Part shown: positions 1 to 64,000 of the stretch, in pieces
Layout of the letters: the number at the start of each line of letters is the position of its first letter
Numbering within the stretch: position 1 is the first letter of the stretch
DNA from: Methanococcus vannielii SB
GTDB lineage: Archaea; AGJL01; Methanococci; Methanococcales; Methanococcaceae
Length of the DNA stretch: 64,000 nucleotides
Assembly: GCF_000017165.1 (NCBI RefSeq)
Contig: NC_009634.1
Location: 1,068,249-1,132,248 of the forward strand
Reading direction: 5' to 3'
Program-made: the position numbers and the translations under genes
The notes under the pieces: model-generated
Database searches by the model: none
Told to the model about the DNA's origin: nothing
What the model saw: the letters and a program-made list of their open reading frames with translations, nothing else

Positions 1-1633
1 CTGGGTTTTCTTGATACTGTTTAATTACATCCCCTACCTTTTTAATTCCGTTAATATTGTTATTTACCATATACTTTAATACTTTTTTTCTATTTATTCG
101 ATCATCCATTAATTCATCCCTTGTAATTCCTGCAATTGCACAGACTTCTTCTTCCCACATACAAATTCCCGTTTTTACAACACTGTCACTTACACCGTCG
201 TACTTAAATAACTCGGTTTTGGTAATATTTTCACCACTTCCGCCAATTTCAACAACCCCTAAAATTCTTCTTATGGTTTTCTTATTTCTCTTAATTCGTT
301 GCTGGTTTATAATAAAATCAACTGAAGAAAGCATAACCTTTGGAACACTCATCGGGTGGTTAATAAGTCTTATTATTGCTTCATCTGCACTGTTTGCGTG
401 TAAAGTCCCTGAACAACCATCATGTCCAGTATTCATTGCAACCAACAGAGAGTGGGCTTCACTACCCCTTACTTCCCCTACAAAAATCCGGTCTGGCCTC
501 ATTCTAAGTGAGTTTTTAATTAAATCATCCATTGTAATTTCATAACCTTGAATTCCAGGTCTTCCGGGCCTTGTAATCATTTTTATAACGTGATTTAACG
601 GTACTTGCAACTCTGGCGTATCTTCAACAGTGATAATTCTATCGTTATACATTGAAAACATTGAAACAACGTTTAATGTTGTAGTCTTACCTGAACCTGT
701 ACCACCAACAATTAAGGTATTTGCTGGTTTTGAACCAAAATATCCTTCAACAGCCTGCCAAAGGAAAGATGCAAGTTCTAAATCAAAAGTTCCATATCTT
801 ATTAAATCAACAATTGTTAAGGGGTCTGCACTAAATTTACGAATTGTAATTGTACTCCCCCTAAGAGTTACATCTTGCATTGTTGCATTTACTCTACTTC
901 CATCAGGTAAAAAAGCGTCAAGTAATGGCGTTCTAGAATCAATAGTTCTTCCTGCAAGGTATGCAATACTTTCAACAACTCTTGTTGCTTCGTGGCGATC
1001 TGAACGTATGTTTGTTTCACACATTTGGTATTTTCTATGGAATACATATGCTGGAGAATCAATTCCATTTACCATTAATTCTTCTAGACTATCATCATTT
1101 AGTGGAATTTCTAAAAGTCCAAGTTTTCCAATAATTAAGTAAAAATAGTGCGATAAATGAAGTATTTCAATATCCCTTAAATGTAAGTTATTTTTTTCTG
1201 AAAAACTTTTTAAATATCCTTGAATTTGCCCTAATTTCTGTAGTGATGATTCTGATAATTCTGCTTTAATAGTCTTTATATCCAGTTCAGAGAATTTTGA
1301 AAGGGCGGTGTTCATTAATGTAATTTCGGGTATTTTATACTTTGTAACTCCTTCTTCTTTTTCGATAATAATATCAAAATCGATTTCATCAACTCTTACA
1401 AAATACTTATCTAAAATAGTGGACCTTGAATCACTAGTAAAATTTTCTATTTCTTGTTTTTTTATATCGCGGGATATCGAAAAACCAACTTTTTTGGGAG
1501 GTTCCTGTTTTGTGTCTTCTAAACTATTTTCTTTATTTTCGTAAATATTTGGGGTGTTTATATTACTTTCAGCTAAATCTTTTTTAGCAATAGCTGGTTT
1601 ATCGGATTTTTGAATCCTATCAAACAGTCCCAT
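1..1633 (-). CDS. Type IV pilus-like assembly ATPase, copy A (3' end outside window)
   Basis: This is the copy A version of the gene at 5377-7038 and is identical wherever visible. About the last nine codons and the stop fall left of base 1. It encodes a secretion ATPase of the GspE/TadA/FlaI superfamily with Walker A GGTGSGKT at residues 310-317, a Walker B region near 377-390 (RMRPDRIFVGEVRG) and a His box near 403-415. The ATG at 1633 is preceded by a GGGTGA ribosome binding site, and TFB lies 16 bases upstream. It probably powers pilus assembly with the two platform proteins encoded next to it. Whether this copy is intact depends on sequence outside the window. Confidence 0.9.
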   Translation of the reverse strand, partial: MGLFDRIQKSDKPAIAKKDLAESNINTPNIYENKENSLEDTKQEPPKKVGFSISRDIKKQEIENFTSDSRSTILDKYFVRVDEIDFDIIIEKEEGVTKYKIPEITLMNTALSKFSELDIKTIKAELSESSLQKLGQIQGYLKSFSEKNNLHLRDIEILHLSHYFYLIIGKLGLLEIPLNDDSLEELMVNGIDSPAYVFHRKYQMCETNIRSDRHEATRVVESIAYLAGRTIDSRTPLLDAFLPDGSRVNATMQDVTLRGSTITIRKFSADPLTIVDLIRYGTFDLELASFLWQAVEGYFGSKPANTLIVGGTGSGKTTTLNVVSMFSMYNDRIITVEDTPELQVPLNHVIKMITRPGRPGIQGYEITMDDLIKNSLRMRPDRIFVGEVRGSEAHSLLVAMNTGHDGCSGTLHANSADEAIIRLINHPMSVPKVMLSSVDFIINQQRIKRNKKTIRRILGVVEIGGSGENITKTELFKYDGVSDSVVKTGICMWEEEVCAIAGITRDELMDDRINRKKVLKYMVNNNINGIKKVGDVIKQYQENP

Positions 1634-1649
1634 AACAGTTCACCCTTTT

Positions 1650-2669
1650 TTAAAGTGTAACGTCGATATCTAAGTGTTCAGTAAGTTCCTTGTATCTATT
1701 TCTAATTGTAACTTCAGTAACTCCTGCAACATCTGCAACTTCTCTTTGTGTACGCCTAGTTCCTTGTAAAACGCTTGCAATATATATTGCAGCTGCGGCA
1801 ACACCTGTTGGACCCCGTCCACTAGTTAATCCTCGTTCCCCTGCTTTCTGAAGAATTGAAATTGCTTTTGATTCAACCTCTCCAGGTAATTTTAATTCGG
1901 ATGCAAACCTTGGAACATAATCTATAGGATTTGTCGGGGCGAGTCTTATGTTTAATTCTCTTGAAATAAACCTATATGTTCTCCCAATTTCTTTTCTATC
2001 GACTCTTGAAACTTCCGCAATTTCATCAAGAGTTCTTGGAACTTTACATCTTCTACATGCCGCATAAAGTGCAGCTGCGGCAACACCTTCAATACTCCTT
2101 CCACGAATTAATCCCTTTTCTACAGCACCCCTATAAAGAACTGCAGCATTTTCCCTAACGTTTCTTGGAAGCCCTAATTTTGATGCGATTCTATCGAGTT
2201 CTGAAAGTGCAAACGCCAAGTTCCTTTCTGATGCATCAGAAACCCTAATTCTCCTTTGCCACTTTCTTAAACGGTATAACTGGGCCCTTTTATCCGCAGA
2301 AATGTCTTTACCGTAACTATCTTTATTTCTCCAATCAATAACTGTTGAAAGGCCTTTATCATGAATAGTATATGTCATTGGAGCTCCAACCCTACTTCTT
2401 TTGACACGTTGCTCATGGTCGAATGCTCTCCATTCTGGGCCGACATCGAATAAATTCTGCTGTAAAACGCACCCGCACATTTCACAAACGATTTCAGCCC
2501 TTTCATAATCCTTAATTATATTTTTACTTCCGCAAACAGGACAGATTAGTTCTTCCTCTTTTTCAAGAATTACGTTTTTATTAGAATAGTCCTCAGGCTT
2601 TGCTACAGCTAGCTTTATTTTTCTTTCGGACTTTTTTGTATCTTCTTTTGTAATGGGTTCAACTTTCAT
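1650..2669 (-). CDS. tfb: Transcription initiation factor B (TFB), copy A
   Basis: This 339-residue general transcription factor bridges TBP-TATA-BRE DNA and RNA polymerase. The N-terminal zinc ribbon has C43-x2-C46 and C62-x2-C65. A B-finger/reader segment follows near 77-97 ([11 protein letters not shown]), then two cyclin-fold repeats at roughly 150-235 and 245-330. The ATG sits behind GCGGTG. It lies between Gar1 (18 bases upstream) and the pilus ATPase (16 bases downstream) in one apparent operon. It is identical to the copy at 7055-8074, so the strain would carry two copies of a gene that is usually dosage-sensitive. Confidence 0.95.
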
Positions 2670-2687
2670 GATAACACCGCGTTAAAG

Positions 2688-2957
2688 TTATTTCCTTCCT
2701 TTTTTACGGGTCTTCTGCTGCTCTTCTAAAACGAAAACGTGACTGACTTTAACTGATTCCATAGCGTCTTCTTCATTAAATGGGATTATTTTTACATAAG
2801 GTTCATCAACAGGCCCAAATATATCATATATCTTTCCAATTTTCTTAATTTTATCTTTAATTTTTAAACCGACAGATGCATTTAACCGCAACTGTTTTTT
2901 AGTACGCCCAATTAATTTTCCTTTCGGAGTTTTGTGTAATATTTGTATTTTTTCCAA
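2688..2957 (-). CDS. gar1: H/ACA RNP protein Gar1, copy A
   Basis: This 89-residue Gar1-family protein is a core component of archaeal H/ACA guide RNPs, where it binds the Cbf5 catalytic subunit and aids rRNA pseudouridylation and product turnover. The N-terminal part forms the expected small beta-barrel (KTPKGKLIGRT, then KIYDIFGPVDEPYVKI, the Gar1 signature), and the tail is basic (KTRKKGRK). The start is TTG at 2957 behind a GGGGG run; no in-frame ATG lies nearby. It is first in the minus-strand Gar1-TFB-ATPase series, transcribed from a promoter near 3041-3055. The identical second copy is at 8093-8362. Confidence 0.9.
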   Translation of the reverse strand: MEKIQILHKTPKGKLIGRTKKQLRLNASVGLKIKDKIKKIGKIYDIFGPVDEPYVKIIPFNEEDAMESVKVSHVFVLEEQQKTRKKGRK

Positions 2958-3040
2958 AGGATTTCCCCCGACAGATTACTCTATTTAAAATTATAAATAT
3001 AAACAATGATATCGATTCATATATACTCTCCACACGATTA

Positions 3041-3071
3041 TATATATAAGTTTCGAAAAGTATATATATAA
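3041..3071. promoter_or_regulatory. Back-to-back BRE/TATA elements between gar1 and idi (copy A)
   Basis: The minus strand reads CGAAACTTATATATA at 3055-3041, a good methanococcal BRE/TATA about 85-100 bases upstream of the gar1 start. The plus strand reads CGAAAAGTATATATATAA at 3054-3071. The two share a central TTCGAA and form a nearly perfect dyad centred at 3053/3054. The leftward element fits the gar1-tfb-ATPase operon. The rightward one would give idi a leader of about 350 bases or make a separate RNA. The same block occurs in copy B at 8446-8476. Confidence 0.6.
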
Positions 3072-3138
3072 TTTAATAAAATTTATTTTGGTTTAAAGCT
3101 TCTTTTAAAGAGTAACTCGACGTATTTTGGAATAATGA

Positions 3139-3163
3139 AACTAGTTTTTAATAAAAACTAGTT
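3139..3163. repeat. Perfect palindrome in the gar1-idi spacer (copy A)
   Basis: Two 12-base arms, AACTAGTTTTTA and TAAAAACTAGTT, flank a single A. Outside the arms GAATAA (3130-3135) and TTATTC (3162-3167) can also pair in a shifted register. It lies between the divergent promoters and idi, so it could be an operator or a hairpin in a leader RNA. The second copy is at 8544-8568. Confidence 0.8.
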
Positions 3164-3443
3164 ATTCATGTATAAATTAAGAATAAAACTAAAAATAGCT
3201 TTAAAATATTAATTATCAAATAATACATTAGTTAAAAACAATTTTTTTATGCTGTTTTTTATTGAAAATAGCTTTAAAATATACTAATGGTATATTTTCA
3301 TATATATCTTAATTTTTATTTTTAAATCTTTTTATTATTATTTTTTACCGTGGAAACCTTTTTATTATTTCCTGTCTATGGTTTTATATCGTGAATTTTC
3401 GGAACTTTGAGATTTTTAGATAATAATATATAGGTGGTTATTC

Positions 3444-3833
3444 GTGAATAATAATAGCATTGAATATAGAAAGTTGGAACACTTAATTGTATGTGATCAC
3501 TGTGATGTGGAGTACAAGAAAGGAACCCTTCTTGAGGACGTTGAATTGATTCACAGCGGTGTATCAAACTGCGATTTGAACAATATTGATACATCAATTG
3601 AAATATTTGGAAAAAAGTTAGATGCTCCAATAATTATTGCTGCAATAACGGGTGGACACCCTAAGGCAAAAGATGTTAATAAAAATATTGCAGTAGCTAT
3701 TGAAGAACTTAATTTAGGTATGGGAGTAGGTTCTCAAAGGGCAGGAATTTTAAAACCTGACCTAATCGATACATATTTAACGTATTTGCAAGTTCTCCGC
3801 CGTATTTTCTATTTTCAATTATCAACCTGCTAA
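3444..3833 (+). pseudogene. idi: Truncated idi (copy A), fused to antisense platform-gene DNA
   Basis: Codons 1-111, from the GTG start behind AGGTGG, are identical to the intact type 2 isopentenyl-diphosphate isomerase gene at 8849. After KPDLIDTY the duplication junction replaces the rest with 18 residues (LTYLQVLRRIFYFQLSTC) read antisense through the truncated platform gene, followed by a stop. The FMN and catalytic regions beyond residue 111 are missing, so an active enzyme is not expected. The promoter region is intact, so it may still be transcribed and would run antisense into the truncated platform gene. Confidence 0.92.
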
Positions 3834-4305
3834 TTTGTCTAAAAAGTTTTGAATCAAGTGAATTTGATACAAGCATCATCGAATCTTCAAAACTAAGCTT
3901 TTTTTCAGTCATTAACAGCACTATTTTTGAAAATACAGAATCTACTTCAGGAATTCCACTTCGTATAACTTCATTAATTGCTTCAACAATTGACCTACCT
4001 GAATCCAATGATAGAACCATTACATAAAGTGCTTTTGGAAGGTTGCTATCAAACTTTTCCATTTTTGACTCATACATTATACTTGGAATTGCAAGTACAC
4101 TCCCTAAATAAACAAGAGTTAATATGATGGTAGTTTGTAGTGTAAAACCAATTATTATCCTAAGTAATATTGGTAAAACCAGTACTACAAAAATTAATCC
4201 AATAAATATTCTTTCATCTACATTTTTACCGGTTTTTTTAAGTATCCGTAGGTTTCTTTTAATTAAATAATTATAAATTCTGGATATTGATGCAGACATA
4301 TCCAT
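3709..4305 (-). pseudogene. Truncated pilus platform protein (TadC/T2SF-like), copy B
   Basis: The first 176 codons encode a type II secretion F-domain platform protein: a hydrophobic pair at about residues 30-75 and then a cytosolic T2SF helical domain (YVMVLSLDSGRSIVEAINEVI). At 3778/3777 the frame passes through the duplication junction and reads about 22 residues antisense to idi before stopping. The C-terminal membrane part is lost. The ATG at 4305 sits just past the TGA of the upstream platform gene, with GAGTGA as ribosome binding site, so the two were translationally coupled. The complete version is predicted left of the window in copy A. Confidence 0.85.
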
Positions 4306-4309
4306 TTTT

Positions 4310-5365
4310 TCACTCTATTTTCATTTTAATAAATATTGTAAAAATTATGGTAGATAAAAGCCCTATTTTAGTCATTACTAAGTCAATAGCATTAATAATT
4401 CCATCAAAACCCTGCTGAGCCCCTAATGCAGACTGTATCATACCTGAAAATGGTATAATAAGGCCTATACCAAATATTAAATTACCTAAATTTGAAATTT
4501 GAAACTTTGAAGAATCAATTTTGGATAGTGATTCCCTTACTATTTCATTATACAGGTTTTCAAGTAATAACTGGGTTCCACCTTTATTTGCAGCAAGAAT
4601 TAATTGATCATAAAGTTTTTTTAGAAGAGGTATTTTTGACCTTACTTTTGCCCGTTCTAGTGCTTCTACAAAGTTATATCCTCCTTGATTAATATCTTTT
4701 ATAATGCTCCTAAATTCGTAAGAGGTTAAACCGTATTCTGGATTATTTGCAATATTTTTAATAGCTTCTTGGACTGACGCTCCGGAATTCAGCATTGATA
4801 TAAGGTGTAATATACTCATTAACACTTGAATCTTTATTTCTCCCCTAAATAGTGTAAGTTTTAATTTTGGATAAAATATTCCTCCAAATAGGATAATTAA
4901 TGCAAAAATAATTCCATTAGTAATTCCAGATATGGGATCAGAAGTAATTACTCCATATAAAAAAAGTAAAATAACCGCAAATATTGAAAAAACAATTATT
5001 TTTAAAAAATAAACACGTTCATCAATAATTCCAGCATACTGGTAATCTCTTTTTGATGGCAAAAATGATGTATTTGTAACCCAATACGAAAAAGAATCCG
5101 AATAACCTTGTAATGCGCCAAAACGCTTTTCAAATAAAATATCGTCTATATCAATAGTTACTTCTGGAGTTTCATTAATGTATGGTTCATAAAATTCTAA
5201 AATTTCGTCTTCCGTAAATGTTTCTTTTTTTCTATCAAATATTTTTTTTAAGTATTCTGACCTTCCAACCCTTGAAACATTTTTCCGTTTCGTAATTTTA
5301 GTACTTTTTAATAAATTCGACAGTTTATCTAAAAAACTCGGTTCTTTTTTACGTCTTACATTCAT
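4310..5365 (-). CDS. Type IV pilus-like platform membrane protein (TadB/TadC family)
   Basis: About 351 residues. A charged N-terminal region of about 100 residues is followed by two membrane segments (near 115-165), a T2SF cytosolic domain (LHLISMLNSGASVQEAIKNI) and a C-terminal membrane pair. Platform proteins of this family sit in the cytoplasmic membrane and couple the assembly ATPase to the growing filament. ATG at 5365 is preferred, although an in-frame GTG three codons upstream is possible. The ATPase stop lies 11 bases upstream and a second platform gene starts 4 bases downstream. Two platform genes beside one ATPase match the separate pilus-assembly locus known in M. maripaludis (from memory). 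Confidence 0.85.
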   Translation of the reverse strand: MNVRRKKEPSFLDKLSNLLKSTKITKRKNVSRVGRSEYLKKIFDRKKETFTEDEILEFYEPYINETPEVTIDIDDILFEKRFGALQGYSDSFSYWVTNTSFLPSKRDYQYAGIIDERVYFLKIIVFSIFAVILLFLYGVITSDPISGITNGIIFALIILFGGIFYPKLKLTLFRGEIKIQVLMSILHLISMLNSGASVQEAIKNIANNPEYGLTSYEFRSIIKDINQGGYNFVEALERAKVRSKIPLLKKLYDQLILAANKGGTQLLLENLYNEIVRESLSKIDSSKFQISNLGNLIFGIGLIIPFSGMIQSALGAQQGFDGIINAIDLVMTKIGLLSTIIFTIFIKMKIE

Positions 5366-5376
5366 TAAAATCACAA

Positions 5377-7038
5377 CTACTCCAGTATATGCTTTAAAAC
5401 ATTTTCTGGGTTTTCTTGATACTGTTTAATTACATCCCCTACCTTTTTAATTCCGTTAATATTGTTATTTACCATATACTTTAATACTTTTTTTCTATTT
5501 ATTCGATCATCCATTAATTCATCCCTTGTAATTCCTGCAATTGCACAGACTTCTTCTTCCCACATACAAATTCCCGTTTTTACAACACTGTCACTTACAC
5601 CGTCGTACTTAAATAACTCGGTTTTGGTAATATTTTCACCACTTCCGCCAATTTCAACAACCCCTAAAATTCTTCTTATGGTTTTCTTATTTCTCTTAAT
5701 TCGTTGCTGGTTTATAATAAAATCAACTGAAGAAAGCATAACCTTTGGAACACTCATCGGGTGGTTAATAAGTCTTATTATTGCTTCATCTGCACTGTTT
5801 GCGTGTAAAGTCCCTGAACAACCATCATGTCCAGTATTCATTGCAACCAACAGAGAGTGGGCTTCACTACCCCTTACTTCCCCTACAAAAATCCGGTCTG
5901 GCCTCATTCTAAGTGAGTTTTTAATTAAATCATCCATTGTAATTTCATAACCTTGAATTCCAGGTCTTCCGGGCCTTGTAATCATTTTTATAACGTGATT
6001 TAACGGTACTTGCAACTCTGGCGTATCTTCAACAGTGATAATTCTATCGTTATACATTGAAAACATTGAAACAACGTTTAATGTTGTAGTCTTACCTGAA
6101 CCTGTACCACCAACAATTAAGGTATTTGCTGGTTTTGAACCAAAATATCCTTCAACAGCCTGCCAAAGGAAAGATGCAAGTTCTAAATCAAAAGTTCCAT
6201 ATCTTATTAAATCAACAATTGTTAAGGGGTCTGCACTAAATTTACGAATTGTAATTGTACTCCCCCTAAGAGTTACATCTTGCATTGTTGCATTTACTCT
6301 ACTTCCATCAGGTAAAAAAGCGTCAAGTAATGGCGTTCTAGAATCAATAGTTCTTCCTGCAAGGTATGCAATACTTTCAACAACTCTTGTTGCTTCGTGG
6401 CGATCTGAACGTATGTTTGTTTCACACATTTGGTATTTTCTATGGAATACATATGCTGGAGAATCAATTCCATTTACCATTAATTCTTCTAGACTATCAT
6501 CATTTAGTGGAATTTCTAAAAGTCCAAGTTTTCCAATAATTAAGTAAAAATAGTGCGATAAATGAAGTATTTCAATATCCCTTAAATGTAAGTTATTTTT
6601 TTCTGAAAAACTTTTTAAATATCCTTGAATTTGCCCTAATTTCTGTAGTGATGATTCTGATAATTCTGCTTTAATAGTCTTTATATCCAGTTCAGAGAAT
6701 TTTGAAAGGGCGGTGTTCATTAATGTAATTTCGGGTATTTTATACTTTGTAACTCCTTCTTCTTTTTCGATAATAATATCAAAATCGATTTCATCAACTC
6801 TTACAAAATACTTATCTAAAATAGTGGACCTTGAATCACTAGTAAAATTTTCTATTTCTTGTTTTTTTATATCGCGGGATATCGAAAAACCAACTTTTTT
6901 GGGAGGTTCCTGTTTTGTGTCTTCTAAACTATTTTCTTTATTTTCGTAAATATTTGGGGTGTTTATATTACTTTCAGCTAAATCTTTTTTAGCAATAGCT
7001 GGTTTATCGGATTTTTGAATCCTATCAAACAGTCCCAT
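5377..7038 (-). CDS. Type IV pilus-like assembly ATPase, copy B (complete)
   Basis: 553 residues, GspE/TadA/FlaI-type hexameric ATPase for filament assembly at the cytoplasmic membrane. The first 70 residues are polar and low in complexity. A conserved N-terminal domain spans about 150-300. The RecA-like core has Walker A at 310-317, an acidic box (ITVEDTPE) near 334-341, Walker B near 377-390 and a His box (GHDGCSGTLHANS) at 403-415. The ATG follows GGGTGAACTGTT. It lies between TFB and the two platform genes, so the pilus motor is co-directional with gar1 and tfb. I infer pilus rather than archaellum because no fla genes are present. Confidence 0.92.
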   Translation of the reverse strand: MGLFDRIQKSDKPAIAKKDLAESNINTPNIYENKENSLEDTKQEPPKKVGFSISRDIKKQEIENFTSDSRSTILDKYFVRVDEIDFDIIIEKEEGVTKYKIPEITLMNTALSKFSELDIKTIKAELSESSLQKLGQIQGYLKSFSEKNNLHLRDIEILHLSHYFYLIIGKLGLLEIPLNDDSLEELMVNGIDSPAYVFHRKYQMCETNIRSDRHEATRVVESIAYLAGRTIDSRTPLLDAFLPDGSRVNATMQDVTLRGSTITIRKFSADPLTIVDLIRYGTFDLELASFLWQAVEGYFGSKPANTLIVGGTGSGKTTTLNVVSMFSMYNDRIITVEDTPELQVPLNHVIKMITRPGRPGIQGYEITMDDLIKNSLRMRPDRIFVGEVRGSEAHSLLVAMNTGHDGCSGTLHANSADEAIIRLINHPMSVPKVMLSSVDFIINQQRIKRNKKTIRRILGVVEIGGSGENITKTELFKYDGVSDSVVKTGICMWEEEVCAIAGITRDELMDDRINRKKVLKYMVNNNINGIKKVGDVIKQYQENPENVLKHILE

Positions 7039-7054
7039 AACAGTTCACCCTTTT

Positions 7055-8074
7055 TTAAAGTGTAACGTCGATATCTAAGTGTTCAGTAAGTTCCTTGTAT
7101 CTATTTCTAATTGTAACTTCAGTAACTCCTGCAACATCTGCAACTTCTCTTTGTGTACGCCTAGTTCCTTGTAAAACGCTTGCAATATATATTGCAGCTG
7201 CGGCAACACCTGTTGGACCCCGTCCACTAGTTAATCCTCGTTCCCCTGCTTTCTGAAGAATTGAAATTGCTTTTGATTCAACCTCTCCAGGTAATTTTAA
7301 TTCGGATGCAAACCTTGGAACATAATCTATAGGATTTGTCGGGGCGAGTCTTATGTTTAATTCTCTTGAAATAAACCTATATGTTCTCCCAATTTCTTTT
7401 CTATCGACTCTTGAAACTTCCGCAATTTCATCAAGAGTTCTTGGAACTTTACATCTTCTACATGCCGCATAAAGTGCAGCTGCGGCAACACCTTCAATAC
7501 TCCTTCCACGAATTAATCCCTTTTCTACAGCACCCCTATAAAGAACTGCAGCATTTTCCCTAACGTTTCTTGGAAGCCCTAATTTTGATGCGATTCTATC
7601 GAGTTCTGAAAGTGCAAACGCCAAGTTCCTTTCTGATGCATCAGAAACCCTAATTCTCCTTTGCCACTTTCTTAAACGGTATAACTGGGCCCTTTTATCC
7701 GCAGAAATGTCTTTACCGTAACTATCTTTATTTCTCCAATCAATAACTGTTGAAAGGCCTTTATCATGAATAGTATATGTCATTGGAGCTCCAACCCTAC
7801 TTCTTTTGACACGTTGCTCATGGTCGAATGCTCTCCATTCTGGGCCGACATCGAATAAATTCTGCTGTAAAACGCACCCGCACATTTCACAAACGATTTC
7901 AGCCCTTTCATAATCCTTAATTATATTTTTACTTCCGCAAACAGGACAGATTAGTTCTTCCTCTTTTTCAAGAATTACGTTTTTATTAGAATAGTCCTCA
8001 GGCTTTGCTACAGCTAGCTTTATTTTTCTTTCGGACTTTTTTGTATCTTCTTTTGTAATGGGTTCAACTTTCAT
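7055..8074 (-). CDS. tfb: Transcription initiation factor B (TFB), copy B
   Basis: This is an exact duplicate of the TFB at 1650-2669: 339 residues, zinc ribbon cysteines 43/46/62/65, B-reader segment and two cyclin repeats. Its context (gar1 upstream, pilus ATPase downstream) and upstream promoter are also duplicated, so both copies should be expressed alike. Archaea with several TFBs usually carry diverged paralogues; here the identity points to recent duplication and not to specialised factors. Confidence 0.95.
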
Positions 8075-8092
8075 GATAACACCGCGTTAAAG

Positions 8093-8362
8093 TTATTTCC
8101 TTCCTTTTTTACGGGTCTTCTGCTGCTCTTCTAAAACGAAAACGTGACTGACTTTAACTGATTCCATAGCGTCTTCTTCATTAAATGGGATTATTTTTAC
8201 ATAAGGTTCATCAACAGGCCCAAATATATCATATATCTTTCCAATTTTCTTAATTTTATCTTTAATTTTTAAACCGACAGATGCATTTAACCGCAACTGT
8301 TTTTTAGTACGCCCAATTAATTTTCCTTTCGGAGTTTTGTGTAATATTTGTATTTTTTCCAA
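8093..8362 (-). CDS. gar1: H/ACA RNP protein Gar1, copy B
   Basis: Exact duplicate of the 89-residue Gar1 at 2688-2957, with the same TTG start behind a G-run. The predicted role is the Cbf5-binding subunit of H/ACA pseudouridylation RNPs. Other H/ACA components (Cbf5, Nop10, L7Ae) are not in the window, so the duplication raises only the Gar1 gene dose. Confidence 0.9.
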   Translation of the reverse strand: MEKIQILHKTPKGKLIGRTKKQLRLNASVGLKIKDKIKKIGKIYDIFGPVDEPYVKIIPFNEEDAMESVKVSHVFVLEEQQKTRKKGRK

Positions 8363-8848
8363 AGGATTTCCCCCGACAGATTACTCTATTTAAAATTATA
8401 AATATAAACAATGATATCGATTCATATATACTCTCCACACGATTATATATATAAGTTTCGAAAAGTATATATATAATTTAATAAAATTTATTTTGGTTTA
8501 AAGCTTCTTTTAAAGAGTAACTCGACGTATTTTGGAATAATGAAACTAGTTTTTAATAAAAACTAGTTATTCATGTATAAATTAAGAATAAAACTAAAAA
8601 TAGCTTTAAAATATTAATTATCAAATAATACATTAGTTAAAAACAATTTTTTTATGCTGTTTTTTATTGAAAATAGCTTTAAAATATACTAATGGTATAT
8701 TTTCATATATATCTTAATTTTTATTTTTAAATCTTTTTATTATTATTTTTTACCGTGGAAACCTTTTTATTATTTCCTGTCTATGGTTTTATATCGTGAA
8801 TTTTCGGAACTTTGAGATTTTTAGATAATAATATATAGGTGGTTATTC
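8363..8848. other. AT-rich 486-bp intergenic region, gar1 to idi (copy B)
   Basis: Exact repeat of 2958-3443. It carries the back-to-back promoters (8446-8476), the 25-base palindrome (8544-8568) and the 18-bp direct repeats (8597-8614 and 8670-8687). This copy stands in front of the intact idi gene. Confidence 0.7.
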
Positions 8849-9919
8849 GTGAATAATAATAGCATTGAATATAGAAAGTTGGAACACTTAATTGTATGTG
8901 ATCACTGTGATGTGGAGTACAAGAAAGGAACCCTTCTTGAGGACGTTGAATTGATTCACAGCGGTGTATCAAACTGCGATTTGAACAATATTGATACATC
9001 AATTGAAATATTTGGAAAAAAGTTAGATGCTCCAATAATTATTGCTGCAATAACGGGTGGACACCCTAAGGCAAAAGATGTTAATAAAAATATTGCAGTA
9101 GCTATTGAAGAACTTAATTTAGGTATGGGAGTAGGTTCTCAAAGGGCAGGAATTTTAAAACCTGACCTAATCGATACATATTCTATTGTCAGGGATTATA
9201 CTTCTTCACTGGTTATTGGAAATCTTGGAGCAGTTAATTTTATAGAGGATGGTTGGAACGAAGAAATTATTTCAAAGTCTGTAGAAATGATAGATGCAAA
9301 TGCAATTGCAATTCATTTTAATCCTTTACAAGAAGCTATCCAACCTGAAGGGGATGTAAATTTCAAAGGACTTGGTTTATTAAAAGAAATAATTTCAAAA
9401 TATAAAAATATCTATAAAAATATTCCATTTGTTGCAAAACAGGTTGGTGAAGGATTTTCTAAAAAAGATGCCATTTTTCTAAAAAAAATGGGTTTTGACG
9501 CAATAGACGTTGGTGGAAGCGGAGGGACCTCTTGGGCCGCTGTTGAACTTTACCGGATAAAGGATGAAAAGCAAAGGGAATTTTTAAATCAGTACTATAA
9601 TTTTGGAATTCCAACTGCTGCATCCATTTTTGAAGTAAAATCGGGATTTTCAAACCCCATAATTGCAACAGGGGGAATAAGGACTGGAATTGATATCGCA
9701 AAATCAATTGCAATTGGTGCAGACTGCTGTGGAACTGCTTTACCCATTTTAAAGGCGGCTTTAAAGTCCTCAGACGAAGTTATAAATGTTCTTGAACGAA
9801 TGATTAAAGAGTTAAAGACTACAATGTTTTTAACAGGCTGTGGCAGTATTACCGATTTAAAATCTGCTAGGTATATTCTAAAAGGAGATTTAAAAAATTG
9901 GAAGGAACAAATTCGTTAA
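8849..9919 (+). CDS. idi: Isopentenyl-diphosphate delta-isomerase, type 2 (FMN)
   Basis: 356 residues. It interconverts isopentenyl and dimethylallyl diphosphate, the branch point that supplies ether-lipid isoprenoids. The family is an FMN- and NADPH-dependent TIM barrel. Visible motifs include ITGGHPKAKDVN, GVGSQRAGI, the flavin-phosphate loop GGSGGTSW, IATGGIRTG and a C-terminal GCGS. The start is GTG behind AGGTGG. RNase J and IdsA follow on the same strand, a common archaeal arrangement that links isoprenoid genes. Base 9182 marks the end of the duplicated segment, inside codon 112, so only this copy has the complete enzyme. Confidence 0.95.
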   Translation: MNNNSIEYRKLEHLIVCDHCDVEYKKGTLLEDVELIHSGVSNCDLNNIDTSIEIFGKKLDAPIIIAAITGGHPKAKDVNKNIAVAIEELNLGMGVGSQRAGILKPDLIDTYSIVRDYTSSLVIGNLGAVNFIEDGWNEEIISKSVEMIDANAIAIHFNPLQEAIQPEGDVNFKGLGLLKEIISKYKNIYKNIPFVAKQVGEGFSKKDAIFLKKMGFDAIDVGGSGGTSWAAVELYRIKDEKQREFLNQYYNFGIPTAASIFEVKSGFSNPIIATGGIRTGIDIAKSIAIGADCCGTALPILKAALKSSDEVINVLERMIKELKTTMFLTGCGSITDLKSARYILKGDLKNWKEQIR

Positions 9920-9952
9920 TATGTTAATATGTCCACATCAAACGACATCATG

Positions 9953-9968
9953 CAGTTTTACAAAACTG
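9953..9968. repeat. Short inverted repeat between idi and the RNase J gene
   Basis: CAGTTTT and AAAACTG, separated by two bases, form a short stem 34 bases after the idi stop and 76 bases before the RNase J start. It could be part of an idi 3' end or an operator for the next gene; nothing more specific is visible. Confidence 0.4.
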
Positions 9969-10043
9969 ACTTTATGGCGTTATGCTTTATTTTCAGCATT
10001 ATAGTGTTATTTAATTTAATTTTAAAAAGAAGGATGTGATAAT

Positions 10044-11390
10044 TTGCAGTTAGAAGTAGTAGCAATCGGAGGATACGAGGAAGTCGGAAGAAATATGACT
10101 GCCGTAAATATAGACGGTGAAATCATAATTTTCGACATGGGGATAAGGCTTGACAGGATAATGATTCACGAAGATACCGATATCTCGAAAATGCATAGTT
10201 TAAATTTAATTGAAATGGGTGTAATTCCTGACGATACAGTAATGAAAAATATTGAAGGAGAAGTTAAAGCAATCGTTTTAACGCACGGCCACCTTGACCA
10301 CATCGGTGCAATTACAAAACTTGCACACAGGTATAATGCGCCTATTATCGGAACCCCTTATACATTAGAACTCGTAAAACGAGAAATCTTAAGTGAAAAG
10401 AAGTTTGATGTTAGGAATCCATTAATTACTTTGGAAAACGGTAATAAATTGGATTTAACGGCCAATATTACTTTAGAATTCGTAAAAATTACACACAGTA
10501 TTCCTGATGCTGCAATGGCGGTATTACATACACCTTACGGTGCGGTAGTTTATGGAAACGATTTTAAATTTGACAATTTCCCAGTAGTTGGTGAAAAACC
10601 AGATTATAAGGCATTAAAAAGAATTGGAAAGCAGGGCGTAATTGCAATGGTTTCTGAAAGTACAAGAGCAGATTATGAAGGTAAAACTCCTTCAGAAGGT
10701 GTTGCAGCAAATCTTTTAAAAAATGACCTTTTAGGAACGGATAATCAGGATAACGGTGTTATAGTAACTACATTTTCATCACACATTGCAAGAGTAAAAT
10801 CAATTACTGATGTTGCAACCAAAATGGGTAGAATTCCGGTTTTAGTTGGAAGATCTATGGCTAAATATTGCGGTATTGCACAGGATATCGGTCTTGTAAA
10901 GTTTCCAAAGGAAACAAAGATATGTTGGGATCCATCAAGTATTGATAAAACCTACCACCAGATAATGAAGGAAGGAAAAGAAAACTACCTTTTAATCGTT
11001 ACAGGCCACCAAGGTGAGGAAGGAGCAGTTTTATCAAGAATGGCTACAAATAAAACTCCTTTTAAGTTTGAAAAGTATGACCAAGTCGTATTTTCAGCAG
11101 ATGTAATCCCAAACCCTATGAATTCAGCTCAGAGGTATTTACTTGAAGCTAGATTGAAATTAATGGGTGTTAGAATATTTAAGGGGGCCCACGTTTCAGG
11201 ACACGCTGCAAAAGAAGACCATAGGGATTTATTAAGATGGATGCAGCCAGAACACCTTATTCCTTCACACGGTGACTTTAACTTAACTGCAGCATATACA
11301 AAACTTGCAGAAGAAGAAGGTTTTAGACTTGGTGAGGATGTCCATTTACTTAGAAATTGGCAGAGTTTGAAATTTGAGAGAGTTCTTTAA
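10044..11390 (+). CDS. rnj: Ribonuclease J (metallo-beta-lactamase/beta-CASP)
   Basis: 448 residues. Archaeal RNase J is a 5'-3' exoribonuclease in mRNA and rRNA turnover. The metallo-beta-lactamase motif is clear: H81-x-H83-x-D85-H86 (HGHLDHIGA), with further ligands in ITHSIPDA and YGNDFKFD. The beta-CASP part has TTFSSHIARV, VTGHQGEEGA and a C-terminal HVSGHA-x-HGDF pattern. The start is TTG behind GGATGTGAT, with no better start nearby. It sits 13 bases upstream of idsA and after idi, a linkage of RNase J with isoprenoid genes common in archaea. Confidence 0.93.
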   Translation: MQLEVVAIGGYEEVGRNMTAVNIDGEIIIFDMGIRLDRIMIHEDTDISKMHSLNLIEMGVIPDDTVMKNIEGEVKAIVLTHGHLDHIGAITKLAHRYNAPIIGTPYTLELVKREILSEKKFDVRNPLITLENGNKLDLTANITLEFVKITHSIPDAAMAVLHTPYGAVVYGNDFKFDNFPVVGEKPDYKALKRIGKQGVIAMVSESTRADYEGKTPSEGVAANLLKNDLLGTDNQDNGVIVTTFSSHIARVKSITDVATKMGRIPVLVGRSMAKYCGIAQDIGLVKFPKETKICWDPSSIDKTYHQIMKEGKENYLLIVTGHQGEEGAVLSRMATNKTPFKFEKYDQVVFSADVIPNPMNSAQRYLLEARLKLMGVRIFKGAHVSGHAAKEDHRDLLRWMQPEHLIPSHGDFNLTAAYTKLAEEEGFRLGEDVHLLRNWQSLKFERVL

Positions 11391-11403
11391 CTGAGGTGTT
11401 AGT

Positions 11404-12357
11404 ATGGTATTTGATAGGGCAATTTTATCTAAAATCGATTCCGAGCTTGAAAATTACGTGGAAAAAGATACTAATCTGTACAATGCGTCAAAACACTTAT
11501 TATTTGCGGGCGGAAAGAGGATAAGGCCATACCTTTCAGTTCTAACGTATCTTTTGAAAAGAGATGATATTTCAGAAGTTTTAGCCCCTGCAATTTCTGT
11601 TGAACTGATTCATAACTATACACTAATTCATGACGATATAATGGATAATGATGATGAAAGGCGTGGAAAACCAACTGTCCATATCGTTTACGGTGAACCA
11701 ACTGCAATTTTAGCAGGCGATTTATTATATGCAAAGGCTTTTGAAGCTCTTTCAAATATTGGTGACAGTAAAAAAGCCCTTGAAGTTTTAAAAGTTCTAT
11801 CAAAAGCATGTGTTGAAGTTTGTGAAGGCCAAACTGACGACATGGAGTTTGAAAACGAATTTCCAACACTTGAAGAATATTTAAGCATGATTTCGAAAAA
11901 AACAGGAGCTTTAATAGTCGCCCCTATTGAAATAGGTGCAATCATGGCAGAATGTTCTTCTGAAGAAAGAGAAGCACTTTATAACTATGCAAAAAGAATT
12001 GGAATGACTTTTCAAATTCAGGATGATGTTTTAGATTTGATTGGAGACCAAAAAACAATTGGAAAGCCCGTTGGAAGCGATATTCTTGAAGGTAAAAAAA
12101 CAATAATTGTCATTCACGCAATTGAAAATTTACCCAATGATAAAAAAGAAAGACTTTTACAGATTTTAGGGAATAAAAATGCTTCAAAAGAAGAAATAGC
12201 CGAAGCAATAGTAATTTTAAGTGATTCAATAGAATATGTTAAAGATATAATGAAAAATGCTACAAATGAAGCTAAAGAATGTTTAAAAATTTTTGATTCA
12301 GAACGAAGAAAAAACCTTGAAAAAGTTGCGGATTTTATAATTGAAAGAATTCATTAA
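11404..12357 (+). CDS. idsA: Short-chain isoprenyl diphosphate synthase (GGPP synthase)
   Basis: 317 residues, all-alpha trans-prenyltransferase. It condenses IPP with allylic diphosphates up to geranylgeranyl diphosphate for archaeal ether lipids. The first Asp-rich motif is D77-D-I-M-D81 in IHDDIMDND and the second is FQIQDDVLD near residue 205. The GGKRIRPYL substrate site is at about 37-45. The ATG at 11404 follows GAGGTGTTAGT. It is co-directional and nearly contiguous with the RNase J gene. Product chain length cannot be fixed from the sequence alone. Confidence 0.94.
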
Positions 12358-12406
12358 CTTATCTATTTTTAACTTTTTTTTAAAATTTAAATTTACGGTG
12401 GTATTT

Positions 12407-12859
12407 ATGAAAATTCCTAAAATTTATATTGAAGGGGAATTAAACGATAATAATAAGGTAGTTATTGAAAACGAAGGAAAAAAGATAATTTTTTTAGAAA
12501 AAGAAGATGAGTATTTTGGAGATGGCAAGGTACTTTATCAGGTTATATATGACGATCTTTCAAAATATCTTGTTTTAAATAAACTTAAAAAAGATATTTT
12601 TATAAAATTTCCAGATAACAGAACATTTTCATACATTAAAAAAGGGACAGAATTAATTTTAGTACCTGCTGAAGGATACAAAGTTTATCCTATCCTTGAT
12701 TTTGGATATCGGGTTTTAAAAGGGTATCGTTTAGCAGGCCTTGAAAGTAAGAAGGGGGACATTAGATATGTTAATTCACCAGTAAATGGGACCGTAGTAT
12801 TCATGAATGAAATTCCCTCAGAGCGCCCAAATTATGTATTTTATATATTAGAAGAATAG
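12407..12859 (+). CDS. DUF2118 family protein
   Basis: 150 residues when started at the ATG behind GGTGG at 12398-12402. An upstream in-frame start at 12341 would overlap idsA and add an uncharacteristic hydrophobic stretch. The C-terminal half ([24 protein letters not shown]) resembles the barrel-sandwich fold of lipoyl/biotinyl domains but has no modifiable lysine in the usual MKM position. I place it in the archaeal DUF2118 family from memory. Function unknown. It is the last gene of the plus-strand series that begins with idi. Confidence 0.7.
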
Positions 12860-12910
12860 TGAACGTTATTTCAACTTTTTATTTATTTCCATTATTTTCA
12901 TTGATATTAG

Positions 12911-14029
12911 TCACTTAAAACTATTTTTTTCAGAATACTGATATCCCCATGAACCAGTAATTTGCCCTTTTTTTGCCATTTTTCCCAAAATATCTAACAC
13001 TTCTTTTTCAAGTGGCTCAGGATTGTTATTTTCAAAATAAGTTCCACATAATGGCATGAAATAGTGTGCATGAACCTTACCATTCTTTTTAATGATGTAT
13101 TTCATTAAATCGATACTTTCCTTTCGCTGAAATTCGTTTTCATCTGGAAAACCAAATATAAAATCTACTTTGGGAGTTAATGCATATTCCCTACAATTTT
13201 CAACTGCATTTATTATATCTAATACAGAATGCCCCCTTCTAATATAATTAAGTACTTCGTTGCTACCACTTTGAGCACCAAAATGAATAAATGTATTGTC
13301 ACAATACTTATTTACTAATTCAAGAGTTTTTGAAGTTACAAATTCAGGCCTCACTTCAGAAGGAAACGTTCCAAAAAATAATCGGTTTTTAATTTCAAAA
13401 AGTTTCTTCATTAAATTTTCCAGCTTTTCAATATCTGGCTTTGTTCCTGTTTTTGAGCCATAAGAAAAGGCATTCGGAGTTACAAATCTAATGTCCCCCA
13501 TTGTCTTTACAATTTTTACAATACTATCAATACTTCTATGTCGTACGTTTTTTCCAAATATTTGGGGGGTTTGGCAAAACCTACAATTATATGGGCATCC
13601 CCTTGTAATTTCAATTGGTGCAAGTGGCCAAATCTTGTTAAACTCTTCAAAATTTTCAACAGGTTCTCCAAAAATTATCGCATCTTTGGGACTTTTTCCA
13701 GTTTTTATTAAATTTACGAGTTTTGGAAGAGTAATTTCACCTTCACCAACAATTACATATTCAAAACCCATGTCAACCGTATCCTTTGGCGCTCCTGAAG
13801 GGTGTGCCCCTCCTGCAATTAATATTATATCTTTTTTTAATCTTTTTATTTCTTTTATTTCTTTTAAAACTTCATTTCGCTGCATACTCATAAATGAATA
13901 TATTAATATATTAATTTCTTCTAAATGCCTTACTAAATCGTTAAAATTGTTAAATAAAGTTCCTGATACTAAAGGGTACAATTTTGAGATACTGTATCTA
14001 TTTTTTGGTGTTATTCGAAATCCAATCAT
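12911..14029 (-). CDS. B12-binding/radical SAM protein (MJ1487 family)
   Basis: 372 residues. Residues 1-125 form a cobalamin-binding-like Rossmann domain (ILIYSFMSMQ, LIAGGAHPSGAP, VIVGEGEITLP), followed by a radical SAM core with the [4Fe-4S] cluster motif C145-x3-C149-x2-C152 (RGCPYNCRFCQTP). Later segments (FGAQSGSNEVL, FIFGFPDE) are typical of the MiaB/HpnP-like B12 radical SAM group. The canonical DxHxxG cobalamin motif is not obvious. The reaction is unknown; I assign it to the archaeal MJ1487-type family from memory. It stands alone on the minus strand and diverges from the gene at 14096. Confidence 0.8.
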   Translation of the reverse strand: MIGFRITPKNRYSISKLYPLVSGTLFNNFNDLVRHLEEINILIYSFMSMQRNEVLKEIKEIKRLKKDIILIAGGAHPSGAPKDTVDMGFEYVIVGEGEITLPKLVNLIKTGKSPKDAIIFGEPVENFEEFNKIWPLAPIEITRGCPYNCRFCQTPQIFGKNVRHRSIDSIVKIVKTMGDIRFVTPNAFSYGSKTGTKPDIEKLENLMKKLFEIKNRLFFGTFPSEVRPEFVTSKTLELVNKYCDNTFIHFGAQSGSNEVLNYIRRGHSVLDIINAVENCREYALTPKVDFIFGFPDENEFQRKESIDLMKYIIKKNGKVHAHYFMPLCGTYFENNNPEPLEKEVLDILGKMAKKGQITGSWGYQYSEKNSFK

Positions 14030-14095
14030 AAACTTAAATAATGAAGATTGGTATATAAAATTGATAGTATTAATAGTATTTTAGGGGTGCTTTCT

Positions 14096-14368
14096 TTGAA
14101 GAAAAAACCGACACTATATATCCGAATTCATTACCCCGGAAGTATTTTGGAAGGGGAATACGATTTTGATTCAGTCGTAAAACTCAAAAATAAATATATA
14201 AAATATTTAGATACTGGGAAAGGGACTGGAACTCTAATATTTAATGAAGACAAAAAGAATTTTGCAGTAATAAATTTTCAACAGGTGTGTGCAATAGAAG
14301 TCGATAAAACGCTAATATTTATGGACGAATACGAAAGAGAATGGGATAGCGTTTGTCGAACAAAATAG
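14096..14368 (+). CDS. Conserved hypothetical protein, 90 residues
   Basis: TTG at 14096 lies just behind AGGGGTG, a strong site; an earlier ATG at 14048 lacks one. The protein has no membrane segment or cysteine cluster. It reads as a small beta-rich domain (TLYIRIHYPGSILEGEYDFDSV, then TGTLIFNEDKKNFAVINFQQV and an acidic tail). It ends 17 bases before the carbonic-anhydrase-like gene and is probably cotranscribed with it. I do not recognise the family. Confidence 0.6.
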   Translation: MKKKPTLYIRIHYPGSILEGEYDFDSVVKLKNKYIKYLDTGKGTGTLIFNEDKKNFAVINFQQVCAIEVDKTLIFMDEYEREWDSVCRTK

Positions 14369-14385
14369 ATTTAGGTGACTTTAAT

Positions 14386-14841
14386 ATGGCAAAAATTGCA
14401 AAAAATGCAACAGTTATTGGAAATGTTGAACTCTCTAAAGATGTAAATATCTGGTATGGCGCAGTCATTAGGGGAGATATAAACAAAATTACAATTAAAG
14501 AAGGTTCAAATATTCAAGATAACTGTGTTGTGCACTGTTCTAAGGAATTCCCTACATTTATTGGTAAAAACGTATCAATTGGACATGGTGCAGTAATCCA
14601 TGGTTGTATAATTGATGATAACGTTCTTATTGGAATGAACTCTACGGTTTTAAATGGTGCTAAAATTGGTAAAAATTCAATAATCGGCGCAAATGCACTT
14701 GTTTCTCAAAATAAAGAAATTCCGCCAAATAGTCTTGTTTTAGGAGTTCCCGGAAAAGTTATGCGAACTTTAACTCTTGAAGAAATAGAATCTATAAAAG
14801 ATAATGCATTAAGATATTTGGAATTATCAAGAAGTTTATAA
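14386..14841 (+). CDS. Gamma-carbonic anhydrase-like hexapeptide protein
   Basis: 151 residues from the ATG behind AGGTGAC. Left-handed beta-helix hexapeptide repeats run through the protein (IGNVELSKDVNIWYGAVIRGD onward). Three histidines sit where gamma-class carbonic anhydrases bind zinc or iron (VVHC, IGHG, VIHGC). The length fits the short CamH/YrdA/PaaY group and not the longer Cam enzyme with an acidic loop. A role in CO2/bicarbonate exchange would suit a CO2-reducing methanogen, but many members of this group have no proven activity. Confidence 0.78.
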   Translation: MAKIAKNATVIGNVELSKDVNIWYGAVIRGDINKITIKEGSNIQDNCVVHCSKEFPTFIGKNVSIGHGAVIHGCIIDDNVLIGMNSTVLNGAKIGKNSIIGANALVSQNKEIPPNSLVLGVPGKVMRTLTLEEIESIKDNALRYLELSRSL

Positions 14842-14902
14842 TAAAACTTATAATATTTGAAAATTAATAAATTAATAGCAAAATTATAACTTGGTGAAAA
14901 AA

Positions 14903-15325
14903 ATGGTTAATTTAGGATTTGTTATTGCAGAATTTAACCGGGATTTAACGTACATGATGGAAAAGTTAGCTGAAGAACACGCTCAATTTTTAGGGGCTAA
15001 CGTAGTATGTAAAGTAATGGTTCCAGGTTCATTTGACATGCCCTTGGCGATAAAAACACTTCTTAAAAAAGATAATATTGATGCAGTAGTTACAATTGGT
15101 TGTGTTATTGAAGGAGACACTGAACACGATGAAATTGTGGTACAAAACGCAGCACGAAAGATTGCAGATTTATCTTTAGAATTTGAAAAACCTGTTGCTT
15201 TAGGGATTTCTGGGCCTGGAATGACGAGGATGCAGGCAGAAGATAGAATTGATTATGGAAAAAGTGCAGTTGAAGCAGCGGTTAAAATGGTAAAAAGAAT
15301 TAATGATATTAAAAACAGTAATTAA
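14903..15325 (+). CDS. ribH: 6,7-dimethyl-8-ribityllumazine synthase
   Basis: About 140 residues. It condenses the ribitylaminouracil with dihydroxybutanone phosphate to give the lumazine precursor of riboflavin, which also leads toward FMN and FAD. Typical RibH segments are [21 protein letters not shown] and [16 protein letters not shown]. The ATG is placed after TTGGTGAAAAAA. The same ribitylaminouracil is a substrate of CofH, encoded twice further on, so this window holds two users of that intermediate. Confidence 0.88.
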
Positions 15326-15372
15326 ACAATTTTGAGTATTTAAATTTTATTAAAACATTTTTTTGTGATTTT

Positions 15373-15663
15373 ATGGATGCATTAAAAGAAGTTTATTCTA
15401 CAATTGAAAAAAGGATTAAAGAAAAACCTGAAGGTTCGTACGTTGTTAAATTAACGACTAACGACAAAAAAACAGCAGTAAACAAGATTTGTGAAAAAAT
15501 TGGCGAAGAAGCGGCAGAAACGATTCTTGCAGCAAAAGATAATGATAAATCAGAAATAATTTATGAAAGTGCAGATTTAATTTTTCACACGTTTGTCTTA
15601 CTTGCAAAATTCGGAATTTCTTATGAAGAATTAAACGAAGAATTTAAAAAAAGAATGAAATAA
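15373..15663 (+). CDS. hisE: Phosphoribosyl-ATP pyrophosphatase
   Basis: 96 residues, all-alpha MazG-like NTP pyrophosphohydrolase of histidine biosynthesis (second step, PR-ATP to PR-AMP). The metal-binding signature is visible as [14 protein letters not shown] and [10 protein letters not shown]. The ATG lies behind TTGTGATTTT. The gene is separate from hisI, as in other methanococci, and no other his gene is nearby. It ends 7 bases before the convergent HTH-CBS gene. Confidence 0.93.
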
Positions 15664-15670
15664 CTCTTTT

Positions 15671-16582
15671 TTATTTTAAATAGCCTTTTAATATTTTTGG
15701 AAATATTGTTCCTTCAATTAATTTTAAAATATCTGTTCTTGTAATAATTCCAACGGTATCTTCATATTCATTTACAATAATTAACCTTCCAACGTTATTT
15801 TTTTCCATTAAAATAAGCGCATCGTATATTTTTTTATCTTTCGAGATTGTGAATGTATTTGTGGCCATGATTTTAGATACTTTTTCGTTTTCAAGACCTT
15901 TTGAAACTGCGTCAGCAATATCATGAAGACTTATTATTCCTAAAAGTTTTTTATCTTCCATTATTGGAATTCCACTAATATTTTTTTCAGATAGCACTTT
16001 TGCAGTGTTTTTAACTGTTTCATCGGGTCTAATACTTATCAATTCATCTTTAGTTCCAACTTCTGATACAGAAATATATGGGACACTTGCAACGCCAATT
16101 ACGTCTATAAGTAAAATATGGTTAATATCATCCCGTCCAACAACTTTTCCAAGTATTACAATTTTATTGTGGTGAGTTGGCCCAATTTTTACAATATCGT
16201 TTTCAGAAAATTTTCTTGTGTCTCCTGCAATATATATCTTTGAAGAACATGACCTTTCATGAGTTACGGTATCAAAGACAATTTTAGTAACATTTACTCC
16301 TTCAATTCTTTCTTCACCCTTATAAATTGGAACAACAATTTCTTCCTTAATTTCGAGCCCTAATGACCTATAAGTTTGGCTTGTGGGAATGTATCCGCCC
16401 TTTGGCCCGGGAACTCCATCTACGAGGTTTAAAGCCCTTAAAGCTTGCATCTGGTTTCTAATAGTTCCAGGATTTCTACTTAATCTAACGGCAATTTCAG
16501 TTCCTTTAACAGCCTTATTTTTTTCTTTATATATTTGGAGTAATTCCTGCAATATTTCTTTTTGAACAACTGTTAGCTCCAT
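15671..16582 (-). CDS. Winged-helix/CBS-domain transcriptional regulator
   Basis: 303 residues. Residues 1-65 form an HTH (EIAVRLSRNPGTIRNQMQAL followed by GGYIPTSQTY wing). The middle of about 110 residues has no family I recognise. A tandem CBS pair covers about 178-300 (MEDKKLLGIISLHDIADAV, ILMEKNNVGRLIIV), which usually senses adenine nucleotides or SAM. It is probably a DNA-binding regulator responsive to a nucleotide. The ATG follows GGTGGGG. Two perfect 13-bp direct repeats lie 19-44 bases upstream, overlapping the likely TATA region, which suggests autoregulation. Confidence 0.8.
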   Translation of the reverse strand: MELTVVQKEILQELLQIYKEKNKAVKGTEIAVRLSRNPGTIRNQMQALRALNLVDGVPGPKGGYIPTSQTYRSLGLEIKEEIVVPIYKGEERIEGVNVTKIVFDTVTHERSCSSKIYIAGDTRKFSENDIVKIGPTHHNKIVILGKVVGRDDINHILLIDVIGVASVPYISVSEVGTKDELISIRPDETVKNTAKVLSEKNISGIPIMEDKKLLGIISLHDIADAVSKGLENEKVSKIMATNTFTISKDKKIYDALILMEKNNVGRLIIVNEYEDTVGIITRTDILKLIEGTIFPKILKGYLK

Positions 16583-16600
16583 AGCCCCACCATTATCAAT

Positions 16601-16626
16601 GATTATAAATAGTGATTATAAATAGT
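16601..16626. promoter_or_regulatory. Tandem 13-bp repeats upstream of the HTH-CBS gene
   Basis: GATTATAAATAGT occurs twice head to tail (16601-16613 and 16614-16626), just upstream of the ATG at 16582. Each copy read on the minus strand contains ATTTATAATC, a TATA-like core. This could be overlapping promoter elements or a repressor site for the encoded HTH protein. Confidence 0.5.
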
Positions 16627-16707
16627 GACATATATACTATGATTTTTTAGATATATAATAATCTTTTGGTTTAACATCGAAAAAATAGCAGATAGGTGAT
16701 TTTTTTC

Positions 16708-17448
16708 TTAGAAATCCAACGAGACTACAGGAATTTTTAGTATTCCTTTTAGATACTTAAAAAAGTTTTTTAGCCCGTAAACTTCGGTTCCATAATGTGT
16801 TCCATCAATAACCGTTAACCCAAGTTCCTTTGCGATAATTTTTGAATGGTGCGTTAAATCCCCTGAAAGGTACACGTCAGCAAGATTTGAAACATGGACT
16901 ATTGAATTTTGAGATAATCCATATCCTGAAAGCACTGCAAGTTTAATTGATTTTTTATTTATTAATTCTTTTTTAAGTATGATTTCTGGATTTTTACAAA
17001 TGTTTTCGTTAGTAATTTTTAAAATATCATTAAAAGTCCCTTCAAAATTTCCTATTCTTCCAAGGCCGTCATCATATAAATTTTTAACGTCTTTTAAATT
17101 AAATAATTCTGCCAAAGAATCATTTAAACCATTTTTACAGATATCAAGGTTGGTATGTGCAGAATAAAGAATAATGTCATTTTCAGTAAGTATTTTTAGT
17201 TTTTTATAGAGTGGGCCTGTAAAATTTTTTACAGGATCTTTTAAAATTGGGTGGTGGGTAAATAAAAAATCAATGTTTTCCATTTTTGCTTTTTCTATGA
17301 CTTCTAAAGATGGGTCAAGTGCCATTCCAATTTTTTTGATTTTTTTATTTAAATTAAGTCCTACTTGAACACCAACGTTATCCCCAAAAACTGCAAGGCA
17401 TTTTGGGGAAAATTCTTCAATTAACTCTATAACTTCAATTGCTTTCAT
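16708..17448 (-). CDS. NIF3-like (DUF34) metal-binding protein
   Basis: 246 residues of the NIF3/YbgI family, a toroidal hexamer with a dinuclear metal site. Ligand motifs are visible: FTHHPILKDP (two His), SAHTNLD, and the C-terminal VIDGTHYGTEVYG. Databases often name it GTP cyclohydrolase 1 type 2, which is not proven for archaeal members. Its ATG overlaps the TGA of the upstream methyltransferase gene (ATGA), so translation is coupled. I recall the same neighbours in Methanocaldococcus. Confidence 0.85.
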   Translation of the reverse strand: MKAIEVIELIEEFSPKCLAVFGDNVGVQVGLNLNKKIKKIGMALDPSLEVIEKAKMENIDFLFTHHPILKDPVKNFTGPLYKKLKILTENDIILYSAHTNLDICKNGLNDSLAELFNLKDVKNLYDDGLGRIGNFEGTFNDILKITNENICKNPEIILKKELINKKSIKLAVLSGYGLSQNSIVHVSNLADVYLSGDLTHHSKIIAKELGLTVIDGTHYGTEVYGLKNFFKYLKGILKIPVVSLDF

Positions 17449-18053
17449 TTTTTCAAACCCGTAATTACCTGTAATTCTTCAAATAAAAATTTTAAAGAGC
17501 CAGTCTGTTCTGCCTTAAATCCTAATTTTTCCATTAAAGATATTGTCTTTTTACCATCAGTTAATGAAGACTGAAGTATCTGTACTACTCCATTTTCATT
17601 TAAATGATCTGAAACTCCTAATAAAAAGTTATCTATTACCTCACGACCGTCTTTTCCACCATCGAAAGCATAATTTAAGTATTTTTCAAGTTTTTCATCA
17701 TTAGACGTTGGAAGGTAGGGGGCATTAAATAAAATTACATCAAATTTTCCAGAAATATTTTTGAATAGATCGCTAGTTTTAAACGAAATTTTTTTTAAAT
17801 CACATTTATTTATTTCTGCATTATTTTTGGCACATTCAATAGCATAAGGGTTTATATCTATCCCGTAAACCATTAAAGCCCCATTTTTAAGTGCATTAAT
17901 TGCTTGAATTCCACTTCCAGTTCCAACATCAAGAACTGTTTTATTTTTTACATCTACCAAGTTTTCAATTAAAAGTTCACTATCTTCTGCAGGAACGTAC
18001 ACTTTTGGATGAGTTTTTATTTTAACATCTTTAATCTCAATAATTTCTATCAT
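17445..18053 (-). CDS. HemK/Mtq2-like class I methyltransferase
   Basis: 202 residues. The SAM-binding fold is clear: VLDVGTGSGIQAINALKNGA (motif I) and GIDINPYAIECAKNN. The catalytic N-P-P-Y motif of protein glutamine or nucleic-acid N-methyltransferases appears here as N-A-P-Y (LFNAPYLPTSND). Archaeal Mtq2 homologues methylate the GGQ glutamine of release factor aRF1 and related targets; this is the likely role. The start is ATG at 18053. The gene overlaps the NIF3-like gene by four bases. Confidence 0.8.
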   Translation of the reverse strand: MIEIIEIKDVKIKTHPKVYVPAEDSELLIENLVDVKNKTVLDVGTGSGIQAINALKNGALMVYGIDINPYAIECAKNNAEINKCDLKKISFKTSDLFKNISGKFDVILFNAPYLPTSNDEKLEKYLNYAFDGGKDGREVIDNFLLGVSDHLNENGVVQILQSSLTDGKKTISLMEKLGFKAEQTGSLKFLFEELQVITGLKK

Positions 18054-18109
18054 TTTATCAATTTAAGATTTTTTTATAACTAACTACTTTATTTTACATT
18101 TTTAAGATA

Positions 18110-18589
18110 TTACATTTTCCAGATTTCATCGCCGACAAAATGCAAGGTCTTAATTGCTTTTCCCTTTTTTTCTTCAACCATTACTTTTCCATCCATTAGT
18201 GCTTCTCCAACGGATAGCGGTTTTTTATGCATTACATCAACAACAAATACAATATCTCCTGTCTGAATATTTTCATCTGCATCAACAATTCCTGGAGCCA
18301 TTACATCTGCACCGTTTGCAAGGAATTTTACAGCACCCATGTCAACAGTTACTCGATTATTTTCAATAGATGTGTTTAATAAAAATTTTAATGTTGGAAA
18401 CATTTTACCATTATTTATCATTGCAAGGGGGGTTCCGTCAACAAGAATAATTTCTCCAAGGTCTAAAACTGCTTTTTCTACAGGTGCATCTTTTGGAATT
18501 ATTTTTTCAACATCAAATATTTTTCCAAGGTCTTCTTTAATTTCCTTTAATTCTTTTTTTTTCAACATATATCTTCTTTTAATTTCCAT
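18110..18589 (-). CDS. PUA-domain RNA-binding protein (MCT-1-like)
   Basis: 159 residues. An N-terminal domain of about 75 residues (KKKELKEIKEDLGKIF; LVDGTPLAMINNGKMFPTL) precedes a PUA domain (VTVDMGAVKFLANGADVMAPGIVDAD; GDIVFVVDVMHKKPLSVGEALM). This layout matches archaeal homologues of MCT-1/MCTS1, a ribosome-recycling and re-initiation factor in eukaryotes. The archaeal function is not established. It lies 56 bases upstream of the methyltransferase/NIF3 pair and may share its transcript. Confidence 0.82.
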   Translation of the reverse strand: MEIKRRYMLKKKELKEIKEDLGKIFDVEKIIPKDAPVEKAVLDLGEIILVDGTPLAMINNGKMFPTLKFLLNTSIENNRVTVDMGAVKFLANGADVMAPGIVDADENIQTGDIVFVVDVMHKKPLSVGEALMDGKVMVEEKKGKAIKTLHFVGDEIWKM

Positions 18590-18732
18590 ATTTTCACGAA
18601 CGATAATTTTTATATATTTATATAATTTTTAATATTTTAAGACTTAATTTTTATTTTAACAAGCATTTAAAAGAGGTATGTATTTTACAGAATAAGTAAG
18701 TTTAGGTCAATACATTAAAATAGAAATTTTAT

Positions 18733-18767
18733 ATTAATTAATTAATTAATTAATTAATTAATTAATT
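18733..18767. repeat. ATTA tetranucleotide microsatellite
   Basis: About 8.75 uninterrupted copies of ATTA. It covers the last codons and stop of the cofH gene that ends at 18754. Every reading frame of the repeat contains TAA, so a slip would change only the last few residues. Confidence 0.9.
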
Positions 18768-19833
18768 CATAAAGTGTATTTCTCTTTTTTGGGATTTTAT
18801 TTACGTTTAAAATCATATTTTTCAATTTTTCTTCACTCATACACGTTCCAAAGCTCCCTCCGGCAGCCTTTGAAATACTTTCTTCCATTAGTGTCCCACC
18901 AACATCATTAGCACCGCAATTTAGTGAAATTTGGCTTAATTTAATTCCCAATTTTACCCATGATGTCTGTATGTTTTTTAAGTAATTTTTAAAAAATATT
19001 CTAGAAATCGCATAAACTTTTAAATCCAAAATTCCAGAAGCCCCGCTTTTAACCTTTCCAATATGGTGAAGAGGCGCATTTTCATGCAAAAATGTTAAAG
19101 GAACGAATTCTGTAAATCCAGAAGTTTCTTTTTGAATTTCCTTTAAAATTGATAAATGTTCTACTAAATGCACGTTTTCTTCAATATGGCCATACATCAT
19201 TGTACAAGTTGTTTTAATGCCGTTTTTATGGGCCGTCTTTACAACATCTATCCATTCTGATGTGGTTAGTTTTGTAGGGCATATTTCGTTTCTTATTTCA
19301 TCATTTAATATTTCTGCAGCGGTTCCAGGCATTGTTTTAAGCCCGCTATCTTTTAAAATTTTTAAAGCTTCTTTTACATTTAATCCACAATTTTCAGCAG
19401 CTGATTTAACTTCCATTGGTGAAAAGGCATGTATATCAATTCCGCCATATTTTTCAGTAATTTTTTTAACTTTTTGTAAAATTTCCGCCTGAAAATATGT
19501 GTCAATTTCTGGTAAGAGCCCACCTTGAATACATACTTCAGTAGCCCCCGTTTTTCTTGCTAAAAGTGCTTTTTCTGCAACCTTATCAGGATTTAAAAAA
19601 AATGAGTTAGGGTCTTCTTTTTCAGTTTTAAATGCACAAAATTTACACGTTCCACTGCAAACGTTTGTAAAGTTTATATTTGCATTTAAGACGTAAGTAA
19701 CCGTATCCCCAACAGATTCCTTTCTAATATCATCTGCAACTTTTAAAATATCAAAAAAGTTTTCAGTATCTAAAAATAATTCTAGGCACTCTTTTTTTGA
19801 AATATCCTTTTCTTTAAAGGAAATTAAGTCCAT
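18754..19833 (-). CDS. cofH: CofH paralogue 1 (F420 deazaflavin synthase, subunit 2)
   Basis: 359 residues, radical SAM enzyme. CofH joins tyrosine-derived 4-hydroxybenzyl to ribitylaminouracil; CofG then forms the deazaflavin F0 of coenzyme F420. The cluster motif is C59-x3-C63-x2-C66 (CSGTCKFCAF). Other conserved parts are EVCIQGGLLPEID, IHAFSPMEV, MPGTAAEIL and MYGHIEE. It lies 101 bases downstream of the second paralogue on the same strand. Its first 48 residues are identical to that paralogue while the rest is clearly diverged. The 3' end lies in an ATTA microsatellite. Confidence 0.9.
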   Translation of the reverse strand: MDLISFKEKDISKKECLELFLDTENFFDILKVADDIRKESVGDTVTYVLNANINFTNVCSGTCKFCAFKTEKEDPNSFFLNPDKVAEKALLARKTGATEVCIQGGLLPEIDTYFQAEILQKVKKITEKYGGIDIHAFSPMEVKSAAENCGLNVKEALKILKDSGLKTMPGTAAEILNDEIRNEICPTKLTTSEWIDVVKTAHKNGIKTTCTMMYGHIEENVHLVEHLSILKEIQKETSGFTEFVPLTFLHENAPLHHIGKVKSGASGILDLKVYAISRIFFKNYLKNIQTSWVKLGIKLSQISLNCGANDVGGTLMEESISKAAGGSFGTCMSEEKLKNMILNVNKIPKKRNTLYELIN

Positions 19834-19836
19834 TAG
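19694..19836 (-). repeat. 143-bp identical 5' block, cofH copy 1
   Basis: Base-for-base identical to 20875-21017. It covers the first 48 codons plus three bases before the ATG. The genes differ widely beyond it, including at synonymous sites, so the identity is not explained by protein constraint. Confidence 0.95.
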
Positions 19837-19937
19837 CTCACCTGCCGAGTGTTAGGATTTAAAAAAAATATTTATTTTAATTATTATTCTATTAGTTATT
19901 ATATCATTATATAATTATTATATTAATAATAATACCA

Positions 19938-21014
19938 TTATTTAATTATTTCATAAAGTGTAGTTCTTTTTTTCGGAATTCTGCCTATATTCTTAATTGC
20001 ATTTTCCATTAATTCAGTACTTGCATCTTCATAGGTACTTCCGGCAGCTTTTGAAACTTTATCTTCCATCAATGTTCCACCAAGGTCGTTTGCACCACAT
20101 TTTAGAATAATTTGGCTTAATTTGGTTCCAAGTTTTACTCTTGGAACTTGAATGTTTTTAATCGTATCTTTAAAAAATATTCTAGAAATTGCATAAAGTT
20201 TTAATTCGTAAAGCCCGTTTGCACCGTCTTTAACCCTGCCCAAATTATAAAGTGGCGTATTTTCATATAAGTATGAAAGCGGAATAAATTCTGTAAATAC
20301 AGAAGTTTCTTTTTGAATTTCCTTTAAAATGGAAAAATGCTCAACAACGTGACTGTATTGTTCAATATGCCCGTACATTATAGTTGATGTCGTTTTAAAT
20401 CCTATTTTATGGGCTTCCTTAATTATTTCAATCCATTTATTTACGGGCATTTTTAAAGGACATATCTCATTTCTAACGCTGTCATTAAGAATTTCAGCAG
20501 CGGTTCCAGGAATGGTTCTTAAACCTGCGTCATAAAGCATTTCTAACGCTTCTTTTACATTTAATCCAGCAACTTCGGCACCATTTAATATTTCCTGTGG
20601 TGAATATGCATGGACGTAAATTCCACCAAACGGGTTCGTTACTTCATTTACTTTTTTTAGTGTTTCAACTTGAAAATGAGTATCTACATCAGGATGAATT
20701 CCGCCATGAATTGTAACTTCCGTAAATCCTGCTTTTTTTGCTAAAAGGGCTTTTTTTGCAATTTCTTCTGAATTTAATTTAAATGCTTCCAAGCTATTTT
20801 TTGATTTTCCAAAAGCACAGAATTTACAACCCATTATACAGACATTTGTAGTCTCTATATTTGTATTAACCACATAAGTAACCGTATCCCCAACAGATTC
20901 CTTTCTAATATCATCTGCAACTTTTAAAATATCAAAAAAGTTTTCAGTATCTAAAAATAATTCTAGGCACTCTTTTTTTGAAATATCCTTTTCTTTAAAG
21001 GAAATTAAGTCCAT
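19938..21014 (-). CDS. cofH: CofH paralogue 2 (F420 deazaflavin synthase, subunit 2)
   Basis: 358 residues, radical SAM, C59-x3-C63-x2-C66 in CIMGCKFCAF, with EVTIHGGIHPDVD, VHAYSPQEI, IPGTAAEIL and MYGHIEQ as in CofH. IHGGIHP is closer to the CofH sequences I remember than the matching segment of paralogue 1, so this may be the ancestral copy. It is upstream of paralogue 1 and diverges from mer, an F420-dependent enzyme. Which copy does the main CofH reaction cannot be told from sequence. Confidence 0.9.
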   Translation of the reverse strand: MDLISFKEKDISKKECLELFLDTENFFDILKVADDIRKESVGDTVTYVVNTNIETTNVCIMGCKFCAFGKSKNSLEAFKLNSEEIAKKALLAKKAGFTEVTIHGGIHPDVDTHFQVETLKKVNEVTNPFGGIYVHAYSPQEILNGAEVAGLNVKEALEMLYDAGLRTIPGTAAEILNDSVRNEICPLKMPVNKWIEIIKEAHKIGFKTTSTIMYGHIEQYSHVVEHFSILKEIQKETSVFTEFIPLSYLYENTPLYNLGRVKDGANGLYELKLYAISRIFFKDTIKNIQVPRVKLGTKLSQIILKCGANDLGGTLMEDKVSKAAGSTYEDASTELMENAIKNIGRIPKKRTTLYEIIK

Positions 21015-21017
21015 TAG
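20875..21017 (-). repeat. 143-bp identical 5' block, cofH copy 2
   Basis: Partner of 19694-19836. The identity stops three bases upstream of the ATG and just after codon 48, at a sharp boundary on each side. Confidence 0.95.
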
Positions 21018-21155
21018 ATCACCGAATTTATTAATGTTTCATTAATTCATACCTTTTTATATATAAATTTGGGCATGTATAGTAATTTAATTAATACCTA
21101 CCATAATTTGTTTAATAGGTCGAAGAGCATTTCAAAACTTTATTTACTATATATA

Positions 21156-21182
21156 ACTTTCTATTCTTGATAAATAGAAAGT
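21156..21182. promoter_or_regulatory. Inverted repeat near the mer transcription start
   Basis: ACTTTCTATT and AATAGAAAGT, ten perfect pairs, flank CTTGATA. A TATA-like stretch (TATTTACTATATATA, 21141-21155) lies immediately upstream, so the dyad should straddle the transcription start, a typical archaeal repressor position. It could instead be a hairpin at the start of a leader of about 75 bases. Confidence 0.55.
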
Positions 21183-21236
21183 ACATTATATTGCTGATTA
21201 GTAATTATACTTGTTATATTAAAACTCTAGAAATAG

Positions 21237-22211
<975 letters not shown>

Positions 22212-22212
22212 T

Positions 22213-22238
22213 TCTTTTTTTAATTCTTCTTTTTTTAA
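22213..22238 (+). terminator. Oligo-T terminator after mer
   Basis: Two T-runs, TTCTTTTTTTAATTC and TTCTTTTTTTAAG, start one base after the mer stop. T-rich tracts without a hairpin are the usual archaeal terminators. Confidence 0.5.
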
Positions 22239-22280
22239 GATTTTAAACCAATTTAAAAAAGTATTTTTGGAATTTTTAAG

Positions 22281-22697
22281 CTATTGTGATTTTTCAATGA
22301 ATTTTTCAATCATTTTAGCTTCAACATGTAACTTAAAGCCGAGTCTTTCAAGCACGATTTCGGTTAAAATCCTTTTTAAAATTTCTTTTCCTTCTTTTGA
22401 CTCGGTTATTGCGTTCATTTTTTTAGTAGTTGCTGGCGATTTCAATTTTACGAGGGCTTCGGAAACTTCTTCTTCTTTGACTTTTCCTTTTTTAGCAACG
22501 TATATTTCATCAGCAATTTCTTCTAATTTTTGCATATCAAATGGCAAAAATTCCTTTATTTTCAAAGATATTGTTTCATTAATTCCTGCTAATATTCTTG
22601 CGATTTCTACATTACGGGTATTTTCATCAATTTTCAGTTTTTTAGAAACGTACCATTTTCCTTTTTTTGCAGTAAAAAGTATTCTTTCTTCAGACAT
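22281..22697 (-). CDS. Conserved archaeal protein of unknown function
   Basis: 138 residues, charged and helical, with no cysteine or membrane segment. It starts MSEERILFTAKKGKWYVSKK, followed by a helical region with KIDENTRNVEIARILAGINETI. An internal echo (AKKGKWYVSKKLKIDE near 10-25 and AKKGKVKEEEVSEALV near 67-83) suggests two related halves. It may belong to the archaeal DUF2666 family, but this is a memory-based guess. It stands alone, convergent with mer and upstream-adjacent to the ribosomal LX-aIF6-L31e group. Confidence 0.55.
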   Translation of the reverse strand: MSEERILFTAKKGKWYVSKKLKIDENTRNVEIARILAGINETISLKIKEFLPFDMQKLEEIADEIYVAKKGKVKEEEVSEALVKLKSPATTKKMNAITESKEGKEILKRILTEIVLERLGFKLHVEAKMIEKFIEKSQ

Positions 22698-22825
22698 AAA
22701 ATCACCATATTTAACAGTATATTATTATAAAATACGGGATACGATATCTACTTTAAATTATATAAAATAATATTAAACAAACGAGAGAATAACTAAAAAA
22801 ATAATAAAAAAATATAAAAAAGTAA

Positions 22826-23056
22826 TTAATACATTTCAAGAGTCTTTCTTACAATAGGGTCTAAAACTTCCTCTTGTGAAATTTCTGAAATTTCCAAAAC
22901 TTGAATGTTTGCTCTTTTTACAGAGTGTTTGCTACCCATGTCTGAGTACATAATTTCTAAAGCATCACTTTCTTTTAATACGTTGTATTCTTTTGAGAAT
23001 ACCATAGGTTCGTCTTTTCCAACAATTTTTCCTTTTATTCTTATGATTTTTGCCAT
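22826..23056 (-). CDS. rpl18a: Ribosomal protein LX (L18Ae/L20e family)
   Basis: 76 residues. Archaeal LX corresponds to the N-terminal half of eukaryotic L20e (L18Ae) and sits in the large subunit near the central protuberance. Diagnostic text is RIKGKIVGKDEP, FSKEYNVLKESDALEIMYSDMGSKHSVKR and the C-terminal PIVRKTLEMY. It follows aIF6 with a 20-base gap, the standard archaeal L31e-aIF6-LX order. Confidence 0.92.
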   Translation of the reverse strand: MAKIIRIKGKIVGKDEPMVFSKEYNVLKESDALEIMYSDMGSKHSVKRANIQVLEISEISQEEVLDPIVRKTLEMY

Positions 23057-23076
23057 AATATCACCAGATGAATTTA

Positions 23077-23760
23077 TTAATCGATTAAATCGAGAGCTTC
23101 TTCAATTTTTAAGAGTTCAGGGCCTGAAGTGTCGCCACCGATAACTGCACCCTTAGTGTTTGCAAGAATACATGAGCCAACTGAAGTTACGCCCCGGTTT
23201 GCAGTACCTCTTCCAACATAGTCCACTTTTAAAACGTCTGTTATCCACTCTAATTCTAATTCATCAGTTAACGGGTGAACGAGGCATCCTTTATCAGTAG
23301 CAACTCCGTTAGAACCAACCGTTGGAAGACTAGCATAGTTTCCGACTCCAGATTCTACTCCAAGTACATCTTCAATGACTTTTCTAAAGTTCTGTAACTC
23401 TTCTGAAATTATGCATCCTTTATTATTTGTTAATATTAAATTACCAAATGCCGTGTTTTTAGCTTTAAGTTTTTCTAAATTAACATCAAGACTATTTTCT
23501 TTTAAAAAGTCTTTAATTAATGCAATTTCCTTACTCGTTACAATGTTAGGTACTAATAGTCCGTTGGAGTTTCCAACACATAAAGAACCGATTAATGAAC
23601 TGTTAGATATGTTTAACTGGGTTACTGGAATATTGAGTACTTCCTTCATTTTTTCCAAAGTGTTTTTTTCAACTGAAAGAGGAAAAAGTCCATAGTCTTC
23701 AGTTGCAAGTGAAAGTACTCCTATAGTAGATACTCCAGAAAAGTATGTTTTGATTATCAT
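23077..23760 (-). CDS. eif6: Translation initiation factor aIF6
   Basis: 227 residues. aIF6 binds the 50S subunit and prevents premature joining to 30S. The protein is built of five pentein repeats, seen as the recurring glycine-rich motifs [30 protein letters not shown] and [24 protein letters not shown]. The length matches the family (about 220). It lies between L31e and LX as part of a ribosomal operon. The start ATG at 23760 is chosen by family alignment; the ribosome binding site is weak. Confidence 0.93.
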
Positions 23761-23796
23761 AGTACCACAATGTTTTTTAGGAAAGAATAAGTTGCA

Positions 23797-24048
23797 TTAT
23801 TCTATCAATGTAGCTTTAACAACATCTCCTTCTTTGACAGCTTTAACTCTGACTTTTGCAGGGATTTTATTTAAGCTTCTTTCCCAAACTTTTTCGTTTA
23901 TTGAGTTGTCTAATTTAACAACATCTGATTTCATATGTTTCATTAAAAACGCTCTAATAGCCCTAATAGCCCTTGGCGCTCTCTTTGTTGTAGGTGATTT
24001 GTTTGTTACATCTCTCAATGGGATTGTATATATTCTTTCTTCTTCCAT
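23797..24048 (-). CDS. rpl31e: Ribosomal protein L31e
   Basis: 83 residues from the ATG at 24048, which has GAGGTGC upstream. An earlier in-frame start at 24114 would add 22 hydrophobic residues foreign to the family. L31e lines the exit tunnel of the 50S subunit. Recognisable text: [37 protein letters not shown] and [20 protein letters not shown]. First gene of the L31e-aIF6-LX operon, divergent from argB with about 95 bases between starts. Confidence 0.94.
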
Positions 24049-24142
24049 ATTCTGCACCTCCGCATGGATTAAAAAATGTATAAATATTAAATCATATAGA
24101 ATATGAAAAATCAATATTTAAATATTTTGGTGGCAAGTAAAC

Positions 24143-25027
24143 ATGGACGAATATAAAAAAGCTGAAATCTTAATTGAAGCGTTGCCTTATATTTGCAAAT
24201 TCCACGACCAGAAGTTTGTAATTAAGTATGGCGGCCACGCAATGGTTAATGAACAGGCAAAAAATTGGATCGCAAAAGACATGGTTCTTTTAAAATATGT
24301 TGGGATTAATCCGATAATTGTTCACGGCGGAGGCCCAGAAATAAACCGTGCAATGGAAAAAATGGGGAAAGTTCCGGAATTTATCCATGGATTAAGGGTA
24401 ACTGATGAAGAAACACTTGAAATAGTAAAAATGGTTCTTATCGGTAAAATAAATGGGGATATTGTATCTAAACTTGAACAATACGGTGGAAAATCTGTTG
24501 GACTCTCTGGAAAATCGGGTCAACTTATAAAGGCAAGAAAAAAGATTCAGTATTTAATAAGGGATAATGAAAAAATAGAGGTAGACCTTGGAATGGTGGG
24601 GGAAGTTGAACGGGTAGATACTAAATTAGTTGATATTCTTGTTGAAAAAAAATATATTCCAGTAATTTCTCCAATAGGTGTTGACGAACAAAATAAAGAC
24701 CTTAATTTAAATGCGGATATTGCGGCAGGAGATATTGCAGGAGCAATGAATGCAGAAAAATTGATAATGGTTACAGACGTTGACGGCATAATGGATGACA
24801 TAAACGACCCTAAAACACTTCACCGGAAACTTACGATTTCACAAATAGAAAAAATGATAGAAAAAGGGATAATTACTGGAGGTATGATTCCAAAAATCGA
24901 GGCTTGCATAAACGCTTTAAATAAAGGGGTTCAAAGTGTCCATATAGTAAATGGAAAAATACCTCATGCAGTTCTTTTAGAAATATTTACTGAAGAAGGC
25001 ATTGGAACAATGATTTTAAAGGATTAA
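24143..25027 (+). CDS. argB: Acetylglutamate kinase
   Basis: 294 residues, amino-acid kinase fold. It phosphorylates N-acetyl-L-glutamate in arginine biosynthesis. Conserved elements: FVIKYGGHAMVN (phosphate-binding lysine), PIIVHGGGPEINRAM, LSGKSGQLIKAR, NLNADIAAGDIAGAMNAEKLIMVTDVDGI and GGMIPKIEACINAL. The N-terminal helix typical of the arginine-inhibited hexameric form is short here (about ten residues before the first strand), so feedback behaviour is uncertain. The ATG lies behind TTGGTGGCAAGTAAAC. argG is about 6.5 kb away. Confidence 0.95.
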   Translation: MDEYKKAEILIEALPYICKFHDQKFVIKYGGHAMVNEQAKNWIAKDMVLLKYVGINPIIVHGGGPEINRAMEKMGKVPEFIHGLRVTDEETLEIVKMVLIGKINGDIVSKLEQYGGKSVGLSGKSGQLIKARKKIQYLIRDNEKIEVDLGMVGEVERVDTKLVDILVEKKYIPVISPIGVDEQNKDLNLNADIAAGDIAGAMNAEKLIMVTDVDGIMDDINDPKTLHRKLTISQIEKMIEKGIITGGMIPKIEACINALNKGVQSVHIVNGKIPHAVLLEIFTEEGIGTMILKD

Positions 25028-25156
25028 ATTACTTTTTTTAATATTTTTTAATTTAATATTTTAGGCGGCTTACAAAAAATTCAATTTTTAAAATAATTGC
25101 CAATTTATCTATTAATTTAAATAAAAGATTATTTAAATGTTTTGATTTTAGTTACA

Positions 25157-25170
25157 TTTATATATAATAT
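25157..25170 (+). promoter_or_regulatory. TATA box of the glnK-amtB operon
   Basis: TTTATATATAATAT lies about 110 bases before the glnK start. Transcription should begin about 25 bases downstream, near 25190, at the left edge of the operator at 25185-25220. Confidence 0.6.
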
Positions 25171-25184
25171 CAATCTATGGGTTA

Positions 25185-25220
25185 GTATCGGAAAAGGAAT
25201 TCTGTTTCCTTCTAAGATAC
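25185..25220. promoter_or_regulatory. NrpR-type nitrogen operator
   Basis: GGAA at 25196-25199, six bases, then TTCC at 25206-25209: the exact GGAA-N6-TTCC consensus of the methanococcal nitrogen repressor NrpR. The symmetry extends outward: GTATC at 25185-25189 pairs with GATAC at 25216-25220 about the same centre (25202.5), with several matches between. It lies at the predicted transcription start, so repressor binding should block initiation when 2-oxoglutarate is low. Confidence 0.85.
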
Positions 25221-25256
25221 CAATACCTAACAATGCCTTCCATGTTAGTTTTATAA

Positions 25257-25619
<363 letters not shown>

Positions 25620-25648
25620 TTAAATATAATATACTTTGAGGTGAATTT

Positions 25649-26875
25649 ATGGGAACTGCTGAGTTATTTGTCGAACCTACAAACATTATAACGGGCCTTA
25701 GTACTCTTGCAAATTCTGGAGACGTAATGTTTCTTGTATTAATGGGAACACTCGTATTTGCAATGCAACTTGGATTTGCACTTTTAGAAGGGGGACAAGT
25801 TAGAAAAAAGAACGTGAACAACGTAATGATGAAAAACATGACTGACTGGATTATCGGGGCAATTTCATGGTTATTTATCGGGTCAGTACTTGCAGTATCA
25901 CTTATTCCTGGAGACTTTGTAAGTTGGTGGGGTCAAATCGTAACAACTAACTTTGCAAACAACGGGATAGATTTGGCAACATGGTTTTTTGGACTGGTAT
26001 TTGCAGCAACTGCGGCTACAATCGTTTCAGGTGGTGTTGCAGAAAGAATTAAATTTAAATCGTACATAATAATGTCAATAATAATAACGGCATTCATATA
26101 CCCCATTTACGTGTACCTGGGCCCTTGGGGATCAGGAATACTTCCATTTAACGACTATGCAGGAAGTTTTATAGTTCACGGCTTAGGGGGATTTTTGGCA
26201 CTAGGAGTAATTGCAGCACTTGGCCCAAGAGTTGGAAAATTTATAAATAATAAACCAGTTTCAATTCCTGGCCATAATATTCCAATGTCAGTATTTGGTG
26301 CATTTGTTCTTGCAATCGGCTGGTATGGATTTAACGTTGGGAGTTCTTTTGGAATTTCAGAAATTTCAGGGCTAGTCTGTGCAACAACAACGCTTGCAAT
26401 GGCAGGCGGGGGAATAGGTGCACTTTTAGCTTCAAAAGACGATGTGCTTTTCACAGCAAACGGTCTTGTTGCAGGATTAGTTGCAATCTGTTCTGGAACT
26501 GATGTAGTAAGCCCTATTGGAGCACTTATAATTGGACTTCTTGCAGGCATTCAAGTTCCGATCGTGTACAAACTAATTGAAAAAGTAGGGCTTGACGACG
26601 TTTGTGGCGTAGTTCCAGTTCATGGAACTGCAGGAATTCTTGGAGGAATTCTTACAGGGGTATTTGGAATGAGCGTTCTTGGAGGAACTGGGGATGTAAG
26701 TTTAGTAAACCAGTTAATTGCAGCAGCAGTTACAATATTTTATGGTACCACCTTAGGATTTTTACTTGGTAAAGTTGCAGGAATATTCACTAACGGCATA
26801 AGAGTAACTGAAGAAGAAGAAAAAGTAGGGCTTGACATTTCAGAACACAAACTTCCAGCTTACCATGATGAATAA
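25649..26875 (+). CDS. amt: Ammonium transporter Amt
   Basis: 408 residues with about 11 transmembrane segments, a trimeric channel for NH4+/NH3 in the cytoplasmic membrane. Twin pore histidines are visible in GSFIVHGLGGFLAL and VPVHGTAGILGG. The N-terminal region has FAMQLGFALLEGGQVRKKNV and the family signature DYAGSFIVHGLGG. The start follows TGAGGTGAATTT. It is flanked by two glnK genes, which is unusual, and is expected to be induced under nitrogen limitation through the shared upstream operator. Confidence 0.96.
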   Translation: MGTAELFVEPTNIITGLSTLANSGDVMFLVLMGTLVFAMQLGFALLEGGQVRKKNVNNVMMKNMTDWIIGAISWLFIGSVLAVSLIPGDFVSWWGQIVTTNFANNGIDLATWFFGLVFAATAATIVSGGVAERIKFKSYIIMSIIITAFIYPIYVYLGPWGSGILPFNDYAGSFIVHGLGGFLALGVIAALGPRVGKFINNKPVSIPGHNIPMSVFGAFVLAIGWYGFNVGSSFGISEISGLVCATTTLAMAGGGIGALLASKDDVLFTANGLVAGLVAICSGTDVVSPIGALIIGLLAGIQVPIVYKLIEKVGLDDVCGVVPVHGTAGILGGILTGVFGMSVLGGTGDVSLVNQLIAAAVTIFYGTTLGFLLGKVAGIFTNGIRVTEEEEKVGLDISEHKLPAYHDE

Positions 26876-26977
26876 CTAAATATTTTTTCTAATTTTAAAA
26901 ACCATTAATACTATATTTTAAAATAGCAAAATTTTTTAAGAAATAACTCTTAAAATAAGATTGAATTTATTAATTAG

Positions 26978-27340
<363 letters not shown>

Positions 27341-27372
27341 TATATTTATTAATTTCTTTTTTAGGTGTGATA

Positions 27373-27684
27373 ATGGAATATACTTCGCCTACATTTAATG
27401 ATAAATGTTATGAACTTTTAAAAAATGTTCCAAAAGGAAGCGTTACAACATATAAAATAATTGCGAGAGCATTAAATACAAATGCATACCGCGCTGTTGG
27501 AAATGCAATGAAACGAAATCAAAATCTTTTGAACGTACCATGTCATAGGGTAGTAAATTCTAATGGTTCTGTTGGAGAGTATATTCTTGGAACTGAAAAA
27601 AAGATTGAAATTTTGAAAAGTGAGGGCATAGAAATAACTAATGGGAAAATAGTCGATTTTAATAACCGTCTGTTTAAATTTTAA
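27373..27684 (+). CDS. ogt: Methylated-DNA--cysteine methyltransferase, short form
   Basis: About 103 residues from the ATG behind AGGTG. It repairs O6-alkylguanine by irreversible transfer to the active-site cysteine C57 in NVPCHRVVNSNG. The helix-turn-helix (YKIIARALNTNAYRAVGNAMKRN with the Arg finger) is present. Only the C-terminal catalytic domain exists; the N-terminal Ada/Ogt domain is absent. Short archaeal forms can be active; an ATL-like protein would lack the cysteine, so repair activity is likely. Confidence 0.92.
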   Translation: MEYTSPTFNDKCYELLKNVPKGSVTTYKIIARALNTNAYRAVGNAMKRNQNLLNVPCHRVVNSNGSVGEYILGTEKKIEILKSEGIEITNGKIVDFNNRLFKF

Positions 27685-27776
27685 CCATATTTAATTTTGA
27701 TATGTGTTTAATACTCGGTGCTATTTTAATACATAAAACCACTAAACCTATAATTATATGTTATTTGGGTGGTTTA

Positions 27777-28739
27777 ATGGTTTTTGGATTTTTTAAACGG
27801 AAAACTAAAAAAACGATCTTCGAGTTTTTAAAGAATAAAAATGTACTTGAAATAGATTTAAAAAATTCTAAAGATTGTATACTTGATTTTACATATAATT
27901 TTATATGGCAGAGCAATTTTGACGTGAATTCAAAAGTAACTTTAGAAACCTCTTTTAAAGATATTGTGGAACATGTCAAAAATCCTGAAAATGTAGTTTA
28001 TATTAAAGGAAACGTTGGACACAGATTTTGTAGTTCAATGGGTGCTGATTTATCTTATTTTGGCGGAAATGGCGGAAAAATTCCAACTGGTTTTGTAATA
28101 GTTGATGGGAATATAGATACTAGATTTGGAATAAGCATGGTTTCTGGAAAAGTCTATGTAAAAGATGGTTTTAAAGTTAAAGAACCCATTGGAAATATTA
28201 TAGAGGTTCAAAGCGATATTGAAGGCTATAAAAAATACATGTCTATTACTGAAATACTTGAACAGAAACCTCTTGAAAAAGTTTTAAGTCCAAATTTAAA
28301 GAATAAAAATAGTTTAACACTAAATGATAAATTATTAAGGGATACCATTGGTGCAAGACTTGAAAAAAACGCCGAAATTACTGTAAATGGAAATGTTGAA
28401 CTGAGTACTGGAATTTTAATGAAAAACGGAACAATCATAGTAAATGGAAATGCTGGAAAAAACACTGGTTCGGTTTTAAAAGGCGGTACCGTAATTATAA
28501 ATGGAGATACGGCAGATTTTACTGCTTCGGATATGGTTTTTGGAAATATAATTATAAATGGAAATGCTGGAAAGTTTTTAGGTGCAAAAAAGAAAGGTGG
28601 AAAAATTTATGCTAAAACAGGCTCTTCAATTCCCCCAACTAAAAAATATGATTTAAATCAGGAAGATAAGGACTTTTTAGCTAAGTATGGGTTTAATACT
28701 GATTTTATAAATTTTATAAATTTTATAAAATTTGAATAA
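27777..28739 (+). CDS. GXGXG beta-helix protein (FwdC/GltB-C-like)
   Basis: 320 residues from the ATG behind GGGTGG; an upstream start at 27702 adds a hydrophobic tail with no ribosome binding site. Two blocks of the GXGXG right-handed beta-helix are visible (VYIKGNVGHRFCSSMGADLSYFGGNGG near 75-110; ITVNGNVELSTGILMKNGTIIVNGNAGKNTG after 205), separated by a linker of about 60 residues. This fold occurs in subunit C of formylmethanofuran dehydrogenase and the C-terminal domain of glutamate synthase. No partner subunits lie nearby, so it is an orphan. A scaffold role is a guess. The last residues repeat DFINFINFIKF. Confidence 0.68.
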   Translation: MVFGFFKRKTKKTIFEFLKNKNVLEIDLKNSKDCILDFTYNFIWQSNFDVNSKVTLETSFKDIVEHVKNPENVVYIKGNVGHRFCSSMGADLSYFGGNGGKIPTGFVIVDGNIDTRFGISMVSGKVYVKDGFKVKEPIGNIIEVQSDIEGYKKYMSITEILEQKPLEKVLSPNLKNKNSLTLNDKLLRDTIGARLEKNAEITVNGNVELSTGILMKNGTIIVNGNAGKNTGSVLKGGTVIINGDTADFTASDMVFGNIIINGNAGKFLGAKKKGGKIYAKTGSSIPPTKKYDLNQEDKDFLAKYGFNTDFINFINFIKFE

Positions 28740-28800
28740 TAACTACATATATATTTTATATATCTAAATTTTTAAATATATATTTGTAAAATTAAAAACG

Positions 28801-28874
28801 AGCCTCAGGCGGGGTTTGAACCCGCGGCCTCCTGCTTACCAAGCAGGCGCTCTACCAGGCTGAGCCACTGAGGC
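28801..28874 (-). tRNA. tRNA-Thr (GGT)
   Basis: The minus strand folds with acceptor GCCTCAG/CTGAGGC, D-arm GCTCAGCCTGGTAGAGC, anticodon stem CTGCT/AGCAG around TTGGTAA (anticodon GGT), T-arm GCGGG/CCCGC and discriminator U. CCA is not encoded. Its own promoter lies at 28918-28934. Confidence 0.95.
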
Positions 28875-28917
28875 ACAAAAATATAAACAACTTCCAAATG
28901 AAATACATAATAAACAG

Positions 28918-28934
28918 TATATAAAGTTTTCGGT
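28918..28934 (-). promoter_or_regulatory. Stable-RNA promoter of tRNA-Thr
   Basis: Read on the minus strand it is ACCGAAAACTTTATATA, matching 17 of the 18 bases of the box found at 28959 and 58653. It lies about 45 bases upstream of the tRNA. Confidence 0.85.
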
Positions 28935-28958
28935 GATTACCAATACTAAAACCGCATT

Positions 28959-28976
28959 TACCGAAAACTTTATATA
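28959..28976 (+). promoter_or_regulatory. Stable-RNA promoter of tRNA-Gln
   Basis: TACCGAAAACTTTATATA, a strong BRE plus TATA, 35 bases upstream of the tRNA. It is identical to the promoter of the 58.7-59.5 kb RNA operon. Confidence 0.88.
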
Positions 28977-29010
28977 ATATAATTTCAATCTAATTAATGC
29001 AAGTCACTGA

Positions 29011-29083
29011 AGCCCAGTAGTGTAGTGGCCAATCATCTAGGTCTTTGGAACCTGGGACCGCGGTTCGAATCCGCGCTGGGCTA
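29011..29083 (+). tRNA. tRNA-Gln (TTG)
   Basis: Acceptor AGCCCAG/CTGGGCT, anticodon loop CTTTGGA giving TTG, T-arm CGCGG/CCGCG around TTCGAAT, discriminator A. CCA is not encoded. It is transcribed away from the neighbouring tRNA-Thr. Confidence 0.94.
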
Positions 29084-29186
29084 CTTTTTAATTTTGGATA
29101 AATTAATTTATTAATCTAAATATATTAATTTAAATCTATTTTATACTCAAATCCTTAAGTAAGCTATAAAAAAATAAAAAAGATTT

Positions 29187-30254
29187 TTAAAGAATTTCAA
29201 AATCAATACCATGCCCAAACAAGAATAAAAGATAGCTTGCAGGAATTTCTTTACTTTCATGATCGAATATTTCCCCTTTTAAGGTTAATTGGAACACTTC
29301 CTGATTTATTTTTACAGAGTATCTTTTTTTATGGAATTTTGAAAAAACGGCATGATTTAAAGGGTCAAACTGTCCGTTTTTTAGTGAATCATATGCAATT
29401 TCCTTGACCATAAGTCCAGTATATCCGTGAAGTGAACCAATGGTTCTAAGAAGCCGTATATCATCATCCATAACTTTTTCATCCAGTTCTAGACGACTTT
29501 TCATATTATGTATTATTTCGTAAATTTTTTTTCTTATATCGTCTTTTCGAGTATCGATTTCGGTTTTCCAGTCCGCTGTTTTTTCAAATTTTTTAATGCC
29601 TATTTTATTTTTTTCAAATTCTTTAAGTAACCTTATTTTCCAACGATTCCCCATTATTCTCAAATTCATATTTTTTCCTAAAATATATTCGATAAAATAC
29701 CTTCTTTCGTCTTTTCCCCAAGATTCAATTCTATTTTTTATACTTTCGTCTTCAGGTTCTAAATAAACATGGTATCCCCTATTTCCCGTAAATACTATTT
29801 TTAAATCGTTTTTAGTTAGGCCAAAATCTGGAAATAAAAAGTCCTCACTTAATATTAAAACCTGATTTTTTGCCTCATTTAGGCACTCTTCACATATCCA
29901 GCTATCGTCGTGACTACAGTACTTGGTTTTATGTGTATCAATATCAAAAGCAATTTCTCTTTTAAAAATGCCTTTTTTAGTGGCTCCACCAATTAAACTC
30001 GGATGTTCCATATATGAAAGTGATTTATAAAGGTGAAAAGGTGCTTCTTTTAATACCCAAGATAGGTAATCGATTTCATTTGTAAATGAAATATTTCTAT
30101 TATCCACTTTTTTTAACATCCCGTAACCAATTTCCCTATGTTCAAGGTCTTTTGGAACTTCAAGCCACTTTCTTTTTTTAATTGCATAGTCGTAGTATTC
30201 ATGATATAGCGTAGATACTTCATTAAAGATGCAATTTTTAGAATTATCGTCCAT
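29187..30254 (-). CDS. priS: DNA primase small (catalytic) subunit PriS
   Basis: About 355 residues. PriS is the archaeo-eukaryotic catalytic primase subunit that makes RNA or DNA primers at forks; its partner PriL is not in the window. The catalytic acidic pair appears in REIAFDIDTHKT, a zinc-binding region in CSHDDSWICEECLNEA, and further conserved residues in VFTGNRGYHVYLE and LLRTIGSLHGYTGLMV. The ATG at 30254 follows AAGTGAAAAAT; an upstream in-frame GTG (30263) is less likely. Single gene, transcribed opposite to mfnF. Confidence 0.92.
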   Translation of the reverse strand: MDDNSKNCIFNEVSTLYHEYYDYAIKKRKWLEVPKDLEHREIGYGMLKKVDNRNISFTNEIDYLSWVLKEAPFHLYKSLSYMEHPSLIGGATKKGIFKREIAFDIDTHKTKYCSHDDSWICEECLNEAKNQVLILSEDFLFPDFGLTKNDLKIVFTGNRGYHVYLEPEDESIKNRIESWGKDERRYFIEYILGKNMNLRIMGNRWKIRLLKEFEKNKIGIKKFEKTADWKTEIDTRKDDIRKKIYEIIHNMKSRLELDEKVMDDDIRLLRTIGSLHGYTGLMVKEIAYDSLKNGQFDPLNHAVFSKFHKKRYSVKINQEVFQLTLKGEIFDHESKEIPASYLLFLFGHGIDFEIL

Positions 30255-30369
30255 ATTTTTCACTTATTATATGGTTAATCAAATCAGATTTAAATAATAT
30301 TATATGAATTATTAATTAAATTTATCTTCTAATAATTTAAACGAAATTTCATTAAAACAGGGTGTAAAA

Positions 30370-31389
30370 ATGATTTTAGGAATTGATATTGGGGGAGCTA
30401 ACACCAAAATTACTGAATTATATGAAAATGGGGAATTTAAAATCCACCATATTTATTTTCCAATGTGGAAGAATAGTGAAAAGCTTTCTAAAGTTTTGAA
30501 AAAATATTCAAACAATGTATCAATTGTAGCATTAGTAACAACTGCAGAACTTGCTGACTCTTATGAAACCAAACAAGAAGGTGTAGAAAATATATTAAAT
30601 GCAGTAGAAAACGCTTTTGGAGATAACGTGTTAGTATTTGATAGTGATTGTAATTTTGTTTTAACAAAAGATGCAAAAGAAAACTACATGACTGTTTCCG
30701 CATCAAACTGGTGTGCTACTGCAGAATTTGTATCGCAAAATATTGATAAAAATTGTATTTTGGTAGATATGGGTTCAACAACAACAGATATTATCCCAAT
30801 AGTTGATGGAAAAGCCGCTTCAAATAAAACAGACCTTGAAAGACTCATGAATAATGAATTGTTATATGTAGGATCATTAAGAACTCCGCTTTCATTTCTT
30901 TCAAATAAAATCATGTTTAAAGATACAATAACAAATGTATCTTCAGAATATTTTGCAATAACCGGTGATATTTCCTTAGTATTGGATAAAATAACTGAAA
31001 TGGATTACAGTTGCGATACTCCTGATGGAAAACCCGCTGATAAGAGAAACAGCTTAATTAGGATTTCTAAAGTACTATGTTCTGATTTAAATCAAATATC
31101 CGCAGATGAATCGATAAATATTGCAATAGAATACTATAAAATTTTAATAGATTTAATTTTAGAGAATGTAAAAAAGGTTTCTGAAAAATACGGGCTAAAA
31201 AACATTGTAATAACTGGACTTGGTGAAGAAATATTAAAAGATGCATTAAGTGAACTAACTAAATCAAACGAATTTAATATTATTTCAATAAAAGAAAGAT
31301 ACGGAAAAGATGTGTCCTTAGCAACGCCGAGTTTTTCTGTTTCAATACTCCTTAAAAATGAATTAAATGCTAAACTTAATCGTTCTTAA
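30370..31389 (+). CDS. mfnF: MfnF, methanofuran biosynthesis kinase-fold enzyme
   Basis: 339 residues of the hydantoinase/ASKHA-like family. MfnF couples gamma-glutamyltyramine to the aminomethylfuran diphosphate to build the APMF core of methanofuran, the C1 carrier of the first step of methanogenesis. ASKHA phosphate motifs are visible: ILGIDIGGANTKITE at the N terminus and LVDMGSTTTDIIPI near residue 135, with VITGLGEEIL near the end. The ATG follows GGGTGTAAAA. No other mfn genes are nearby. The assignment follows the H4MPT-linked family that includes MJ1427 (from memory). Confidence 0.85.
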   Translation: MILGIDIGGANTKITELYENGEFKIHHIYFPMWKNSEKLSKVLKKYSNNVSIVALVTTAELADSYETKQEGVENILNAVENAFGDNVLVFDSDCNFVLTKDAKENYMTVSASNWCATAEFVSQNIDKNCILVDMGSTTTDIIPIVDGKAASNKTDLERLMNNELLYVGSLRTPLSFLSNKIMFKDTITNVSSEYFAITGDISLVLDKITEMDYSCDTPDGKPADKRNSLIRISKVLCSDLNQISADESINIAIEYYKILIDLILENVKKVSEKYGLKNIVITGLGEEILKDALSELTKSNEFNIISIKERYGKDVSLATPSFSVSILLKNELNAKLNRS

Positions 31390-31514
31390 ATTTTCTTAAA
31401 ACTATATTTTCTTAAAACTAATTTTTAATGTAAACTTACAAAAAGTTTATAACCATTTAACTGATATATTGGTAAAATTATTTTTGATAAAAGGATTTAA
31501 ACACAGGTGGTAAT

Positions 31515-32708
31515 ATGCAGGAAAAAATTGCAGTTTTAGCATACTCTGGAGGGCTTGATACAAGCTGCTGCTTAAAATTACTTGAAGATAAGTATAATTA
31601 TAAAGTAGTTTCTGTTGCAGTCGATGTAGGGCAGCCTGAGGACGACTTAAAAGAACCTGAAGAAAAGGCAAAGAAACTTGGTGTTTTAAAGCATTATACT
31701 ATTGATGCAAAGGAAGAATTTGCAGTTGACTATATTTTTAGGGCAATAAAGGCAAATGCGCTTTATGAAGGTTACCCCTTATCAACGGCTCTTGCAAGAC
31801 CGCTGATTGCTATAAAAATTGCAGAACTTGCAAAAGAAATTGGGGCGGATGCAATTTCACACGGCTGTACTGGAAAAGGAAATGACCAATTTAGATTTGA
31901 GTCCGTAATGAGGGCAAAAGCACCTGAAATTGAAATAATTGCCCCAATAAGGGATTTAAACCTTACAAGAACAGAAGAAATCCAATATGCAAAAGAAAAA
32001 GGAATTCCAATTCCAGTTGATTTAGAAAAACCATTTAGTATCGATGAAAACTTATGGGGTAGAAGTATTGAAGGCGGAATTTTAGAAAACCCAATGATTG
32101 AAACTCCAAAAGAGTGTTTTGCATGGACTGTTGACCCGAAAATAGCAAAAGATGAAGAAGAGTACGTAGAAATTGAATTTAAGGCAGGGGTTCCAGTTGC
32201 AATAAACGGGCAAAAATTTGATGCTATTAATGTAATAAAAGAAGCAAATAAACTTGCTGGGAGAAACGGCGTTGGTAGGGTAGATATTATAGAAGATAGG
32301 GTTTTAGGCCTTAAATCAAGAGAAAATTATGAATGCCCCGGTGCAATTTTATTAATAACTGCACATAAGGCACTTGAGCAACTCGTTTTATCAAGAGAAG
32401 AATTAGTATTTAAAGAAATGGTGGATTCAAAGTATGCAGACTTAATTTACAAAGGACTATGGCACGAACCTTTAAGACATGATTTAGATGCATTTGTAGA
32501 CAAAACGCAAGAAAGAATGAATGGAATAGTTCGGGCAAAACTTTACAAAGGTTCTTTAAGAATTGTTGGAAGGGAAAGCGAATGTGCACTTTATCAAGAA
32601 AACATGGTTTCATTCGAGAATAAGGACATGGATCAGAGAGAAATCGTAGGAATGGTTAAATTCCACGGACTTCAAGCTGCAATTTTTGAAAGTCTTAGGA
32701 ATAAATAA
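31515..32708 (+). CDS. argG: Argininosuccinate synthase
   Basis: 397 residues, N-type PP-loop ATP pyrophosphatase. It joins citrulline and aspartate to argininosuccinate. Motifs: [15 protein letters not shown] (PP-loop), [25 protein letters not shown] and [14 protein letters not shown]. Length is standard for the family. The ATG follows AGGTGGTAAT. It is encoded alone with no arg partner next to it; argB is in the same window, consistent with dispersed arginine genes in methanococci. Confidence 0.96.
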
Positions 32709-32773
32709 TTAATTTTTTTAAAATTAGGGCAAAAAAGCCCATTTTTTTATCCTGTTAATAATTTAAAAGAAAT

Positions 32774-33148
32774 ATGGCTAAAAATCAGAGTGGTAGTATT
32801 TTTAATACAAAAGTTACGATAAAGTACGATAAGGAAAAAATAATCAAGTTAAGCTCAGAAATGTTTTCTGAAGATTTATGCATACAGTGCGGCAGATGCT
32901 GTATGATTCACGTTTACACTACAGATGAAAAAATAGACCCTGAAATAGTCTACTGTAATCATCTTGATGTGGAAACAAAACGCTGTAAAATATATAAAAA
33001 CCGGTTCAATAAAGAAAAAGAATGTTTATCCATGCTTGAAGCGATACTTACTTCCGCGTTACCAAAAGATTGTCCATATGTAAAAAATTACCCTAGTTAT
33101 GAAGAGCCTTGGTTTTATGGCCTTTTAAGGGGTAAAAATTTAAAATAG
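32774..33148 (+). CDS. YkgJ-type Zn/Fe-chelating cysteine protein
   Basis: 124 residues with the signature CIQCGRCCMIHVY and later cysteines in VYCNHLDVETKRCKIYKNR, KECLSM and PKDCPYVKNYP. This pattern belongs to the YkgJ/UPF0153 metal-cluster family, whose function is largely unknown. It follows argG by 65 bases and has only a weak ribosome binding site. Its last nine bases overlap the end of the convergent protease gene. Confidence 0.78.
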   Translation: MAKNQSGSIFNTKVTIKYDKEKIIKLSSEMFSEDLCIQCGRCCMIHVYTTDEKIDPEIVYCNHLDVETKRCKIYKNRFNKEKECLSMLEAILTSALPKDCPYVKNYPSYEEPWFYGLLRGKNLK

Positions 33149-34108
33149 TAGTGAAAAAAAATCGTATAGTATATGGATTAAAATGGGAGTTGAAGTACTC
33201 GATTTTTCTTTAATTTTTCCAAGAACATAACTTATCAAAAAAATCCCTAAAAATACAATAATGGAAAAATAATGGGCATGGAGTACCGAAAAAAGAATAC
33301 TTGTATATACATTTCCAAATCTTGGTTGAATTGCTCCTCTAAATAATAATTCTTCGCTTATTCCCACGACAATTGATAAAAAAGCTATTTTTAATAATGT
33401 ATTACTGACAATTTTCACGCTTTTAACGGCAGTTTCTACATTTGTTGATTCAAAAAATACTTGTTTTGAAATTTGTTCGCCAAAATATGGGTTTATATAT
33501 TGAATAATCATACCTAAAACATCAAAAAAATTCCAAATTAATTTATCTAGGAATACTATTGAAATCAACCCAATTATTACGTATTTTATCGATGGAATTT
33601 TTATATTTAGTCTATTAATAGTTTGGATAAAATTTCTACGAGTTCCATACCCAATTCCAACAAAAGAAAATATAAAAATTACGAATTGGAATGCTAAAAG
33701 CTCTAAAAAATCAGGGACTATAGTAGTTATTATCATTAAATTTGCTGAAAAACTCCATAAAATAACCGGATTTAACAATAAGTAAACTGAAAGGGATAAT
33801 AAAGTTCTATGAATCTGGTTATCAAAAGAAACATCCATCTTAAATAATTTTTTAAATTTATCGAAAAAAATTCTATCCCAAAATAGTAAAAAAGCTATTC
33901 CTGACACAATAAATATTAAAAAACCAACTAAAAAATCATAATTTGCTGTAAAATATATTGAAAAAAGAATAACTACTAAATTAAAAACAAAAATTACGCT
34001 ATTGATAATTTTTTCAAGGAACTTTATTCTTAAAGAATGAACTAAGTTTACCCCGTAGATAATAATGCTAACAAAAAAGTAAAAGAAGTGGATTAGTGAT
34101 TCTATCAT
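33140..34108 (-). CDS. CPBP-family intramembrane protease
   Basis: 322 residues with about eight transmembrane segments. The C-terminal half has the CAAX-protease/bacteriocin-processing (CPBP, Abi) motifs: EELLFRG, FSVLHAHYFS and HILYDFFSLL. These residues are expected to form the catalytic site inside the membrane. In bacteria and eukaryotes relatives cleave prenylated proteins or self-immunity targets; no substrate is evident here. It overlaps the YkgJ-like gene at the 3' end and follows the TRAM gene on the same strand. Confidence 0.82.
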   Translation of the reverse strand: MIESLIHFFYFFVSIIIYGVNLVHSLRIKFLEKIINSVIFVFNLVVILFSIYFTANYDFLVGFLIFIVSGIAFLLFWDRIFFDKFKKLFKMDVSFDNQIHRTLLSLSVYLLLNPVILWSFSANLMIITTIVPDFLELLAFQFVIFIFSFVGIGYGTRRNFIQTINRLNIKIPSIKYVIIGLISIVFLDKLIWNFFDVLGMIIQYINPYFGEQISKQVFFESTNVETAVKSVKIVSNTLLKIAFLSIVVGISEELLFRGAIQPRFGNVYTSILFSVLHAHYFSIIVFLGIFLISYVLGKIKEKSSTSTPILIHILYDFFSLLF

Positions 34109-34175
34109 CTAAATCACTGCTTAACTGCTGAGGATTTCGATAAAGCCCCAGGTATCAGAGAAGACGATTCATCAC
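34109..34175 (-). ncRNA. Possible structured RNA in the TRAM 3' region
   Basis: This spacer is clearly richer in G+C than the surrounding intergenic DNA. Right after the TRAM stop the minus strand reads GTGATGA (a perfect C-box form) and, ten bases on, CTGA (a D or D' box). A further hairpin can form with CTGGGG and CCTCAG around a 12-base loop. A second C'/D pair is not convincing, so a complete C/D guide RNA is not proven. It may be a 3'-UTR structure or a small RNA. Confidence 0.3.
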
Positions 34176-34385
34176 TTAAATTTTTTCTGCAAAAGCGAAT
34201 TTTTCTTTTACAGCGGTAACTTTTACTTTTACTTTTGTTCCTTTTTCTGCATTAGGTACGAATACAACGAAACCGTCTATTCTAGCGATACCGTCTCCAC
34301 CTTTACCCATGTCCTCAATTAAAATTTCGTATTCTTTTCCTGTTTCTACAGGAACTTTTTTCATTTGGGGTTTACCGAAAGCCAT
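34176..34385 (-). CDS. TRAM-domain RNA-binding protein
   Basis: 69 residues consisting of almost nothing but one TRAM domain (VETGKEYEILIEDMGKGGDGIARIDGFVVFVPNAEKGTKVKVKVTAVKEKFAFAEKI). Single-TRAM proteins of methanogens act as RNA chaperones, roughly as bacterial cold-shock proteins do. From memory this is the M. maripaludis protein called TRAM0076, reported to shape the transcriptome. The ATG at 34385 has AGGTGAATAA upstream. The stop is directly followed by the candidate RNA element at 34109-34175. Confidence 0.9.
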   Translation of the reverse strand: MAFGKPQMKKVPVETGKEYEILIEDMGKGGDGIARIDGFVVFVPNAEKGTKVKVKVTAVKEKFAFAEKI

Positions 34386-34537
34386 ATTTATTCACCTAGT
34401 ATTATATACATCTATATTTGATGCAATAGTACACTTCTTTTAGTAGTATAAATAAGTATCTGAGAGTATACTGTTCATTTTTTAGGAACTAAACATTAAA
34501 TGCATTTTAAATTTAAATTGGCTAAACTGGTGATTTT

Positions 34538-35266
34538 ATGATTAGGGAAGTATTCTCGTCAATAATGGGTGAAGGAAAGTTTATTGGTAAAAGATTTATT
34601 TTTGTAAGGTTTAAACAGTGCCCTCTTGACTGTATTTACTGCGATGAGCCAAATACTCCTGAAGGAATGGCACGAGTTGAAGAAATACCTGGATCAGGAC
34701 TTTTTACTGAATATCTTGACATAGATAACGAACTTATCCAAATAATTGAAAATTTAAGGACTCCTGATTTATTTGCAGTATCTTTTACTGGTGGAGAACC
34801 GCTTCTTTATTCTCAAAAAATAAAAGAGTATTCTAAAATACTGCATGATAAAGGATATAAAACATTTTTAGAGAGTAATGGAATGTTTCCAGAAAAATTA
34901 AGTAGCTATGACTATGCTTCAATTGATATAAAATTACCAGAACACTTTAAAGACTGTGATATGGAATTTTGGCATGAATTATACCGAAAAGAGCTAGAAA
35001 CAATAGAAAGGCTTTATTATGCAAAATGCAATGTTTACGCAAAAATTGTTGTATTTGAAGAAACTTCAGTTGAACTTCTTGAACAGATTGCAAGAGATTT
35101 ATCCAAAATTGGAGATATTACTCTTTCAATACAGCCCGTAACGCCTACGGGAGACATCATAAAAACAGTATCGAAAAAAAAGATTTTTGAAATAATGGCA
35201 ATATGCGGTAGGTACGTGGATGTTATATGTACTCCACAAATTCACAAATGGATGGGAATGCTCTAA
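34538..35266 (+). CDS. queE: 7-carboxy-7-deazaguanine synthase (QueE)
   Basis: 242 residues, small radical SAM enzyme. QueE ring-contracts carboxy-tetrahydropterin to CDG, the precursor of archaeosine in archaeal tRNA. Conserved features: VFSSIMGEGKFIGKRFIFVRF, cluster motif C28-x3-C32-x2-C35 (CPLDCIYCDEP), SFTGGEPLL and a C-terminal SIQPVTPTGD. The ATG follows CTGGTGATTTT. QueC, QueD and the transglycosylase are not in the window. It diverges from the TRAM gene. Confidence 0.9.
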   Translation: MIREVFSSIMGEGKFIGKRFIFVRFKQCPLDCIYCDEPNTPEGMARVEEIPGSGLFTEYLDIDNELIQIIENLRTPDLFAVSFTGGEPLLYSQKIKEYSKILHDKGYKTFLESNGMFPEKLSSYDYASIDIKLPEHFKDCDMEFWHELYRKELETIERLYYAKCNVYAKIVVFEETSVELLEQIARDLSKIGDITLSIQPVTPTGDIIKTVSKKKIFEIMAICGRYVDVICTPQIHKWMGML

Positions 35267-35480
35267 TAATTCATAATTTTTTAAATTAAATAATCTTTAT
35301 AATTTTTAAATTTAATTTCTATTTATTCATAAAATAAATTTAATATATTTTAAGATTCATAGCTTTTTAGTATTAATATATCTATATAAATGGATTTGTA
35401 AGTATCGGGTATTAAAATATCAATAGCTAAAATATTATAAATGCATATACTTAGTTATTTCAATAATTTTTGGTGGTACT

Positions 35481-36098
35481 ATGAAAAAAGAACTCATATA
35501 TAAGGCATTAAAATTGAGGGACATGGGTTTTCCAAGTGGAGATATTGCAGAAGAATTAAATATTTCGGTTAAAACTGCTTTATATCTCACATTAAATGGT
35601 GAAGATCTATTAAAATCAACTGAAAGTCCAAAAGAAGATTCTGAAAAAGCAGACATCTTTTTAGAGTGGGATAGTGTTAGAGCATCATCAAAAAGATTAA
35701 AACATATTGCAAAAATAATGTGCGATATATTGGGCCAAGTAGAATTTGACGGCATCGTTGGAATTTCATCAGGGGGAGTTCCATTAGCAACACTTATTTC
35801 TGATGAAATGGATAAGAATTTTTCAATATTCGTTCCAAAAAAACATATCCATACTGAAAAAGAAAAAACAACTGGATTTATAGGCCAGAATTTTTCAAGT
35901 ATTGTCGGAAAAGATGTTATAATTGTGGATGACGTCATGACCTCTGGAAATGCAGTAAAAGAGGCTATAAAATATTTAAAAAGTATTTCAAATCCAAAAA
36001 TGGTAGTAGTTGTAATGGATAAAAGTGGTATTGACGAAATCGACGGAGTTCCAGTGCACCACCTGTTTAGAACGGGCATTGTTGACATTAAAAAATAA
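35481..36098 (+). CDS. gfcR: HTH-phosphoribosyltransferase regulator (GfcR/PyrE-like)
   Basis: 205 residues. A short N-terminal HTH ([27 protein letters not shown]) is joined to a type I phosphoribosyltransferase domain with the PRPP motif [17 protein letters not shown] and a [12 protein letters not shown] loop. Databases often call it orotate phosphoribosyltransferase-like. The haloarchaeal homologue GfcR is a transcription factor for sugar metabolism, so a regulatory role is favoured here. The ATG follows GGTGGTACT. The 214-base spacer before it contains AT-rich promoter-like sequence (ATATATCTATATAAATGG) and no gene. Confidence 0.82.
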
Positions 36099-36198
36099 TA
36101 TTTATATTTTTTCAAAAATTTTCAAATTTAGGAATTTAAATGCCTTTTAAGTTTGAATTTAGTTTTTAAAATTAACATAATATAACACATTTTACCGA

Positions 36199-36266
36199 TA
36201 TCCAACCCGAAGTTTAAATATTTGGATTCAATAATCTATATAAATGACTTTTCCCATAGTTGGATA
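36199..36266. promoter_or_regulatory. Promoter with flanking inverted repeats, glutamate synthase operon
   Basis: TATCCAAC at 36199-36206 and its reverse complement GTTGGATA at 36259-36266 bracket a TATA element (CTATATAAATGAC, about 36236-36248). The right arm should sit at the transcription start and the left arm about 60 bases upstream, a layout compatible with a dimeric or looping regulator. No GGAA-N6-TTCC site is present. Confidence 0.5.
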
Positions 36267-36287
36267 ACTTAAAGTTGGAGGAATATT

Positions 36288-37379
36288 ATGTGTGGAATTA
36301 TAGGTTTTATGAGCAGAACCGGACGACTTATTCGAGGAGATAAAATTGCAACAGCCCTGAATTGCTTAAAAGAACGGGGGAATGGTGAAGGCTCAGGATA
36401 CGTTGGATATGGCATTTATCCTAAGTACCGAGATGAATATGCGGTTCACGTTTTTTTAGATGCAACAAAAGATTACGATAAGATACGTGAAAAGGTTGCA
36501 AATTTACTGTTAAAGTATGGTTACATCGTAAAAGATGAAGAAATTCCAACTGAAGACGGAATTATTAAAAAGGAACAGGTTTCTTGGAGATTTTTTTACA
36601 GGTTTGACGAAAAATACAAACTTTTTGAAGAAGACGTCATGGTAAATATCGTGATGGAAGTAAACGATAAAATTGATGGCGCATTTGTTTTTTCAAGTGG
36701 AAAGAATTTAGGAGTATTCAAAGCTGCTGCATGGCCCTTAGAAGTTTCAGAATATTTTAAAATAGACAAATATGAAGGATTCCAGTGGCTTTCGCATGCA
36801 AGATACCCTACAAACACAAGGGGATGGTGGGGCGGAGCACATCCATTTAACCTTCTTGCATGGTCGGTAGTCCATAATGGGGAAATTACAAGTTATGGTG
36901 CAAATAAAAGATTTGCTGAAAACTTTGGTTACAAGTGTAAGCTTTTAACAGATACTGAGGTAGTTGCATACCTTTTTGACTTACTGATTAGAAAACATAA
37001 AATTCCAGTAGAATATGCAATGAGCGCTCTTTCACCAAGATTTTGGGATGAAATAGACGAAATGCCAAATGAAGAAAAAGAAATTTTTGAGGCCATCCGT
37101 ATGACTTATGGGGGAGCTACAATGAACGGCCCTTTTGGGATTGTTGTAGGAACCAATGAGGGACTGGCATTTATGAACGGCGAAATTGAAATTGGAAACA
37201 CAATGATTGGATTAACTGATAGAATAAAACTTAGGCCGTTAATAGCCGCAGAAAAAGATGATTTATTATTTATTTCAAGTGAAGAGTCCGCAATTAGAAA
37301 AATATGTCCTGATTTAGATCGGGTGTGGATGCCTGATGCAGGAAGAATGGTCATTGCAAGATTAGAGAAAAAAATTTAG
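36288..37379 (+). CDS. Glutamate synthase, glutaminase domain subunit
   Basis: 363 residues, class II glutamine amidotransferase corresponding to domain 1 of bacterial GltB. The catalytic nucleophile is Cys2, at the N terminus after Met removal ([13 protein letters not shown]). It hydrolyses glutamine and passes ammonia to the synthase subunit. Other family text: [20 protein letters not shown] and [18 protein letters not shown]. The ATG follows TTGGAGGAATATT. First gene of the four-gene split glutamate synthase. Confidence 0.92.
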
Positions 37380-37401
37380 ATTTAGATGATTGGGTGAGAA
37401 A

Positions 37402-38934
37402 ATGATACCTTCAACAGTTCCGCCAAAATACGTCCCGATTGTAGATTTTGAAAAATGTATGCTTTGTGAACGGTGTACTAAGGAATGTTCATGGGGCGTA
37501 TATCGAAAACAGGGAAATAAAATAGTAACCTACCAAAATAGGTGTGGTGCATGCTTAAGATGTGTCTCAATGTGTCCAAGAGATGCAATTTCTGTAACGT
37601 TAAATGAAACATGCGGTAGGAATCATCCAGTATGGACTCCCGAAATAAAACAAGATATTTTAACTCAGGCAAAAACCGGCTGTATACTCTTAAGTGGAAT
37701 GGGTAACGCAAAAGAATACCCAATTTACTTTGATAAAATAGTTCTTGACGCATGCCAGGTTACAAATCCTTCAATAGACCCATTAAGGGAACCAATGGAA
37801 CTTAGAACTTACCTTGGCAAAAAACCTGAAAAGTTAGATTTTGAATATATCGAAGAAGAAATTGACGGAAAAAAAATAAAAAAAGCGAAATTAAAAACAA
37901 AAATTGCTCCAAATTTGAAGTTAGATACACCTATAATGATAGGTCATATGTCATATGGTGCCCTTTCACTAAATTCCCATATTGCAATGGCAAAAGCGGT
38001 AAAAGAATGTAAAACATTCATGGGTACAGGTGAAGGCGGACTTCATAGGGACCTTTATCCATATTCTGATAGTGTAATAACCCAAGTTGCAAGCGGCAGA
38101 TTTGGTGTTAACAGTGAGTACTTAAATAAAGGGGCTGCAATTGAAATTAAAATTGGGCAAGGTGGGAAACCAGGAATTGGTGGACATTTACCTGGTGAAA
38201 AGGTTTCAGCAGAAGTTTCCATGACTAGAATGATTCCCGAAGGGTCAGATGCAATTTCTCCTGCACCTCATCATGATATATATTCAATTGAAGACCTTGC
38301 ACAACTTATCCGGAGTTTAAAAGAAGCTACAAGGTGGAAAATACCAGTATTTGTTAAAGTTTCTGCAGTGCATAATATTGCTGCAATTGCAAACGGTATT
38401 GCAACGTCAGATGCAGATGCAGTTGTAATTGATGGATTTAAGGGCGGAACAGGTTCTGCTCCAAAGGTATTTAGGGATAATGTTGGAATTCCAATTGAAG
38501 TTGCAATATCTGCAGTAGATAACCGTTTAAAAGAACAAGGAAAACGAAATAACTTGAGTATTATTGCAAGTGGCGGAATAAGGACGTCTGCAGATGTATT
38601 TAAGGCAATAGCATTAGGTGCAGATGCAGTGTACATTGGAACTGCTGCAATGGTTGCACTTGGATGCACAGTATGTGGAAGATGTTATAGCGGACAGTGT
38701 GCATGGGGCATTGCAACCCAAAAACAAGAACTTGTAAACCGTTTAGAGGTAGACGACGGTGCAAGAAGAGTTTCAAATTTAATAAATGCATGGACTCATG
38801 AAATAAAGGAACTTCTTGGGGCTGCAGGAATTAATACTATTGAAAGCCTTAGGGGGAATAGGGACAGGCTTAGGGGAGTAGGATTAAGCGAAATAGAATT
38901 AAAAACACTTGGAATTGAACAGGCAGGAGTATAA
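37402..38934 (+). CDS. Glutamate synthase, central/FMN subunit with ferredoxin domain
   Basis: 510 residues from the ATG behind GGGTGAGAAA. The N terminus carries two [4Fe-4S] motifs (C19/C22/C25/C29 and C48/C51/C54/C58). The rest is the FMN-dependent glutamate synthase TIM barrel (MIGHMSYGALSLN, GTGEGGLHRDLYP, KIGQGGKPGIGGHLPG, VIDGFKGGTGSAPK, IASGGIRTSADVFKAIALGAD), with a cysteine-rich CTVCGRCYSGQC for a 3Fe-4S-like cluster. It catalyses reductive amination of 2-oxoglutarate with ammonia from the first subunit. Archaeal-type domain split. Confidence 0.94.
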   Translation: MIPSTVPPKYVPIVDFEKCMLCERCTKECSWGVYRKQGNKIVTYQNRCGACLRCVSMCPRDAISVTLNETCGRNHPVWTPEIKQDILTQAKTGCILLSGMGNAKEYPIYFDKIVLDACQVTNPSIDPLREPMELRTYLGKKPEKLDFEYIEEEIDGKKIKKAKLKTKIAPNLKLDTPIMIGHMSYGALSLNSHIAMAKAVKECKTFMGTGEGGLHRDLYPYSDSVITQVASGRFGVNSEYLNKGAAIEIKIGQGGKPGIGGHLPGEKVSAEVSMTRMIPEGSDAISPAPHHDIYSIEDLAQLIRSLKEATRWKIPVFVKVSAVHNIAAIANGIATSDADAVVIDGFKGGTGSAPKVFRDNVGIPIEVAISAVDNRLKEQGKRNNLSIIASGGIRTSADVFKAIALGADAVYIGTAAMVALGCTVCGRCYSGQCAWGIATQKQELVNRLEVDDGARRVSNLINAWTHEIKELLGAAGINTIESLRGNRDRLRGVGLSEIELKTLGIEQAGV

Positions 38935-38955
38935 TTAACCATTCTGGGTGAAAAA

Positions 38956-39726
38956 ATGAAAGAAATTAAAATTGACGCCAAAGATATGGATTATCGGAAA
39001 TTAAATGAGAAAATACATGAAATATTAGATAATAATTCAGATTTGGAGATATTAATTCTTAACAATGTTCTTGGACAGAGGTTTATTGGAAACGGAATTT
39101 CAAAAAAGAATCTGAAAATTATTGTAAATGGAAGTCCAAGCGGAGACCTTGCAATGTTTATGAATGGCCCGAAGATTATTGTAAATGGAAATGCTGACCA
39201 CGCTCCTGGAAATACTATGGATGATGGCTTTGTAGTTATTCATGGAAGTAGCGGTGACGTTACAGGCCATTCTATGCGGGGCGGGAAATTATATGTTAAA
39301 AATGATGTCGGTTATAGAAGTGGAATTCATATGAAAGAATACCAATCTAAATTCCCAGTATTGGTAATTGGGGGAACTTCAAAGGATTTTCTTGGAGAAT
39401 ACATGGCGGGAGGAATTATAATAAATTTTAATATTTGTAGTAACGATACTGAAAAAATTCCTGGAAGGATGATTGCAACGGGAATTCATGGTGGAAGTAT
39501 ATACATTCGTGGAACGGTTGAAAAATCACAGCTTGGAATTGCAGCAGATATTAAAGAATTTACAAAACAGGATTTGGAAAAAATAACGCCATATATTGAA
39601 GAATTTTGTCTAGAGTTTGGATACTCAAATGAAGTAAAAGAAAATCTTATTAATTCAAAATATACCAAAATAGCTCCAATTTCAAAAAGGCCATTTCAAA
39701 AACTCTACACACCTGATTTAAGATAA
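38956..39726 (+). CDS. Glutamate synthase, GXGXG (domain 3) subunit
   Basis: 256 residues. Repeating GXGXG beta-helix turns (IVNGSPSGDLAMFMNGPKIIVNGNADHAPGN, VIHGSSGDVTGHSMRGGKLYV, YRSGIHMKE) match the C-terminal structural domain of GltB, here as a separate protein. It is thought to support the ammonia tunnel and domain packing. The ATG follows GGGTGAAAAA, 21 bases after the central subunit. A distant relative without an operon lies at 27777-28739. Confidence 0.92.
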   Translation: MKEIKIDAKDMDYRKLNEKIHEILDNNSDLEILILNNVLGQRFIGNGISKKNLKIIVNGSPSGDLAMFMNGPKIIVNGNADHAPGNTMDDGFVVIHGSSGDVTGHSMRGGKLYVKNDVGYRSGIHMKEYQSKFPVLVIGGTSKDFLGEYMAGGIIINFNICSNDTEKIPGRMIATGIHGGSIYIRGTVEKSQLGIAADIKEFTKQDLEKITPYIEEFCLEFGYSNEVKENLINSKYTKIAPISKRPFQKLYTPDLR

Positions 39727-39756
39727 ATAATTAGTAATAAAATTTAGGTGGAAACT

Positions 39757-40833
39757 ATGAAATCATATTTAGACTTAAAAGAAGAAGTTTGGGATAAAAA
39801 CACGTGTTCAGGATGTGGTGCATGTGTTTCAGTATGCCCTACTGAAAATATTTATTTTAAACAGGATAGTCCAGTCCAGTTTGATTGTGATGAATGTGCA
39901 TGCGTTATTAAACCTGTTGAAAACGGCGAATCACCTTATTCCGCAGAATTTTGTAAAGTTACTCTTTACGATGTTAAATGCGGGGCTTGTTATGAAGTAT
40001 GCCCTAGAACAAAGGAAAGAAAAATTTTAAGAACAAACAATTCTCCACTAGGGGGAATTTTAGAAAGTGCTATGGCTAAATCTAACTTAGAAGCTAAAAA
40101 TATTCAAAGTGGGGGCGTTGTAACTGCAATTTTAGCGAATGCATTTGACGAAGGACTAATTGATGGTGCAATTGTCATGAAAGAAGATAAATGGACAATG
40201 AAGCCCGAATCATACTTGGCAACGTCAAAAGAAGAAGTTTTAAAGTATGCAGGGAGTAGATATAATTGGAACGTGCCGATACTTCAGGCGCTAAAAGATG
40301 CAGTAATGGTAAAAAAATTAAATAAAATTGCAATAGTTGGAACACCCTGTGTTATAAATTCGATATACCAGATGAATTTAACAAGTAATGACCTTGTAAT
40401 GCCATTTAAAAATGCAATACGGTTAAAAATTGGCCTTTTCTGCTTTGAAACGTTTGAATATGATAAAATCTTGAAAAAATTACAGGAAAATGATGTAAAT
40501 CCTTTTGATGTACGAAAGATGGAAATCGACAAAGGAAAACTCATTATAACATTAATTAATGGAAAAACTATCAATTTCAAGCTTTCAGAACTTGAAACAC
40601 TTGTTAGAAATGGATGTAACGTCTGTAGGGATTTTACAGGAATTTCTTCAGATATATCTGTTGGAAACGTTGGAACGCCTGAAGGGTATTCAACAGTATT
40701 CATAAGGAATAAATGGGGCAAAGGTTTCTTTGATAGGGCTTTAATTAATGGATATATTTCAGTTGAAGGAGAAATTTCTTTAAATTTGGTAAAAACGCTT
40801 TCAGACAAAAAAATGGAAAGAAAAGAATATTAA
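39757..40833 (+). CDS. FrhB-like F420-binding oxidoreductase subunit
   Basis: 358 residues from the ATG behind AGGTGG. It begins with a ferredoxin motif C17-x2-C20-x2-C23-x3-C27, further cysteines at C44/C47/C49/C66 and C75/C78/C82, and then the F420 hydrogenase/dehydrogenase beta-subunit fold ([49 protein letters not shown]). Proteins of this family hold FAD and Fe-S clusters and exchange hydride with F420. As the last gene of the glutamate synthase operon it most likely feeds F420H2 electrons to the synthase. Its stop overlaps the convergent chemoreceptor gene. Confidence 0.88.
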
Positions 40834-43022
40834 ATGTTAAATCGACTTGATTTTTCAGAAATGTTGTTTGAAACTGAACCTACTTCTTCGGATACGTGTT
40901 TCATTTCCTCAATTATTGAAGATAATTCTTCAGTTGATGCAGTTAATTCTTCTGCAGTTGCTGCAAATTCTTCTGAAAGTGCTGCAATATCCTGAGCACT
41001 TTTTAATACTTTTTCAGTATTTATTTCAGAAGATTTCGCATTATCTTTAATTCCATTTATCTTTATTACTGCACCACTCACACTTTCATTAATTTTTAAA
41101 AGTGCATTGTTTACATCATCAATTGCAACTACTCCTTTATCAACTTCATCTTTACCCTTATTTCCAAGTTTAACGGTTTCATCGATTCGTTTATGAACTC
41201 CATTAATTGTCTGATTAATATTTTCAACTGACTTTTTAATTTCTTCTGCTAAAGCCTTAATTTCACTTGCAACAACTGCAAAACCCTTTCCAGCTTCACC
41301 TGCCCTTGCTGCTTCAATTGAAGCATTCAGTGCTAAAAGGCCAGTTTGTTCAGCGATATCTTTAATTAGTCCAGTAACTTCATTAATTTTTTTACCATCT
41401 TCGCCAAGCATTTGAATTGACCGTCCAAGGTCATCAATTACGTTTGTAATTGTCTGCATTCTTTTTATTGCATTTTCAACCTTTTTAACCCCGTTTTCAG
41501 AGTTTTCTGAAATTTCAGATGTTGCTTTCACGGTTTCTTCTGCATTTTTGTATGAATTTTTAGTTCCTTCATATACTTCTTCAATCATATCTGAAATATC
41601 TTGAACTTTTGCAGATTGGTCGCTTGCAGCGGTTGCAACTTGATTTGCAGCATCTGCAACCTGACTAGAAGTTTCTTCTGCACCACTTGACTGTTCTTCT
41701 AATTTAACAACTTGTTTATTTAATAAAGTAACTTCTTCTCTTAAATCCTTAATTAAAACAGCAACGTTTGAAACTGCTTTATTGATTGCTACTTGTAACT
41801 CGTTATTTTTAGAATTTTCATTTGCCCTTGCTGTAAAGTCTCCTTTTGAAACGTTGTTCATTACAGTAGTTACTTCAGATAATAGTTTTGCAAGTTCTGC
41901 TTTATCCATATCCATTGTTTTCATTAAATTTTTAACATTTTCAGCCATTGAATTAAAAGAATTTGATAATACTTCTAATTCATCGCCAGTTTTAATATCT
42001 GACTTATATTCATAATTTCCCTTACCAAATTCTTCAGTTGCATGTTTTAACTCTTCAACTGGCTTTGTTATTTTTTTACTTGTGATTAAAGATATTAAAA
42101 CAGCTAATATAGTACCAATTAATGCAACTAAAATCATTCTGTTTCTAGCTTCATTTTTTGCTAAAATTGCATTTGTTTGAGGGGAACCTACAACAATCAT
42201 ACCAACGGGTTTTTTATTTGAATCATAAATTGGATAGTATGCCGTAAGATATTGAACCCCTAAAACATCAGTAGTCCCAAAATAAGGTTGATTCGAATAA
42301 ACTTGGCTCCAAATACCATTAGAAACTGCCAAACTAACGGTTCTTCTTCCATCTCGAATGATAGTAGTACTTATCCGTTTATCTTCAAAAGTAATTGATG
42401 CATCATCACCAGTAAGTCTTTTTACGTCGTCTACTATATTGTAGTTATTGTTAAGGATTTCAACTGCAACAATTGAACCAATATATTTCCCATCACTATA
42501 AACCGGTTTTACAATAACTAATGAAAGTGCACCCGCTACTCCTTCAACTTTATAATTTTTATTCATTTTAGATGCAGCATTATCTGAAATTATTTCAAAA
42601 GAAGTTTCAACACCTTGACTTCTCATATTAGTTACAATATTTCCAAGTTGAACATCTTTTCCTGCTGTTGACGTAATTATATGTCCATTAGAATCAACTA
42701 TCCCAATAAAATCTGTATTTGTAGTATCTTTAAAATTTTGAATTCTAAGAAGTAGTTCTTTTTCATCTCGATTTAGTATTCCGTTAATTATTCCAGGAGT
42801 AGTTGTCGAATATTCACAAATACTTCCAATTTCTACAGTTCTAACATTAATTAATTGATTTAATGTATTCATACTCGTTTCTACACATGATCTAGCATTA
42901 TTGTCTAAAATGTTTTCAATAGTGTCATTTGCAACAAAACTCAGTATCAATATTGGTATTAAAACACTAATTACTGAAAAAAACAGTAATTTGTTACTTA
43001 GTTTTTTGTTTATTATTTTCAT
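40830..43022 (-). CDS. Methyl-accepting chemotaxis protein
   Basis: 730 residues from the ATG behind CTTGGGTGCTAGT. TM1 at about 8-30, a large extracellular dCache-type sensor domain to about 290, TM2 at 296-314, a HAMP domain to about 368, then a long cytoplasmic coiled coil. The signalling tip is canonical ([35 protein letters not shown]). The ligand is unknown. No che genes are in the window. The gene is convergent with the F420-type subunit gene, and the last bases overlap. Confidence 0.95.
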
Positions 43023-43408
43023 ACTAGCACCCAAGTACACTAAATAATGCCCATACAATAATCTTTATTTTATGGGTTTATATCTTTTTCACGTGGGCAA
43101 AAGTTTAAAATAAAAGGTGAAACTACTGATAAACACAAATTGTTGTAACTTAATTAATAAAAAGAATTATATATTAAAAAACTTATATTTATAACGCTTA
43201 TCGTAGTATAGGCAAGAATAATGATGATATAAAACTTAGCAATATTCGAACATAGTATATTGCATAATGTAATTAGGTTGGCACCTAAGAATTTCCCAAA
43301 AAACTGCATCTTTATTATGTAGGTGTATTTATTACATGGTAAACCCATGTAATTTATTTTAAAAGAATTTTAAAATTTTAAGTACTATCAACATTCTATA
43401 AAATATAT
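43023..43408. other. Intergenic region between mcp and the aPelota gene
   Basis: AT-rich, 386 bases. It must hold the mcp promoter (minus strand); TATA-like sequence lies near 43068-43090. A 64-codon frame at 43154-43348 lacks a ribosome binding site and looks random. No tRNA, guide RNA or repeat stands out. Confidence 0.5.
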
Positions 43409-44455
43409 TTATTCTACTGGAAACCTCAGTAGTGCTGAAATTCCACCGAGTGCTTTTAATTGCCTTCCTGAATCGTGCTCTGTCGATATTACAACAAATT
43501 TCCCGCCACTGTTTTCAACTGAATTTACCATTTCTTCAACAGTACTTCTATTCCTTCTTAAAAATTCATCAGTTATTAAAAGAGTTTCAACTGCAGAATA
43601 ATTAATAGAATTTTTAACACTGTTTAACCCGTATGAAGCAAGCCTTTTTTTTGAAATTTCCTCAAGCAGTTTTTCAATGATTTGAGATTCCTTACTAAGT
43701 CTAGCTTCACCATATATCCGGTCTATAATTCCTGATTTTAATATTTCAGAGAGCCCAAGTCTTCCAGTATGGTTTGTGGATTCAATAACAATTTTTGAAG
43801 CTAAATCCTTATGTTTTTCAGATATATAATTTTGAATATTATTTTTAGAAAAACCAGGTCCTGCAAATAGTATTTTTCCATCAAATTCCGATAATGTGGT
43901 TATTATTTCGTTGTAATAAAGATATTTAGCTTGTTCGTTTTGTTTAGAGTCGATTCGCTTTGAAACTCCAGATTTAATTGATGCAAGCTCCTTTACTCCA
44001 AAATCACGAACTGTAAAAATATCTGCTTCGCTATCATCTAAAATTACAACTACTACCTTTGGACGTTTCCCTGACTCTTCAGCTTCTTTTAATCTTGTAA
44101 GATCCCATTTTTTCCAATTTTTCTGGATTGAAATTTGAGTAAATGGTTCAATATCTAACGTATGGTATGAACCAATCGGTATATCTTCTGGAGCATGAAT
44201 TATTTTTCCACTAACTCTAAGCCGATTTACTTCTTCATGAAAACTAACTTTTTCTACCTTTATTCCTAGAAAAACCCTTCTTTTAGTTCCCCTATCCGCC
44301 CTTAATTTGTCACCCTTATCCTCAGTTCTCCTTTCAGTTACTGAATAAACAGCATTATAGGCTTGAACAATATGTGATAAATGCCATAAATCATCCAGAT
44401 TTTCAGGCATAACTTTTATAATATTTTTTTCAGGTATTTCTTGAATTATCTTCAT
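43409..44455 (-). CDS. pelA: aPelota (mRNA surveillance/ribosome rescue)
   Basis: 348 residues. aPelota, with aEF1alpha-GTP and ABCE1, rescues ribosomes stalled on mRNAs without a stop codon. An N-terminal Sm-like domain (MKIIQEIPEKNIIKVMPENLDDLWHLSHIV; KIHAPEDIPIGSYHTL) is followed by the eRF1-like central and C-terminal domains (VVVVILDDSEADIFTV; VISTEHDSGRQLKALGGISALLRFPVE). There is no GGQ motif, as expected. The ATG is 6 bases past the Tfx stop, so the two genes are probably translated together. Confidence 0.94.
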   Translation of the reverse strand: MKIIQEIPEKNIIKVMPENLDDLWHLSHIVQAYNAVYSVTERRTEDKGDKLRADRGTKRRVFLGIKVEKVSFHEEVNRLRVSGKIIHAPEDIPIGSYHTLDIEPFTQISIQKNWKKWDLTRLKEAEESGKRPKVVVVILDDSEADIFTVRDFGVKELASIKSGVSKRIDSKQNEQAKYLYYNEIITTLSEFDGKILFAGPGFSKNNIQNYISEKHKDLASKIVIESTNHTGRLGLSEILKSGIIDRIYGEARLSKESQIIEKLLEEISKKRLASYGLNSVKNSINYSAVETLLITDEFLRRNRSTVEEMVNSVENSGGKFVVISTEHDSGRQLKALGGISALLRFPVE

Positions 44456-44461
44456 TTTATC

Positions 44462-44890
44462 TCAATTTTTAGCCTTTTCTTCCTCAAAATCGTGGACGTA
44501 AATTTCCCCATTTTGAAGTATTGTAATAATAAAAGGTTCTACTACCATTCGGTTTTTTATGTACCTTTTTGCATTTTGATTAATAAATTCCATTATCTGA
44601 AGGGAGGAATAATTTACATGGATTTCTTCTTCGTCTGATTTTGAAAATATAACGTTAGGTATGTTAAATACATCGGTACCCTTTTCTACTTTAATTTTTG
44701 AAGGTGCAATAATATCATTATATATATTTAGGGTATTTTTAGCCTTTTCAATATTTTCACGAGCCCTTTTTTCGACCATGCTAATGTTTGCTCTACTCGT
44801 CCCCATCACATGGGCAATTTCTTCCTGAGTATGTCCCTTTTTTCTCAGATTTAAAACCCTTATCTGTATTTCTGTTAAAAATGACTCCAT
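44462..44890 (-). CDS. Tfx-family HTH transcriptional regulator
   Basis: 142 residues. The N-terminal half is an HTH of the Tfx type ([50 protein letters not shown]) and the C-terminal half the acidic Tfx-specific domain. In Methanothermobacter, Tfx binds the promoter of the molybdenum formylmethanofuran dehydrogenase operon. The local target is unknown. It is immediately upstream of aPelota in one unit. Confidence 0.88.
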
Positions 44891-45000
44891 AATTCCACTT
44901 TTTTATATTATACCATATATTATTTTTAAATCAGTATATAAATTAAGTAACTTTAACTATAAATATTAAATTAAATCAATGAAAGAGACTTAAAATTAAT

Positions 45001-46236
45001 TTATCTTCCAAGTTCAGAATGTGCCTTTGCAAGATGTCCTGCAGATAATGCACCGATTAACGAAAGTTCGCCTGCTAAAACACTTGCACCAACAATTTCT
45101 GCAAACTTTTCTGATTTCCCTGTTCCTGCACATTCTAAGAGTTCTAAACATTCGTTCTGGGGTTCAACCCGGGTTCCACCACCAATTGTTGCAATTGGCA
45201 AATCTGGAAGCGTTACTGAAAAATATAATCCTTCTTTGGTACATTCTGCAGTAGTAATCCCCATACTGCCTTCCACAACATGTGCTTCATCTTGGCCGGT
45301 TGCCAAAAAAATTGCACCAACAATGTTTGCATACTGTGCGTTAAATCCCAAAGATCCACTTATTGCAGAACCAATCAGATTTTTATACGTATTTACTTGT
45401 TCTATTGCTTTTGAAGTCGTTTTTAAATATTTATTCACGTATTCTTCTTTTAAAAATACTTCTGCAATAACACTTTTTCCTCTTCCTTCAATTAAGTTGA
45501 TTGCAGCTGGTTTTTTGTCGATACACACGTTTCCACTAAGTGCAATAGTATCCACATCTATTCCTTCTTTTTTAAGTTCTGATTCAATAAATAAACATGC
45601 TTTTTCTGTTGCAATTGTAACCATGTTCATACCCATTGCATCCCCAGTTTTAAAGGTAAATCTTGGGTATACGTTTCTTCCAACTATTAAAATCGGGCTT
45701 ATTGAAATGAGTTTACCATGTCTTGTGGTTGATTCTGAAACTTCTTTTATCTTCAAAAAATTTTCTAAAATCCATTCTTTAAGTTTTAATGCATCAACAA
45801 CCGAATTTGTTTTTATTATTGGAGCCCTAGTCATTTTATCATCTATTACTCTAACAGTAGCGCCGCCACATTTTGTAATAATGCTGCAACCCCTATTTAC
45901 CGATGCAACAAGTGCCCCTTCAGTTGTTGCAAGTGGGACATTAAATTCACCCTTTGCAAAGGCCCCGTTTACTAAAAGTGGCCCTGCAAACCCCAATGGG
46001 ATCTGAACTACGCCAATCATGTTTTCAATATTTTTTTGCATTGCAAGTTTTTCATCAATTGTATAATTTTCAATATGATTCGTTTTTACATTTGATACTT
46101 TTTCAAGGTATTTTCGCCTTATTAAAACAGCATTCTTTTCTCCAAACATTTTATCAAGTTGATATACCTTTAACTCTTTATTTACTATTTTTTCAACGAT
46201 TTCATCAATATTAATCTTACAATCTATATTTACCAT
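45001..46236 (-). CDS. hmgA: HMG-CoA reductase (class I type)
   Basis: 411 residues. Reduces HMG-CoA to mevalonate with NADPH, the committing step to archaeal membrane lipids. Motifs: ENMIGVVQIPLGFAGPLLV (HMG-CoA binding), VATTEGALVASVNRGC, TGDAMGMNMV (dinucleotide binding), GTRVEPQNECLELL and the catalytic His in SAGHLAKAHSELGR. Starts at the ATG behind TTTGGTGGAAAA. Idi and IdsA elsewhere in the window serve the same pathway. It is encoded alone with a dyad upstream of its TATA box. Confidence 0.96.
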   Translation of the reverse strand: MVNIDCKINIDEIVEKIVNKELKVYQLDKMFGEKNAVLIRRKYLEKVSNVKTNHIENYTIDEKLAMQKNIENMIGVVQIPLGFAGPLLVNGAFAKGEFNVPLATTEGALVASVNRGCSIITKCGGATVRVIDDKMTRAPIIKTNSVVDALKLKEWILENFLKIKEVSESTTRHGKLISISPILIVGRNVYPRFTFKTGDAMGMNMVTIATEKACLFIESELKKEGIDVDTIALSGNVCIDKKPAAINLIEGRGKSVIAEVFLKEEYVNKYLKTTSKAIEQVNTYKNLIGSAISGSLGFNAQYANIVGAIFLATGQDEAHVVEGSMGITTAECTKEGLYFSVTLPDLPIATIGGGTRVEPQNECLELLECAGTGKSEKFAEIVGASVLAGELSLIGALSAGHLAKAHSELGR

Positions 46237-46296
46237 TTTTCCACCAAAATTTCGCTTAGTAATTATGGAACTTGACTTAAATTATATAATCTAATC

Positions 46297-46318
46297 ATAC
46301 CGCTTAATTATACGGTAT
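46297..46318. promoter_or_regulatory. Dyad upstream of the hmgA TATA box
   Basis: ATACCG at 46297-46302 and CGGTAT at 46313-46318 are separated by ten bases. On the minus strand this lies just upstream of a TATA element (GATTATATAATTT, about 46290-46278), a position that suits an activator or a BRE-competing repressor of hmgA. Confidence 0.4.
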
Positions 46319-46323
46319 AAAAC

Positions 46324-47463
46324 TTATTTTTTCCACCATATGGAGTTTAAAAGGTCTTCTTTTGAAACACTTAATGAATAAGAAACAAAATCATGAGTTA
46401 TACGTTTTACAAATGCTTTAGAAAAATTTTCCATTATTTCATCAGGACTTTTATTTTTACATAATCTAACTGCTTTTTCAAGTTCTTTTTTTCTAACGTC
46501 CTCAATATATGTATTAAAATCTTTTATTACTTCTTCAACATTAGTTTTTTCAATCTGTTTTAACAGTATACCATATTCTTCTTCAATTATATTTTCAACA
46601 ATTGGGACTTCTTTAAGCCTTTTTTGTAAATTTTTATCAGAAATATTTCTTAAATCATCAATTGTGTAAAGGGATATATTTTCAAGCTCTCTAACTGAAT
46701 CATCTACATCACGAGGGTTTGCAATATCTATAATTATTTTGTTACCAACATCTAAAAGGTCGCTTTTTTCAAGTATATAATGCGGAGATGACGTAGCACA
46801 GATTATAACATCGCTAAAATTAATAGCTTCCTTTAATTTGTCAAAATGAACAGCCATTCCTTTTAACTCTTTTGCAAGTGTTTCTGCTCTTTCATACGTT
46901 CTATTTGCAACAATTACTGCTTTTATATGTTTTTCAATTAGTGCCTTTGCAACAAGGGTTCCAATTTCTCCAGCACCAATTAAAAGAACGTTTCTATTTT
47001 TAAGGCCAAGTTTCATTTCTGCAAGCTCAACAGCTGCACTCCCTATTGAAACACCTCCTTCATTAATCTTAGTTTCGGCCCTTACGCGCTGTCCAACATG
47101 TATTGCCTTTAAAAAAAGATTTTCAAGGTATTTAGATGTTTTTTTAAGTTCTTTAGATTTATGGTAACTTGATTTTATCTGCCCTAAAATTTGGTTTTCA
47201 CCAAGAATCATTGAATCCATTCCACAAGCAACATTTAAAAAATGTAATGTTGCCTTTTTTCCCTTAATTACGTCAAAACCCTTGAAATCAGGTATTATTT
47301 TTTCAATATCATTTATTTCTTCGTCAAAATATGCTTCTATCCGGTTACAAGTTTGAACAATTATGCAAGCATCGTACTTACCGTAAAATTCATCTTCATT
47401 AATTCGCATGCTTTCAAGAACCGGTAATGGATATTTTTTATAATCTGCTTTAATAACCAACAT
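46324..47463 (-). CDS. hemA: Glutamyl-tRNA reductase
   Basis: 379 residues from the ATG behind ATAGGTGAATCT. It reduces glutamyl-tRNA to glutamate semialdehyde, the first committed step to tetrapyrroles, which in methanogens lead to F430 and cobamides. The catalytic cysteine is C39 ([13 protein letters not shown]). The NADPH domain carries [17 protein letters not shown] and [10 protein letters not shown]; the C-terminal dimer domain is helical. It follows the precorrin-2 dehydrogenase-like gene with a 4-base gap. Confidence 0.95.
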
Positions 47464-47467
47464 AGAT

Positions 47468-48073
47468 TCACCTATGTTTTTCAATCAGTTCTAAAAATTC
47501 CAGCTTAAACTGTTTATTAGAAAATACCTTTTCAAGAATTTTTTTACGTAATTCTTGGTCTTTAATTTCATCTTTTAAAAAATTCCGCAACTTATCTTGT
47601 ATTTCAATGTTATCTTCTGAGTTTTTTAAGTAGTTTTGAACAACTTTTCTAACTTCTCTTGCAACTATTGGGCTCTTTCCACCAGTATATATTGCAAAAG
47701 AAACTCCATTTTCTTCAAAGCATGCAGGAACTACTAAATTTACCTTATCTTCAAATGTTGAGGAATTTATATACTTTTTAAGGTAGGTAGCAATTTCAAC
47801 TATTCTATTGTTATTTTTTTTATCTACTGCAGTTATTATAATATCAAAATTTTTTATTATTGAATATAGTTCTTCATTACTTAAATTATTTACATTTTCT
47901 TCAAAAAATTTTACCTTAGGGTAATTTAAAATATCTTCTTTTTCAATTTTTTCAGAGTAAACCGTCAATTTAGCGTTCGATTTTAGAAATTTTTCAAATC
48001 TACGCTTTCCAACATTACCGAAACCAAAAATTAAAACATTAAATCCTTTTAAGTCTAAAAAAACTGGCATCAT
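47468..48073 (-). CDS. Precorrin-2 dehydrogenase (Met8/SirC-like)
   Basis: About 201 residues. The N-terminal Rossmann domain ([27 protein letters not shown]) matches precorrin-2 dehydrogenases, which oxidise precorrin-2 to sirohydrochlorin with NAD+. Further family text is [43 protein letters not shown] and a helical C-terminal domain. Start is uncertain: ATG at 48073 or the next one at 48070, with a weak GTGTG upstream. It pairs with hemA, giving the early and the F430/cobamide-side steps in one operon. Confidence 0.85.
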
Positions 48074-48092
48074 AATTACACACTTATATCTA

Positions 48093-49169
48093 TTACTTTT
48101 CAAGCAGGTTTTTATATACTTCAAAGGTTTTTTTTGAAGAAACGTCCCAAGAAAACTTTTTTGAAAATTCTAACCCTGATTCTCCAAAAGATTTTCTAAG
48201 AGGCTTATTTTCAACAAGTATTTTTATTTTAGTTTTAAGGCTATTTACGTCTTTTGGAGGTACTAGATACCCGTTTGAATGGGTAATTAATTCAGGAATT
48301 CCTCCAACACTAGTTCCAATTACGGCTTTCTTAGAGGCCATTGCTTCAATTAATGTCATTCCTAACCCTTCTGAAAGTGATGGGAGGACTAAAAAACTAC
48401 AATTTTTTACGTAATTTGATACATCAATCTGTGATTTATGCCCCAAAACTTCTACATTATCTATATTTTTGGATTTTATGTACTTAAGTATATTATATTT
48501 TAAGGGGCCAGAACCTACAATTTTAAAATTGAAATCTACATCTTTAATAGCTTCTAAAAAGTAAAATAATCCTTTTTGTTTAACTAATGATCCAACAAAC
48601 AGTCCGTAATCTTCATCAATATTTGAAGGATTAAATAAATTTTCATCAAAACCATTATAAATTACTTCAGATTTTAAATATGGCGAATTTAAATCGTTTT
48701 TGGATTTGAGCTGATTTTTTAATGATTCACTAACACATATTATTTTTTTAGAGTTTGAAACAGCATAATTAAAAAAGTATTTTCCAAAAGCAGATTTTGA
48801 CTGGCTTAAAACATCGCTTCCATGGAGTGTTAAAACAGTTGATATATTAAATTTTTTTCCTAAAAGTGACCCTAAAAATCCCTGTGGGGCAGCATAATGG
48901 CTATGAATTAAATCTATTTTTTCATTGGTAATTATTTCCCCCCCCACCTTATACCCATTTAGAATGTAACTTGGGCCTCTTAAATATTTAAAATAAGGAA
49001 CATCATGAACAAAAACGTTATCAAAAGAGTATTTTTTAGAGTTTGAACTGTAATTTAATATGTGGAATTCAAATTCGTCAAGCTTGCTTAAATTTTTAAT
49101 TAAATTTTCAACGTGTACGGTTATTCCGCCTAAAAAAGGATGATATATTGAAGGGATTAATATTTTCAA
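48093..49169 (-). CDS. Glycosyltransferase, family 4
   Basis: 358 residues of the GT-B fold, family GT4. N-terminal IYHPFLGGITVHVENLIKNL and SHYAAPQGFLGSLLG, then NDP-sugar binding motifs FVGSLVKQKGLFYFLEAI and the E-x7-E motif in LSEGLGMTLIEAMASKK with VGGIPELI. The donor and acceptor are unknown; surface glycan or lipid glycosylation is likely. The start is TTG behind TTGGTGTTATC. The upstream part of the precorrin-2 dehydrogenase-like gene lies just downstream. Confidence 0.88.
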   Translation of the reverse strand: MKILIPSIYHPFLGGITVHVENLIKNLSKLDEFEFHILNYSSNSKKYSFDNVFVHDVPYFKYLRGPSYILNGYKVGGEIITNEKIDLIHSHYAAPQGFLGSLLGKKFNISTVLTLHGSDVLSQSKSAFGKYFFNYAVSNSKKIICVSESLKNQLKSKNDLNSPYLKSEVIYNGFDENLFNPSNIDEDYGLFVGSLVKQKGLFYFLEAIKDVDFNFKIVGSGPLKYNILKYIKSKNIDNVEVLGHKSQIDVSNYVKNCSFLVLPSLSEGLGMTLIEAMASKKAVIGTSVGGIPELITHSNGYLVPPKDVNSLKTKIKILVENKPLRKSFGESGLEFSKKFSWDVSSKKTFEVYKNLLEK

Positions 49170-49193
49170 GATAACACCAAAAATAAAAATTAA

Positions 49194-49769
49194 TTATTTC
49201 CACTTTACAAATAAGTAGTGTTTTTGGTCTTGTTTGATTTCTTCTTCAATTCTTTTTGCAATTGGGTCAATTATATTTTTTCTAACCCTTTCTTCAAAAT
49301 CCTTAAAATTTTCAAACTTTCTTACTTCCCTTTCCTCGATTACCTTCCACATTGAAGTTTTCCCAATTCCTGGAAGCAACTGTAAAGAATGCATTCTAGG
49401 GGTAAGTGGGCCACAATTATTTAAAAATTCTATAAATCTTTCTTCTTGAAACTTAACGGCTTCTTTTATGACATAAAGCAGTTCTGTTTTTGCAGTAGGG
49501 GTTAAATTATCATATTTTAACATTTTTGACACAAATTCGACTTTTTCACGCTTACCTTTTCCAATATATAATTTTTCGGCAAGTTCAACGGTTTTACCAT
49601 CTTTAAGTGTTAATTCCATCATCACAAACTGTTTTTCACCGAATGCAAGTGTGATAGGTTTTTTCTGATGAAGCGGCCTTGTGTCTTCAGGGTAGCCGTA
49701 TTCTAAGAAGTCTAAAACGTATGCGTAGTCTTCAAACTCTCTTTTATTTCTATCGTGCCCCGCTCTCAT
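49194..49769 (-). CDS. DUF655 family protein
   Basis: 191 residues of the archaeal DUF655 family. The C-terminal part contains a helix-hairpin-helix-like segment (LQLLPGIGKTSMWKVIEERE), which points to nucleic-acid binding. The N-terminal half has a small beta-rich domain (DRNKREFEDYAYVLDFLEYGYPED). The L21e-RpoF-DUF655 order is common in archaea and suggests a role in transcription or translation, but no reaction is known. Confidence 0.85.
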   Translation of the reverse strand: MRAGHDRNKREFEDYAYVLDFLEYGYPEDTRPLHQKKPITLAFGEKQFVMMELTLKDGKTVELAEKLYIGKGKREKVEFVSKMLKYDNLTPTAKTELLYVIKEAVKFQEERFIEFLNNCGPLTPRMHSLQLLPGIGKTSMWKVIEEREVRKFENFKDFEERVRKNIIDPIAKRIEEEIKQDQKHYLFVKWK

Positions 49770-49869
49770 AAATACACCTTTTTTCGGTATTAAGTTATAA
49801 TATCATATATCAATATAGACTTAATTTAATAAAAAATTAATGTTTTAGTAACAAAATAGTAAAAATGCG

Positions 49870-50193
49870 TTATTTAAACTTGCATATTACGTCTAAGACG
49901 TCTTCTGCATTTTCTGGAAGGTCTGACCTATAAAAAACGACTTTTAGCTCTTCCGCATTTTCTGGAAGAATATCTATTATTTTAACTGCCATCTTTTCGG
50001 TTAATCCGAGATTCAAAAGCTGAGCTAGCATTGATTCTGCATCTTTTTTATTCAGTTTTGAAAACTTCTGCAAGTAATCTAATGCACACCCGTGTTCATA
50101 CGATAGTTCATCAAAATTTGCCCGTTCACTCATAATTTCAAGTGCATTGGCAATTGTGGTGTGTTTTTCGGAAATAACTTCCTTTCCAATCAT
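49870..50193 (-). CDS. rpoF: RNA polymerase subunit F (Rpb4-like)
   Basis: About 107 residues. Forms the F/E stalk of the archaeal RNA polymerase with RpoE, which grips nascent RNA and aids open complex formation. An HRDC-like helical domain is visible (ANFDELSYEHGCALDYLQKFSKLNKKDAESMLAQLLNLGLTEKMAVKIIDILPENAEEL). The ATG at 50193 sits behind GAGGGAGATT; a TTG four codons upstream is less likely. It follows L21e by 50 bases. Confidence 0.92.
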   Translation of the reverse strand: MIGKEVISEKHTTIANALEIMSERANFDELSYEHGCALDYLQKFSKLNKKDAESMLAQLLNLGLTEKMAVKIIDILPENAEELKVVFYRSDLPENAEDVLDVICKFK

Positions 50194-50243
50194 AATCTCC
50201 CTCAAAATAGATTATTCTAAAAAAAAGAATATCTTAAAAATAA

Positions 50244-50537
50244 TTAAAGCTTAGACTCTCTTAGGTGTTGCGGTCTTGCAATGATGTCTTTGTATTTTCC
50301 ACCATCTTTAACTCTAACTAAGAAAGCTCTTCCTCTTTGAGATACGACTGTTCCAGTTTTACCGTGGAATTTAGGGTGAGGCATTCCTTTCTGTACTGAA
50401 GGGTCGATTACAACGTGAACGGTATCTCCTTCAGTGTAGCATTTTAATGCCCTAGTTAAAGGGAACAATCCTTTTTGTCTAGGGTGTTTTGAAAGTTTGT
50501 ATCTTGTTTTACTTCTAAATCCTTCACTTTTTTGCAT
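50244..50537 (-). CDS. rpl21e: Ribosomal protein L21e
   Basis: 97 residues of the large subunit. Recognised by SEGFRSKTRYKLSKHPRQKGLFPLTRALK, HVVIDPSVQKGMPHPKFHGKTGTV and KDIIARPQHLRESKL. It has the strongest ribosome binding site here (AGGAGGAATAATT). It starts the L21e-RpoF-DUF655 operon. Confidence 0.96.
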   Translation of the reverse strand: MQKSEGFRSKTRYKLSKHPRQKGLFPLTRALKCYTEGDTVHVVIDPSVQKGMPHPKFHGKTGTVVSQRGRAFLVRVKDGGKYKDIIARPQHLRESKL

Positions 50538-50622
50538 AATTATTCCTCCTAATGTGTTTCACAAAAATAATTGGCATAGTGTCTATCTTATTTTCCACTA
50601 CCAATATATAACTATTTCTGTT

Positions 50623-52047
50623 TTAGATATTTTCTACATCCTCATAATCGTGAACATCCAAAACGTCTAAAAACTTACAGATGCACTTTTTATCGAGTAA
50701 TTCCGAAACAGAAGGCGAAGTTCTTCCTTCGTCACTACTTATGAGCTCTTTGATGTATAATCCGCCATCGCAGAAGATCTTAAGTTCGAAGTTATAATCA
50801 TCAAGTATATGTGGCCAAGCTTTATATACCTTACGTACACGTACAAGGTCGGCCCTTCTATGGGCTACCCTATCAGGCGTTCTTTGGTCAATTACTAAAT
50901 TTTCAAGCTTTTGAACGAGGTTTAAGACTTCTTCTTTGGAAACCTTTTCATCACACTCAACTTTTGCAAGGTATGTTTTTTTATGCGGTTCATTTTTAAA
51001 AAAGTGAACATCTTTTTTATTCCCATACTCTAAATCAGTTATTTCAACCATTTTGGAAGAATTTACTTTTTCAGACATTTTTTTTAAATTTACTGTTCTA
51101 ACTTTTGGTTCTTTTATTTCAATTACAAAGGGCCTTCCATTTCCAAGCATTCTAACATCGATATCTTCCCTTCCAGCGCCGTGAAGTGCTTCAGAACTTC
51201 CTTTCATAATTTCCATGAACGGTTCTGCAATAATTTCTTCGACTGAAGTTTGGTACTGTTTTCCAGTGAAGTTACATTTTTCACAGCCTCTTCCTTTACA
51301 GGTCCTGCAGTGCCAGTGACTTTGTGGAATTCCCCTGACGAGTTTTTTATACCTGCCCTTAATAAAAATAGGATTTACCTGAAGCGTAACTTTTTGGTTA
51401 TATGGATTAACCATTATAACAATGTCAGGGTTTTCCTTATCAACTCTTCTTTTAAGAATGGGTGTTACAATTTTTCCAAGTTCCCGACCAAATTCCTGCC
51501 TTATACTTTCCATGAATGGTGTTTCAATCTCTTTTTCTAGTTCTTTAAATCGTTTTGGAAGTTTAGTTCCAATCAAAAAGCTTTCAAATTCATAATTCTT
51601 TAAGGTCTCAGCGATATTTTCAGAAATTTTTTGTAGGTTTTCAGGTGCAAAAATGTCCTTACACCAAGGACATTTAATTTCTAATTCTTCTAAGGCTTTT
51701 TCACCATTAGTTTCCTCAAGGAGTTTATATTCTGCTTCATATTTTTCGATATTATCTATTAAATCAAGTTTTATTTCAAAAAGACCTGATCTATGTATCG
51801 AATACATTAATCTCTTTATTTCGTCAATTTCATCAGGGGTTAATTTTAAATCGCTTTCAAATTCCAAATTATCATTATTTAAATTTTCAAGAGCAATCCT
51901 AAGCAACTGTTCAAGCTCAATTGCCTTTGAAAGTTTTAATGCACGCCCTCTATCAAAGTTATCAGTTCTTATGAGTTTTCCATAAAGTCTTCCAAAACAC
52001 CTGTTGCAAAATGGGTATTTTTTTAAAATAGAATAGTCTATATTCAT
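50623..52047 (-). CDS. pus10: tRNA pseudouridine synthase Pus10
   Basis: 474 residues. Archaeal Pus10 makes pseudouridine 54 and 55 in the tRNA T-arm. N-terminal cysteines C14/C17 (FCNRCFGR) and CPWC near 126-129 form zinc sites, followed by a THUMP-like domain. The catalytic domain has a zinc-like CRTCKGRGCEKCNF near 247-260, the catalytic Asp in AGREDIDVRMLGNGRPF (D295 or D297) and QRTPDRVAHRRADLVRVRKVY. The ATG at 52047 is only 22 bases from the divergent EndoQ start, and the two ribosome binding sites overlap on opposite strands. Confidence 0.94.
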   Translation of the reverse strand: MNIDYSILKKYPFCNRCFGRLYGKLIRTDNFDRGRALKLSKAIELEQLLRIALENLNNDNLEFESDLKLTPDEIDEIKRLMYSIHRSGLFEIKLDLIDNIEKYEAEYKLLEETNGEKALEELEIKCPWCKDIFAPENLQKISENIAETLKNYEFESFLIGTKLPKRFKELEKEIETPFMESIRQEFGRELGKIVTPILKRRVDKENPDIVIMVNPYNQKVTLQVNPIFIKGRYKKLVRGIPQSHWHCRTCKGRGCEKCNFTGKQYQTSVEEIIAEPFMEIMKGSSEALHGAGREDIDVRMLGNGRPFVIEIKEPKVRTVNLKKMSEKVNSSKMVEITDLEYGNKKDVHFFKNEPHKKTYLAKVECDEKVSKEEVLNLVQKLENLVIDQRTPDRVAHRRADLVRVRKVYKAWPHILDDYNFELKIFCDGGLYIKELISSDEGRTSPSVSELLDKKCICKFLDVLDVHDYEDVENI

Positions 52048-52069
52048 ATAATCTCACCTGGGTGATTTA

Positions 52070-53251
52070 ATGATAATAAATGCTGATTTACACATTCATT
52101 CAAAGTATTCAAAAGGAACTTCTAAGTATATGGATATTGAACATATATTAAAATATGGCTCAATAAAGGGACTCGATTTAATTGCAACAGGAGACTGTTT
52201 ACACGAAAAATGGCTCGAAGAAATAGAAAAAAATTCAAATAAGCCCTTACTTTTATCAACAGAAGTCGAAGATCGGCACCGAGTTCATCACCTGATATTT
52301 CTTCCAAGCACAAATCAGGCGCATGACTTAAGAAATATCTTTTCAAAACACGCTAAAAATATAGATGCAGACGGAAGGCCAAGAATTTCTTTAAATGGCA
52401 TGGAAATAATTGATATTATTCGAGAATTGGGCGGTTTAATAGGGCCTGCTCACGCATTTACCCCTTGGACAAGCATTTACAAATCTTTCACTTCAATTTA
52501 CAACTGTTATGCGAGAAAACCTGATTTCATTGAACTTGGACTTTCTGCTGATACAGATATGGCAGACATGGTTGAAGAATTACGGGATTTGCCCTTTTTA
52601 AGTAATTCTGATGCTCATTCCTTTTATTCACATAGGTTGGGCCGAGAATTTAACCAGATGGAAGTAAATGAGCTTTCAGGACTTGAAACAAATTTTGAAG
52701 AGGTAAAAAAAGTTCTTAAAAATAATAAAATAGTTGCAAACTATGGTTTAGATCCAAATCTTGGAAAATACCATTTAACTGCATGTACTAGGTGTTTTAC
52801 ACGATTTCAATTAAAAGATGCAGAAGAAAATAAATTTAAATGTCCAGAATGTAAGGGAATCATAAAAAAAGGTGTATTTGATAGAACAAAGCAACTTTCA
52901 AAAGATGGAAAAATAGTTCACCCTAATTTCCGGCCAAAATACCATAAAATAATCCCATTAGCAGAAATAATTTCCCTATCGATTGGGAAGAATATTGGCA
53001 CAAAATCAGTTGATTTGATATGGGAACAATATATTGGACGATATAATAATGAAATAGATGTACTGATTAACGAAGACATTTTAGAAATTAAAAAAATTAA
53101 TGAAAAAGTAGGAAACATGATAGAATTATTTAGAAAAGGTAAAATTTATATTTATCCTGGCGGGGGGGGAGAATATGGGCATATTTCAAAAATCATGCCG
53201 ACAGTTAAGTGGTTTCATCCAAAAGTAACACTTGATTCTTGGGTAAAATAA
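52070..53251 (+). CDS. endoQ: Endonuclease Q (deaminated-base DNA endonuclease)
   Basis: 393 residues. EndoQ cleaves DNA 5' of deaminated bases (uracil, hypoxanthine, xanthine) and abasic sites. The PHP metal motif is N-terminal (DLHIHSKYSKGTSKYM) with STEVEDRHRVHHLI, GPAHAFTPWTSIYK and NSDAHSFYSHRLGREF, followed by a zinc-ribbon CTRCFTRF..CPEC near 240-260. The C-terminal GGGGEYGHI loop matches the family. The ATG follows GGGTGATTTA. Its promoter probably lies in the first codons of pus10. Confidence 0.87.
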   Translation: MIINADLHIHSKYSKGTSKYMDIEHILKYGSIKGLDLIATGDCLHEKWLEEIEKNSNKPLLLSTEVEDRHRVHHLIFLPSTNQAHDLRNIFSKHAKNIDADGRPRISLNGMEIIDIIRELGGLIGPAHAFTPWTSIYKSFTSIYNCYARKPDFIELGLSADTDMADMVEELRDLPFLSNSDAHSFYSHRLGREFNQMEVNELSGLETNFEEVKKVLKNNKIVANYGLDPNLGKYHLTACTRCFTRFQLKDAEENKFKCPECKGIIKKGVFDRTKQLSKDGKIVHPNFRPKYHKIIPLAEIISLSIGKNIGTKSVDLIWEQYIGRYNNEIDVLINEDILEIKKINEKVGNMIELFRKGKIYIYPGGGGEYGHISKIMPTVKWFHPKVTLDSWVK

Positions 53252-53293
53252 AAATTTATGAAATAGGGCTGAAAATATTTAATTAGAAAATAT

Positions 53294-54481
53294 TTAATAT
53301 TCAAATTCATTCAAAACCTTTGAAAGCCGGTTTATCCCTTCAATTATTTTTTCTTCAGACATGTTTGAATAATTTAACCTAAACGTATTTTCATGGCCTC
53401 CGTTTGGGAAAAATGAACCTCCTGGAACAATTGCAACATTATTTTTTAGACATTCTTCTAAAAATTTCCTTCCATCAAACCCTTCTGGAAGTTCAACCCA
53501 TGTAAAAAGGCCCCCATCAGGATTTGTGTATTTTAAATTTTTAGGGAATTTTTTTTTCATTTCAAAAATCATTAAATCTCTTCTTTTTTTATAAAGTTCT
53601 TTTAATTTTGATAGTCTTTCTTCGAAATCGTAATTTTCAAGCATTTTTGAAATTATTCGCTGGGAAAACGAAGAAGTGTGTAAATCTGCACCCTGTTTTA
53701 TTAAAATATATTTTTCAAGGATATGTTCAGATGCACAAATCCAACCAACCCTTAAACCGGGGCAGAACGTTTTTGAAAAAGTTCCAAGATGAACCACAAG
53801 TCCTAAATTATCGAGAGATTTTAATGAAGGAAGAATTTCACCTGAAAACCTTAGTTCTCCGTAAGGATTATCCTCAATTACTGGAATTTTATATTTTTCA
53901 ATAACTTCCATGAATTTTTTTCTTCTTTCAAAAGACCATGTTTTACCAGTAGGATTTTGAAAATCTGGAATTACGTAAATCATTTTTACATCATGTCTCT
54001 GATTTAATATTTTTTCAAGTTCTTCTGGAATCATTCCAAAGTCATCGGTTGGAACTTCAATAAATTCAGGTTCATATGCTTTAAATGCATTAATTGCGCC
54101 CAAATATGTTGGACTTTCGCATAATATAACATCTCCTTTATCAATAAATACTTTTCCGGAGAAATCAAGGCCTTGTTGGGAACCGCAAACGATTAAAATG
54201 TTTTTTTCTGAAAGCTCTGTTTTATATACTCTATTCATTCTTTCGGAAATCTGCTTTCTAAGGGGAACATACCCTTCAGTTAAATCGTACTGTAATGATT
54301 CTGGGCCCATTTCATCTAAAACTAGCGAAGAAATCTTTTTTATTTCATGAACCGGAAATAATTCTGGTGCGGGAAGTCCGCCTGCAAAAGAAATTACTTC
54401 AGGATTCTGTGTAACTTTTAATATTTCTCTTATTTCTGATGTTTTTAACTTTTCCATTCTATTTGAAAACTTTACATTCAT
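53294..54481 (-). CDS. PLP-dependent aminotransferase (LysN/MocR-like)
   Basis: 395 residues, fold-type I aminotransferase of the 2-aminoadipate/aromatic class. Features: FAGGLPAPELFP, the Asn/Asp cofactor region IPDFQNPTGKTW, PLP-lysine in GTFSKTFCPGLRVGW and FRLNYSN near the end. The substrate is not determined by sequence. ATG at 54481. It diverges from an XRE-cupin regulator across a dyad at 54534-54558, which suggests that regulator controls it. Confidence 0.88.
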   Translation of the reverse strand: MNVKFSNRMEKLKTSEIREILKVTQNPEVISFAGGLPAPELFPVHEIKKISSLVLDEMGPESLQYDLTEGYVPLRKQISERMNRVYKTELSEKNILIVCGSQQGLDFSGKVFIDKGDVILCESPTYLGAINAFKAYEPEFIEVPTDDFGMIPEELEKILNQRHDVKMIYVIPDFQNPTGKTWSFERRKKFMEVIEKYKIPVIEDNPYGELRFSGEILPSLKSLDNLGLVVHLGTFSKTFCPGLRVGWICASEHILEKYILIKQGADLHTSSFSQRIISKMLENYDFEERLSKLKELYKKRRDLMIFEMKKKFPKNLKYTNPDGGLFTWVELPEGFDGRKFLEECLKNNVAIVPGGSFFPNGGHENTFRLNYSNMSEEKIIEGINRLSKVLNEFEY

Positions 54482-54533
54482 TTTAATGCCCCAATTTTGT
54501 TAAGATTGATAATGATATATGCTAAGTATATAT

Positions 54534-54558
54534 ACCGTACATATATACGATATACGGT
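54534..54558. promoter_or_regulatory. Dyad operator between the aminotransferase and XRE-cupin genes
   Basis: ACCGTA at 54534-54539 and TACGGT at 54553-54558 are separated by 13 bases, centred at 54546. It lies in the 135-base divergent spacer, 53 bases from the aminotransferase ATG and 59 from the regulator ATG, overlapping TATA-like sequence on both strands (TATATATACCG and TATATACGATATACGG). Likely binding site of the adjacent XRE-cupin protein. Confidence 0.6.
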
Positions 54559-54616
54559 TTAGAGAATTATTAAAAATATCTATTATATATACATTATATT
54601 GTACAACTGGGATACT

Positions 54617-55168
54617 ATGGACGATTTAAACAGCGTAATTTCTAAAAATTTGAAAAAAATAAGAAAGGAAAAGGGACTTAGTTTGGATGCGTTGTCTACA
54701 TTAACAGGAGTTAGTAAAAGCATGCTTGGGCAGATTGAACGTGAAGAAGTAAATCCTACGATTTCAACGATTTTAAAAATAGCAAATGGTTTAAAAGTGT
54801 CTTTTACATCGCTTATGAAAAAAGAAACATTGGAAGTGAATGTTATACGCTCAAAAGATTTAGAACCAGTTTTTGAGGGTGTTGACCATAAATTATACTC
54901 TGTAATACCATACGAAGACGATAAACATTTTGAAACATGTATTGTAGAGATAATGCCTGGACATGCATATCTTTCTGAGGGCCATATAAAAGGAACTGAA
55001 GAAATAATCACGATTTTTGAGGGCGAACTAACATTAACCCTTGATAAAAAAGAATATATTCTTTCAAAACACGATTCAATTAGATTTATGGCAGATAAAG
55101 CTCATACTTACGAAAATAAAGGAATAAGCCCTGCAAAAATACATTTAGTTTTATATTACCATGAGTAA
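54617..55168 (+). CDS. XRE-family regulator with cupin sensor domain
   Basis: 183 residues from the ATG at 54617 (an earlier start at 54599 lacks support). Residues 1-65 form an XRE HTH (LKKIRKEKGLSLDALSTLTGVSKSMLGQIEREEVNPTISTILKIANGL). Residues 110-180 form a cupin_2 barrel (CIVEIMPGHAYLSEGHIKGTEEIITIFEGELTLTL). Such HTH-cupin proteins usually sense a small metabolite and autoregulate. It is divergent from the aminotransferase, so an amino acid or 2-oxo acid ligand is plausible. Confidence 0.86.
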   Translation: MDDLNSVISKNLKKIRKEKGLSLDALSTLTGVSKSMLGQIEREEVNPTISTILKIANGLKVSFTSLMKKETLEVNVIRSKDLEPVFEGVDHKLYSVIPYEDDKHFETCIVEIMPGHAYLSEGHIKGTEEIITIFEGELTLTLDKKEYILSKHDSIRFMADKAHTYENKGISPAKIHLVLYYHE

Positions 55169-55182
55169 AAGAAAAAAAATGC

Positions 55183-55371
55183 TTAACAGCATCCTTTTTC
55201 TTCTTTAATGCAGTCAACAGGGCAAATATCTACGCAGTCGCCGCAGCTGTTGCATTTCGAAGCATCGATTACTGCTTTACCGTCGTCTTTTTCTGAAATT
55301 GCATCAACCGGACATGAAGGAACACATGCTCCACATGCAATACACTCATCTTCGATTACTTTGAACACCAT
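55183..55371 (-). CDS. 2[4Fe-4S] ferredoxin
   Basis: 62 residues with two cluster motifs, C10/C13/C16/C20 and C40/C43/C46/C50, each followed by Pro, and a CC tail. Low-potential electron carrier of the cytoplasm. The aspartate-rich surface (SEKDDGKAVIDASK) is typical of methanogen ferredoxins. No partner enzyme is next to it, so it is a general carrier. ATG at 55371 behind AGGTGTAATA. Confidence 0.93.
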   Translation of the reverse strand: MVFKVIEDECIACGACVPSCPVDAISEKDDGKAVIDASKCNSCGDCVDICPVDCIKEEKGCC

Positions 55372-55507
55372 TATTACACCTATGTTTATTTTTCAAGTTT
55401 AAAGATTGATATTACATATTTTTATATGTTTGTAAATTATTTTAATTGCCAAATTCTTTTTATATAAAAAAATGAATACGAAAGGTAACTAAAATTTAGG
55501 CGAGTTC

Positions 55508-56662
55508 ATGAAAGACGATTTAAAGGGAATTTATGCAATTTGGATTACTATTTTCGTTACAATGCTTGGAATAGGATTAATTTCGCCATTGCTTGCAATA
55601 TTTGCGAAATCTTACGGCTTAACTAACTTTCAAATTGGGCTTATTTTTGGTTCTTTTTCACTTGTAAGAACAATTTTTCAGTTACCTGCCGGAAAATTAT
55701 CGGATATCTATGGTAAAAAAATATTTTTAGTATGTGGTACTTTTTTATATGGTATTACTACGTTTTTATATGGATTTGCAAGCGGATTTGCAAGTATTTT
55801 TATTGTAAGGACACTTACTGGAGTATTTTCTGCATTTGTAAATCCTGTTGCAGGTTCATATATTGTTTCAGCGTCTCCAAAATCAAAGATTGGCGAATAC
55901 ATGGGATTATTTAATTCTGCAATATCTCTTGGATTTGGAATTGGGCCTTTATTAGGAGGATTACTTTCAGATATGTATGGAATAATGGTGCCTTTTTACG
56001 TATGCGGGGCTTTAGGTATAATTGCTTCGATAATAGCGTACTTTAAAGTTGAAGAAATTTCAAAACAAAATCTTCAAAAAACAAAATTAACCGGAAAAAA
56101 TTTATTTTCACTTGAATTCTTAAAGCATAGAAATTTCAGTGCTGCATTTATGATAAATATTGCAATAACGATTTCAAGGGGCGCAATTTTAGCATATCTT
56201 GCAATTTATGCCTATGACTATAATGTATCTGCACTAGGCATTGGTTTAATGCTTGCTGCAATGAATATGGTTCTTGCACTAACTCAAAAAAAATTTGGTG
56301 AACTATATGATAAAAGTGGAAAATTTATTATAGTTCCTGGAATTATCATTGGAAACCTTGGAATGTACGTTTTGTCATTTTCTAAATCTTTTCATGAAAT
56401 GTTTATATCATTAATAATTGCATCAATTGGCGCTTCAATGACCGGCCCTGCAATTAATGCAGTTGCAATAAAGGATATCCCAGAAACACGAAAAGGCGAA
56501 GCAATGGGGCTATATACTATAAGTATAAATGTTGGCATATTTTTAGGCGCTGTCATTTTAGGATATATTTCTGATATTGTTGGAATTTCTGCAATGTACC
56601 GTATTGGTGCTATATTTTCATTTTTAATAAGTTATATTGCATATATTGCAATAAAAAAATAA
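55508..56662 (+). CDS. Major facilitator superfamily transporter
   Basis: 384 residues with about 12 transmembrane segments. MFS motif A is visible in the loop between TM2 and TM3 (GKLSDIYGKKIF) and a second, weaker version in the centre (KKFGELYDKSGKFI). FVNPVAGSYIVSASPKSKIGEYMG resembles multidrug/sugar antiporters. Substrate unknown. The ATG follows AGGCGAGTTC. Preceded by the divergent ferredoxin gene, followed by 277 bases of AT-rich spacer with no gene seen. Confidence 0.85.
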   Translation: MKDDLKGIYAIWITIFVTMLGIGLISPLLAIFAKSYGLTNFQIGLIFGSFSLVRTIFQLPAGKLSDIYGKKIFLVCGTFLYGITTFLYGFASGFASIFIVRTLTGVFSAFVNPVAGSYIVSASPKSKIGEYMGLFNSAISLGFGIGPLLGGLLSDMYGIMVPFYVCGALGIIASIIAYFKVEEISKQNLQKTKLTGKNLFSLEFLKHRNFSAAFMINIAITISRGAILAYLAIYAYDYNVSALGIGLMLAAMNMVLALTQKKFGELYDKSGKFIIVPGIIIGNLGMYVLSFSKSFHEMFISLIIASIGASMTGPAINAVAIKDIPETRKGEAMGLYTISINVGIFLGAVILGYISDIVGISAMYRIGAIFSFLISYIAYIAIKK

Positions 56663-56939
56663 TTTCGTTTTATATATTGCTAACTATTTTATTAGGATTT
56701 TGAGTTCATTTTTTAAAACTACTGGTATGATTCTAATTTTAATGCAGTGTATTTTACTTTTTTAAAAAAATGGTAAATTTGAAGATAAATACTAAATTAT
56801 CCATTAAATCACCGCAATTTAAAAACTGAAGTTATATATCTATTTAATTATAATATATAATTAATCAAAACTTCTAAATTATGACCGTTTAAATTTAAAA
56901 AAATCTTAAAAATCTTAAAACTTTAAAGTTGGTAAAAAA

Positions 56940-57569
56940 ATGCCTTTAAATGAAATGGTTAGCGTCGTAACTAATTTGGTAGAACGAGGATATATTCGGA
57001 AAAAAAGTGTAGTAAGTGCACTTTTAAGCGTTCCAAGGCATAAATTTGTTCCAAAATATTTAGAATCAAGTGCATATCAGGATAATCCTTTAGAAATAGG
57101 CTACGGCCAGACAATTTCTGCAATACACATGGTTGGAATAATGTGCGAAGAACTTGATTTAGATAAGGGACAAAATGTTTTAGAAATTGGAACTGGATCG
57201 GGGTATCATGCAGCAGTAGTTTTAGAAATTATTGGAAAATCGGGCAAATTGACAACAATAGAAAGAGTTTTTGAGCTTTTTAATTCTGCAAAGGAAAATC
57301 TTTTAAAATTTGGCTATAATAATATTGAAGTAATTTATGGGGACGGTACAAAAGGCCATATAGAAAATGCGCCTTATGATCGGATATATTTGACTGCAGC
57401 CGGAAAAAAAGTTCCTGAAATTCTTTTTGAGCAGTTAAACGATGGGGGAATTCTTTTAGCCCCTGTTGGAACATATAATCAGTATTTAATTAAATATATG
57501 AAAATAAATGGCCAAATATATGAAGAAATTCTTTTAGAAGTATCATTTGTTCCATTAATTGAAGAATAA
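56940..57569 (+). CDS. pcm: Protein-L-isoaspartate O-methyltransferase
   Basis: 209 residues. Methylates L-isoaspartyl residues to start repair of damaged proteins, using SAM. Motifs: VPRHKFVPKYL, YGQTISAIHMVGIMCEEL, the SAM site VLEIGTGSGYHAAVVLEIIG and YDRIYLTAAGKKVPEILFEQL with LAPVGTY. Length is as expected (about 210). The ATG is preceded by AGTTGGTAAAAAA, a weak but usual spacing. Confidence 0.94.
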   Translation: MPLNEMVSVVTNLVERGYIRKKSVVSALLSVPRHKFVPKYLESSAYQDNPLEIGYGQTISAIHMVGIMCEELDLDKGQNVLEIGTGSGYHAAVVLEIIGKSGKLTTIERVFELFNSAKENLLKFGYNNIEVIYGDGTKGHIENAPYDRIYLTAAGKKVPEILFEQLNDGGILLAPVGTYNQYLIKYMKINGQIYEEILLEVSFVPLIEE

Positions 57570-57694
57570 CTTTTAAAAAGCAGTATTTCAAGAAAATGGA
57601 TATATTAAAAAATCAACATACTTTTTTATATCTGAAAATAAAATTATTTTTGAAACTTGTTACACTCTAAACGAAAGAATAATGGAGAGATATA

Positions 57695-58594
57695 ATGAAA
57701 AAATTAGGAACTGACCTTTTGAAAAGAGGATTTGCTAAAATGGTAAAACACGGCGTTGTAATGGATGTTACAAACGTTGAACAGGCGAAAATTGCAGAAG
57801 AAGCAGGTGCAGCAGCAGTAATGGCTTTAGAGCGAGTTCCTGCGGATATTCGGGTACAAGGTGGCGTTGCAAGAATGTCTGATCCTGACATGATTTTAGA
57901 AATTAAAGATGCCGTTTCAATCCCAGTAATGGCAAAAGCAAGAATTGGCCACTTTGTAGAAGCTCAGGTTTTAGAATCAATTGGCGTAGATATGATTGAT
58001 GAAAGTGAAGTTTTAACGCCTGCTGACGAAATAAACCACATAAATAAAAAAGCATTTACAGCACCATTTGTTTGTGGTGCAAGAAACTTGGGCGAAGCGT
58101 TAAGAAGAATTGATGAAGGCGCAGCAATGATAAGGACAAAAGGCGAAGCTGGAACTGGAAACGTTGTAGAGGCAGTAAAACACATGAGGGCAGTTAACGA
58201 AGGAATTGCAAGAGTAGTTGGCTATCACGAAATGGGTTTAGAAGCTGAACTTGTTCAAATGGCAAGAAACGAATTAAAAGTTCCAATGGAAATAATATTG
58301 GAAGTTGCAAAATTAAAAAGACTTCCAGTTGTAAATTTTGCGGCAGGAGGCATTGCAACACCTGCTGATGCAGCATTAATGATGCAAATGGGCTGTGATG
58401 GTGTATTTGTTGGTTCGGGAATTTTTAAGTCGGGAAATCCTGAAATACGGGCAAAAGCAATTGTAGAGGCAACTTATAATTTTGATAAACCAGAATTAAT
58501 CGGGGAAGTAAGTAAAAATTTAGGGGAAGCAATGGTTGGAATAAATATAGACCAGATTCCTGAAGAAATGCTCCTTGCAAAAAGAGGAATTTAA
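57695..58594 (+). CDS. pdxS: Pyridoxal 5'-phosphate synthase subunit PdxS
   Basis: 299 residues, (beta/alpha)8 barrel that makes PLP from ribose 5-phosphate, glyceraldehyde 3-phosphate and ammonia supplied by PdxT. Motifs: [34 protein letters not shown], catalytic lysines in MAKARIGHF and [16 protein letters not shown], and [32 protein letters not shown]. PdxT is not adjacent. ATG behind GGAGAGATATA. Confidence 0.97.
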
Positions 58595-58652
58595 ATTTTT
58601 AAACTTTAAATTTATTTACTTTTAAAATTTTTTAAAACAAATTTTTAGATGC

Positions 58653-58670
58653 TACCGAAAACTTTATATA
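58653..58670 (+). promoter_or_regulatory. Stable-RNA promoter of the tRNA-5S operon
   Basis: TACCGAAAACTTTATATA, identical over 18 bases to the tRNA-Gln promoter at 28959. The first tRNA starts 33 bases after it. Confidence 0.88.
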
Positions 58671-58703
58671 TTATAACACTAGTATTCAGTATGCGAACAA
58701 ATT

Positions 58704-58777
58704 GCCTCGGTGGCTCAGCCTGGTAGAGCGCCTGACTTGTAATCAGGTGGTCGGGGGTTCGAATCCCCCCCGAGGCT
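58704..58777 (+). tRNA. tRNA-Thr (TGT)
   Basis: Acceptor GCCTCGG/CCGAGGC, D-arm GCTCAGCCTGGTAGAGC, anticodon stem CTGAC/GTCAG-like around TTGTAAT (TGT), T-arm GGGGG/CCCCC, discriminator T. First gene of the RNA operon. The paralogue at 28801 (GGT) is similar in its D-arm. Confidence 0.95.
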
Positions 58778-58813
58778 TGAGTTACCTTTAAAAGAGGAAA
58801 AACTCGTTAAAAA

Positions 58814-58891
58814 GGGCCTGTGGGGTAGCCTGGTCCATCCTTTGGGATTTGGGATCCTGAGACCCCAGTTCAAATCTGGGCAGGCCCACCA
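58814..58891 (+). tRNA. tRNA-Pro (TGG), CCA encoded
   Basis: Acceptor GGGCCTG/CAGGCCC, anticodon stem TGGGA/TCCTG around TTTGGGA (anticodon TGG), T-arm CCCAG/CTGGG, discriminator A. The genome encodes the CCA tail here (58889-58891), unlike the other tRNAs of the cluster. Confidence 0.92.
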
Positions 58892-58898
58892 TTATTTC

Positions 58899-58972
58899 CC
58901 CGCGATAGTTCAGATTGGTAGAACGGCGGACTGTAGATCCGCATGTCGCTGGTTCAAATCCGGCTCGCGGGA
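58899..58972 (+). tRNA. tRNA-Tyr (GTA)
   Basis: Acceptor CCCGCGA/TCGCGGG, D-arm GTTCAGATTGGTAGAAC, anticodon loop CTGTAGA giving GTA, T-arm GCTGG/CCGGC around TTCAAAT, discriminator A. It lies 7 bases after the CCA of tRNA-Pro. Confidence 0.94.
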
Positions 58973-58989
58973 TTTAAATATCCCCTCAT

Positions 58990-59063
58990 GGGCCCGTAGC
59001 TTAGTCTGGTAGAGCGCCTGACTTTTAATCAGGCGGTCGAGGGTTCGAATCCCTTCGGGCCCG
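58990..59063 (+). tRNA. tRNA-Lys (TTT), copy 1
   Basis: Acceptor GGGCCCG/CGGGCCC, anticodon loop CTTTTAA (TTT), T-arm GAGGG/CCCTT, discriminator G. Identical to 59355-59428. It precedes the 5S rRNA. Confidence 0.95.
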
Positions 59064-59095
59064 TTCAAAACATTAAATACGTTTAGGTATTGTTT

Positions 59096-59214
59096 TGATA
59101 CGGCGGTCATAGCGGGGGTGTAACATCCGATCCCATCCCGATCTCGGAAATTAAGCCCTCCAGCGATTCCTTAAGTACTGCTATCTAGTGGGAACAAGGT
59201 GACGCTGCCGATCA
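59096..59214 (+). rRNA. rrf: 5S ribosomal RNA
   Basis: About 119 nt. Terminal helix TGAT..CGGC/GCCG..ATCA, the conserved loop CGATCCCATCCCGAT, and GAAATTAAGCCCTCC. It is isolated from 16S/23S and lies within a tRNA cluster, as described earlier for Methanococcus vannielii. A T-run follows it at 59216-59220. Ends are approximate. Confidence 0.94.
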
Positions 59215-59229
59215 CTTTTTATTCCAAAT

Positions 59230-59304
59230 GCCCTGGTGGTGTAGCTCGGCCTATCATACAGGACTGTCACTCCTGTGACTCGGGTTCAAATCCCGGCCAG
59301 GGCG
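59230..59304 (+). tRNA. tRNA-Asp (GTC), copy 1
   Basis: Acceptor GCCCTGG/CCAGGGC, anticodon loop CTGTCAC giving GTC, T-arm CGGG/CCCGG, discriminator G. Identical to 59451-59525. It follows the 5S rRNA by 15 bases. Confidence 0.94.
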
Positions 59305-59354
59305 CTTTGCGTCTTTTAAATAATAAATAATCAGTATTTTGAAAAAGCCGTTAT

Positions 59355-59428
59355 GGGCCCGTAGCTTAGTCTGGTAGAGCGCCTGACTTTTAATCAGGCG
59401 GTCGAGGGTTCGAATCCCTTCGGGCCCG
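59355..59428 (+). tRNA. tRNA-Lys (TTT), copy 2
   Basis: Identical to the tRNA-Lys at 58990-59063. Together with the tRNA-Asp at 59451 it repeats the Lys-Asp order, here without a 5S gene between them. Confidence 0.95.
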
Positions 59429-59450
59429 CTAATTTTCGTATATTAAAAAT

Positions 59451-59525
59451 GCCCTGGTGGTGTAGCTCGGCCTATCATACAGGACTGTCACTCCTGTGAC
59501 TCGGGTTCAAATCCCGGCCAGGGCG
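59451..59525 (+). tRNA. tRNA-Asp (GTC), copy 2
   Basis: Identical to 59230-59304. Last gene of the operon, 22 bases after tRNA-Lys copy 2. Confidence 0.94.
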
Positions 59526-59540
59526 CTTTTTTATTTTATG
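59526..59540 (+). terminator. T-rich terminator of the RNA operon
   Basis: CTTTTTTATTTTATG lies directly after the last tRNA-Asp. An oligo-T run fits an archaeal intrinsic terminator. Confidence 0.5.
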
Positions 59541-59579
59541 GAATGCTAATTCATATATTTAAATGTTTATGTGAAAAAA

Positions 59580-60197
59580 ATGGCTAAAGATGGCGAAGTA
59601 TTCAACTTGATTTTTGAAAGAGGGAATTTTTTAAAAAATGTTATTTTAAGCTTATTTAAGCCCTTAAAAACAGAAATTTTCAAAGAAACTATCCCTCCAA
59701 AATTAAATAACTGTATATGCTGCGGATTATGTGTTGAAGTCTGTCCAACTAATGCAATATCTATTTTTAAGTTTCGAGATATAATATGTGAGTCTTGTGG
59801 ATTATGTGTTGAAATATGTCAAAATTCTGCAATTAAAAAAGACAGGTTTTATGTTGACCCTCAAAAATGTACGAAATGTGGGTATTGCGTAATGTTTTGT
59901 ACGATTCCATTAATCAAAAATGAAATTCCCGTAAAAAAGGTTCCTGAAGTAACTCTAGAATGTAATAATTGCGGATTATGTATTTACCAATGTCTTGAAA
60001 AAGCAATTCAATTTAAAAATGGCGAAATAGTTATAAATCCAAAAATATGTAAAATTTGTTTAAAATGTGTTGAATTTTGCCCATTAAATGCATTACTGTC
60101 CCCAAATGATTCAGTAAAATCTAAAATTATAAATGTGGATTTAAACTCATGCATATTTTGTAAGGACTGTGAAGAAATATGCCCTATTAAAAAATAA
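59580..60197 (+). CDS. Polyferredoxin with six [4Fe-4S] motifs
   Basis: 205 residues from the ATG at 59580 (an in-frame GTG at 59571 is possible; both have a weak ribosome binding site). After about 45 residues of leader, six CxxCxxCxxxC motifs follow one another (CICCGLCVEVCP, CESCGLCVEICQ, CTKCGYCVMFCT, CNNCGLCIYQCL, CKICLKCVEFCP, CIFCKDCEEICP), enough for six clusters. There is no signal peptide or membrane anchor. It resembles the EhaP/MvhB and Vhc polyferredoxin type. No hydrogenase or reductase gene lies beside it, so its redox partner is unknown. Confidence 0.85.
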   Translation: MAKDGEVFNLIFERGNFLKNVILSLFKPLKTEIFKETIPPKLNNCICCGLCVEVCPTNAISIFKFRDIICESCGLCVEICQNSAIKKDRFYVDPQKCTKCGYCVMFCTIPLIKNEIPVKKVPEVTLECNNCGLCIYQCLEKAIQFKNGEIVINPKICKICLKCVEFCPLNALLSPNDSVKSKIINVDLNSCIFCKDCEEICPIKK

Positions 60198-60292
60198 TTT
60201 TTATCCCCTTAAAAAATTAAATCTTTTATCTCCGATAATATTATATATACGTTTAATTATTTTATTTTTAAGTAATTTGGAGGGGGTAAATA

Positions 60293-60847
60293 TTGGACAA
60301 TTCAAAAATCTTTTTCGCAGTATTTTTTGGAAGTATTATATTAAATGTTATAGGTGCATATATTGAATCACTATATTTACTTCCAATTTACATGGATAGT
60401 ACTGGAACAATTCTTTCAGCTATTTTATTAGGGCCTCACATTGGTGCAATAGTTGGACTTATAACAAACTTGTTAAATGGGTATCTATTACATAGCGAAC
60501 ATATCTTATTTGTTGGAGTAAATATTTTAATAGGAGTTATAACGGGGCAAATGCTTTATAAAAAGGATATCACTGCAAAATTAATGCTAAAAACGATTCT
60601 AATGGTAACTTTTGTAGCATCAATTCTTGGAAATTTCATATCAATAGCCTTTTTTGGGGGGGTTACTGAAGGAGGCGTAGGATTTTTTACAAATGCCTTA
60701 ACCAAATTTGTAGAAAACATTCCAACAGCTGCATTTTATTCAGGAATATGCACAAATACACTAGATAAACTTCTTTCATTTGCAATCGTTTTTGAAATAA
60801 TATATCTTTTTAAAAAACCACTTACACCACTTGGAGTAAAAATTTAA
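60293..60847 (+). CDS. ECF transporter S component-like membrane protein
   Basis: 184 residues, about five or six membrane segments (FFAVFFGSIILNVIGAYI; ILSAILLGPHIGAIVGLITNLLNGYLL; VGVNILIGVITGQML; LMVTFVASILGNFISIAFFGG). The pattern matches S components of energy-coupling factor vitamin transporters. TTG start at 60293 behind a strong GGAGGGGGT. No EcfA or EcfT gene lies here, so it would use shared modules encoded elsewhere. Substrate unknown. Confidence 0.68.
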   Translation: MDNSKIFFAVFFGSIILNVIGAYIESLYLLPIYMDSTGTILSAILLGPHIGAIVGLITNLLNGYLLHSEHILFVGVNILIGVITGQMLYKKDITAKLMLKTILMVTFVASILGNFISIAFFGGVTEGGVGFFTNALTKFVENIPTAAFYSGICTNTLDKLLSFAIVFEIIYLFKKPLTPLGVKI

Positions 60848-60930
60848 AATCTAATTTATTTTTTTAATATGCATGAAGTTTACTTTTTGACGATAAAAAA
60901 GGTAAATTGTCGTTAAAGTCCTATGAAAAC

Positions 60931-61470
60931 TCAATCGACTTTTAAAAGTTTTAAATATTCATCAACTACTTTTTGGTAGTTTTCGTTAGTTTTAAATTCT
61001 GAAATTTTATAAATTGATTTTTTCTTCCAACGTTCACAAATTTCTTTTTCAATACCCAATTTTTTTAAAAAATCGCAATTTCCACCAATAACATGCGGTA
61101 AAAAATAGTCAAAATCCAATTTAAACATACTTTTAAGAAATTCGTCAAGGTAGGCATAAATTTTAGAATTTTCTTCAATGCTTATTTCATTTTTCAGCCT
61201 TATTTCGTATTTCCATACATTGTCAAAGTGCAAATGTAGATTATACCCCTTTAAAAAAGATATTTCAAAGATACTATCTTTTCCAAAAAAATTTTCAGGA
61301 TTTTTTTCGTAAAAATGAGTAATTTTTCGTTCAATTTTTGAAAAATATCCAATGTCTGGTGAAACCGAACCGAAATAAAAGTTATTTAAATCCATACTAT
61401 CAAAATTACTTTTAAAATCCTTTTCAAGAATTATTTTTGATAAAACAAGGTGTGAATAAAAATTTGGCAT
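60931..61470 (-). CDS. Zinc-dependent phospholipase C-like protein
   Basis: 179 residues. It begins MPNFYSHLVLSKIIL, followed by SVSPDIGYF, ERKITHFYEKNP and FLKGYNLHLHFDNVW: the His/Asp spacing of the Zn-dependent PLC-like (pfam00882) family, here short and without signal peptide. Families like this act on phospholipids or other phosphodiesters; many archaeal members are uncharacterised. It is the last gene of a tight operon (9 bases after the phosphoglycerate mutase-like gene). Confidence 0.6.
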   Translation of the reverse strand: MPNFYSHLVLSKIILEKDFKSNFDSMDLNNFYFGSVSPDIGYFSKIERKITHFYEKNPENFFGKDSIFEISFLKGYNLHLHFDNVWKYEIRLKNEISIEENSKIYAYLDEFLKSMFKLDFDYFLPHVIGGNCDFLKKLGIEKEICERWKKKSIYKISEFKTNENYQKVVDEYLKLLKVD

Positions 61471-61479
61471 CTTTTAAAC

Positions 61480-62760
61480 CTATTTTAAATGATCAGTCTT
61501 ATTATTGTCTGGAACATACTTTAAAAGTTTATTTCCAAACCTTGTACCTGATATATTTGATAATCCCATGTAATTAAGTATTAAGGGCATTAAATTTTCC
61601 GAATTTATTCTTAAATGCCCCCTATAACAGGATTTTTCATTAAATTCATAAACTTCATCAGGCAAGATATTTTTTTTATAAATTGCAACTGGAATTTCTT
61701 CTCCAGAATGGATTAACGTTCCAACAGATGGCGTTGAATGGTCGCTAGTTACAATTACAAGATCTTCAGTTAATTCATTAATTTTTTCAAGATCTAAATC
61801 TATTTTTTCAAGGGTATTTACCTTACTTATTGGATTTTTAGTATGCGCCGCTTCATCTGGTTCTTTAGTGTGTATATGGATAAAATCGTAGTTTTTAAGT
61901 TCAATGCCCTTTAAAAACGCATCTTTAAAATTTCCTTCTTCAAAATAGTCCATTCCTATCAGTTTTGATAATCCCTTAAATACACTACTTTTTGCAATTA
62001 CTGCCCCTTTAATTCCCCATTTTTCATGAAAAGGCTCTAATTTCCTATATCTTCCGGCCCATTTCGTAAGTAGGAAGTTTGCAAGAGCTAAGCCATTTTC
62101 TTTTCTTTCTTTATTAACAACATGATTTTCCAAGATTAAACTACATTTTAACAAATATTCATTTAAAACTTTTGCAGTTTCTTCTGAAAAAAGTTCTTTT
62201 TTATTTTCAAAGCCATTTAATGGCTTAACTTTTAAAACGTGCTTTTCCCTGTAGAATGGGTCGCTATCTGATATTTTATCGGAAATTTCCCCATATAAAT
62301 TAGTTATTTCTAAGATACAATGAACATCATATGAATATACTAAATTAAACGTGTAGTTTCCAATTTTTTTTGGCAGGGAATCTATTAATTCATTAATTTC
62401 CTTTTTAAATATATTTTTAGTTCTCCTATCTAATACAAAGTATCCTTTTTCTGACTTAGATATAAACCCAAAGGAGGCCCTTAAGTATATCGAATTAGTA
62501 TTTATTTCTAAGTCTTCACCCAGTGCTTCTATGACCCCCCTTCCTGGAAAATCGGATAAATTATAGCCCCAAAGTAAAAAATGGGCAGTTTCAGTCCCTA
62601 AGGGTATTCCATTTCTAAATGGGGTAATCATTCCAGTAGTGCTTTTTTTTGCAAAAGTATCTAAATGTGGAGTTTTTGCATATTCTAACGGTGTTTTATT
62701 TTCTAAAATTTCAGAAGGCCTATCTCCAAGCCCATCTAAAAGTATAAGTAGCGTTCTCAT
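61480..62760 (-). CDS. apgM: Divergent phosphoglycerate mutase (apgM family)
   Basis: 426 residues, alkaline phosphatase superfamily. The best match is archaeal cofactor-independent phosphoglycerate mutase: ILLDGLGDRPSE (metal D9), NKTPLEYAKTPHLDTFA, FPGRGVIEALGEDLEI, FIHIHTKEPDEAAH and VTSDHSTPSVGTLIHSGEE. The nucleophile site GSDTAH of usual apgM is GTETAH here, with Thr56 and Glu57 in place of Ser and Asp. Thr can act as nucleophile in this superfamily, so the enzyme may be active but on another substrate. Operon with a PP-loop and a TIM-barrel gene. Confidence 0.75.
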   Translation of the reverse strand: MRTLLILLDGLGDRPSEILENKTPLEYAKTPHLDTFAKKSTTGMITPFRNGIPLGTETAHFLLWGYNLSDFPGRGVIEALGEDLEINTNSIYLRASFGFISKSEKGYFVLDRRTKNIFKKEINELIDSLPKKIGNYTFNLVYSYDVHCILEITNLYGEISDKISDSDPFYREKHVLKVKPLNGFENKKELFSEETAKVLNEYLLKCSLILENHVVNKERKENGLALANFLLTKWAGRYRKLEPFHEKWGIKGAVIAKSSVFKGLSKLIGMDYFEEGNFKDAFLKGIELKNYDFIHIHTKEPDEAAHTKNPISKVNTLEKIDLDLEKINELTEDLVIVTSDHSTPSVGTLIHSGEEIPVAIYKKNILPDEVYEFNEKSCYRGHLRINSENLMPLILNYMGLSNISGTRFGNKLLKYVPDNNKTDHLK

Positions 62761-62772
62761 GTTATCTTTTAT

Positions 62773-63594
62773 TTAAATATATTTTTTAACTGTTTCAATA
62801 TAGTTAAAATTTTTGGAGTATCCATTACGTAATATTTCAATTGAAGCAGGATATATAAACTTGGTTAATATTTCAAGTATCTTTTCTTTTTCAAAAATCA
62901 CTTTTCCATCACTATCCCTATAATTTCCGCTAAACATGCATGAATACTGGTTTTTTCCTTGTTCCCAGTTTTTTCCAATAATTTCTTTTATTTCAACTCC
63001 TTTTTCAATATTTTTTACAGGAAATAAAAGTTCTACCCCAAATTTTTCACATATCTCATGGTAAATTTCAAGTGTTTCTTTTAACTGGTCTATTTTAAAA
63101 TCATTATCGTGTAAAATTCTTTCTCCAGTTATTATTTTATTTCCAAAATGCTTCGCAATTGGTATTCTTATTACTCTTAAATATGCATGGCATCCAATAC
63201 ATGGGGAGTAATACCCATATTTTTTAATAATTGCAGCAACAAACCTTCCGTTTAGTGCATTCCAGAGTTTTGGTTCAAAAATAAAATGAAGGGGAAGCAA
63301 ATATTTTTTTTCATAAAGTTCGCCAATTCTTTCATTAATTAAATTCCAATTTTTGTAATATATTTCCCTTTCACCGTAGTCAGTACCCGTAAACGCCAAA
63401 ATTGGAAGAATTGCATCAATTTCGGGGTTTTCAAAAGCTTTAATTATTGCAGCAGCACTATCCCGGCCTGCAAATTCCCCTATTGCAATTTTTTTTGGAT
63501 TAATACCATACTCTTTAATAATTTTTAATGCATTTTCTGATAAAATGCAGTTTTCAAACGATTTTTTAAAATCTATATCCAAATTAACACCCAA
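62773..63594 (-). CDS. PP-loop ATPase-like protein with CxxC
   Basis: 273 residues. The N-terminal PP-loop is GEFAGRDSAAAI (residues 39-50), replacing SGGKDS by AGRDS. A central C131-x2-C134 (SPCIGCHAYLRVIRIPIAKHFG) is followed by ITGERIL. Similar arrangements occur in PP-loop enzymes of tRNA thiolation or nucleotide modification, but I do not recognise this family. No THUMP or ubiquitin-like partner is adjacent. It is 12 bases upstream of the phosphoglycerate mutase-like gene and 19 bases downstream of the TIM-barrel gene. Confidence 0.65.
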   Translation of the reverse strand: MGVNLDIDFKKSFENCILSENALKIIKEYGINPKKIAIGEFAGRDSAAAIIKAFENPEIDAILPILAFTGTDYGEREIYYKNWNLINERIGELYEKKYLLPLHFIFEPKLWNALNGRFVAAIIKKYGYYSPCIGCHAYLRVIRIPIAKHFGNKIITGERILHDNDFKIDQLKETLEIYHEICEKFGVELLFPVKNIEKGVEIKEIIGKNWEQGKNQYSCMFSGNYRDSDGKVIFEKEKILEILTKFIYPASIEILRNGYSKNFNYIETVKKYI

Positions 63595-63613
63595 AACTCT
63601 TTATTTTCCCAAC

Positions 63614-64000
63614 TTATTTATGTTCTTTAATATATTTATGTAATAGTAATTCTGTATGTTTAATTTCACCAATGTCCATTAATTCAATAAGCCATTGATT
63701 AGCTCCAACGTTTAAAAGTTTATCTAATATTGGAGTTAAATTTTTCAAATCTTTCGGTGCAACATGCCCAGTTTCATTTTCTAACTCGTAAACATGAACA
63801 TTATAAATTCTATCAGAAAAAATGTCGACGTATTCCTGTCTTTTTTCATAGCAAACATGCCCAATATCAAAAGTGATATCGCAATCTGTAAAATCTGCTA
63901 TATTAATTACGTTTTCAGGATTTGCAGAAAAACCGTACCTTAGATTTTCAATACATAATACTATATTACTTTTTTTTGCATAATCAGTTAGCTCTGACAC
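63614..64000 (-). CDS. Xylose isomerase-like TIM-barrel protein (5' end outside window)
   Basis: The last 128 residues or more of a sugar phosphate isomerase/epimerase-like (AP endonuclease family 2) barrel. Metal-site segments are visible: VLCIENLRYGFSAN, DITFDIGHVCYEKR, RIYNVHVYELENETGHVAP and NQWLIELMDIGE. The first listed methionine is probably internal, as the reading frame continues to the right. It opens the minus-strand operon. Substrate unknown. Confidence 0.75.
   Translation of the reverse strand: MSELTDYAKKSNIVLCIENLRYGFSANPENVINIADFTDCDITFDIGHVCYEKRQEYVDIFSDRIYNVHVYELENETGHVAPKDLKNLTPILDKLLNVGANQWLIELMDIGEIKHTELLLHKYIKEHK

Follow-up and report, generated by a model that had tools for sequence, protein, structure and literature searches.

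Recurrent gene conversion very probably accounts for the shared 5' ends of tandem cofH paralogues in Methanococcus

In this study, we conclude that the two tandem cofH genes of Methanococcus vannielii SB very probably derive from an old tandem duplication whose cores have diverged, and that the first ~140 coding bases were gene-converted repeatedly in separate lineages, with the latest event in this species. The identity of the 5' ends, the borders of the identical block, the discordant trees for the two parts of the gene and the different ages of the events across species carry this conclusion. The window, that is, the whole stretch of 64,000 nucleotides that was analysed, lies on a complete archaeal chromosome 1,720,048 bp long, and the features concerned are as follows.

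18754..19833, minus strand: cofH paralogue 2 (canonical-like copy), ORF of 359 aa
19938..21014, minus strand: cofH paralogue 1 (mer-proximal, derived copy), ORF of 358 aa with CxxxCxxC at residues 59-66
21249..22211, plus strand: presumably mer (F420-dependent methylene-H4MPT reductase), an ORF; divergently transcribed neighbour outside the conversion event
20875..21017, minus strand: very probably converted block of paralogue 1, reaching from 3 bp ahead of the ATG to the second base of codon 47
19694..19836, minus strand: very probably converted block of paralogue 2, identical to 20875-21017

Both twins scored above the equivalog cut-off of 374 bits for TIGR03551 (F420_cofH), with 482 bits for paralogue 1 and 526 bits for paralogue 2, and both contained the Radical_SAM and CofH_C domains (Pfam) together with the radical-SAM CxxxCxxC motif (C59-C63-C66), which was invariant in 37 of 37 homologues. 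By family score and motif, both are predicted to be CofH (FO synthase subunit 2), their activity as a 5-amino-6-ribitylaminouracil: tyrosine hydroxyphenyl transferase being a prediction, above all for paralogue 1. The neighbouring gene, which we take from its sequence to be mer, lay next to the cofH locus in all seven Methanococcus genomes searched (7/7). The tandem pair was present in four of these seven, namely that of the window, G001, G002 and G003, always flanked by mer on one side and by the same downstream gene on the other, and the other three (G004, G005 and G006) carried a single cofH at the mer locus. Each of the other gene-bearing genomes of the order had one cofH, with weaker matches belonging to other radical-SAM enzymes, and the incomplete genome G015 gave only a weak match, of that other radical-SAM type. 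In G033, a 466-aa ORF resembling a GHKL-type ATPase (L058:865-2265) lay on the cofH strand and separated cofH from the following gene, which is conserved there in the other genomes.

The block is an exact identity over 143 bp at an offset of 1181, made up of the 3 bases that precede the ATG and of 140 coding bases, which take in 46 complete codons and the first two positions of codon 47, so the sharply bordered identity named in the original prediction, with divergence elsewhere that includes synonymous positions, was confirmed to the base. The twin proteins are identical from M1 to V48, as had also been noted. On the 3' side, the coding sequences shared 68% identity, their codons differing synonymously in 69 cases and by replacement in 124, and pS outside the block was 0.54; on the upstream side, only the ribosome-binding site (GGTGA) still matched and the promoter regions beyond it differed. 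The longest other identical run between the twins was 31 nt. When polymorphic sites were shuffled 20,000 times, the 44 matching sites observed in a row exceeded the maximum of 21 in any shuffle, giving p=0.00005, the floor of the test. There was no third or mobile copy of the block elsewhere in the genome. A search of Rfam returned no match at the block, and a candidate RNA element within it was rejected, with a weak consensus fold of -9.5 kcal/mol over 171 nt and a covariation term of -0.95.

Trees were built separately for nt 1-141 and nt 145-1077 of a DNA alignment of 13 genes, and the comparison covered the four pair-bearing species of the genus, with one genome per species. In the tree of nt 1-141, the twins of the window grouped together (98/96), as did those of G002 (100/99), and the twins of G003 and of G001 lay close to each other among the maripaludis-type rows, unresolved as clades; with 141 columns only, twin clades were rejected for neither G001 nor G003 (p 0.45 and 0.28). 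Forcing a paralogue-1 or a paralogue-2 clade on the block cost delta lnL 93 and 96, with AU p values of 2e-42 and 1e-33. The tree of nt 145-1077 united the four paralogue-1 genes (100/99) and the four paralogue-2 genes (100/98), and here every twin clade was rejected (delta lnL 160-446, AU p<=5e-4). The alignment columns followed the same division: nt 1-141 held 23 columns in which the twins agreed in every species and none of paralogue type, and nt 142-300 held 3 of the former vs 36 of the latter. The original prediction expected 5' blocks to group within strain and 3' parts by paralogue after conversion, and named grouping of the 5' blocks by paralogue across species as a sign of strong selection. 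Paralogue clades of the block were rejected at AU p<=1e-33, and the block pairs of the window and of G002 stand beside a remainder sorted by paralogue; therefore, the expectation from conversion holds at the level of species.

The twins of the four species differ in the apparent age of their last exchange. Values of pS between twins in the block and in the rest of the gene were 0.036 and 0.54 in the window, 0.036 and 0.59 in G002, 0.18 and 0.55 in G003, and 0.41 and 0.52 in G001, corresponding to 1, 1, 5 and 11 silent differences in nt 1-141 (about 27-28 silent sites); the single difference in the window falls outside the 140 identical nucleotides. In G002, the twins matched over nt 12-139 apart from a later difference at 130 and another at 28, and the latest tract in G003 covered about nt 85-142. 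Only an older tract was visible in G001, where the best run spanned nt 27-64 (p 0.001; p 0.06 on third positions alone). The twins of both G001 and G003 also departed from shuffles (p=0.001). Since silent divergence between twins ranges from 1 to 11 differences, at least three conversion events of different age are needed, one in the lineage of the window, one in that of G002 and one more among the maripaludis-type species, and the number was probably four. The original prediction of a recent conversion of the 5' ends thus stands as to conversion, which is most recent in the species of the window, but the process recurred in the genus and was not a single event. All events keep the same borders, at the ribosome-binding site upstream and at nt 139-142 downstream. 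The downstream end of a tract is visible only where paralogue-specific differences begin (nt ~145), and the shared border therefore means that no event extending into the core has survived since before the species split.

The border of the block lies just ahead of the catalytic part of the protein, with the start of the Pfam core at residue 53 and the first cysteine of the cluster at residue 59. Among 53 residues fixed differently between the paralogues, none fell in residues 1-47 and the first was residue 51. The outgroup residue was kept by paralogue 2 alone at 24 of these 53 sites and by paralogue 1 alone at 6, which marks paralogue 2 as the conservative CofH of the two and paralogue 1 as derived. 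An AlphaFold2 model was computed from three sequences and used only for the N-terminal helices, as its mean pLDDT was 62.7 and it was poor elsewhere; it predicted helices at residues 3-7, 13-21 and 26-39 within residues 1-47, with pLDDT of 75-89 over residues 1-40. Among the single-copy CofH proteins of the order, mean identity was 0.65 in residues 1-47 vs 0.75 in the core. The suggestion that the twins swap or share an N-terminal function was not borne out by this lower conservation, and the simplest reading is therefore that the segment is an interchangeable helical one. The M. voltae-like genomes (L055, L056 and L057) have a single fast-evolving CofH, which the protein tree placed on a long branch together with paralogue 1 (97/95); alternative placements were rejected only marginally or not at all (AU p 0.048 and 0.12). 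If this grouping is right, the canonical copy was lost there and F420 synthesis must rely on paralogue 1.

It is conceivable, though rather unlikely in our view, that conversion was actively favoured because both N-termini have to fit one shared partner, e.g. CofG or a mixed CofH dimer, which would refine the conversion explanation and not replace it. One defined segment was converted recurrently, a case for such matching has been made for Mtr and similar complexes (PMC4632066), and of 26 long-lasting prokaryotic cases, 22 encode members of complexes (PMC6053082). However, the partner is putative, neutral conversion limited by homology gives the same pattern, and the block of G001 was left to diverge. 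A still more elaborate version, which we hold to be slightly less probable again, would make the 5' segment a selected exchangeable module, with the N-terminal helices of two CofH-type enzymes of different function kept matched by conversion to one partner per species, specialised active-site cores and a new substrate or role for paralogue 1.

Strong selection on the N-terminal protein, its codons or its RNA could in principle have kept the 5' ends alike with no exchange at all, as the segment is common to both proteins and the region from the ribosome-binding site to codon 47 could hold an RNA signal. Against the genes of the window, however, orthologues had pS of 0.33-0.54 in the block vs 0.54-0.59 outside and pN of 0.12-0.14 vs 0.10-0.14, and among the other three species pS was 0.35-0.43 in the block vs 0.30-0.44 outside. 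The block of orthologues is no more conserved than the rest, and therefore neither selection nor silent-site constraint can explain a likeness found only within species. The low conservation of residues 1-47 in single-copy CofH, the weak RNA fold, the lack of an Rfam match at the block and the grouping of block trees by species also speak against selection, which we regard as highly improbable. An equally poor account is given by an independent recent tandem duplication in each species followed by fast 3' divergence: the tandem arrangement and the single copy of related genera would fit, but in the four species orthology follows the paralogue for the 3' parts, the upstream regions and the neighbours, and twin clades were rejected for the rest of the gene. 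An assembly fault is unlikely to have produced the identical block because the relatives show the same pattern.

Considering all the above results, we propose a plausible model of how conversion recurred between the cofH twins. The duplication very probably predates the separation of the window's species and the M. maripaludis-like species, and the radical-SAM cores of the twins diverged after it. Conversion may then have arisen through RadA-dependent homologous repair off the neighbouring paralogue, with misaligned tandem copies 1,181 bp apart, probably in a polyploid cell; for M. maripaludis, each cell has been described as containing 30-55 copies of the genome (PMC9430280). Two causes might fix the borders. 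Outside the patch there may be too little uninterrupted identity for recombination, and conversions into the core or the promoter may be selected against because the copies and their controls have become different. Each conversion would restore the identity that permits the next one. As for direction, paralogue 1 of G003 has Tyr47, which is Phe in paralogue 1 of G001 and G002, and paralogue 1 of the window has Val49, each matching paralogue 2 and the single-copy genes; these border residues hint, weakly and with uncertainty, at transfer from paralogue 2 to paralogue 1.

A second stretch of likeness between the same twins was found farther downstream in the genes.

20301..20328, minus strand: possible short conversion patch of paralogue 1 at CDS columns 687-714 (..LKEIQKETS)
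19120..19147, minus strand: partner of the possible patch in paralogue 2 (31-nt identical run)

Here, 14 matching polymorphic sites occurred in a row (p=0.003; p=0.05 on third positions alone), which is suggestive only of a second, very short conversion in the species of the window at columns 687-714.

Other repeated sequence was observed in the same window. Positions 1-9182 cover the right-hand portion of a tandem array with 4.00 perfect copies (G000:C1:1055809-1077430; L064, L065), with a 5,405-bp unit, a total of 21,622 bp and no mismatch between copies. Each unit stretches from within a TadC/FlaJ-like gene into a type-2 isopentenyl-diphosphate isomerase gene and holds a TadA/FlaI-like ATPase gene (5377-7038), a transcription factor B gene (1650-2669 and 7055-8074) and pilus-type genes, so that transcription factor B occurs in four identical copies here vs once in four related genomes. 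At the internal junction (3444-3833, 3709-4305), a truncated isomerase gene runs into an opposite-strand truncated TadC-like gene, only 2-3 bp of sequence being shared at the array junction, and an intact isomerase gene (8849-9919) stands at the right edge. Amplification may have taken place recently, in the strain that was sequenced. Farther along, positions 58704-59525 carry seven tRNA genes and a 5S rRNA, with no 16S/23S matches, and include two near-identical tRNA pairs.

The cofH twins offer a compact natural record in which one patch was overwritten repeatedly within the same borders while the catalytic core diverged. The N-terminal sequence of CofH twins should accordingly be left out of paralogue trees. 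The pair also raises the question of what makes the M. maripaludis group retain two CofH genes, one of them diverged, whereas a single gene is found in most of the order, and its interest would rise if the N-terminal segment were matched to a shared partner or if paralogue 1 had a new role. No report of gene conversion in cofH was found in the open-licence literature, and likewise none on MMP0057. The cofH case is a well-supported instance of a kind of event that is already known.

A genome-wide survey has listed 26 long-lasting concertedly evolving prokaryotic genes, including mtrA, glnB and a histone gene of Methanococcales, in which conversion recurs over speciation events as it does in cofH, a gene that a term search of the survey's text did not find (PMC6053082). 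The bacterial release factors RF1 and RF2 are similar in that conversion is confined to a functionally common domain and the other domains must differ; there, two independent cases are known, in Bacteroidetes and Chloroflexi, whereas the cofH genes are tandem and the events were repeated within one genus (PMC4530459). The closest parallel is the pair mtrA-1/mtrA-2 of Methanococcales and Methanomicrobiales, which underwent partial, recurrent gene conversion (PMC4632066). Like cofH, these are tandem paralogues of methanogens in which one part was homogenised recurrently per species and the other was kept different; the diverged part of mtrA is the transmembrane segment, and its twins group by species, M. 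vannielii and M. maripaludis included (PMC4632066). In mtrA, however, a whole domain was homogenised, to a mean identity of 99.7% in Methanococcales, and fusion gave rise to the part that differs (PMC4632066). In cofH, only a 47-residue segment is involved, the core diverged by substitution and conversion was patchier in time, as the diverged twins of G001 illustrate. After mtrA, cofH is the second clear case in Methanococcales of partial gene conversion that happened repeatedly.
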